In this document: positions 1 through 31,156 of the stretch, piece after piece
Position numbering within the stretch: the stretch's first letter is position 1
Layout: every line of letters begins with the position of its first letter
Virus record (IMG/VR): IMGVR_UViG_3300030002_000080
Location: 1 to 31,156 of that record
Direction: 5' to 3' (one strand)
Length of the DNA: 31,156 bases
Source: a virus
Made by a program: the position numbers and the translations under genes
Notes under the pieces: generated by a model
Seen by the model: only the letters and a program-made list of their open reading frames with translations
The model's database searches: none
What the model was told of the DNA's origin: nothing

Positions 1-37
1 CCGTTCAAGGCACTCGCCAACACCTAAGGAGACCAGA

Positions 38-481
38 GTGACCGACATCGAATACGAGGATCCAGGCATGACGGAGGAGGAGATATCCGCCATCTCCGTC
101 GACCTCGACCGGCTCAGCAGGCTCAAGCTCGAGCGTGACGCCATCGAGGCCGAGATCGACTACCTGCAGGCCGCCATGGTCAAGATCCTCGACGCCAGCC
201 AGGTCAAGGAGATCGAGATCACCGACCGCGACGGCAAGCCGCTCAAGGCCACCGTCGTGACTGGAGCCACCAAGACGTTCGACCTCGAGGCGCTGGCCGA
301 CATGGACAAGTCGCTGGCCGACGCCGTGTCCAAGCGCGTCGTCGACCGTGCCCGGCTCGAGAAGGCCGAGGCCATGGGCCTGCTCGCCCAGCCCAAGTAC
401 CAGGGACTGTGGAAGATCAAGGCCAAGAGGCCCTACATCCTGTTCACCGCACCGCGAGAGGAAGCAGTATCAGATGAGTGA
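38..481 (+). CDS. Hypothetical coiled-coil protein
   Basis: 147 aa, GTG start after a strong AAGGAGACC Shine-Dalgarno (27-35). The N-terminal third is acidic, followed by a predicted coiled coil (about residues 22-60) rich in Leu, Glu and Ile. No catalytic motif is recognised. It opens a tightly coupled three-gene set: its stop overlaps the next start by 8 bp, and the third gene resembles a ssDNA-binding protein next to a DNA polymerase gene. A role in replication is possible by context only. Confidence 0.75.
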   Translation: MTDIEYEDPGMTEEEISAISVDLDRLSRLKLERDAIEAEIDYLQAAMVKILDASQVKEIEITDRDGKPLKATVVTGATKTFDLEALADMDKSLADAVSKRVVDRARLEKAEAMGLLAQPKYQGLWKIKAKRPYILFTAPREEAVSDE

Positions 482-824
482 GGCACCGGAGGAAGAGATC
501 GACCTTGACGAGATGTTCGGGGTCCAGCAGACCCCGGACGCGAAGCTGATCGTCAAGGTGTCCTACGCCGACCTGTACGAGGGGCGGCCGTGGTACCCGG
601 CGGTGGAGTACGGCGATGGTCCACGGGTCCTGCAGTACGACGACCCGGAGGAAGGCACCATCACCGTCATCGAGTCCGAGGACGACCTGCGCAAGCGGGT
701 CACGGAAACCGCAGTACGGGCACTGGAGGAGTCACGCGCAGCCTTCATCGCCCAGTTCGACAAGCAGAAGAAGACCCGAGCGGCCAAGAGGTCCGCACCA
801 ACACAAGAAGGAGACCAGCAGTGA
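474..824 (+). CDS. Hypothetical acidic protein in replication block
   Basis: 116 aa, ATG start overlapping the preceding stop by 8 bp. I chose this internal ATG because upstream codons of the same frame lie inside the previous gene. The N-terminus is very acidic (EEEIDLDEMF) and the C-terminus is basic (residues about 98-107, KKTRAAKRS). The middle looks like a mixed alpha/beta domain. No family is recognised. Its stop overlaps the GTG of the next gene (GTGA), so the three genes are probably co-translated. Confidence 0.72.
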   Translation: MSEAPEEEIDLDEMFGVQQTPDAKLIVKVSYADLYEGRPWYPAVEYGDGPRVLQYDDPEEGTITVIESEDDLRKRVTETAVRALEESRAAFIAQFDKQKKTRAAKRSAPTQEGDQQ

Positions 825-1759
825 GCACTGACAGTGGATTCATCGTCCCGCGATCAGCAGCGATGGCGGGCAAGGAGGGCTGGGCGTCGTCCGGCGAGGG
901 CTACGCCAACATCGCCCGTACCGTCAAGACGGGCAAGCCCGTCGTCGTCCGGTTCCTGACCAACCCGCTGGATGACAGCAGGGACGAGACGCAGGACTTC
1001 GTGTTCTACCGCGAGGTCGGTGCGTGGAACGGCCTCATGGGTGGCCTGAAGACGCCCAACGGCATGAAGGAGTTCCCGGTCAATGACGTCATCTACTTCG
1101 AGGATGGCACCAGGGCCAGTGCGCCGCGTGGCACCGACCTGCTCTTCGACTCGGTGCTGCCGGGCAAGTACGACCTGCAGAACGGTCGCAACCGTGCACA
1201 GGCCAAGGACGTGCTCGCGTTCAACGTCATCGCCGTCGACGGTGACTGGGGCGAGCAGAAGGAGGAGTTCAACCCCAAGGACGGTCAGCACCTGATCGCC
1301 AAGCTGTCCGGCGCCAAGGGTCGCTCCCTGCTCGAGCAGATGGGCGCTCTGGCCGAGGACGAGGACGACTTCGATCCCACTGTGGGGGCGTGGCGGATCT
1401 CGCTGACCGGGTCGGGCACGCAGACCAACCTCATCCTCACCCGCAAGACCAAGGGCATCACGCCCCTGGACTTCGAGCCGGAGATCATCCACCTGGGTCA
1501 GTGGCTCAATGAGCTGCGTGGCGCGGTGGATGCCTGGTGGGAGGAGGCCAAGGAGTCCGGCGGCAACGCCGAGGAGTTCATCGATGACGATCAGGAGCTC
1601 GTCGACCAGTTCGAGCAGGCGGTGTCCAATGCCCCTGAGGTCGACTACTCGGTGATGAGCCCGGCACGGCTGAAGAAGCTGCTCGCTGACGCCGGCGTCG
1701 ACCTGCCCGCACGGGCAACCACGGCCAAGCTCATCGAGCTGGCCGAAGCCAACCTGTAG
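821..1759 (+). CDS. Putative single-stranded DNA-binding protein with HeH/SAP-like tail
   Basis: 312 aa, GTG start overlapping the previous TGA, with AAGGAGACC upstream (808-816). The body has a beta-rich core (RTVKTGKPVVVRFL near residue 31). A very acidic stretch follows (about 250-270, EEFIDDDQELVD). The C-terminus is a short helix-extension-helix/SAP-like module (residues about 278-312, MSPARLKKLLADAG ... TTAKLIELAEANL). An acidic segment near the C-terminus and a position just upstream of the polymerase gene fit a phage ssDNA-binding protein. That assignment is inference. It could also be another nucleic-acid-binding replication factor. A terminator follows. Confidence 0.55.
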   Translation: MSTDSGFIVPRSAAMAGKEGWASSGEGYANIARTVKTGKPVVVRFLTNPLDDSRDETQDFVFYREVGAWNGLMGGLKTPNGMKEFPVNDVIYFEDGTRASAPRGTDLLFDSVLPGKYDLQNGRNRAQAKDVLAFNVIAVDGDWGEQKEEFNPKDGQHLIAKLSGAKGRSLLEQMGALAEDEDDFDPTVGAWRISLTGSGTQTNLILTRKTKGITPLDFEPEIIHLGQWLNELRGAVDAWWEEAKESGGNAEEFIDDDQELVDQFEQAVSNAPEVDYSVMSPARLKKLLADAGVDLPARATTAKLIELAEANL

Positions 1760-1766
1760 TCAACAC

Positions 1767-1807
1767 GCTGAGGGGGTCGGTCCTAACGATGGATCGGCCC
1801 CCTCAGC
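1767..1807 (+). terminator. Rho-independent-like hairpin after the ssDNA-binding gene
   Basis: Inverted repeat 1767-1783 / 1791-1807 forms a 17-bp stem with two G-U pairs and a 7-nt loop. It lies in the only sizeable gap (1760-1826) in this part of the window. There is no long T run after it, as is common for high-GC phages. Confidence 0.7.
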
Positions 1808-1826
1808 CATTCCCTGAGGAGACCAG

Positions 1827-2075
1827 ATGAGTGTAGACAGGCCCAATGCCGGTAGGCGTTGGGGCAAGGCGCATTACGAGCAAGTAGCTCTCATGATCAG
1901 CGAGGGGTTCACGCATCAACAGATCGCGGACTGGTACGACGTCAAGCGCACGACGGTTCACCAGTGGGTGACATGGATGAGGGCGAAAGGGATGCTCTCT
2001 GACGACTGCCCATATTGCCTGGCTCCGAAGGAGCACCAACGTCGCAGTCCTTACTTCAAGAAGGAGACCAGATGA
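1827..2075 (+). CDS. Small helix-turn-helix protein
   Basis: 82 aa, ATG after GAGGAGACC. Residues about 15-52 read as a helix-turn-helix of the resolvase/transposase-like type (EQVALMISEGFTHQQIADWY then DVKRTTVHQWV). A C-terminal CPYC pair (about 62-65) may bind zinc. It probably binds DNA, as a regulator or a packaging or replication accessory factor. It directly follows a terminator and precedes the polymerase by one gene. Its stop overlaps the next start (ATGA). Confidence 0.7.
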   Translation: MSVDRPNAGRRWGKAHYEQVALMISEGFTHQQIADWYDVKRTTVHQWVTWMRAKGMLSDDCPYCLAPKEHQRRSPYFKKETR

Positions 2076-2320
2076 CCGAGTACCGCATCACGTTTGGCTC
2101 GCAGTACCGCCACGAGCCTCACCCATCAGCCCAATGGGCGCATCCTGATGGCTGGCTTGCCGTCATCACCGATGACCCGCAGCTCGTGCGTCCACTGACA
2201 CTGTCCGTTGTCGGTCAGGCATTCAGCTTCGACTATGCCCCCGGTGACCAGTACTACCCCACCGAAGAGCACTACCCACTGGGATGCCTCGCCCGCATCC
2301 GCCTCGAGATCCTCGAATAG
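2072..2320 (+). CDS. Hypothetical 82-aa protein
   Basis: The ATG overlaps the previous stop (ATGA) and AAGGAGACC sits just upstream, which decides this start over an earlier in-frame codon. The protein has no Cys pairs or membrane segment and appears beta-rich (SQYRHEPHPSAQWAHPDGW, then RPLTLSVVGQAFSF). No function is recognised. It lies directly before the DNA polymerase gene, with a 7-bp gap. Confidence 0.7.
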   Translation: MTEYRITFGSQYRHEPHPSAQWAHPDGWLAVITDDPQLVRPLTLSVVGQAFSFDYAPGDQYYPTEEHYPLGCLARIRLEILE

Positions 2321-2327
2321 GAGACCC

Positions 2328-5015
2328 ATGCCGTATTGGTCCGCACACACCCACAGCCGGTTCAGCGCCAAGGACGCGCTCCCGGCCGTCGACAAGATCG
2401 TGGCTCGGGCCGCCGAGCTGGGATACCCCGCACTCGCGCTGACCGATCACGGGAACGTGGCCGGCTCGGCGCAGCTGTACAGGGCCTGCCGAAGTGCCGG
2501 CATCGCACCCATGCCCGGCATGGAGGCGTACGTGGCCATCAACCGCCTAGAGGGCAAGCGGCCGGCATCCATGCACATGGGCCTGCTGTCCACCACCGAG
2601 CAGGGCTACCGCAACCTCGTGGGGCTGGCCAGCATGGCCCACCGCAACTTCCGCTACAAGCCGATGCTCGACTTCGGCGACCTCGCCTGGGCGGCCGAGA
2701 ACGGCCTGCTGGACGGCGTGGCAGCCACGTCAGGCTGCTGGTTCGGCCTGGCTCCCGTGATCATGCGGGAGGGCTCCCTGCTGGGCGTGCGCAACGTCCT
2801 GGAAGCCCTGCGGGGCTGGTTCGGGGCAGGCCTGTATGTGGAGGTCCAGAACCACATGATCGTCGACGTCGACCACGACGACGACCTCTACGGGCAGCAG
2901 CTGTACGCCCTAGCCAAGGACCTGAGCCTGCCGATGGTGCTCACGCAGGACTCGCACTACTGCCATATCGAGGACCGGAGCGCCCACGAGGAGATGAAGC
3001 GCCTCATGTCGTGGTCCGACGATCCTGACGATGCTGTGTTCCCCGGTGATGGCTATCACATGGTCGACGAGGAATGGATGCGCGATCACCACGGAGATGC
3101 CATCTTCGAGGCGGGCATGGCCGGGCTTGACGATCTGCTCGTCAAGGCGCGTGTGTCCATTCCAGAGCTGGACCACTTCACGCTCAAGGTCCCCGACACC
3201 ACGATCAGTGGTGACCCGGATGCCGAGATCGCCCAGAAGTGCACCCAGACGCTGGAGGAGTACATCGCCAGTGGAGCCATCAAGAAGGCCCATGCCGAGG
3301 CCTACCGTGAACGACTGCGCGAGGAACTGGAGGTGGTCCACGATGCCGGGTTCGCTGGCTACCTGCTGTTCACGGCCACGGTGACGGACTTCATGAAGCG
3401 GGAGGGGATCTTCTATGGTCCCCGTGGATCCGCCTCCGGGTCGATGATCGTCTGGCTGCTGGGCATCACCGTGCACGATCCGATCGTATGGGGATTGCAG
3501 TTCGATCGCTTCATCAGCCGCGACAAGGCCAAGCCGCCGGACATCGACCTCGACGTGGAGCACCTGCGCCGCGGTGAGGTGCTGGCCTGGCTGGAGGAGA
3601 TGTACACCGTCAGCCACATCGGCTTGTGGATGAAGATGGGCCTGAAGGATGAGGAGGAGGACGAGAACGGCGAGACCACGCAGCGTGGATCACTGGTGGT
3701 CAAGTGGAAGTCGAACGCCCGCAAGCAGGGCAGGGACCCGAACGAACGCTTGACTGATGAGGAGTGGCAGGCCCTGGTGAGCATCGCCAGCCACACGCCC
3801 TACTCCAACTATGGGGTGCACGCCGGCGGCATCCTCATCATCCCCGACGAGCACGCAGGATCGGGGATCCCCATCCAGTACGTGGCCTCGAGCAAGACCT
3901 TCGTCACGGCCTTCGACATGAACGACATCGAGCCCTTCGGCCTGGTCAAGCTCGACGTGCTGGGCCTGAAGACCATGAGCGCGATCAAGAGCATGGTCGA
4001 CGTGGTCGGCATCGACATGGCGGACATCCCGCTGAACGATCGCCGGGCCTATGCACGGATCGGGTCAGGGCAGACCGCTGGCATGTTCCAGCTGGAGGGC
4101 TGGACGTTCACCAAGGGCTGCTCGCGCATGAAGCCGAAGAACATCCACGAGGTCATCGCCGCGCAGGCGCTGTTCCGGCCTGCGGTGATGAAGTCCGGTG
4201 CGACGGACGAGTACCTCGAGCGGCGCAGCAAGGCCAAGCAGGTGCCCATCCGGCATCCGCTGATCATGGAGGCCACACGGGACACGTACGGCACGATCAT
4301 CTACCAGGAGCAGGTCATCAACATCCTGAAGGCGATCGGCATGCCCATCGAGGAGATCGAGCGGGCACGCAAGGCGATCAAGGCCTCCACCGAGGATCAG
4401 ATCGCCAAGGCCCAGAAGGTCATGCGGGACATCACCACCACCATGCGGGCCAAGGGCACGGCGGCCGGGATGGACGAGCACGACCTGATGTTCCTGGACA
4501 CCGCGCTCAACGCCTACGCCCAGTACGGCTTCAACAAGGCCCACGCCACCGCCTACGGGTGGCTGGCCTACATCACGGCGTGGTTCTCCGTGAACCATCC
4601 CGTGGCGTACTGGTCGAGCCTGCTCAATGCCTACGTCGGCGACAAGCAGGAGTCGGGCTACCTGAGCGCAGCACGCAAGGCCGGGGTGAAGATCCGCGGC
4701 CCGCACGTCAACCTGTCCAAGGTCGGGTACGTGGCAGACCTGGAGAAGGGCGCCATCCGCAAGGGGCTGACAGCGATCAAGGGAGTGGGCGAGAAGTCCG
4801 CTACCGAGCTGGTGGCCAACCAGCCGTACACCTCGCTCGTGGACATCGGTGCGCGGGTGAACGCACGACGGGTCAGTGGTGCCAAGGCACTGCGAGACGG
4901 TCACTCTCCAGCAGCCTGCGGAGGGATCGTTGCGGCCCTGAACGAAGCAGGGGCCCTGTACGGGCTCGTGGAGCAAGCCGAACTGTTCGCACCGACCAAG
5001 AAGGAGAACGCATGA
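2328..5015 (+). CDS. dnaE: DNA polymerase III alpha subunit (DnaE-like) with PHP domain
   Basis: 895 aa, ATG after GGAGACCC. This is the replicative C-family DNA polymerase. The N-terminal PHP domain has HTHS at 7-10, TDH at 39-41, an E in PGMEAYV, and a later QDSHY, so its metal site looks largely intact. The palm has GPRGSASGS and the catalytic PDIDLD motif (D405, D407), plus a third acidic residue, D543, in LVKLDVLGLK. A thumb/finger motif FNKAHATAYGWLAY follows. Near the end is a helix-hairpin-helix (IKGVGEKSA). At 895 aa it is shorter than bacterial DnaE (about 1160), apparently lacking the C-terminal OB/tau-binding region. It would replicate the phage genome. Confidence 0.95.
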   Translation: MPYWSAHTHSRFSAKDALPAVDKIVARAAELGYPALALTDHGNVAGSAQLYRACRSAGIAPMPGMEAYVAINRLEGKRPASMHMGLLSTTEQGYRNLVGLASMAHRNFRYKPMLDFGDLAWAAENGLLDGVAATSGCWFGLAPVIMREGSLLGVRNVLEALRGWFGAGLYVEVQNHMIVDVDHDDDLYGQQLYALAKDLSLPMVLTQDSHYCHIEDRSAHEEMKRLMSWSDDPDDAVFPGDGYHMVDEEWMRDHHGDAIFEAGMAGLDDLLVKARVSIPELDHFTLKVPDTTISGDPDAEIAQKCTQTLEEYIASGAIKKAHAEAYRERLREELEVVHDAGFAGYLLFTATVTDFMKREGIFYGPRGSASGSMIVWLLGITVHDPIVWGLQFDRFISRDKAKPPDIDLDVEHLRRGEVLAWLEEMYTVSHIGLWMKMGLKDEEEDENGETTQRGSLVVKWKSNARKQGRDPNERLTDEEWQALVSIASHTPYSNYGVHAGGILIIPDEHAGSGIPIQYVASSKTFVTAFDMNDIEPFGLVKLDVLGLKTMSAIKSMVDVVGIDMADIPLNDRRAYARIGSGQTAGMFQLEGWTFTKGCSRMKPKNIHEVIAAQALFRPAVMKSGATDEYLERRSKAKQVPIRHPLIMEATRDTYGTIIYQEQVINILKAIGMPIEEIERARKAIKASTEDQIAKAQKVMRDITTTMRAKGTAAGMDEHDLMFLDTALNAYAQYGFNKAHATAYGWLAYITAWFSVNHPVAYWSSLLNAYVGDKQESGYLSAARKAGVKIRGPHVNLSKVGYVADLEKGAIRKGLTAIKGVGEKSATELVANQPYTSLVDIGARVNARRVSGAKALRDGHSPAACGGIVAALNEAGALYGLVEQAELFAPTKKENA

Positions 5016-5404
5016 GCACCAAGCACCTACTCATCTGTGACGCCTGTAGCACAGAGGTGTCCGAGCAGGACAAGTTCCTGCGCGGCGGGCTGCCACCGAT
5101 GTGGATGTCTGTCAGTAAGGACCCTGCAGCGTCCCCATGGCATGTGTGCTCGTGGGACTGCCTGCGCTCGTTTGGCGACAGGATGGACCGCGAGAAGAAG
5201 GAACGAGAGGCAGCCCTTGAGCGCAGGGCAGCACAGGACGGCATGCACCAGATCGCCACTGGCAAGTCTCAGTTCGATCGCATCACCCCGCACGCTGTCG
5301 ACCACCCGAAGGACTGGGGCGGCACCGGTGGAGCTACCGAGGTTCACGAGATCCACTACGGGATCGGCAAGCCCGGCGATCCGCTTCCCCCGGACGCCGC
5401 CTGA
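5012..5404 (+). CDS. Hypothetical zinc-binding protein
   Basis: 130 aa, start overlapping the polymerase stop (ATGA) with AAGGAG upstream. Two cysteine pairs, C9/C12 (CDAC) and C46/C50 (CSWDC), are typical of a small treble-clef or zinc-ribbon fold. A charged helix follows (about 56-75, MDREKKEREAALERRA). The rest appears unstructured. The function is unknown; coupling to the polymerase suggests a replication accessory. Confidence 0.75.
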   Translation: MSTKHLLICDACSTEVSEQDKFLRGGLPPMWMSVSKDPAASPWHVCSWDCLRSFGDRMDREKKEREAALERRAAQDGMHQIATGKSQFDRITPHAVDHPKDWGGTGGATEVHEIHYGIGKPGDPLPPDAA

Positions 5405-5580
5405 TGGACCCGGATGTCTGCCTAGCCGAGATCCGCCTCATACTCGACGATCACGCCTCCGGGGAATGGGTGGACCTCGACCGTCTGACCCACCTGATCA
5501 ACTCGATGGACGAATGGATATCCAGCGGAGGCTTCCTGCCCCAGGCATGGCGGGACGCCCACGCGCCACTGACGAACTAG
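5404..5580 (+). CDS. Hypothetical 58-aa protein
   Basis: The ATG overlaps the preceding stop by one base (TGATG), and the reading frame is open to TAG at 5578-5580. The product is acidic and helical (CLAEIRLILDDHASGEW, then LDRLTHLINSMDEW). No motif is recognised. The tight coupling and high GC at third codon positions support a real gene. Confidence 0.65.
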   Translation: MDPDVCLAEIRLILDDHASGEWVDLDRLTHLINSMDEWISSGGFLPQAWRDAHAPLTN

Positions 5581-5603
5581 CCCCACACCAACAAGGAGAC
5601 CAG

Positions 5604-6449
5604 ATGACGATCGATCCACTGGACGCCATCGCAGCAGAGCGAGGGACGCCCAAGCCCATCACCACAGCAATCAACGCATGGAAGAACAATGGCAGCGTGT
5701 ACGACTCTCGCGCTGTCGAGCGGGTGCAGGAGGTCATGCGCAAGGACCTGCTCACCGACCATCGCAGCCAGTCCGCCGGCCGCATCAGGCCGTCCATGAT
5801 CGGCAGCGACTGCCGGCGCCTGCACGCCCTGTCCTTCGCCGGGTTCGAGAAGGCCGCATTCAGTGAGAAGTCCCTCGGCTTCATGGACTCCGGCACGTGG
5901 GCGCACTACCAGTGGCAGGCCATGCTGCTGAGCGCCTGGTACCAGGGCTACGGCGGCATCACCGACATCGAGGTGCCCGTCACCTACCGGCCGTGGAAGC
6001 TCGTCGGATCCATGGACGGCGTGCAGCCGGACCTGAGCATCTTCGAACTGAAGACGTCCGGCTACTTCAAGTACTACGGCGGAAAGTACTCCATCGGCAT
6101 GGCCAACGCCCCGGAGCCGACACTGGACCACCTCCAGCAGATCAATGGCTACATGAAGGCCAAGGGCGTGCAATGGGCGTCCATCGTCTACTTGTCCCGG
6201 GATAACAACAACGACTTCATCGAGTTCCGGGTGCAGTTCGACCAGGCTGTGTTCGATGCCAAGGACATGGCCATCCGATCCACCCTGAAGTCCGTCAGGG
6301 ACGGCGAGCTGCCACCCATGCTCGAAGGCTGCCGGCGTGTCTGGGAGGGCGACACCCTCGACGGGGTCACCTCCGCCCAGAAGGCCACATGGGAGGGCGT
6401 GTTCGACCGCTGCGACTTCCACCACATCTGCCCGAAAGCGATCCTGTGA
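5604..6449 (+). CDS. Cas4/RecB-like PD-(D/E)XK exonuclease
   Basis: 281 aa, ATG after AAGGAGACC. Motifs of the RecB/Cas4 nuclease fold are visible: H101 in GTWAHYQ, D138 in GSMDG, E148-x-K150 in FELKTSG, and the QxxxY pair Q179/Y183. Four cysteines, C70 (SDCRR), C243 (GCRR), C270 and C276 (CDFHHIC), fit an iron-sulfur cluster as in Cas4-like exonucleases. The likely role is DNA end processing in phage recombination or replication. There are no CRISPR genes nearby, so a Cas role is not implied. The stop overlaps the next GTG. Confidence 0.88.
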   Translation: MTIDPLDAIAAERGTPKPITTAINAWKNNGSVYDSRAVERVQEVMRKDLLTDHRSQSAGRIRPSMIGSDCRRLHALSFAGFEKAAFSEKSLGFMDSGTWAHYQWQAMLLSAWYQGYGGITDIEVPVTYRPWKLVGSMDGVQPDLSIFELKTSGYFKYYGGKYSIGMANAPEPTLDHLQQINGYMKAKGVQWASIVYLSRDNNNDFIEFRVQFDQAVFDAKDMAIRSTLKSVRDGELPPMLEGCRRVWEGDTLDGVTSAQKATWEGVFDRCDFHHICPKAIL

Positions 6450-6769
6450 GCGAGGACGGCCTGATCCTCAAGGAAGAGGGGATTGCCCTCGCCCTGAGCA
6501 GGCATGCGCTGTTCGAGTGGAAGCGTGAGTTCCGCAGGGTCGTGCGGATGCTGGCCAAGAAGGGCTCTCCGTTCACCTCCGAGGACGTGCTGGAGTACAC
6601 CGGCTTGCCCAACGGGGACATCGCCACGAACGCCAACAACGCGGTGGGCGCCATGATGAACGCCATGGCCAAGGAGGGCTGGATCCGCAAGACGAACGAG
6701 CGGAGCAAGGCCACCCGGCCCACCTCCCACGGCCGCGAGCTCGCAGTGTGGGTGGGAGAGGACCTGTGA
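6446..6769 (+). CDS. Winged-helix-like protein
   Basis: 107 aa, GTG start overlapping the nuclease stop (GTGA). The middle (about 33-85) looks like a winged helix-turn-helix: KGSPFTSEDVLEYTGLP, then a helix with NAVGAMMNAMAKEGWI and a basic wing. It probably binds DNA. Its position between an exonuclease and a RuvC-like resolvase suggests a recombination or replication role. The exact function is not known. Confidence 0.7.
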   Translation: MSEDGLILKEEGIALALSRHALFEWKREFRRVVRMLAKKGSPFTSEDVLEYTGLPNGDIATNANNAVGAMMNAMAKEGWIRKTNERSKATRPTSHGRELAVWVGEDL

Positions 6770-7239
6770 CCGCCATGGGAATCGACTTCGGGGTCCGCAG
6801 GGTGGCTGTGGCCACCAACGACGGGGAGATGGTGGACGAGGCCCTGTTCCGGACGGTCCCGCCCGGGGTGGAGAACGACGTCGACGCCATGGACCTGATC
6901 TACCGGTACGTTCATGACCGGGTTTACTACGTCAGGCCGCAGCTGGTGGCCATCGAGAGCCCGATTCAGGGGCACTCGGCGAACATCAAGACCGGGCTGC
7001 GACTCGCCGCTGTGACGGGCGTGCTTGCAGTCGCCTGTAGGCACGCTGGATCATCTACGGTATCGGTGGCACCAGCAGAGTGGAAGAAGGCGGTCACGGG
7101 GCATGGGGACGCAGACAAAGAGCAGGTCAGCAAGTGGCTCTCCGACAATCGACCAGACTTGTTCGCCGCCTGCGACTCCCAGGACCTCGTCGACGCCACC
7201 TGCATGGCGCTATATGCCCAAGCCCTACTGGACCGATGA
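6766..7239 (+). CDS. RuvC-like Holliday junction resolvase
   Basis: 157 aa, GTG start overlapping the previous stop (GTGA). RNase H-fold motifs of RuvC are present in order: D7 in GIDFG, E64 in VAIESP, a helix with VAPAEWKKAVTGHG, and D140/D143 in SQDLVDA. All four acidic catalytic residues are in place. It would resolve branched DNA before packaging. It follows the Cas4-like nuclease, so recombination genes are grouped. The WhiB gene starts 26 bp before its end. Confidence 0.9.
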   Translation: MTAMGIDFGVRRVAVATNDGEMVDEALFRTVPPGVENDVDAMDLIYRYVHDRVYYVRPQLVAIESPIQGHSANIKTGLRLAAVTGVLAVACRHAGSSTVSVAPAEWKKAVTGHGDADKEQVSKWLSDNRPDLFAACDSQDLVDATCMALYAQALLDR

Positions 7240-7510
7240 CGCCGACTGCCTGGGGTATCCGCTGGAGCCGTTCTTCGGCACCTTGGAGGACCCCCTCACA
7301 GCCAAGGAGGCCAAGCAGGCCAAGACCATCTGTGGAGCCTGCCCAGTGCAACGCGACTGCCTCATCTCTGCTTTCCGGGACGATGAGAAGTACGGCATCT
7401 GGGCAGGCTTCACTGCTGTCGAGCGCAGGCGCATGCTCAAGGACTCGGACAAGGACTGGCGCGTCGTCATCATGAAGTGGGACATGTGGATGGAAGGACG
7501 CACCGGATGA
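7214..7510 (+). CDS. WhiB-family iron-sulfur regulator
   Basis: 98 aa, ATG start inside the resolvase 3' end. Four cysteines have WhiB spacing: C12, C40, C43 and C49 (CGACPVQRDC). They are followed by the turn GIWAGFTAVERRR, which matches the G-(V/I)-W-x-G region that binds the primary sigma factor. WhiB-like proteins are confined to actinobacteria and their phages and act as redox-sensitive transcription factors. A phage copy could redirect host transcription. The C-terminus is short and not strongly basic. Confidence 0.88.
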   Translation: MPKPYWTDDADCLGYPLEPFFGTLEDPLTAKEAKQAKTICGACPVQRDCLISAFRDDEKYGIWAGFTAVERRRMLKDSDKDWRVVIMKWDMWMEGRTG

Positions 7511-7983
7511 CTACCGCAATCCGTCAGCGCAAGAAGGCCGACGCCGCTATCAAGGCCGCCGAGCGGGCTGATGTGGCGCTGAGGGCATACAAGCTGCGCC
7601 AGCAGGGCTACTCCTGGTGGGAGGTCGCCGAGGACGTGCAGGTCTCCGAGGCCGTTGCCGGAAGGCTCATCAACGAGCAACTGGAGGAGGCGGCCCGGCT
7701 CATCGACGAGGGCACCAAGCGCACACTGCTGGCGCTCGAGGTCGACCGCCTGGACCAGCTGCAGAAGGGCATCTGGCGGCAGGCCATCTCCGGTGACCTG
7801 CGTGCCGTGGAGACCGTCCTGAAGATCATCTCCACCCGGGCCAAGCTGCTCGGCCTGGACGACATCACCATCAACAACATCACCAACAACACCGTGGTGA
7901 TCGCAGGCAACGGCCCCGACTACGTGGAGGCCCTGAAGGCGTTCGCCACCTCCACCGCACCACTGGAGATTGAGGCCTCATGA
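7507..7983 (+). CDS. Putative terminase small subunit / HTH protein
   Basis: 158 aa, ATG overlapping the WhiB stop (ATGA). A basic N-terminus is followed by a helix-turn-helix (about 29-55, KLRQQGYSWWEVAED, then VSEAVAGRL). A helical oligomerisation region contains the phrase STRAKLLGLD (about 116-125), which is frequent in terminase small subunits of actinophages. No large terminase is in the window, so the name rests on similarity by eye. Another DNA-binding role is possible. Confidence 0.55.
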   Translation: MTTAIRQRKKADAAIKAAERADVALRAYKLRQQGYSWWEVAEDVQVSEAVAGRLINEQLEEAARLIDEGTKRTLLALEVDRLDQLQKGIWRQAISGDLRAVETVLKIISTRAKLLGLDDITINNITNNTVVIAGNGPDYVEALKAFATSTAPLEIEAS

Positions 7984-8999
7984 GTTCGATCACGTACTTC
8001 TCCTCGGTCTACGGCACCGCGCCGTGGGCCTCGATCAAGCTCGTCTGGGCGGGCACAGCCACCACATGGCGCGTGTACTCGGGCAACAACCCGACGCCCA
8101 TCTACACCGGGACAGGCACCAACTACACCTTCACCGGCATCCCGAACCAGCGGTACGACTTCCACCTCGAGGGGGACCTGCTCGGGGTGACGTCCGTCAG
8201 CCAGATCACCTGCTTCACCAGGTCACTGCCTGCTCCGTCGAACGTGGTCTACAACGTCGGCACGCACACCCTGTCATGGGATGCGGTGGCCACGGCGGAC
8301 ACGTACGAGATCGCCGACGTGACCGACTCCTACGCGATCCTGCACTCCACTGCATCCACATCGCAGTCGATGACGGTCACGGCGGGCACCCGCTACTCAG
8401 TGGCAGTGCGAACGGTCGCTGACGGCCAGTACTCCACGTGGAGCGCTCCGATCACCTTCACCACGCCGGCGCCATCGACAGTGGTGGCAGCCCAGTACGG
8501 CATCGTCCCGATCGCCACCCACGTGTGGCAGGCGGGCCGCTCGGGATCAACCGACCCGGGCTGGCGACCAACCGCTGACGACTGGTTCCACGGCGACGGC
8601 CTGGTGTGGGGAGACCTCGCCGGGGTGCAGTCGACGTACTTCTTCTACACCGGGACGAACTTCACCGATTTGGCCGGCGCCACGGTGACCGCCTTCGAGG
8701 TGTATCTCGAGCGCGGTGGCGGCGACGGCGATCCCGGGGCGGTGCTGTCCCGATGGATGCTCCACAGCCACGCCACCAAGCCAGCAGGCGAGCCGACCCT
8801 CACCGGCGTGAACCACGACAACGGCACTTTCACCCGCGGCCAGTCCGGCTGGGTGACGCTGCCGAACGCCTGGGCCAACGCGCTGATCGCCGGCACCGCC
8901 AAGGGCATCGCCTGGGGCGGGGTGTCCGAGCGCTACCAGGTGGCCAGGAAGTCAGCCGTGGCCCCGTTCACGGGCTGCCTGAGGATCACGGTGTCCTGA
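7980..8999 (+). CDS. Fibronectin-III-like virion protein
   Basis: 339 aa, ATG overlapping the previous stop. Residues about 1-80 and 81-165 read as two beta-sandwich domains of the Fn3 type (APSNVVYNVGTHTLSWD, TRYSVAVRTVADG, WSAPITFTTPAP). The C-terminal half (about 170-339) is a beta-rich, Trp/Gly-rich domain like those of phage minor tail or receptor-binding proteins. It probably sits on the virion surface and contacts the host cell wall. It is transcribed opposite to the tail operon at 24.8-31.2 kb. Confidence 0.72.
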   Translation: MSSITYFSSVYGTAPWASIKLVWAGTATTWRVYSGNNPTPIYTGTGTNYTFTGIPNQRYDFHLEGDLLGVTSVSQITCFTRSLPAPSNVVYNVGTHTLSWDAVATADTYEIADVTDSYAILHSTASTSQSMTVTAGTRYSVAVRTVADGQYSTWSAPITFTTPAPSTVVAAQYGIVPIATHVWQAGRSGSTDPGWRPTADDWFHGDGLVWGDLAGVQSTYFFYTGTNFTDLAGATVTAFEVYLERGGGDGDPGAVLSRWMLHSHATKPAGEPTLTGVNHDNGTFTRGQSGWVTLPNAWANALIAGTAKGIAWGGVSERYQVARKSAVAPFTGCLRITVS

Positions 9000-9187
9000 T
9001 GGAGATGGTCACCGGGCGCATCAGCCCCACTGGCGGGAAGGCCGGTCACACGCATGGCCAGATGGTCATGCCCTCGCAGGCCACCGTGGATGCCATCGAT
9101 GCAGCCACTGATGCAGCCACCCTCCAAGCAGCACTCATCGCGTGGTTCGCCGAGAACGGCCTGACCCCTAGTCCGCCGTCCATGTAG
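8999..9187 (+). CDS. Small virion-associated protein
   Basis: 62 aa, ATG sharing one base with the preceding TGA (TGATG). The N-terminus is rich in Gly, His and Met (GKAGHTHGQM). A helix rich in Asp and Ala follows (about 27-50). The coupling suggests it works with the Fn3-like protein, for example as a tail or fibre accessory. No family is recognised. Confidence 0.6.
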   Translation: MEMVTGRISPTGGKAGHTHGQMVMPSQATVDAIDAATDAATLQAALIAWFAENGLTPSPPSM

Positions 9188-9205
9188 CGACACGCCCAAG
9201 TACGC

Positions 9206-9240
9206 AGCAGCCCGTTCACCTCCGGAGTGAGCGGGCTGCT
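9206..9240 (+). terminator. Hairpin terminator after the virion pair
   Basis: Inverted repeat 9206-9219 / 9227-9240 forms a 14-bp stem with one G-U pair and a 7-nt loop. It lies 18 bp past the stop of the 62-aa gene. There is no T run. Confidence 0.7.
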
Positions 9241-9383
9241 GTGCTCCACCATGAAGGACGTGGCCTAGCACTAGGTAAGAGCGGTGCCGCAATGGGAGTG
9301 CCGAAGCAGCCGCCGCCACGCACAACTGAATAGACAGGCCGCCCCGATGAGAGGGGTGGCTATCGCTGAGCAAGGAGATCTGA
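9241..9383 (+). other. Non-coding spacer with palindrome and hairpin
   Basis: No gene is seen. A palindrome CCTAG-CA-CTAGG lies at 9264-9275. A second hairpin lies at 9338-9345 / 9353-9360 (8-bp stem, one G-U). AAGGAGATC precedes the next gene. No convincing -10/-35 pair was found. Confidence 0.5.
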
Positions 9384-9791
9384 ATGTTCGACGCACTCGT
9401 TATGACCGCTGCACTGGCACTGCCGGCGGATGGGAGTTCGAGCCGCCATCAGCAGTCATCCCACAGTCAATCCGCACGCTGGATGGACTCCGGGGCGGCA
9501 GTCTGGAACCACACTCCAGTGTGGATCAGGAACCTGAGCCTGTGCATCAGGAAGCACGAGTCGATCCGAGCAGGTCACTACAGGGCGAACAACCGCTCGG
9601 GAGCGAGCGGGGCCTATCAGTTCATGCCGAGCACGTGGAGGGGCAATGCGCTCTACACGCCCGGCGCCAGGAAGTACGCGTACGGCAGGCCCTCATCGGC
9701 ACCAGCTGCCGTGCAGGATGCCGTGTTCATCCATGCGATCCAGCACGGCGGGATCCATGCGTGGCACGGCACCTGGTGCTCCGGCACCTAG
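9384..9791 (+). CDS. Secreted Rpf/lysozyme-like transglycosylase
   Basis: 135 aa, ATG after AAGGAGATC. A short hydrophobic N-terminus (DALVMTAALALP) suggests export or membrane contact. Residues about 52-133 match the transglycosylase/Rpf lysozyme fold, with a likely catalytic Glu59 in CIRKHES and the substrate motif GAYQFMPSTW (77-86). A Cys54/Cys132 disulphide is possible. It would cleave peptidoglycan, either as a lysis enzyme or during DNA entry. It sits alone between two hairpins, so it may be its own transcription unit. It is small for a complete endolysin. Confidence 0.82.
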   Translation: MFDALVMTAALALPADGSSSRHQQSSHSQSARWMDSGAAVWNHTPVWIRNLSLCIRKHESIRAGHYRANNRSGASGAYQFMPSTWRGNALYTPGARKYAYGRPSSAPAAVQDAVFIHAIQHGGIHAWHGTWCSGT

Positions 9792-9801
9792 ATGATCGGA
9801 G

Positions 9802-9838
9802 GGCGGGGTCGAGGGTGAGTGATCACCTCGGCCCCGCC
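9802..9838 (+). terminator. Terminator after the transglycosylase gene
   Basis: Inverted repeat 9802-9818 / 9823-9838 has a GGCGGGG/CCCCGCC base, one G-U, one bulged G and a 4-nt loop. It is followed by TTCTCATTT. It ends the transglycosylase transcript. Confidence 0.78.
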
Positions 9839-9872
9839 TTCTCATTTCCTACACCAACACAAGGAGATCTTG

Positions 9873-10223
9873 ATGGAATCAACCGCCGCCATCTTGAAGA
9901 AGATGAACGAGATGTGGATCCTGCTCGAGCAGGCCAACAACGACATAGGCGTGTACGACGAGGACTTCGTCCGCAAGCGAATCGAGTGGAAGAAGATGTA
10001 CGCCCGCACGTTCATGAGCGAGTCAGGCTCGATGGACCTGCGCCGCCAGCAGGCAACACTCGACTGCATCGACGCCGAGCTGGACATGGACCTTGCCGAG
10101 ATGCGGGTGCGTACGTGCAAGGAGCGCATCCGGATGCTGGGCCAGCAGCTGGAGATCCTGCGGAGCATGAACGCTGCTGCCCAGCGTCAGTTCATGACCG
10201 AGCCGATTGGTCAATACACATGA
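9873..10223 (+). CDS. Hypothetical helical protein
   Basis: 116 aa, ATG after AAGGAGATC. Nearly all helical with two long amphipathic helices (about 5-50 and 55-105), rich in Met, Glu and Arg, so it probably forms a coiled-coil bundle. No family is recognised. It is the first gene of a long run of small coupled genes that continues to 12011, and its stop overlaps the next start (ATGA). Confidence 0.7.
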   Translation: MESTAAILKKMNEMWILLEQANNDIGVYDEDFVRKRIEWKKMYARTFMSESGSMDLRRQQATLDCIDAELDMDLAEMRVRTCKERIRMLGQQLEILRSMNAAAQRQFMTEPIGQYT

Positions 10224-10480
10224 CCCACTGCCCGCTCTGCGAAGAGTTCATCGGCCCAGACGACGAGACCAGTCCGATCACCGTCATGGATCCCGTGCTG
10301 GGGGTGACGGCTCGCAGAATGCACCGCGAGTGTGCTCTGCGCAATGTCATCGGTGGCATCGGCCACCTGACGGACCACTACCTGTGGTGCACGATCAACA
10401 AGGACCCTGACGGTGGCATGACCTATCGGGCCAGCGCCATCTTGGTCGACAAGTGGGTCCGGGAGAGGGGCGTGTCATGA
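10220..10480 (+). CDS. Small zinc-finger-like protein
   Basis: 86 aa, ATG overlapping the previous stop. C4/C7 (CPLC) with H35/C38 (HREC) gives a Cys3-His site of treble-clef type, near residues 3-38. The C-terminal half is basic and helical. It may bind nucleic acid or protein. The function is unknown. Confidence 0.7.
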   Translation: MTHCPLCEEFIGPDDETSPITVMDPVLGVTARRMHRECALRNVIGGIGHLTDHYLWCTINKDPDGGMTYRASAILVDKWVRERGVS

Positions 10481-10719
10481 CCAACCCCTATGTCGCCAAG
10501 ACCGTGCCTCAGCGGTTCATCGTTGACCTGCTGACCTTCCTCGACGTCGACATCACCAATGTCGCCCGCATCGAGGTCGACTATCGGGCCGTGCGCGTCA
10601 CCGTGTACAGCAAGGACGAGTTCGACCGCCTGTTCGTCGGCATCGACGGCATGGCGGCCGTGCAGACCAACGAGTACCCGCTGCAGCTGTGGGACGACTA
10701 CATGAAGGAGACCGAGTGA
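10477..10719 (+). CDS. Hypothetical 80-aa protein
   Basis: ATG overlapping the previous stop (ATGA). The predicted fold is alternating beta and alpha (ARIEVDYRAVRVTVYS, then FDRLFVGIDG). There are no cysteines or membrane segments. The function is unknown. Confidence 0.68.
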   Translation: MTNPYVAKTVPQRFIVDLLTFLDVDITNVARIEVDYRAVRVTVYSKDEFDRLFVGIDGMAAVQTNEYPLQLWDDYMKETE

Positions 10720-10874
10720 TGAAGCCACGAACGTACGTAGCAGAGTTCAAGGACGACCTCGGTGAGCCCTGGCAGGTGCTCACCATCGTCTACGAGGACA
10801 CCATCCATCAGGCGGTGCGCCGCCGTGAGTGGGAGACGTGGAGCGTCCCGCTGGAAGCGGAGCCACGGCCATGA
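10719..10874 (+). CDS. Hypothetical 51-aa protein
   Basis: ATG shares one base with the preceding TGA. The preceding sequence AAGGAGACCGAG supplies a Shine-Dalgarno, which favours this start. The product is a short alpha/beta polypeptide, acidic in the middle, with Trp residues. No motif is recognised. Confidence 0.62.
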   Translation: MKPRTYVAEFKDDLGEPWQVLTIVYEDTIHQAVRRREWETWSVPLEAEPRP

Positions 10875-11014
10875 CCGAGAAGATCCGGTGCTCCTGCGAG
10901 CACGCCTACCACCAGGGCAAGCCGTGCCCGAACGAGGTCACGCGCTGGCTGAACGAGGAGATGGCCGACCGGCCCGTGTGCACGCCTTGCGGGATCGGGA
11001 GGTACTGCCGATGA
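10871..11014 (+). CDS. Cys-rich 47-aa protein
   Basis: ATG overlapping the previous stop (ATGA). Six cysteines (C7, C9, C19, C37, C40, C46), with CTPC near the C-terminus, suggest one zinc site. It is too small for an enzyme; an adaptor or inhibitor peptide is possible. Confidence 0.62.
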   Translation: MTEKIRCSCEHAYHQGKPCPNEVTRWLNEEMADRPVCTPCGIGRYCR

Positions 11015-11070
11015 CCGACATTCCGCGGTGGGACGTAGCCAAGATCAACTACGGGAAGGGATCGGTATGA
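11011..11070 (+). CDS. Possible 19-aa micro-ORF
   Basis: The ATG overlaps the preceding stop (ATGA), and its own stop overlaps the next ATG (ATGA). It fills the space between two genes exactly. It could be a real micro-peptide, a translational coupler, or only the leader of the next gene. It contains GGGAAGGG, the Shine-Dalgarno of the following gene. Confidence 0.35.
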   Translation: MTDIPRWDVAKINYGKGSV

Positions 11071-11351
11071 GTGACAAGGGTATGCAGCCGTGGGCTGACC
11101 AATTCGGGCCAGTTCCATATGACATTCATATTGCCGCCGTCGCGGAAGCCGAGCAGCGGGGCTACGAGAACGGGCAAGTCATCCACCGATACCGGCTGGA
11201 GAACTACACAGACGGCATCAAGACTGCCCGTGACGCGGTGGTCGAAGTGTCGCAGCACGACCACCCCGACATTGACCCGCTGGAGTTCAGCACGCCGTTC
11301 GACTACGCGAAGGCGATCTGTGAAGCCGCTATCGACGGGGTGAAGCCATGA
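11067..11351 (+). CDS. Hypothetical 94-aa protein
   Basis: ATG preceded by GGGAAGGG. An earlier in-frame start exists at 11028 but lacks a good Shine-Dalgarno. The product is mostly helical with an acidic C-terminal half. No motif is recognised. Confidence 0.68.
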   Translation: MSDKGMQPWADQFGPVPYDIHIAAVAEAEQRGYENGQVIHRYRLENYTDGIKTARDAVVEVSQHDHPDIDPLEFSTPFDYAKAICEAAIDGVKP

Positions 11352-11530
11352 AAGAGGGCGACCTCGTGCGTGTGGAGAAGGGCAGGCGCACGGGCGTCAT
11401 CGTCAACTGCCCCGACGTAAAGGACGGTCAGGTGTGCGTTCGGCTGAACGGCAAGCGTCTGCCGTTGGCCCACCGCCACTACCGGGTGGAGAACGTGCAA
11501 CCCAGCGACGAAGGTAGGAACACAGAATGA
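11348..11530 (+). CDS. Small KOW/SH3-like protein
   Basis: 60 aa, ATG overlapping the previous stop. The sequence KEGDLVRVEKGRRTGVIV at the start resembles a KOW/SH3-like beta barrel (a G in a basic turn with flanking Val). That fits RNA, ribosome or protein binding, but the match is by eye only. Confidence 0.62.
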   Translation: MKEGDLVRVEKGRRTGVIVNCPDVKDGQVCVRLNGKRLPLAHRHYRVENVQPSDEGRNTE

Positions 11531-11859
11531 GCCACTTCTTCGGACCCGACATAACTGCACGACAGGGCGGCAAGACGAAGGCCATGATCGAGGCCGCCTA
11601 TGAGCAGGGAAAGATCGATGCCCGAGAGCAGGCTGCCGTCGCCATGGCCGTGATCATCGACAAGGCCCTCGCCGACCCATGGACCGTGACCGTCGGTCTC
11701 GAGGTCGTCCAAGAGCTCTGGGATGTCGTACGGGTCAAGTCAGCCCCGACGAACGAGGATCAGCACGAGGATGACGGCAATCATGATGGTGTCGGCGATG
11801 AGCAGGATCTGGTTCATCCCTCCACCATCCTCCCTCCGGCCGAGGAAGGGAAGCCATGA
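11527..11859 (+). CDS. Hypothetical 110-aa protein
   Basis: ATG overlapping the previous stop. A helical N-terminal two thirds (about 15-75) is followed by a strongly acidic, probably disordered tail (NEDQHEDDGNHDG). The tail could mimic nucleic acid or bind basic proteins, as many phage inhibitors do. This is inference only. Confidence 0.62.
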   Translation: MSHFFGPDITARQGGKTKAMIEAAYEQGKIDAREQAAVAMAVIIDKALADPWTVTVGLEVVQELWDVVRVKSAPTNEDQHEDDGNHDGVGDEQDLVHPSTILPPAEEGKP

Positions 11860-12011
11860 GGCACTCGTTCAACGACGAGGGCCGGTGCGTGTTCTGCGAC
11901 ATGCGCTGGCACAGGGCGGTGGGCACCGAGTGCTCAGCGTTCCCCACCGACCGTGACATAGCGAAGCCCGCCTCCGAGGCAGGAGACGGGCATCGAGTCG
12001 AGCAGTCCTAG
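11856..12011 (+). CDS. Small CxxC protein at end of plus-strand run
   Basis: 51 aa, ATG overlapping the previous stop. C11/C14 (CVFC), H19 and C26 could hold one zinc ion. Its TAG stop interlocks with the stop of the opposite-strand gene within CTAG at 12008-12011. Confidence 0.65.
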   Translation: MRHSFNDEGRCVFCDMRWHRAVGTECSAFPTDRDIAKPASEAGDGHRVEQS

Positions 12012-12418
12012 CCGAGGGAGTTGAGCTGGTCCACCTCGGACTGGATGGAGGCCACGGCAGCGGTCTGGGCGCTGGCCTGAGCAGCAAGTTCAGCCTGGGC
12101 CGCAGTGAGCGCGTCCGTGAGTGCGGCGATCTGCGCCTGGAAGTCGGCGTCCTCGGTGGCGTCCGCGGCATTCGCGGCGTCGAGGGCGTCCTGAGCGGCC
12201 TGTGCGGCGGCCTGAGCGTTCGCAGCGACGGCCGTGGTGGCCGTGAGTACGTCGACGATGCGGTTCACAGCAGCCGTGAGGGCGGCGGTGACCTCTTCGA
12301 GAGTTGCCATGCGGTTCTCCAGTCTCGTGAGTATGTCGTTGGTATGCATCTGGGCGTGGTAGATCAGGTCCAGCTTGTGCTCGATGTCTTTCATCGACCG
12401 CCCTTTCAGGAAGATCAT
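12008..12418 (-). CDS. Ala-rich coiled-coil protein, lone reverse gene
   Basis: 136 aa, minus strand, with GAGGAGG upstream of the ATG at 12418. A second start at 12394 (MKDIEHK) also has a purine-rich upstream. The N-terminal part (about 9-60) is a Leu/Ile-containing amphipathic helix. The remainder is an Ala/Gln/Asp-rich repetitive coiled coil (for example AQAAAQAAQDALDAANAAD). Such sequences occur in tail-fibre shafts and oligomerisation stalks. It is the only reverse gene within about 24 kb of plus-strand genes, so it resembles an inserted moron. No promoter was recognised. Confidence 0.68.
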   Translation of the reverse strand: MIFLKGRSMKDIEHKLDLIYHAQMHTNDILTRLENRMATLEEVTAALTAAVNRIVDVLTATTAVAANAQAAAQAAQDALDAANAADATEDADFQAQIAALTDALTAAQAELAAQASAQTAAVASIQSEVDQLNSLG

Positions 12419-12477
12419 GTGAGCCTCCTCAAGGCACAGAGTAACCCGTCAGCACGACAACCAACAGGAAGGAAGAG

Positions 12478-12672
12478 ATGACGCCTAAGGGAACGTCCGG
12501 CCGGTCCCGCGAGGACCTGCTGAGGGACTACAACGAGCTGTGGGACCGGCACAGGGGGAACACCCTCGTGGCCGCCGAGCTGCTCGGCATGACCAGGGCC
12601 GCCCTCGAGCGGGCCATCTACCGGGCCAGAGCGACCGGCTTCACCGTACGCACCTCAGGAACCCGGTACTGA
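12478..12672 (+). CDS. Small HTH protein
   Basis: 64 aa, ATG after AGGAAGGAAGAG. Residues about 12-55 fold as a helix-turn-helix of Fis/homeodomain type (LLRDYNELW, then NTLVAAELLGMTRAALERAIYRAR). It likely binds DNA. It opens a new plus-strand run diverging from the reverse gene, so it could regulate that 60-bp divergent spacer. Confidence 0.68.
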   Translation: MTPKGTSGRSREDLLRDYNELWDRHRGNTLVAAELLGMTRAALERAIYRARATGFTVRTSGTRY

Positions 12673-12673
12673 G

Positions 12674-12793
12674 GTGACCGCAGAGTCCGCAACATTCGCC
12701 GAGGGAGCCATGGCAATCGGTGTCCTATGGGGTGCCACAGCCGTGGTCGCCGTCGGCTACGCGATATGGAGGAAGGTCCGCAATGAGAAATGA
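12674..12793 (+). CDS. 39-aa single-pass membrane protein
   Basis: GTG start 1 bp after the previous stop, with an alternative ATG at 12710. A transmembrane segment lies at about 13-32 (MAIGVLWGATAVVAVGYAIW), followed by a basic end (RKVRNEK). The orientation would be N-out by the positive-inside rule. It is too short for a classical holin, and its role is unknown. It overlaps the next gene by 11 bp. Confidence 0.5.
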   Translation: MTAESATFAEGAMAIGVLWGATAVVAVGYAIWRKVRNEK

Positions 12794-12908
12794 CTGCCCG
12801 CACATCAGGGTCTACCTGATCCGCGGGGCGAATGGCATCAACTACACCCGCTGCAAGGACTGCGGCGAGGACAACGCTTGGGAGAAGAAGGAGACCACCA
12901 ATGCCTAA
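12783..12908 (+). CDS. 41-aa zinc-binding peptide
   Basis: ATG preceded by GGAGGAAGG. C5, H7, C24 and C27 (CKDC) make a compact zinc site. The function is unknown. Its last codons carry the Shine-Dalgarno AAGGAGACC for the next gene. Confidence 0.62.
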   Translation: MRNDCPHIRVYLIRGANGINYTRCKDCGEDNAWEKKETTNA

Positions 12909-13197
12909 GGACGTGACCGGTACCGCCTACCTCGTCATCGAGGGGGAGCGCTACCGCTACGGAATGACCGATCCGACCACCGGCCTGAAGACGGTGAGCA
13001 AGGCCAAGATCGTCGCTGTGCGACAGTCACGGCCCAAGGTGCTCGAGCTGGACCAGATCGCCATCAAGGTGACCATCCAGCTGCCGAGCGCTGCGTTCGA
13101 CCCCATCGCTCCACAGGCCCTGATTGTGGTGCCCACGGAGATGATCATCAGCGGCGAGGAGATCGTCGTGGAGGCCGTGGAGGAGATCCATGAATGA
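12901..13197 (+). CDS. Hypothetical beta-rich protein
   Basis: 98 aa, ATG after AAGGAGACC, overlapping the previous gene by 8 bp. It is rich in Val, Ile and Thr with alternating strands (KAKIVAVRQSRPKVLELDQ, AIKVTIQLPS, ALIVVPTEMIISG). An acidic end follows. No family is recognised. Confidence 0.7.
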   Translation: MPKDVTGTAYLVIEGERYRYGMTDPTTGLKTVSKAKIVAVRQSRPKVLELDQIAIKVTIQLPSAAFDPIAPQALIVVPTEMIISGEEIVVEAVEEIHE

Positions 13198-13492
13198 GCG
13201 CCCATTCTTCGACGCCATCCACCGCATGACGACGGAGTACGTCCGCCGCATGCGCGAGCAGTACATGGAGGCCCAGCCGATCGGGTGGATCGTCATCACC
13301 CCGGCCCAGCGGATGGCCCTGATCAGCCAGGCGCCTCCCGGCATCGACCAGGAGCTGCTGCGGCGAAGCACCGGGGCCTTCGGGTCGATGTTCGGAGTGC
13401 CCCTGCACATGGCCTCCCGTGAGGCCAAGCTCGACCAGTGGCTCTACGGCACCTTCACCGTGGACATGCGGGAGGTGGGCGTCCATGGATGA
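13190..13492 (+). CDS. Hypothetical 100-aa protein
   Basis: ATG overlapping the preceding gene by 8 bp. The N-terminal helix is basic (about 10-30). The middle contains ITPAQRMALISQAPPG, and the C-terminal part is mixed. The function is unknown. Confidence 0.68.
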   Translation: MNERPFFDAIHRMTTEYVRRMREQYMEAQPIGWIVITPAQRMALISQAPPGIDQELLRRSTGAFGSMFGVPLHMASREAKLDQWLYGTFTVDMREVGVHG

Positions 13493-13844
13493 GGACACGA
13501 ACGCCGCCATCCACATGAAGGTCATCTCGGCCTACTGCAAGATCTGCCGCTGGGAGACCAGGATGCACATGCCGACGGGCAGCATGTTCCCCGGCATGGC
13601 CGGGAATATGGACGCCGCCGGACAGCGCATGGTCGACGACGCCGTGGCCGTGCACCTGCGCAACGAGCACGGCCTGATGAGCGTGCTCCAGCACACATGG
13701 GAGTTGAACCAGCAGGCCGACAGGTCCTTCAAGGAGGGCATGCGGGAGGGCGAGTCGAAGACGGAGTCAGCGCTGCGCAAGGTGGTCCTGCAGGCCATGC
13801 GGGATGCCATGGCACCGGTCCTCGACTCGGACGACCTCGATTGA
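13485..13844 (+). CDS. C2H2-like zinc protein
   Basis: 119 aa, ATG overlapping the previous stop by 8 bp. C18/C21 (CKIC) with H57 and H62 (HLRNEH) resembles a C2H2 zinc finger with a long insert. The C-terminal half is helical and charged. Nucleic-acid or protein binding is possible. Confidence 0.66.
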   Translation: MDEDTNAAIHMKVISAYCKICRWETRMHMPTGSMFPGMAGNMDAAGQRMVDDAVAVHLRNEHGLMSVLQHTWELNQQADRSFKEGMREGESKTESALRKVVLQAMRDAMAPVLDSDDLD

Positions 13845-14224
13845 GCCCGGCGACGCACGACATGGTCTTCGGGATCAGCACCGGGGTCGTTCTCGCACTC
13901 GTCATCCTGGTGGTCATCTTCAGGTCTGTGGAGGGCGAGTGGTTCTGGGCGGAGTGGCGACGCTACTTCCGCCACAAGCGGGAGGCCCAGATCGCTGAGG
14001 CCCGCCGTCACATCCTGACCCTCGAGCATGAGCTGGGCCTGCTGCCCCACGCCAGGGATGCCGGCTACTGCAGCGAGTGCTCACGCATCGCAGACCGGGA
14101 AGTCGCACTTGAGCAGATGGTCAAGGACTCGTGGAACCCAGCCATCAAGACCAGGAGGGTCGGGCACATCGTCGACATCTACCCACCGTACCCAACAGCC
14201 AAGCCAGGAAAGGAGTGGCGATGA
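13841..14224 (+). CDS. Membrane-anchored protein
   Basis: 127 aa with a TTG start that overlaps the previous stop (TTGA). An ATG at 13862 is an alternative and would shorten it by seven residues. One transmembrane helix lies at about 10-28 (FGISTGVVLALVILVVIF). The cytoplasmic part has a basic, amphipathic helix and a CSEC pair (about 77-80). The function is unknown. Confidence 0.66.
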   Translation: MSPATHDMVFGISTGVVLALVILVVIFRSVEGEWFWAEWRRYFRHKREAQIAEARRHILTLEHELGLLPHARDAGYCSECSRIADREVALEQMVKDSWNPAIKTRRVGHIVDIYPPYPTAKPGKEWR

Positions 14225-14673
14225 GCGAGTTCATCATCCTCGGGCAGTGCATCCACTGCCTGGTGGTGCACGGGCCGTTCAGCACGGACAGGCAGCGCAA
14301 CCAGTTCTATGACGTCGCCCACCCGCCAAAGTGCGTCGGGGAGAAGCAGGTCCCCAAGCATCTTCGGGGGAAGATCGCCAGGTCGGCCAGCGCGTCACCG
14401 GCCGCCACGGTAATCGAGGTGAGCGGGCATAGGACTGTCACCCCGGCCAGCACCGAGCGCACCTATGCCAAGGGCGACTCCAGTCCGGCCTTCCCGTCGA
14501 AGTGGGCAGGCAGCTGCTACCACTGCGGCTTCAAGTACTACGAGGGCGACTTCATCAAGATGGTCACCGTCAAGGACGGCGAGAAGGGCAAGCCTGTTCA
14601 CGAGGACTGCGCTGACGAGCTCGTGGCCTCCCTGTGGGGCAAGCAGATCCAGTCCGATGAGCCCCCATTCTGA
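14221..14673 (+). CDS. Two-zinc-site protein
   Basis: 150 aa, ATG overlapping the previous stop. An N-terminal CIHC (C10/C13) forms part of one possible site. The C-terminal domain has C99/C102 (CYHC) with H127/C130 (HEDC), the layout of a treble-clef finger. The linker (about 55-90) is low complexity. It may bind nucleic acid. Confidence 0.68.
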   Translation: MSEFIILGQCIHCLVVHGPFSTDRQRNQFYDVAHPPKCVGEKQVPKHLRGKIARSASASPAATVIEVSGHRTVTPASTERTYAKGDSSPAFPSKWAGSCYHCGFKYYEGDFIKMVTVKDGEKGKPVHEDCADELVASLWGKQIQSDEPPF

Positions 14674-14939
14674 TGAGGTTCCGCAGCAAGAAGCAGCAGA
14701 AGATCTACGACGAGGACCGGCGAAGGATAGTCCGCGACATGCTGGCGACCTACCCGATCTGCGTACGCTGCTGGCGGGCCCCGTCAGTGGACGTGCACGA
14801 GCGCAAGAGCCGAGCACGTGGCGGTTCCATCACCGACGTGAGCAATCTGGTGTGCCTGTGCCGGGTCTGCCACGACGTCATCACCACCAACCCAGCCATG
14901 GCACAAGCCGAGGGCTGGTCCATCCACAGTTGGGAGTAA
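14673..14939 (+). CDS. HNH endonuclease
   Basis: 88 aa, ATG sharing a base with the preceding TGA. HNH motifs are visible: C30/C33 (CVRC), H42 in VDVHERKSRARGG, N58 in VSNLV, and C63/C66-H67 (CLCRVCH). The small size and arrangement fit a free-standing phage HNH nuclease of the type that also assists terminase or nicks DNA. No large terminase is adjacent. It lies 3 bp before the Tad2-like gene. Confidence 0.82.
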   Translation: MRFRSKKQQKIYDEDRRRIVRDMLATYPICVRCWRAPSVDVHERKSRARGGSITDVSNLVCLCRVCHDVITTNPAMAQAEGWSIHSWE

Positions 14940-14942
14940 GTA

Positions 14943-15200
14943 ATGAACGAGGAACGAACGCAGCGCCACTACACATTCTCTGAGGCGCTGATCCTGCTCA
15001 AGCAGGGGAAGAGGTTGACCCGCACAGGTTGGAACGGAGCAGGTCAGTGGATCTCACTCCAGACACCCGACAACAACTCCAAGATGTCCCTGCCCTACAT
15101 CTACATGCAGACCGCCCAAGGCGACCTCGTCCCCTGGCTCGCTAGTCAGACGGACCTGCTGGCCGAGGACTGGGACTTCGCCACTATGGAGACCTCATGA
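14943..15200 (+). CDS. tad2: Tad2-family (DUF2829) anti-defence sponge
   Basis: 85 aa, ATG after GGGAG. The domain fills the protein: TFSEALILLKQGK (11-23), the TGWNG turn (28-32) and the signature VPWLASQTDLLAEDW (63-77). This is the hallmark of DUF2829. Members of this family (Tad2) are known to form oligomers that bind and sequester gcADPR, the Thoeris signal. Some also bind CBASS cyclic nucleotides. The length is typical. It is coupled to an Acb2/Tad1-like gene by a 4-bp overlap. The ligand for this copy is not known from sequence. Confidence 0.9.
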   Translation: MNEERTQRHYTFSEALILLKQGKRLTRTGWNGAGQWISLQTPDNNSKMSLPYIYMQTAQGDLVPWLASQTDLLAEDWDFATMETS

Positions 15201-15409
15201 CATTCACGCCTGACCTGAATCACCGGTTCGTGTACCACGCACCGGACGAAGAGAAGAAGCTCCTGCACGAGGCAACTCGACGGGAGTGCCTGACACTGGC
15301 GCACTTCTTTGACGGATCCCTGCCCGACGGCCGGGAGAAGGCCCTGGCGATCACCAAGCTGGAAGAGGCGATGTTCTGGGCCAATGCCGCGATCGCGAGG
15401 CACCGATGA
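15197..15409 (+). CDS. acb2: Acb2/Tad1 hairpin-domain protein (anti-CBASS/anti-Thoeris sponge)
   Basis: 70 aa, ATG overlapping the Tad2-like stop (ATGA). The N-terminal HRFVYHAP (9-16) and the C-terminal helix PDGREKALAITKLEE followed by AMFWANAAIAR (43-68) are the signature of the Acb2/Tad1 hairpin domain. Acb2 forms hexamers that sequester CBASS cyclic di- and trinucleotides. Tad1 proteins sharing this domain bind gcADPR. At 70 aa it has the short Acb2 form without the extra Tad1 domain. The usual DSRE is DGRE here. Which messenger is bound must be tested. Confidence 0.88.
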   Translation: MTFTPDLNHRFVYHAPDEEKKLLHEATRRECLTLAHFFDGSLPDGREKALAITKLEEAMFWANAAIARHR

Positions 15410-15588
15410 CGCCGGCGGAGATGTCGAAGTTGCTGTTCTGCGCCCGTGAGGAGATGTCCATGTGGGCTGACGTCGTGGAGATCCGCACTGGCGAGAGGCC
15501 CGAGCACACACTCGGCCTGATCAGCCAGATCGACGCCTACCGGGCCGAGCAGGGTTGGTCGCCGGACGGCTTCGGGGGCGAGTCATGA
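15406..15588 (+). CDS. Hypothetical 60-aa protein coupled to the sponge genes
   Basis: ATG overlapping the acb2-like stop (ATGA). A helical peptide with two helices (about 3-25, EMSKLLFCAREEMSMWADVV, and 34-48). No known family is recognised. Third gene of a coupled set with two second-messenger sponges, so a counter-defence role is plausible by context. Confidence 0.68.
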   Translation: MTPAEMSKLLFCAREEMSMWADVVEIRTGERPEHTLGLISQIDAYRAEQGWSPDGFGGES

Positions 15589-16079
15589 TCCGCGAAGCCT
15601 GCGCGTGCGGCGCCACGTTCCTGGCCGACTTCTCCGAGTTCAAGGGAGCGACATCCACCAGGGAGTGCGATGCGGCCGAGGCATGGCGCAAGGACCACAA
15701 GCACAGGGCCACGGCTCAGGAGGCGCTGGCTGCCCTGCCGGCCGACTGGAAGCCGCTAAGCCAGCGTGAGGGCTCTGGGTCGGTCAGCAGCATCCACGAC
15801 CCGGACATGTACGCCCTCAACAAGGACTACATCCTCAACGGCGATCTCGATCCTGTGTGGATCGGGGCCACTGGCCAGCCGGAGTACTTCGCCACATGGG
15901 CCAGGTACCAGGGCTCGCTCAACCGGGAGCAGGACCTTCCGCAGCACTCGCACTACGCCGCGGGCGTGGACTACCTCATCAACCAGGAGGGCAAGCCTGT
16001 GTGGATCAGCAAGGACTGGGAGGAGCCGGACGACTTCAAGGCGTGGGCCGGCATGTACGTCGGGGTGAACCGCATATGA
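15585..16079 (+). CDS. Hypothetical protein with internal duplication
   Basis: 164 aa, ATG overlapping the previous stop. The N-terminus has C6/C8, C28 and His residues, possibly a zinc site. Two copies of a roughly 36-residue unit follow, at about 76-110 and 124-160. They share Y-A-x-x-x-D-Y, a short acidic turn, the P-V-W-I strand, and A-x-x-x-Y-x-G near the end. The unit could be a small binding module. The function is unknown, and the gene is translationally coupled to the anti-defence genes. Confidence 0.7.
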   Translation: MIREACACGATFLADFSEFKGATSTRECDAAEAWRKDHKHRATAQEALAALPADWKPLSQREGSGSVSSIHDPDMYALNKDYILNGDLDPVWIGATGQPEYFATWARYQGSLNREQDLPQHSHYAAGVDYLINQEGKPVWISKDWEEPDDFKAWAGMYVGVNRI

Positions 16080-16327
16080 CCGACAAGCCGAAGAAGTTCG
16101 ACGGCCACCGGCCGGACTTCGTCATCATGGACGAGATCACCGCCATCGCGGACAACGTCAAGTGGACCTGCTACTGCGGGTCCAAGGGCCACGGGATGGC
16201 CGACATGTTCGAGCACGCCCGTGTGCACCTCGACAGGGAGGGAGAGGTGGCTCTCGACCTCCGTTCCACCGATTACAGCATCATCGACCCGAAGGAGACC
16301 GACCATGGCTACAACAACTCAAAATGA
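16076..16327 (+). CDS. Small zinc-like protein
   Basis: 83 aa, ATG overlapping the previous stop. C32/C34 with H47 and H51 (CYCG ... EHARVH) is a possible C2H2-type site. The remainder is acidic. No family is recognised. The last 23 bp overlap the next gene. Confidence 0.65.
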   Translation: MTDKPKKFDGHRPDFVIMDEITAIADNVKWTCYCGSKGHGMADMFEHARVHLDREGEVALDLRSTDYSIIDPKETDHGYNNSK

Positions 16328-16523
16328 CCTGTGGGACCGGGTCCAGCGCCTGGAGGCCGAGCTGGCCTCCACCAAGGGCACGGACTGGACCAAGATGAAC
16401 CGCCTCGAGCTGGACCTGCAGGAGTCCCAGCGCAAGGTCCGCGAGCTCGAGGAGCAGCTGGCCCACCCACCGGTGAAGGCCACCTTCCCGAGGACCTGCC
16501 CGGCCTGCGGGGAGAAGCTGTGA
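16305..16523 (+). CDS. Coiled-coil protein with C-terminal CPAC
   Basis: 72 aa, ATG after AAGGAGACC, starting inside the preceding gene. A coiled coil spans about 8-53 (heptads of Leu, Val and Arg/Glu). C65/C68 (CPAC) at the end may pair with a second subunit to hold zinc. The function is unknown; it is probably a dimer. Confidence 0.68.
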   Translation: MATTTQNDLWDRVQRLEAELASTKGTDWTKMNRLELDLQESQRKVRELEEQLAHPPVKATFPRTCPACGEKL

Positions 16524-16633
16524 GGGAGATGCTCTGGCGCCTGCTCGGATGGGTCATCGAGCGGGTGATGGGGGCCGTCATGACCTTCATCTACTGGGAC
16601 CAGAGTCGAAAGAAGAGTCCACAAGAGGCATGA
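16520..16633 (+). CDS. 37-aa membrane peptide
   Basis: GTG start overlapping the previous stop (GTGA). The hydrophobic stretch at about 4-26 (Trp, Leu, Val, Ile, Met, Phe, with one Arg/Glu pair) could be a transmembrane or amphipathic membrane helix. A basic tail (SRKKS) follows. The function is unknown. It closes the run of coupled small genes. Confidence 0.5.
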   Translation: MREMLWRLLGWVIERVMGAVMTFIYWDQSRKKSPQEA

Positions 16634-16662
16634 GCAGGCAGGTTCTGCACCCTAAGCGCACG

Positions 16663-16668
16663 TAGAAT
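16663..16668 (+). promoter_or_regulatory. -10 element for leaderless transcription of the HTH gene
   Basis: TAGAAT lies 8 nt before the ATG at 16677, with no Shine-Dalgarno in between. This spacing is typical of actinobacterial promoters that give leaderless mRNA. No good -35 was found, which is also common for this class. Confidence 0.5.
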
Positions 16669-16676
16669 CGTTGACC

Positions 16677-16898
16677 ATGACCAGTCCTGACATGTCCTCC
16701 GTCGTTGTCCTGAAGATCCCCCAGGTGGCCGAGATCCTCGGCTGCTCGGATCGCCACATCTACCGGCTCATCGAGTCCGGTGCCCTGCCGGCTGTCGACA
16801 TCAGCCCGCCGGGGAGCCAGCGGTCAAGAACGAGGATCCGGTTCCACGACCTTGAGTCATACATCCAGAGCAGCATCCAGAAGATCGACACCACCTAA
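16677..16898 (+). CDS. Excisionase/AlpA-like HTH protein
   Basis: 73 aa. Residues about 12-62 match the MerR/excisionase winged helix (KIPQVAEILGCSDRHIYRLI, then GALPAVDI and a basic wing RSRTRIRFHDLESYI). Such proteins bind DNA as regulators or directionality factors. No integrase is in the window, so regulation of the following genes is the more likely role. It has its own promoter candidate and probably a leaderless start. Confidence 0.8.
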   Translation: MTSPDMSSVVVLKIPQVAEILGCSDRHIYRLIESGALPAVDISPPGSQRSRTRIRFHDLESYIQSSIQKIDTT

Positions 16899-16906
16899 GG
16901 AGCACC

Positions 16907-17911
16907 ATGCCCGCTGAATACGAGGAGGGCTGGGTCGCGCACACCGCTGCGTGGCACCAGCTCGCCGACATCAAGCAAGATCGGCCCCGCACATGGGAGG
17001 CCGCCAAGGAGGGCTACCTGAACTGGGAGCCTAAGGCCGTCCCGATCTACGCCGCGGTACCAGCCGTCGACCCGGCGACCATCGCACGCGGGGTGGAGAA
17101 CGAGTACTTCGAGATCCCCGGCTGGCACCAGGTCGTCCGCGACGACAACAAGGAGATCCTGACCATCCAGCCGGACTCCCTGGCCATCATCGGCAACAAC
17201 GAGTTCGGCAACCTCGTCGAGTACATCATGGGCGTCGACATCCCCGGCATGCCGCCGCTGTCCTTCGACACCCTCTCGGTGCTCAAGGGCGGCCGCATCG
17301 TGGCTGTCTCGCTCAAGCTGGAGACCCCCTTCCAGATCCCCGGCGATGACTCCCTGACGTACGGCTACATGCACTTCTGGACCCGCCACGACGGCCTGGG
17401 CGGCATGAAGTGCGGGCCGGGGATGTTCCGCATCGTCTGCTCGAACACCCAGTCAATGGCAGAGGCGTTCATGGACGCCAAGCACGCCGCCATGACCATC
17501 CGGCACACCCGCAACTGGGCGACCCGGGTGGAGGAGGCCCGCCGCTCGATGGTGGCCTCCCTGGGCCAGATGCAGGCGTGGGAGGTCATGGCCAAGGACA
17601 TGGCGAAGACCCCGGTCCGGGAGGCCGACCTCGAGTGGTTCCTGGACAAGTGGCTGCCGTTCTCCTCGGACATGACGGACCGCCAGAAGGACACCATCGG
17701 AAGCAAGCGCAGGGCCTTCCTGACGGCCTACGACAGCGCCACCTGTGAATCCATCCGCGGAACCGTCTACGGGCTCTCACAGGCCGCCGTGGAGGTCTGC
17801 GATCACGTGTTCCCGGCACAGTCGCTGGAGTCACGGGTGACCCGCACGATCGTCTCGGGGAACACCTACAAGGCCAAGGCTCTCGAGCTTGCCCGGAAGA
17901 TGTCGTCATGA
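16907..17911 (+). CDS. DUF932 phage/plasmid-like protein
   Basis: 334 aa, ATG after AAGGAG. The sequence has the DUF932 layout: an N-terminal region with KAVPIYAAV, a core with IIGNNEFGNLVEYI and GGRIVAVSLKL, the RIVCSNTQSMA segment (about 176-186), and a helical C-terminus. DUF932 proteins are common in phages and plasmids, often near replication genes, but their function is not established. The length is usual for the family. Its stop overlaps the next start. Confidence 0.85.
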   Translation: MPAEYEEGWVAHTAAWHQLADIKQDRPRTWEAAKEGYLNWEPKAVPIYAAVPAVDPATIARGVENEYFEIPGWHQVVRDDNKEILTIQPDSLAIIGNNEFGNLVEYIMGVDIPGMPPLSFDTLSVLKGGRIVAVSLKLETPFQIPGDDSLTYGYMHFWTRHDGLGGMKCGPGMFRIVCSNTQSMAEAFMDAKHAAMTIRHTRNWATRVEEARRSMVASLGQMQAWEVMAKDMAKTPVREADLEWFLDKWLPFSSDMTDRQKDTIGSKRRAFLTAYDSATCESIRGTVYGLSQAAVEVCDHVFPAQSLESRVTRTIVSGNTYKAKALELARKMSS

Positions 17912-18228
17912 GCGATGACCGGATGAAGAGGATCCACCTGAAGACCAAGTACACCGACGATGAGGGCACGATCGGCTTCGGCAACTACGCCGACGGCCAG
18001 CTCGCCATGCTGTTCGCCCCGGACACCGGGGAGCCGGCGTGGGCCCTGTCGATGAACCTGATCGCCTACGGCCTGGTCGCTCCCGAGAACCACGTCTACG
18101 TCGGCGGCTACTCCGAGCATGTGGGAATCGCCTCGTGCCTGCAGGACCAGGGCGTTGCGCAGCTGGAGGAGGAGATCATCTTCGGCCCGTTCAACACCCC
18201 CGCCTACCTGATGAGGGTGCTGCTCTGA
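17908..18228 (+). CDS. DUF4313-like protein
   Basis: 106 aa, ATG overlapping the DUF932 stop (ATGA). The pattern GQLAMLF ... GEPAWALSMNL, then VGGYSEHVGIASCL and a final beta strand resembles DUF4313 small proteins of mobile elements. The match is by eye and weak at single positions. No active-site residues are evident. The function is unknown. Confidence 0.62.
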   Translation: MSDDRMKRIHLKTKYTDDEGTIGFGNYADGQLAMLFAPDTGEPAWALSMNLIAYGLVAPENHVYVGGYSEHVGIASCLQDQGVAQLEEEIIFGPFNTPAYLMRVLL

Positions 18229-18229
18229 G

Positions 18230-18403
18230 ATGGCCAGGTGCTACCACGTGTGGGTCTGGCGCATGCGGTACGCGGAGGTCGACATCGTGTGCCGCGAGTG
18301 CGGGTGGGTGAGGTACTCGTGGGAGTCCCTCGACCTCGAGGGCGATCGCAGGAGGGCTGAGTACTCCCAGCAGGCTGCTCGTGAGTGGTCGCATGGCCGG
18401 TGA
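18230..18403 (+). CDS. 57-aa CxxC protein
   Basis: ATG one base after the previous stop, open to TGA at 18401-18403. C4, C21 and C24 (CREC) suggest a zinc knuckle. The rest is rich in Trp, Arg and Tyr and may bind nucleic acid. The stop codon lies within the left arm of a terminator hairpin. This frame is easily missed because of its size. Confidence 0.65.
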   Translation: MARCYHVWVWRMRYAEVDIVCRECGWVRYSWESLDLEGDRRRAEYSQQAAREWSHGR

Positions 18404-18435
18404 GGGGGAGGCATTGCGAGGGACCTCCCCCTCAC
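18400..18435 (+). terminator. Hairpin ending the 16.7-18.4 kb operon
   Basis: Perfect 12-bp inverted repeat GTGAGGGGGAGG (18400-18411) and its complement at 18424-18435, with a 12-nt loop. It overlaps the stop codon of the 57-aa gene. There is no T run. Confidence 0.72.
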
Positions 18436-18514
18436 GCTGGAAGGAGACCAGGCCTTCAGGGTCAGTCTAGGTAAGGCAGCCCTTGGCTCACACCCATCAA
18501 GCGCGTGTCAGCAG

Positions 18515-18542
18515 TAGACACCAGAGGACAACGCTGTACACT
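18515..18542 (+). promoter_or_regulatory. Promoter P1 with operator-like repeat
   Basis: TAGACA (18515-18520), 16-bp spacer, TACACT (18537-18542). The -10 lies in the loop of a perfect inverted repeat ACGCTG / CAGCGT (18531-18536, 18544-18549), so a dimeric repressor could block it. Transcription would start near 18549. Confidence 0.6.
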
Positions 18543-18608
18543 TCAGCGTGTTGGTGCATGGGTCGAGCTGTGTTGCCTCACGGTGAAGATCACTCTGGAT
18601 GCCTGACG

Positions 18609-18640
18609 AGGGCCCTTGGGAAGCGATTCCCGGGGGCCCT
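18609..18640 (+). terminator. Leader hairpin / attenuator after P1
   Basis: Inverted repeat 18609-18622 / 18627-18640 forms a 14-bp stem with two G-U pairs and a GCGA tetraloop. It lies about 60 nt downstream of the predicted P1 start and before any gene, so it could terminate or gate the P1 transcript. Confidence 0.62.
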
Positions 18641-18674
18641 TGGCATATCTCCATGAGGGATTACGTGACTGTAG

Positions 18675-18703
18675 TTGACAGTAATACCCCACTATGAGAC
18701 AAT
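18675..18703 (+). promoter_or_regulatory. Promoter P2
   Basis: TTGACA (18675-18680), 17-bp spacer, GACAAT (18698-18703). The -35 overlaps an inverted repeat ACTGT-AGTTG-ACAGT (18668-18682). Transcription would start near 18710 and run into the gene at 18871. Confidence 0.58.
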
Positions 18704-18762
18704 AGAGGCGTAGGGATTCCTATGCCTCGTGTCTCCCCCGTCACGAGCGTAGGACCCCTGCA

Positions 18763-18810
18763 AGGAAGGCCCCGGGTTGATCCGCCACAGGACATCCCCG
18801 GGGCCTTCCT
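18763..18810 (+). terminator. Leader hairpin after P2
   Basis: Perfect 14-bp stem AGGAAGGCCCCGGG (18763-18776) with its complement at 18797-18810 and a 20-nt loop. It sits about 50 nt after the predicted P2 start. It may act as an attenuator rather than an end-of-operon terminator, because no gene precedes it. Confidence 0.55.
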
Positions 18811-18817
18811 GCATGTC

Positions 18818-18842
18818 CGGCCCGGGTATTCCGCCTGGGCCG
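18818..18842 (+). terminator. Second hairpin of the P2 leader
   Basis: Inverted repeat 18818-18826 / 18834-18842 forms a 9-bp stem with one G-U and a 7-nt loop, followed by TTTCC. It ends 28 nt before the start codon at 18871. Confidence 0.45.
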
Positions 18843-18846
18843 TTTC

Positions 18847-18865
18847 CATGTCCGCAACGAAGGAG
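18847..18865 (+). repeat. 19-bp leader repeat, copy 1
   Basis: CATGTCCGCAACGAAGGAG is identical to 21533-21551. Both copies carry the Shine-Dalgarno (AAGGAG) of the following gene and lie just after a hairpin. Here the ATG opens a 9-codon frame (18848-18874) that stops at the next start (ATGA). Confidence 0.85.
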
Positions 18866-18870
18866 GAGCC

Positions 18871-19248
18871 ATGAAGGCTCAGGACAAGGCAATGCTCGAG
18901 CTCGTCACCAACCTGGTCACCGAGAAGGTCATCGAGACCATCGAGGAGATCGAGGTGCTCGTGAAGGCCGCCAAGAAGGAGGCCCGCAAGGAGCGCGAGG
19001 CCACGGCGCAGGCCAAGGCCAAGAAGGCTTCCAAGAAGGCCAAGAGGGCAGCCAAGAAGGAGGCTGCTTTCCAGGCTCGGTTGGACGCGGACTTCGCCGC
19101 CAGGTACCCCAATCTCCAGGGGATCTTGGACGACGCCGAGGCCGAGAAGAAGGCCTACCTCAACCCCAAGAAGTTCAACGCCCGCATCGGCTCCAACCCC
19201 TGGGTGCCGGCCGCTGACGTGCTTCCCGAGGCCAAGGTCACCAAGTAG
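18871..19248 (+). CDS. Basic Ala/Lys-rich coiled-coil protein
   Basis: 125 aa, ATG after GAAGGAGGAG. The N-terminal helix (about 5-32) is acidic and amphipathic. Residues about 33-67 are a Lys/Ala tract (AKAKKASKKAKRAAKKE) like histone tails, so DNA binding is likely. The C-terminal part (about 68-125) appears folded. It is the first gene after the two-promoter region and probably early expressed. No family is recognised. Confidence 0.72.
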   Translation: MKAQDKAMLELVTNLVTEKVIETIEEIEVLVKAAKKEARKEREATAQAKAKKASKKAKRAAKKEAAFQARLDADFAARYPNLQGILDDAEAEKKAYLNPKKFNARIGSNPWVPAADVLPEAKVTK

Positions 19249-19357
19249 ATCCCTGTCGCACTTGGCGGTGTCTCCTGCGGGAGGCGCCGCCACTGAGCCG
19301 CAGGGCTCATCAGGTTCCACCATCCGGTGGGGCCTTCGCTATGAGAAGGGCAAGGCA
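19249..19357 (+). promoter_or_regulatory. Three consecutive tetraloop hairpins
   Basis: Three stems follow each other: 19264-19275 / 19280-19291 (12 bp, two G-U, loop TGCG), 19294-19299 / 19304-19309 (6 bp, loop GCAG) and 19317-19321 / 19326-19330 (5 bp, loop ATCC). They lie between two genes with no promoter in between. They could be a terminator, an RNA-processing site or a leader for the next gene. Confidence 0.55.
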
Positions 19358-20035
19358 ATGTCCGCAATGACAGAACAGACCGTCTCCCGGCGCAAGTACG
19401 GCTTCTGCGCCAAGGGCCTGGACGGGAGCACCGGCCACCTGCACATGAAGGTCGAAAGCACCAACTACGTGTGCGACGAGCACCGCGGGACTCCCGGCTA
19501 CTACTTGGGGTGCGCCAGCTGCGGGACGGCGTGGTCGGACGGCGAGAGCCGGGACTACGTCTGCCGCAACTGCCTGGTCGGCTACATCGAGTACCAGGAC
19601 CGCAAGATCAGGGGCCTCGAGCTGAACATCAAGGGCTACGAGGCCGACATGAGGGGCACGATGGCCGCCCTTCAGGAGGTACGAGCAGAGAAGACCTCGA
19701 TGGAGCGCGAGCTCACCAGCCTGCGGGCCGAGGTCATCACCTGGCGTGTCAACGCCACTCTGGCCCAGCACGAGGCCGAGGCCGACATCGACCAGGCCGA
19801 CGACCACGGCTACGACCGCGGCTACCACCAGTGCATGCGGGACATGTTCGTCCACCTGCTCACGTGGAAGATCGCCCACGCCGGCAGCGGCGGCGTCGAG
19901 GTGCTGGACCAGATGAACATCCCCGTGCACGCCAGCCACCTGACGCTCGGTGAGTACCTCGAGCGCCAGATGGACCTGTACTTCACCTCGCCGGACAACT
20001 GCGGGTGGGACCAGGACTGGACGGCGGAGTCATGA
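19358..20035 (+). CDS. Zinc-finger and coiled-coil protein
   Basis: 225 aa, ATG after AAGGGCAAGG. Cysteines C17, C39 with H42, C52/C55 (CASC) and C69/C72 (CRNC) indicate one or two zinc sites in the first 72 residues. A coiled coil follows (about 80-135), and the C-terminal part is acidic and mixed. It could be a DNA- or RNA-binding regulator. No family is recognised. Its stop overlaps the next start. Confidence 0.72.
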   Translation: MSAMTEQTVSRRKYGFCAKGLDGSTGHLHMKVESTNYVCDEHRGTPGYYLGCASCGTAWSDGESRDYVCRNCLVGYIEYQDRKIRGLELNIKGYEADMRGTMAALQEVRAEKTSMERELTSLRAEVITWRVNATLAQHEAEADIDQADDHGYDRGYHQCMRDMFVHLLTWKIAHAGSGGVEVLDQMNIPVHASHLTLGEYLERQMDLYFTSPDNCGWDQDWTAES

Positions 20036-20793
20036 GCAGCGACACCCGCAAGGACGAGGAGGGCTGCTGGACGGTGCTGGTCGCCGCCCAGGTGCACGCT
20101 CCCTCCATGCAGGCAGCCCAGCAGCTGCTGATGGACAAGATGCTGGTGCGGCCCAACTCCGACGCGTTCCCCGAGCTCGAGTGCTGGTGGATCGCCGAGG
20201 ATGAGCGTTACGACGGGTCGGACAACGACTCGGCCGTGATGGTCTACATGGGCAAGCAGGACGAGTGGGCCGAGAAGTTCGCCAAGTACCGGGACTTCCC
20301 GCCCTGCACGGTCTGCGAGATGGACATCATGGACACGGAGATGTGCCCGAATTGCAAGACCGAGTGCCTGCACTGCTGCGGATGCGGGGACCATGACCTC
20401 GTCCCGTGGCAGCACCGGGTCGACCGGGTACTCGAGCTCTACGCCCGTCACGACCGGGGCGTGGAGGATCACGTCACGCTCATCAAGGACTTGATGACCG
20501 ACCTCGTCCTCGAGGTCGGCACCATGGAACTGGACGAGCAGGACGTGTGGGAGGCAGCCGTGCGAATGGCCCAGGCCGAGAAGGACGAGTTCGGTGAGAA
20601 CACCGGCAACTCCCGAAGGATCCAGGTCAAGGCTGACCGTGAGAACCACGAATGGCGTTGGGCCACCTGGACCGACTGCCCCACCGAGCCCGGTGGCGCT
20701 GACGACGACCTGATCGACATCCGCGATACCGGGATGACGGTCTGGTCGGTCGTCCTTGTCGATGAGTACCTCGCATCGGAGCGTGAGTCATGA
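20032..20793 (+). CDS. Cys-rich protein
   Basis: 253 aa, ATG overlapping the previous stop (ATGA). The N-terminal domain (about 10-75) looks alpha/beta (CWTVLVAAQVHAPSMQAA). A cysteine cluster at 92-118 (CTVC, CPNC, CLHCCGC) has eight Cys and could bind two zinc ions. A helical, acidic part and a beta-rich end follow. The function is unknown. Confidence 0.7.
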   Translation: MSSDTRKDEEGCWTVLVAAQVHAPSMQAAQQLLMDKMLVRPNSDAFPELECWWIAEDERYDGSDNDSAVMVYMGKQDEWAEKFAKYRDFPPCTVCEMDIMDTEMCPNCKTECLHCCGCGDHDLVPWQHRVDRVLELYARHDRGVEDHVTLIKDLMTDLVLEVGTMELDEQDVWEAAVRMAQAEKDEFGENTGNSRRIQVKADRENHEWRWATWTDCPTEPGGADDDLIDIRDTGMTVWSVVLVDEYLASERES

Positions 20794-21035
20794 CCACCTT
20801 TGATGACGACTTCGTCCGGCTGCCCACGCTGGTTGCCGGCGATGTCAACATCCCGCTGGTCAAGCTGGGCCTGGAGTGGCCTCCTCCCGAGGAGGTCAAC
20901 TTCATGGGCCTGCTGTACCGCAGGATCCGCATGTCGCAGTTCACCGACGAGCAGATCGCTGGCATGGACCACATGGCCCGTGGGGCCGAGTACGAGTTCG
21001 TGGGCATCGACCCAGATTGGAAGGAGGAGTCATGA
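20790..21035 (+). CDS. Hypothetical 81-aa protein
   Basis: ATG overlapping the previous stop (ATGA). The product is acidic and mixed alpha/beta (FVRLPTLVAGDVNIPLV, then FTDEQIAGMDHMARG). Its end supplies the Shine-Dalgarno AAGGAGGAG for the next gene. No family is recognised. Confidence 0.68.
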   Translation: MTTFDDDFVRLPTLVAGDVNIPLVKLGLEWPPPEEVNFMGLLYRRIRMSQFTDEQIAGMDHMARGAEYEFVGIDPDWKEES

Positions 21036-21325
21036 AGGTATGGCTGCAGACGCTGGGCTGCATCGCTGTGCTGGCGGTCATCCTGATCGCCATCAGCGCA
21101 CGCAGCTCCGCACCGATCACCCAGCCCCCGTCCATCGAGGGCCGGGAGCAGGCCAGCATCGCCGCCATGGAGGACGCCTGGTCGTACCAGACCTCCATGG
21201 TGAAGTTCAAGGCGTGCGGTGCCTACAGCACCAAGAAGGACAGCGCATGGGAGTCGTTCAACTCCGGCGCCCAGGGAGCCGTCCTGTACGTCACCTGGGA
21301 CGAGTTCATGGCGTCGCACTGCTGA
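21032..21325 (+). CDS. Small secreted or membrane-anchored protein
   Basis: 97 aa, ATG after AAGGAGGAG. Residues 1-25 form a signal-anchor (MKVWLQTLGCIAVLAVILIA). The remaining 70 residues would be outside the cell and include two cysteines (about C62 and C97) that could form a disulphide. Candidates are a superinfection-exclusion or lysis accessory protein, both by inference. A terminator follows directly. Confidence 0.68.
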   Translation: MKVWLQTLGCIAVLAVILIAISARSSAPITQPPSIEGREQASIAAMEDAWSYQTSMVKFKACGAYSTKKDSAWESFNSGAQGAVLYVTWDEFMASHC

Positions 21326-21331
21326 TGAGCC

Positions 21332-21370
21332 GGTGGAGGGAGGGTTCCGGGTTGGTTGCCTCCCTCCACC
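21332..21370 (+). terminator. Terminator before P3
   Basis: Perfect 12-bp inverted repeat 21332-21343 / 21359-21370 with a 15-nt loop, plus flanking GATGA/TCATC pairing. It ends the 18.9-21.3 kb transcript just before the next promoter. Confidence 0.75.
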
Positions 21371-21378
21371 TCATCGCG

Positions 21379-21407
21379 TTGCAGCGCAAGGCTTTTCCTA
21401 GTAGAAT
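21379..21407 (+). promoter_or_regulatory. Promoter P3
   Basis: TTGCAG (21379-21384), 17-bp spacer, TAGAAT (21402-21407). It directly follows a terminator and precedes a 144-nt leader. Transcription would start near 21414. Confidence 0.62.
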
Positions 21408-21413
21408 GGTTCC

Positions 21414-21531
21414 ATTACCGGGTAGGGAAACTGTGCCCACCTGGTGAAGACCCTCGATGAACCGGCCCGTTGTGCTGGGGAGAGGATCGAAGGTAATCAA
21501 GGCCTCTGGCAATCCCGCCAGGGGCCTTTTT
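21414..21531 (+). promoter_or_regulatory. Structured leader with intrinsic attenuator
   Basis: The leader begins with ATTACC (21414-21419), which can pair with GGTAAT (21492-21497). TCGAT/ATCGA pairing lies inside. Right after it, 21499-21510 / 21517-21528 form a 12-bp stem with a run of five T (21527-21531). That is an intrinsic terminator lying 27 nt before the gene start. Promoter, folded leader and terminator in this order suggest attenuation or antitermination. Confidence 0.6.
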
Positions 21532-21532
21532 G

Positions 21533-21551
21533 CATGTCCGCAACGAAGGAG
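21533..21551 (+). repeat. 19-bp leader repeat, copy 2
   Basis: Identical to 18847-18865. Here the ATG at 21534 is in frame with the downstream gene, which would add eight residues (MSATKETY) to its N-terminus. Confidence 0.85.
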
Positions 21552-21557
21552 ACTTAC

Positions 21558-22064
21558 GTGAAGGTCAAGGATGTGATGCACCGCCTGCAGCCCGGTATGC
21601 GCTACCAGCGCGTGCTCGAGGCCGAAGGCAGCTGGCGCAAGGAGCAGTACGAGGTCACCGGCCTGGTGATCTCGAGCAAGGACGACGTCGACGGCGCCCC
21701 ATGGATCACCGTCGTCGAGTTCTACGTCGACAAGTACGGCGCGGTGAACTTCCCCAATGCCAACCGCCCGGTCCTCGGGCCTGAGTCGGACCTGGCAGTC
21801 CTGGAGTACAACGAGGAGGCCATCGAGGCTGCTGTCGACGCGGCCTTCAAGTCGGAGCAGAAGGCCACCGAGAAGACCCACGAATCGTGGAAGCACCACA
21901 GCGACCAGCTCGCCAAGATCGCTGATGTCTACGACGTCATCGTCAAGGACCGGCTGGTGCGCGACCTGCCGGCAGCCGAGATCGTCAGCGAGTCCCCCGA
22001 CTACGTCTCACGCGTCATGGATGCGGTGAACGACGCCGCGGCCGACCTCGAGGGCGGGCTGTGA
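21558..22064 (+). CDS. Hypothetical protein downstream of attenuator
   Basis: 168 aa from GTG 21558, chosen because AAGGAG lies 6 nt upstream. ATG 21534 in the same frame is an alternative without a Shine-Dalgarno. The N-terminal half is beta-rich and resembles a small barrel (YEVTGLVISSKDDVDG, WITVVEFYVDKYG). The C-terminal half is helical (about 75-168). No family is recognised. The attenuated promoter suggests tightly timed expression. Confidence 0.7.
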   Translation: MKVKDVMHRLQPGMRYQRVLEAEGSWRKEQYEVTGLVISSKDDVDGAPWITVVEFYVDKYGAVNFPNANRPVLGPESDLAVLEYNEEAIEAAVDAAFKSEQKATEKTHESWKHHSDQLAKIADVYDVIVKDRLVRDLPAAEIVSESPDYVSRVMDAVNDAAADLEGGL

Positions 22065-22204
22065 GCGTGCCGGCGTGGAAGGAAGAGGGCTACGAGTCCT
22101 ACGTCGACTGGCAGTACGGCACGTACCACGGCATGGCGATGCCGGAGGAGTCATGGAGTGAGTTCTGGGAGCGCTACTCCCGGGACTTCCCCAAGCACGT
22201 CTAG
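22061..22204 (+). CDS. Hypothetical 47-aa protein
   Basis: GTG overlapping the previous stop (GTGA), open to TAG at 22202-22204. It is rich in aromatic residues (YESYVDWQYGTYHG, WSEFWERYS). No motif is recognised. A terminator begins 16 bp after it. Confidence 0.6.
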   Translation: MSVPAWKEEGYESYVDWQYGTYHGMAMPEESWSEFWERYSRDFPKHV

Positions 22205-22219
22205 CCCCGACAGCGGAGA

Positions 22220-22245
22220 CCCCCTAGGTGAACCTGCCTAGGGGG
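22220..22245 (+). terminator. Terminator before the membrane-protein gene
   Basis: Perfect 9-bp stem CCCCCTAGG (22220-22228) with its complement at 22237-22245 and an 8-nt loop. It separates the 21.5-22.2 kb pair from the next gene. Confidence 0.7.
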
Positions 22246-22304
22246 CCTCTGGCGTTTGGGAAAGGCCCAGACCCTGCACCACCAACACGAAAGGGGACAT
22301 TCAC

Positions 22305-23231
22305 ATGTCCGCATCAACGGTGACTGCGAAGTCATCCCTTGGTGACAGCCCTGTGTCAGCGGCAGCTGCTGCAGCGTCAGCCAAGGCAATCCAGGAGGCC
22401 GAGAGCCTCGCCACCATGGCCAAGAACAAGCTGGCCTACCTCACCGGTCTGGTCCACCGCGCCCGCATGTGGGCAGGCGAGACCGCGATCGCCGCATGGA
22501 ACGTCGTCAAGGGCATCCTGTCGAAGTACATGGTCCCTGCCAGCATCATCGCCATCGCTGCCACTGCGACACGAGCCGGGTTCACTGCCCTGGCGAACGT
22601 GGCGGTGACGAGCGCCGGCTGGGTCGCTAGGACTGCCACGCGCCTCGCTCGAGGGGCTGTGCGCGGTCTGGGCTGGGTCGGTCGCAAGGCCAGTCAGCTA
22701 ATCAGCAAGGTCTCCCCGAAGTTCGGGGCGTTCTGCGAGCGTCGTAATGACGCCTTCTTTGGTGGCGCCGAGCGTCTGCTCGACGGTGCCGAGTACCTGA
22801 TCGAGGGCACCACGGCAATCGTCCGCGACGTCGTGACCGCCCCCACCACCGCGAACATCGTCAACGCCACGTCCATCGCCCTCGGTGCTGGTTTCGCGGC
22901 GAACGCGATCACCGGTGGAACCGTTGCCGCCGCCCTGGCCACCATCCCGTTCGCGGGTGCAGCCCTGGCAGCAGCCGTGGCCGGTGGCGCTGTGACGCTG
23001 GCAACGATCGGCGTGGCCACCCTCGTGGGTGCCGGCCGTACCGTCTTCTTCCCCGCCAAGAAGACCGAAGACTCGGCAGAGGACATGTGGAATGCCCCTG
23101 CCGATACTGATGAGGCTGCGAAGACGCAGGCGGTCACTGCAGCGGAGTCGACCGTGAAGAAGGCCGAGACCAAGGCCAACCGCACGGCCGCTCCCAAGCA
23201 GGCTGCAGAAGCGCAGCCCGTCGCCTCCTAG
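22305..23231 (+). CDS. Multi-pass membrane protein of unknown function
   Basis: 308 aa, ATG after AAAGGGG. Hydrophobic Ala/Gly-rich segments at about 78-108 (ASIIAIAATATRAGFTAL) and about 190-248 (several helices, including AFAANAITGG-like and AAVAGGAVTLATIGVATLVG stretches) suggest membrane insertion. Between them is a basic region (about 112-135). The C-terminal 55 residues are Ala/Lys/Glu-rich and soluble. It could be a pore, holin-like or superinfection-exclusion protein, but it is longer than usual holins. No family is recognised. Confidence 0.68.
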   Translation: MSASTVTAKSSLGDSPVSAAAAAASAKAIQEAESLATMAKNKLAYLTGLVHRARMWAGETAIAAWNVVKGILSKYMVPASIIAIAATATRAGFTALANVAVTSAGWVARTATRLARGAVRGLGWVGRKASQLISKVSPKFGAFCERRNDAFFGGAERLLDGAEYLIEGTTAIVRDVVTAPTTANIVNATSIALGAGFAANAITGGTVAAALATIPFAGAALAAAVAGGAVTLATIGVATLVGAGRTVFFPAKKTEDSAEDMWNAPADTDEAAKTQAVTAAESTVKKAETKANRTAAPKQAAEAQPVAS

Positions 23232-23243
23232 TTGGTTGGTGCA

Positions 23244-24248
23244 ATGGGTGAGGTGACCGGAGAGGGTGCTTACTACGACCCTCTCCGGTCAACTCCTTAC
23301 GGTGGCTACCACCACCTTGCACCCGTCGACGACGGAACGTGGCGTCACATGCTGACCCCGCACGAGTCGGGGTTCGGCATGCTGGTCTACCAGCTCTACC
23401 GGTCATGCTCCGGATGTGGGGACGAGATCCCCTTCTGGCTCATACCGGCCTTCTGCCGCTGGCAGAGCATCGTCGGACCCGATGGCATGGTCGATGAGGC
23501 TGTCACCCAGGCGTTCGTCGGAGAGGAGTCCAGATACTCGGACGCCCTCCGCGGACCCATGGTGGGCATCGCGGAGATCTACCAGCCGGAGCACGTCGAC
23601 TGCTCTCTCGGACACTCGGAGACCGTTCCGAGCAACCTCGACATGGAAGAGCACGAGATGTGCGATCCAGACAGCATCGGGGAGTACTTCGAGAACGTCG
23701 GGTACCTGATCGGGATGGTCCCTGTGCTCAACATCATCCCCATCGAGGCTGAGTTCTTCGCGGCCTGGTACCCGCAGCTGAAGGAAGCATGGAAGGCCTA
23801 CGACACGATCTGGTTCAACTACACCACCTGCGGGTGCAACGAGGAGGTCGGCGAGACCGACGAATGCCTCGTGGCCCAGTGGGAGGAAGAGAACGGACCG
23901 AAGGGCTGGAGCGACGGCGATCTGCTGAACCTGCGCTGGTATGCGGACGCGAACTGCGGCTGCCCGGTGCACCTGTTCAATCAGGAGTTCATCGGACTGC
24001 TCGAGCATCAGCCTTCGTTCGTTGAACAAGTCGACGATGACCTCCTCGAGGCCACCTGGGCTTACGCCCTCGACCGCTACTTCACGGGGTGGAAGTGGCT
24101 GGATGAACAAGCACCCCGAAGGCATCTGGACGTCACGAAGGAGAACGCATGGTTTATCTCGTACTCGCAGCGGTTCTCGCCGTACTGGGCTTCACATGGG
24201 CTCAACGGCTTCCTGAATCAACAAGGTCTGGTGCGCTACGCAGCATGA
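23244..24248 (+). CDS. Hypothetical acidic Cys-pair protein
   Basis: 334 aa from ATG 23244, 12 bp after the previous stop with no Shine-Dalgarno (a TTG lies at 23232). Acidic and aromatic-rich. CSGC, CGC and CGC pairs are spread along the chain, and there is a hydrophobic helix (about 156-172, VGYLIGMVPVLNIIPI). No family is recognised. A 14-bp hairpin lies within its first codons. Its 3' end overlaps the next gene by 100 bp in another frame. Confidence 0.66.
   Translation: MGEVTGEGAYYDPLRSTPYGGYHHLAPVDDGTWRHMLTPHESGFGMLVYQLYRSCSGCGDEIPFWLIPAFCRWQSIVGPDGMVDEAVTQAFVGEESRYSDALRGPMVGIAEIYQPEHVDCSLGHSETVPSNLDMEEHEMCDPDSIGEYFENVGYLIGMVPVLNIIPIEAEFFAAWYPQLKEAWKAYDTIWFNYTTCGCNEEVGETDECLVAQWEEENGPKGWSDGDLLNLRWYADANCGCPVHLFNQEFIGLLEHQPSFVEQVDDDLLEATWAYALDRYFTGWKWLDEQAPRRHLDVTKENAWFISYSQRFSPYWASHGLNGFLNQQGLVRYAA
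23254..23291 (+). other. Long hairpin in the first codons of a gene
   Basis: Perfect 14-bp inverted repeat 23254-23267 / 23278-23291 with a 10-nt loop, starting 10 nt after the ATG at 23244. It could terminate the upstream transcript or limit translation of this gene. Confidence 0.65.
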
Positions 24249-24505
24249 CCACCGTTGCCAACACGGCCAAGCAGGCCACCAGCACGATGAACGCCATCAT
24301 CAACACCGGTGGCACGCTCGTGCGCCTGCTGGGCTGGCTCGCCAACCCCACGCCGATCGCAGCTGCGTCGGTGAAGGTTCCGACCAACCCCGTCAACATC
24401 CGCCCGGCATCCCTACCTCCTCTTCGAGGTGGCACCCGCATGGATGACTTCCGGGGTATGGAGCAGTACGAATACGACGTCGACAACATGATGCTCGCAC
24501 CATGA
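24149..24505 (+). CDS. Signal-anchor protein, overlapping start
   Basis: 118 aa from ATG 24149, chosen because AAGGAG lies 6 nt upstream and the first 20 residues form a membrane or signal helix (MVYLVLAAVLAVLGFTWAQ). The remainder is Thr/Ala/Pro-rich with an acidic end. A shorter form could start at ATG 24245, which overlaps the preceding stop (ATGA). If the longer form is real, 100 bp are read in two frames. Confidence 0.6.
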   Translation: MVYLVLAAVLAVLGFTWAQRLPESTRSGALRSMTTVANTAKQATSTMNAIINTGGTLVRLLGWLANPTPIAAASVKVPTNPVNIRPASLPPLRGGTRMDDFRGMEQYEYDVDNMMLAP

Positions 24506-24657
24506 GCGATCGTGATCTGGAGACGGAGATCGACGCACTCAAGGATCAGGTCCGCGACCTTAGGGAGATCCTCCGCCTCACTGAAGAGAAGTTCGACACC
24601 CGCACTAGGCAGTTGGCCAAGAGCGTGAAGAACCACGTCCACGCGGGGTACTACTAG
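24502..24657 (+). CDS. 51-aa coiled-coil protein
   Basis: ATG overlapping the previous stop (ATGA), open to TAG at 24655-24657. Heptads of Leu, Ile and Val across about 5-45 (LETEIDALKDQVRDLREIL) predict a parallel dimer. It is the last plus-strand gene before the convergent tail operon. Confidence 0.68.
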   Translation: MSDRDLETEIDALKDQVRDLREILRLTEEKFDTRTRQLAKSVKNHVHAGYY

Positions 24658-24660
24658 CCA

Positions 24661-24728
24661 GTCGCAAGGCGGCGTAGCTGCCTGTTGCGGACCGGCTCCG
24701 GTGAGTGGAAACACCGACGCCTTGCGAC
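24661..24728 (+). other. Structured element with two competing folds
   Basis: Fold 1 pairs 24661-24671 with 24718-24728 (11 bp). Fold 2 pairs 24663-24673 with 24677-24682 and 24685-24689 (11 bp with a 2-nt bulge and a GTA loop). They use the same left strand, so only one can form. An inner CGGTG/CACCG stem is also present. It lies just before the terminator at 24734. Confidence 0.55.
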
Positions 24729-24733
24729 CCCTT

Positions 24734-24780
24734 GGGCGGGCTCTCTCCTTCGGGAGGGGGCCCGCCCCTTGGGTCCTTTT
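24734..24780 (+). terminator. Intrinsic terminator with UUCG tetraloop
   Basis: 24734-24748 pairs with 24753-24767 (15 bp, two G-U) around a cTTCGg tetraloop. TCCTTTTT follows. It is the strongest terminator in the window and ends plus-strand transcription against the incoming tail operon. Confidence 0.9.
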
Positions 24781-24795
24781 TGCGTTTCTGGGCCT

Positions 24796-25158
24796 TTACA
24801 CGTGGACGTAGAGCTCCCCTGCGCTCAGTTGCCACGACCCTCGCCCCGAGATCGGGATCGGGTCGTCCAGCTGGAAGAACACCCGCAGCTGGCCGCCGGC
24901 ATGGGCGTCCCATGCACCGATCCCCATCACCGTGGTGTCCTCCAGGTTCAGCCACTCCAGCAGCTGCAGGTTCGTGATCGTGCGCGAGCCGGAGTACGTC
25001 CACGTCAGTGGGCTCCTGGCGTACGAGCCGGACGTGCACTCGCTCGCCATCGGGTTGTCCGTCGTGGGGTACTCGAAGTGAACCGCGGCAAAGCACGGCA
25101 CCTTCGCCAGCTCGTCGATCCAGATCCCCGCCTGGACGTCCCAGATCACGCTTGCCAT
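24796..25158 (-). CDS. Tail-operon end protein
   Basis: 120 aa, minus strand, ATG after GGAGG. It appears beta-rich with many Trp and Thr residues (LTWTYSGSRTITNLQLLEWL, ending in SWQLSAGELYVHV). The pattern resembles small virion or tail-fibre domains. It is the last gene of the tail operon and overlaps the preceding gene by 13 bp. A structural role is inferred from context. Confidence 0.68.
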   Translation of the reverse strand: MASVIWDVQAGIWIDELAKVPCFAAVHFEYPTTDNPMASECTSGSYARSPLTWTYSGSRTITNLQLLEWLNLEDTTVMGIGAWDAHAGGQLRVFFQLDDPIPISGRGSWQLSAGELYVHV

Positions 25159-25283
25159 GAGGCCTCCTTCGGTATCGGCCAGCCCTTGACCGCAGGCCAG
25201 CCATCCTCGGCTGGGTAGTCCTTGTAGTGGCAGGCGAGCCCGTCCTGGCACGGGCACGTCGGATCCTTGCCGATGCACGTCAT
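25146..25283 (-). CDS. 45-aa Cys-rich protein in tail operon
   Basis: ATG overlapping the preceding stop (ATGA) on the minus strand. Cysteines at positions 3, 9, 11 and 17 (CIGKDPTCPCQDGLAC) may bind a metal ion. The role is unknown. Its end carries the Shine-Dalgarno GGAGG for the last gene. Confidence 0.6.
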   Translation of the reverse strand: MTCIGKDPTCPCQDGLACHYKDYPAEDGWPAVKGWPIPKEASWQA

Positions 25284-27493
25284 GCTGTCCCCGGCTCCTT
25301 TCGCCAGATGCGCCCGAGGAAGTACACGTCCTGCGTCAGCTGAGCGTCGCAGTAGACCATGCACCAGATGTCCGCCCGGTTCGGGTCCTGGGCGTTCTCC
25401 TGCGGGGAGCGCTGCGGGTCCACCCCGTACACCGCATCCGTCAGGTCCCAACTGAACCCCGTCTCGTCGGTGAACAGGCCCGTGGGAGTGGCGCCGGGAG
25501 TCAGCGACGTCGTCGGCCAGTAGCCGGCCTTCTCGAAGAAGTTGCCCCACCCGGCGAGCACCTGGGCGCTGGGCACCACCCGGCCGGTCTCCGGGTTGAG
25601 GGTGATGCCCTGCTCGTCGATCGACTCCCACGCCCGGCGGAAGAACGGGTAGTGCTGGCCCGCGAGGTACGGAGGGTTCGCCACCTCGTCATCCAGCCCC
25701 ATCATCGGCATGCTCGAGTACGACACCCCGTTAGTCCGGTAGAACGACACATGGAACGGCACCTTCAGCACATGGCCGTCCTTGTCGAAGGCCGCGAACT
25801 GCACCAGCCGGGCCTCCCCGGCCTGGCTCATCCGCACCGGGAACGCCTTGAAGTCAGCCAGCCCCGAATGGGAGTTCGCCCAGTTCTCGTCGGCATTGCT
25901 CGAGGCCGGCGGGATGTGGATGTAGCAGTCCGTCCATGCCGGGTCGCTCGGCGGCCGACGGGTGGTCAGGTCCTCCCACGGGAAGCCCACGTTCTGCATG
26001 CCGCCGAACAGGCTGACCTCGGCGATCTGCACCTCGCCGGCGGAGAAGATTGGCACGCTCGTCTTCGGCACGAACCCCGAGCCATCCGCGTACGACCACG
26101 GGAACAGCATGTCCGGGATCGTCGGCTTGTACGCCCCCAGCGTCAGCATGCGCACCGGCGCCAGGGCATCACGGGTGCGCATCCGCACCTCGGCGACCGT
26201 CAGCTGGTCCCGGAACTTGGAGTCCACCGTCAGGCTCGTGGAGTCCGCAGTCACCGTGCAGTCGGTGATGTGGAACAGCACCCCGTCAGGGCTGCCGAAC
26301 AGGCCGGTCACCTGGATGGTCATCCCCGCCCGGATCAGGCGCCGGGAGAAGTACCCGCTGCCCATCCACGGGTCGCTCTTGAGCTCGATGGTCCCTGTCA
26401 CCCCGGGGTCGGCGAACCGCTGCAGGTGCTTGCGGCCGATCACCTGCGCCTCGGCCTCGTCCAGCCCCTCGTAGAAGGCCAGGCTGACCTCCTTGCGCAT
26501 GATCGACCGGTCGAACCAGTCATTCTGCTCGAGGGGGTGCACGCTGCGTCGGAAGGCCATCGGCTCGTAGTAGATGCGGGCCCCGTCCGCGCTCGAGCGC
26601 ATCCCCGAGAACGTGGACCCGTTCAGGGCCTTGCCCTGCCCGAAGACGACGTTCAGGCGCTGGGAGAAGTCCTTCGTCGGGGAGACCTTGACGCCCGGCG
26701 TCAGGACGTCGACCACGAGGGTCTCGACGTCAGGAGCGGCCTTGCGGGTCCGGTGGCGCAGCACCGGCCGACGGCCCTCGTCGATGTCGATCGTCCACTG
26801 CCCGTACTCGGAGTACATGTTCGCCAGCAGGCCCTGCACATAGCTCGTCAGCGCCTGGTCGAAGGAGCCCGTCGCCCGGGTCACCATCCCGCTCCACGGC
26901 TGCCCGTCCGTCAGGCCGATCGGTCGCAGGTACAGCGGCTTGGAGGCGTAGTCGGCGAGGTTGAAGACCGTGCTCCACCACGTCGGCCACTCGATCTGCA
27001 GCGGGGCCAGCCGCAGGTCGGGGTGGCCCTCGAACTGGCGGGCAATCGCGATCTCGTACGGGATCGGCTGGTAGACGTACTCCGGCTTCGCCAGGTAGTT
27101 GTCCACCTGCCGGCCAGCACCCAGGCAGGAGACCGTCAGGGAGGATCCGGCGTCGGTGGGGGCGAAGGCGAACGACACCATGTAGCCCTCCCACCGGTAG
27201 GCCACGTCATCGCTGGCCGCCGGGATGAACACGACGTCGACATCCGCCTCGGGCAGCAGCCACCACAGGTCGTTCGCGCCGATCGCGTCCAGCATCGTCA
27301 CGCTCGGGAACACCAGGTCCATCGCCGCGGGCCCGAACGGGTCCTGCGTCTGCATGGAGCCGACCTGCGTCGGCGCATCCCGCACGAACGTCGCATTGAA
27401 CGCAGCCTGCGGGGAGTTCGCCCCGTAGGGGTAGACCCACACCTCGTACGAGCCGACCGGGGAGTTGTCGATGAGCTCGGGAACCGGGATCAC
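25280..27493 (-). CDS. Minor tail protein (large)
   Basis: 737 aa, GTG start overlapping the previous stop (GTGA). The N-terminal half contains tail-hub-like features (DPFGPAAMDLVFPS, WWLLPEADVDVVFI, then TPGVKVSPTKDFSQRLNVV), as in siphovirus tail-associated proteins downstream of the tape measure. The C-terminal half is beta-rich and may be a fibre or receptor-binding part. It lies in the usual minor-tail position. No catalytic motif is obvious. Confidence 0.78.
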   Translation of the reverse strand: MIPVPELIDNSPVGSYEVWVYPYGANSPQAAFNATFVRDAPTQVGSMQTQDPFGPAAMDLVFPSVTMLDAIGANDLWWLLPEADVDVVFIPAASDDVAYRWEGYMVSFAFAPTDAGSSLTVSCLGAGRQVDNYLAKPEYVYQPIPYEIAIARQFEGHPDLRLAPLQIEWPTWWSTVFNLADYASKPLYLRPIGLTDGQPWSGMVTRATGSFDQALTSYVQGLLANMYSEYGQWTIDIDEGRRPVLRHRTRKAAPDVETLVVDVLTPGVKVSPTKDFSQRLNVVFGQGKALNGSTFSGMRSSADGARIYYEPMAFRRSVHPLEQNDWFDRSIMRKEVSLAFYEGLDEAEAQVIGRKHLQRFADPGVTGTIELKSDPWMGSGYFSRRLIRAGMTIQVTGLFGSPDGVLFHITDCTVTADSTSLTVDSKFRDQLTVAEVRMRTRDALAPVRMLTLGAYKPTIPDMLFPWSYADGSGFVPKTSVPIFSAGEVQIAEVSLFGGMQNVGFPWEDLTTRRPPSDPAWTDCYIHIPPASSNADENWANSHSGLADFKAFPVRMSQAGEARLVQFAAFDKDGHVLKVPFHVSFYRTNGVSYSSMPMMGLDDEVANPPYLAGQHYPFFRRAWESIDEQGITLNPETGRVVPSAQVLAGWGNFFEKAGYWPTTSLTPGATPTGLFTDETGFSWDLTDAVYGVDPQRSPQENAQDPNRADIWCMVYCDAQLTQDVYFLGRIWRKEPGTA

Positions 27494-28821
27494 GATGCGC
27501 TCACCCCGTACATCCGGTCGTAGGCCGCCAGCAGCTTGTTGATCTGGCCCGGCCCGTACTGCTGGTCGGAGTAGCCGACCTCGAGCACGTCCATGACCGC
27601 GTTCGCCTGCTGCCCCAGCGGGGAACGGCCCAGGAACAGCCTGCTCACCGGGTCGATGCGCTGCGGCAGGTTCACCGTCACCACCTGCACCCCGGTGTCC
27701 ACGCTCATCAGCGTGCAGGTGTTGTTCACCATGTCCAGGTTGAACCCCACGATCACCGGCTGCGCCGGCCGGGCGAAGCCCGTCGCCAGGTCCATCGTCG
27801 CCAGCACCTGGTCACTCCACAGGGCCAGCGTGCCGGACCGGGAGTACCGCAGGCTGAAGGAGTAGTCCAGCACGCTGGTCAGCGGGTGCGCGGTCTCCAG
27901 GATCGAGTACCACTCCCCCTTCGGCTGCCGCAGCACCGCGGCGACCACCACTGTCACCTCTGGGGAGGCCCACGGGATGTCATCGGTCCAGAAGTACTGG
28001 CCGCCGTCCATGCTGATCGAGCCGTTGCGGATCATGCTCCCGGCCCGCCAGTAGTCGAACCTCGGCCGGAACGCCGGCGCCGCACCCGTCGTGGAGTGGA
28101 AGGCGAAGTCGCTCCTCGAGCGGATGATCAGCGTCCCGTCCACCAGCAGGTCCCGCACCCGGTAGATGCCGACCTCCCCCACGTTGAACGCCCGCAGCTG
28201 GTCCACGGTGTACCCGTCCGAGGGGGCTGTGAGGTACTCGCTCCACGGGGACCACAGCGTCACCGACGGGTTGAACGTCGCCTCGATCGGCAGCCACCTC
28301 GCCGTGACCTCCAGAGCCACGTTGCGGGGCTCTGGGAACGGCTCCAGCTCACCAGGCGTTCCCACGCCCACAGAGGGCGCAGCGACCGCCCAGAGGCCAT
28401 TCCGGGCTACTGGGCGGCCCTTGACCACCAGGTAGTCCGGCACGTCGAAGCCTGAGGCCCGCACCGGCACCGTGCGGCGGTCACGAGTCAGGGGAGGATC
28501 CACCGTCATCGCCATGTCGGCCCCCGACACGGCCTCCGCGCCGTCGGTCAGCACGAACGTCGTCGGCACGGCCGTGGAGATCAGGTCACCGACGCTGACC
28601 AGTCCGACCATCTCCACCGTCAGGGCCATCAGCTCGGACACGTCGAACGGGGCAGCCGTCCCCAGCAGCGTCTCCAGCAGCTCCCATGCGGCTAGAGAAG
28701 TGACACCCGCAGCGAGCCCGGAGGCACCTTGAGGCGTTGACCAGCCACTATCGCCATAGACCGACGCAGACGCCCGAACGCCAGCACCATTCCCGACGTC
28801 GACTCCGTACACAGCGCCCAT
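27490..28821 (-). CDS. Minor tail protein (start uncertain)
   Basis: Up to 443 aa. The frame starts at ATG 28821, but this would overlap the upstream gene by 130 bp, and codon use in the overlap fits the other frame. GTG 28641 and ATG 28629 are other starts, yet coding-like codons already begin at about 28691. The C-terminal part (about 250-430) looks like a concanavalin/laminin-G-type lectin sandwich (FSLRYSRSGTLALWSDQ, VIVGFNLDMVNNTCTL), fitting host-surface binding. Confidence 0.72.
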   Translation of the reverse strand: MGAVYGVDVGNGAGVRASASVYGDSGWSTPQGASGLAAGVTSLAAWELLETLLGTAAPFDVSELMALTVEMVGLVSVGDLISTAVPTTFVLTDGAEAVSGADMAMTVDPPLTRDRRTVPVRASGFDVPDYLVVKGRPVARNGLWAVAAPSVGVGTPGELEPFPEPRNVALEVTARWLPIEATFNPSVTLWSPWSEYLTAPSDGYTVDQLRAFNVGEVGIYRVRDLLVDGTLIIRSRSDFAFHSTTGAAPAFRPRFDYWRAGSMIRNGSISMDGGQYFWTDDIPWASPEVTVVVAAVLRQPKGEWYSILETAHPLTSVLDYSFSLRYSRSGTLALWSDQVLATMDLATGFARPAQPVIVGFNLDMVNNTCTLMSVDTGVQVVTVNLPQRIDPVSRLFLGRSPLGQQANAVMDVLEVGYSDQQYGPGQINKLLAAYDRMYGVSAS

Positions 28822-29102
28822 CCGATCACCTGTCCCCAGTTGTCAGTAGGGATCACCCAGCTGATCTGCTGCGTGTTGGCCACCTGACCCGGACTCATCA
28901 TCGTCCAGAAGTAGGTCCCCAGCCCGTAAGGAACGCGCTCGAACGAGGACGCCGTGGGCTCCAGGATGCTCGAGCCGGTGTCCGTGTCCACCGGCACCGC
29001 CAGCGTCAGCGCCATGTACGCCCCGCCCAGTACCGCGGCCGCCTCCGGGCGGAAGACGCTGTTCACCATGACCGTGCGCCCGTACGTGCTCAGCTGCCCC
29101 AT
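28692..29102 (-). CDS. Minor tail protein (small)
   Basis: 136 aa, ATG directly after the previous stop. The pattern GGAYMALTLAVPVDTDTGS, FERVPYG, then TQQISWVIPTDNWGQVIGW and VPPGSLRVSLL is a beta-rich domain repeatedly seen in actinophage tail and fibre proteins. It is a structural protein by context. Its stop is at 28692-28694, and the next frame begins without a clear start codon. Confidence 0.74.
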   Translation of the reverse strand: MGQLSTYGRTVMVNSVFRPEAAAVLGGAYMALTLAVPVDTDTGSSILEPTASSFERVPYGLGTYFWTMMSPGQVANTQQISWVIPTDNWGQVIGWALCTESTSGMVLAFGRLRRSMAIVAGQRLKVPPGSLRVSLL

Positions 29103-29528
29103 TCAGACCACCTCGAGGGTGTAGACCGGATGCCGCGGCACCGTGAACGTCACCTGGGCGATCCCTGCATGACGCAGCTCGCGGGAGGCCTGCACCTGGC
29201 AGTCCGCCACCTGGCAGTGGTACGTGTACATCTCCGAGTCGTAGGTGACCTCGATCAGGTACGACAGCTGGCTGAATGCCGCCTTCAGGACCTCTACCGC
29301 CTGCAGCGTGCTCGTCGTGCCATCGCCCTTCGCCCAGATGCTCAGGGTCTCCTGCACGTTGTCCCGCAGGGCATTGACCGTCCACGAGCCCTCCACGAAC
29401 GGATTCGTCACCTCATCGCGGCGCCAGCTCGTCGAGGAGTCCGCGAACGAGTCGGCGTGCAGCCGGTACAGGCCCGAGTTCAGCTCCAGCCAGTCATCGG
29501 CCGTGGAGATGCGTGCGCTGATGATCAT
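29103..29528 (-). CDS. Minor tail / tail-end protein
   Basis: 141 aa, ATG overlapping the tape-measure stop (ATGA). Beta-rich (WLELNSGLYRLHADSF, then YLIEVTYDSEMYTYHCQVAD). Its position right after the tape measure is that of distal tail or minor tail proteins, but it is short for a full distal tail protein. Confidence 0.74.
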   Translation of the reverse strand: MIISARISTADDWLELNSGLYRLHADSFADSSTSWRRDEVTNPFVEGSWTVNALRDNVQETLSIWAKGDGTTSTLQAVEVLKAAFSQLSYLIEVTYDSEMYTYHCQVADCQVQASRELRHAGIAQVTFTVPRHPVYTLEVV

Positions 29529-31156
29529 CGAGCCCCCACCGTGCTCACGAGGTTCTGCCGGCGCCTCTTGGCCTCCAGCTTCGCGTTCATCTCATCCGGG
29601 TCCTGCGCCTGCACCGTGATCGGACCGGTGTACTGGGTGCGCTGGTCATAGGACACGTTGTTGTACGTGATCGGCGTGGAGTACTGGTTCGACTGCGAGG
29701 CCTTCACGTCGTAGGCGTTCGCGTACCGGGCCATCACCGAGGCCATGTACGACGCTCCGCGCTCGTTCAGCGGGATGACCGCCTCCGGGTAGCCGGCCTC
29801 GGCGATCGTTGCTGTCTCCTGGCGCATCGAGATGCCGCCCAGGGCCTTCTTCGCCCACGGGTTGGGGATGTTCGGAACGATGTCGCCGGTGCTGAAGTGC
29901 TGGCCGCCGATCTTCGTGCCATCCCATCCGAAGCCGGCGAAGTCCAGCGTCTTGCCCAGCCCCAGCGGGATGGAGAACTTGGCGATGTTGAAGCCGGGGA
30001 TATTGATCTCCGGCAGGGTGAAGTCGATCTTCCACTCGATCTTGTTCCACGCGTCGATCATCGCGCCCAGCACGTTCTTGATGCCGTCCTCGATGGCGCT
30101 GAAGGCCGTCGTGAAGAACGACGCATCCGGCAGCCAGTCGTCCTTGATGGTGTTCGGAAGGCTCTTCAACCAGGAGGACAGGCCGTTCTTGCCCGTGAAG
30201 ATGTCCACCACCGCAGTCTTGATGTCATCGAGCGACGGCAGGTTAGCCGTGAGGTTGTCCCACGCCGTCGACACCCAGCCCGATACGGAGTCCACGCCGC
30301 CCTTGACGAGGTCCTGCAGCCACTGCTTCGCGGTGGTGAACGCACCAGTCACGGATGTCCACACCTCGCCGGCCGTCGGCATCCCGTCCATGATGTTGGT
30401 CCATGCCGTCGAGATCCACGTGGTGATCTTCCCGCCGAGGCCCGACATGAAGGTCACGGCCTCGCCGAAGGCCGTAGTGATCTTCCCCATGATGTCGAGG
30501 TTGGCAATCGGGGCCGTCAGGTTGCTCCAGCCCGTGGACACCAGCCCGGCGATCGTCGTGCCCAGGTCGCCCAGGAACTTGCCGGTGGCCGCCCACGCTC
30601 CAGTGACCTTGCCGATGATGTCCAGGTCCTTGATCGGGGCCGTCACGAAATCCCACGCCGCCTGGGCGGCAGCTGCGATGCCCTGCCCGAGGCCCTCCAT
30701 GATGTTCCTGCCGATCTCCGCGAACACCGTCGACGGGGACTGAATGCCCAGCATGCCCTTCACCGCGCCGACAAGGCCCTCGAACGACTTCACGAAGAGG
30801 TTGTCCGAGGCTGCCTCGGTAAACCCCTTCACCAGCCCGTTCCACATGTTCTTGCCCATCTCCACGAACGCCGACACCGGGTCGCCCGGGATCTCCATCG
30901 GCGGGAGCGGCTTCGCCTGGGCAGCCTGGGCATAGGAGTCCGTGTACGACCCCGGCTCCGACTGGGCGTCAGGCATCCGCTGCGGCGGCAGGTAGCCCTG
31001 CGAGTAGAAGACAGGATCCTGCGGGGAGATACCGCCTTTGGACAGCTTCTTCGTCAGCTCGTCCTGCTGGATGATCATCTTCGCCCAGCGGTCCAGCTGC
31101 TTCTGCGCCTCGCCCTGCGGGCCGCCCAGGGCAGCGAACATCGCCTCCGTGCGCTG
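29525..31156 (-). CDS. Tape measure protein, C-terminal part (partial)
   Basis: At least 543 residues; the frame is open to the window edge, so the N-terminus is missing. Repeating units of roughly 50-60 residues (for example IANLDIMGKITTAFGEA, then GGKITTWISTAWTNIMDGMP) with WISTAW/WVSTAW/LVSTGW phrases are typical of tape measure proteins. A C-terminal head with TATIAEAGYPEAVIPLNERG is also typical. It sets tail length and enters the tail lumen. It heads the tail operon in this window. Confidence 0.9.
   Translation of the reverse strand, partial: QRTEAMFAALGGPQGEAQKQLDRWAKMIIQQDELTKKLSKGGISPQDPVFYSQGYLPPQRMPDAQSEPGSYTDSYAQAAQAKPLPPMEIPGDPVSAFVEMGKNMWNGLVKGFTEAASDNLFVKSFEGLVGAVKGMLGIQSPSTVFAEIGRNIMEGLGQGIAAAAQAAWDFVTAPIKDLDIIGKVTGAWAATGKFLGDLGTTIAGLVSTGWSNLTAPIANLDIMGKITTAFGEAVTFMSGLGGKITTWISTAWTNIMDGMPTAGEVWTSVTGAFTTAKQWLQDLVKGGVDSVSGWVSTAWDNLTANLPSLDDIKTAVVDIFTGKNGLSSWLKSLPNTIKDDWLPDASFFTTAFSAIEDGIKNVLGAMIDAWNKIEWKIDFTLPEINIPGFNIAKFSIPLGLGKTLDFAGFGWDGTKIGGQHFSTGDIVPNIPNPWAKKALGGISMRQETATIAEAGYPEAVIPLNERGASYMASVMARYANAYDVKASQSNQYSTPITYNNVSYDQRTQYTGPITVQAQDPDEMNAKLEAKRRRQNLVSTVGAR

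Follow-up and report, generated by a model that had tools for sequence, protein, structure and literature searches.

A compact Tad2-like gene adjoining an Acb2-type gene as a candidate two-sponge cassette in phages

What might a phage gain from carrying two small genes of signal-sequestering families side by side? Tad1, Tad2 and Acb2 have so far mostly been studied as single proteins, and the locus described here raises the question of a joint role. It lies in a complete 31-kb IMG/VR record (IMGVR_UViG_3300030002_000080), all 31,156 nt of which form the stretch that we analysed and call the window. A preliminary description of this DNA had proposed a coupled pair of sponges encoded by adjoining frames of 85 and 70 aa. 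Both frames are present, and their translations contain the signatures claimed for them, VPWLASQTDLLAEDW in the Tad2-like product and EEAMFWANAAIAR in the Acb2-type product. The features of the locus are as follows.

2208-5015, before the pair: DnaE-like polymerase
5037-6449, before the pair: Cas4-type exonuclease
14932-14936, plus strand: GGGAG, putative Shine-Dalgarno-like motif, 6 nt 5' of the Tad2 start
14943-15200, plus strand: compact Tad2-like gene (PF11195), 85 aa, with profile, PDB-sequence and fold matches
15188-15191, plus strand: GGAG, putative Shine-Dalgarno-like motif, 5 nt 5' of the Acb2 start, within the Tad2 gene
15197-15409, plus strand: Acb2-type gene (PF24729 hairpin) of an actinophage subfamily, 70 aa
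15197-15200, plus strand: ATGA stop/start overlap of 4 nt common to the two genes, read directly

Each gene of the pair thus has a plausible ribosome-binding site in front of it. The overlap had been taken to make the two genes one translational unit. It is real, but ATGA overlaps continue between the 70-aa gene and the frame at 15406-15588, and again between that frame and the one at 15585-16079. Since such overlaps are the local norm, the argument for coupling is weak. The identical pair occurs on a second contig (IMGVR_UViG_3300029990_000025), and a nucleotide search of a phage collection with 10 kb of the window returned no relative. The DnaE-like polymerase has Gordonia phage enzymes as its nearest matches, at only 34%, and a tail-like gene also precedes the pair. 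Two further neighbours were noted: a small HNH endonuclease gene (14673-14939) that ends 3 nt ahead of the Tad2 gene and could be either a homing-type element or a neighbour of the cassette, and, slightly downstream of the pair, a gene for a DUF932 protein (PF06067, 8.4e-31; 16907-17911).

The two proteins belong to the families first proposed for them. The 85-aa product matches the Tad2-like model of Pfam-A (PF11195) over residues 11-78 (E=1.3e-25, 90.2 bits for a cut-off of 25), and the 70-aa product matches PF24729 (Acb2_Tad1_hairpin) over residues 13-68 (E=8.9e-22, 77.5 bits for a cut-off of 27). Both matches lie far over the gathering scores, in line with the DUF2829/Tad2 and Acb2/Tad1 hairpin assignments. 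In PHROGs the pair matches phrog_1048/872 and phrog_1454, annotated there as of function unknown, and no homology was found between the window's Tad2-like and Acb2-type families. The Tad2-like sequence finds SptTad2, SPO1 Tad2, HgmTad2/AcrIIA7 and ModTad2 in the PDB. Its AlphaFold2 model (pLDDT 90.7) gives 24 PDB matches with E <= 0.001 in Foldseek, every one a Tad2/AcrIIA7 chain and SPO1 Tad2 among the best, so that the predicted fold agrees with the family.

The fold of the 70-aa protein calls for a finer distinction. Its sequence matches 'Acb2 homolog 43' (9ptq) in the PDB, and its profile matches are Tad1 hairpins and T4 Vs.4. The AlphaFold2 model (pLDDT 92.4) is laid out as one short N-terminal helix (residues 5-11) followed by two long antiparallel helices (18-41 and 46-68). 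In the structural ranking T4 Vs.4 comes first (Z 7.3, rmsd 4.0, 64 aligned residues), with unrelated helical hairpins close behind; the Acb2 structures 8h2x and 8h2j reach Z 6.4-6.5, a range near which unrelated examples of this common fold also score. The ranking by itself is not decisive. Acb2 takes cyclic di- and trinucleotides, whereas Tad1 does both jobs, binding gcADPR in a pocket formed by an N-terminal beta domain with the helices, and cyclic nucleotides as well (PMC12043709). Because the modelled protein is a hairpin only, without the N-terminal beta domain, we class it as Acb2-type and not as Tad1. Hence, of the original label "Acb2/Tad1-like", the first half stands and the second does not.

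The Tad2-like protein carries the motifs GWNG (29-32), SQTD (68-71) and LAEDW (73-77), and its R27, W30, D71 and D76 are invariant across the alignment. Characterised Tad2 proteins are tetramers that take up gcADPR or His-ADPR and thereby counter Thoeris. According to a review (PMC12043709), Tad2 has one pocket for gcADPR and binds cyclic dinucleotides by means of a beta2-beta5 insertion. Both the alignment and the loop length indicate that this insertion is absent from the window's protein: 34 residues separate WNG from the segment before SxxD, against medians of 63 in HgmTad2-like and 49 in ModTad2-like proteins. The SQTD motif is common to the gcADPR/cADPR binders SPO1 and Hgm and to the cGG-bound Spt protein, whereas the His-ADPR binder ModTad2 has SVSD. 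The window's protein has SQTD and is therefore expected to bind a ligand of the gcADPR/cADPR class; judged by motif from few structures, this class is most likely, rather than His-ADPR.

The case for the pair lies in recurrence more than in the overlap; a survey of related actinophages had been suggested. We took relatives of each gene from IMG/VR and searched them for the other gene. Searches with two tandem DNA patterns gave 14 stretches with Tad2 before Acb2 and 3 with Acb2 before Tad2, and the partners examined with Pfam were all over the cut-off. Final counts used the curated PF24729 model over entire records, with the sibling contig left out. A PF24729 gene is found in 22 of 79 records with a compact Tad2, and in 17 of the 79 (17 of the 22 carriers) it is the immediate same-strand neighbour of Tad2. 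Random placement would give about 2 such adjacencies (P ~4e-16, with gene density roughly modelled as one per 700 bp). Of 65 compact-Tad2 records left after dereplication, 13 show adjacency, and about 80% of compact-Tad2 loci are unpaired. Mycobacterium phage MalagasyRose has the pair as gp4-gp5 with a 1-nt overlap, Tenacibaculum phage Gundel_1 has it in reverse order, and a Mycolicibacterium sphagni prophage (L179) is the sole case from our pair-pattern search of bacterial contigs. The pair thus recurs, and in both gene orders. Curiosium has a closely related Tad2, and Pfam recognises neither of the two ORFs flanking it as Acb2. The partners represent about five Acb2 subfamilies, which we name here by sequence (L numbers are our loci):

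Actinophage RFxYH group: window, L004, L006, L047, MalagasyRose
RHQY group: L096, L130, L136, L165, L174, L177
RESF/LTFNPS group: L100, L116-L119, L129, L137, L141, L149, L150, L161, L163, L178
Canonical GYKPQ group, T4-like: L107, L139, L153
Group of Gundel_1: Gundel_1

Two of these loci, L136 and L178, have phage backbone genes in common, yet they carry the pair in opposite orders and with different Acb2 types. Parsimony on the Tad2 tree gives 19 changes of paired state, of which at least 4 are forced by strong branches, in a tree poorly resolved for so short a protein. The window's Tad2 clusters there with unpaired relatives (98/88), apart from those of L004, L006 and MalagasyRose. Around the pair we found no third gene common to unrelated pairs. 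The neighbours that are shared are phage backbone genes, such as a large downstream gene (called a terminase in MalagasyRose), and most other matches in the neighbour search are antisense shadows of the Tad2 and Acb2 genes themselves. In L105, L146 and L147, Acb2-family genes lie 0.7-2 kb from Tad2 and not beside it, possibly as intermediate arrangements.

Complementarity between the two proteins predicts an inverse relation between the Tad2 insertion and the presence of Acb2, and such a relation was observed. Insertion-bearing, HgmTad2-like records have Acb2 in 2 of 80, none immediately adjacent. The difference in carriage (22/79 compact versus 2/80 long-insert) gives Fisher P values of 4e-6 raw and 3e-4 dereplicated, with host phyla pooled; for adjacency the dereplicated counts, likewise pooled over phyla, are 13/65 versus 0/60 (P = 1.4e-4). 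Acb2 is rarer with long-insert Tad2 even though these contigs are longer (median 36 kb, against 20 kb for compact). Pooling must nevertheless be kept in mind, for phages with long-insert Tad2 may have hosts in other phyla, in which the Acb2 load is different. The long-loop ModTad2-like set shows 0 of 18 adjacent (dereplicated, Gundel_1 aside), which is too few to conclude from.

We consider it fairly probable that the pair is a two-gene counter-defence cassette with complementary ligands. The compact Tad2 would sequester an ADP-ribose-type signal produced by the TIR proteins of Thoeris, of the gcADPR/cADPR class rather than His-ADPR, and the adjacent hairpin protein would sequester the cyclic di- or trinucleotides used by CBASS and related systems. 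In combination they would achieve the signal coverage that a long-insert Tad2 or Tad1 achieves as a single protein. Recurrence in unrelated phages, the occurrence of both orders and the tie to insertion-free Tad2s lend this joint role indirect support. What the data show directly is family membership and fold, the recurrence of the pair, the missing insertion and its inverse relation to Acb2; the ligands, the anti-defence activity and coverage as the reason for pairing are inferred. One of the target defences can be traced among candidate hosts: in a sample of 399 Mycobacteriales genomes, 35 have PF18144, the CBASS CD-NTase domain, over cut-off. The STALD model PF18185, which stands in for the SLOG domain of ThsA, is over cut-off in 0 of the 399, a count that is uninformative on Thoeris there since it comes without a positive control. 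PF24729 itself occurs in 7 of the 399, too rarely for statistics.

Might both proteins be real sponges with no functional link, brought together only because small anti-defence genes cluster in permissive loci? Such clustering would suit the majority of compact Tad2s that have no Acb2 neighbour and the ATGA overlaps usual in this region of the window; moreover, in several actinophage-like loci the pair lies just upstream of the terminase genes, at an accessory-gene site. Yet of the 22 records in which both genes occur, 17 have them directly next to each other and not merely nearby, and a general anti-defence locus predicts no shortage of Acb2 with long-insert Tad2. On balance we find this explanation unlikely, though it deserves to be taken seriously.

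A second alternative is that the window's Acb2 has lost or changed its binding of cyclic nucleotides and serves another role, e.g. towards another signal. It turns on the contact residues, which we compared by aligning the protein to T4 Vs.4, with contacts taken from PMC10097602. The counterparts of Vs.4 H11, S74, R79 and F82 are P16, M59, A64 and A67, i.e. these contacts are replaced. The F82A change costs Vs.4 over 25-fold in cGAMP binding (PMC10097602), and because counterparts of R79 and F82 are absent, the ligand of the window's protein may differ. On the other side, Y8 and K23 of Vs.4 correspond to Y13 and R28, kept or conservatively exchanged, T53 matches Vs.4, and the hexamer-interface alanines A66, A73 and A77 are all kept (A51, A58 and A62). 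Fold and oligomer interface look kept. Within the subfamily, with its signature RFxYH ... REKALAxTKLEEAMFWANAAIAR, the FWANAAIAR tail is strongly conserved, which implies that the site is under constraint. The ligand may be a shifted one; that cyclic-nucleotide binding was lost or changed and another role taken on strikes us as rather improbable. Canonical-type partners retain GYKPQ at the start as well as the R..F tail, so the pairing is not limited to this odd subfamily. It is very improbable, finally, that the Tad2-like protein acts as an AcrIIA7-type anti-CRISPR with a neighbour unrelated to that role: AcrIIA7 does share its domain and is among the PDB relatives (8kbi, 9kzr), but the AcrIIA7/HgmTad2 chain has been solved with 1',2'-cADPR and cGG (titles of 8kbj and 8kbk), and the partner gene repeatedly belongs to a nucleotide-sponge family.

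The idea of complementary ligands can be pushed further. One might speculate that the pair is a matched two-part sponge, in which Acb2 was recruited beside Tad2 repeatedly and in both orders, compensating for an insertion that is absent or was lost, possibly with co-regulation or co-assembly, and in which the actinophage Acb2 may hold an undescribed signal. This stronger form we regard as doubtful.

The two domains also occur in other architectures. A tblastn piece of Cronobacter phage JK004 was considered as a Tad2-Acb2 fusion and rejected, for its Tad2 is fused to a crAss001_48 domain. The JK004 protein, gp50 (L186:2468-2968), has a Tad2-like domain at residues 11-93 and a crAss001_48-related domain (PF21825) at 102-162, and the latter could be another sponge or a partner domain. 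Two Tad2-like genes lie in tandem at L083:5034-5527, the second with SWHI instead of GWNG and hence perhaps a changed pocket. In MalagasyRose, gp5 (L182:922-1509) has 195 aa and encloses the hairpin between additional N-terminal sequence and a C-terminal tail that is acidic and rich in Pro. In the 172-289-position profiles phrog_1048, phrog_872 and phrog_717 it is the C-terminal part that corresponds to the Tad2 or Acb2 domain, so fusions to N-terminal domains seem common.

If the proposal is true, the recurrent Tad2-Acb2 cassette would show phages assembling matched sponges against several signalling defences. It offers a testable rule, that insertion-free Tad2s are those that travel with Acb2, and it makes gene neighbourhood a route to divergent sponges. 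The gp4-gp5 pair of MalagasyRose, whose lab host is M. smegmatis mc2 155, is open to experiment. Both families are known already, as are actinophage Acb2 as a CBASS antagonist and phages with two signal-removing proteins. Their combination in a two-sponge Tad2-Acb2 cassette appears to be new: neither the adjacency nor its tie to the missing insertion was found described in the literature searched, outside which several primary papers lie.

How does the locus compare with known systems? SPO1 Tad2, SptTad2 and HgmTad2 (AcrIIA7) resemble the window's Tad2 in predicted fold (8smf, E 6.8e-8; TM 0.75-0.80), in GWNG and in SQTD/DW, but HgmTad2-like proteins have the long insertion whereas the window's is compact. 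ModTad2 of Myroides odoratus has the same family and fold, but SVSD and a longer loop. Tad1 shares with the 70-aa protein the C-terminal helical hairpin and its Pfam domain; its N-terminal beta domain has no counterpart here. T4 Vs.4 and the Pseudomonas-phage Acb2 (anti-CBASS 2) are alike in helix layout, Y13, R28, T53 and the interface alanines, but the window's protein belongs to an actinophage subfamily, lacks R79/F82-type contacts and is paired with Tad2. A Cluster E mycobacteriophage encodes a 'cyclic oligonucleotide sequestering protein', an actinophage Acb2 like the window's that is annotated as a CBASS antagonist and reported with no Tad2 partner (PMC11953737). The closest precedents for the combination are T4 (acb1 and acb2) and SPO1 (acb4 and tad2), each a single phage with two signal-removing proteins (PMC11722364). 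SPO1 is likened here by gene content alone; in the window, two sponge genes of different families adjoin.
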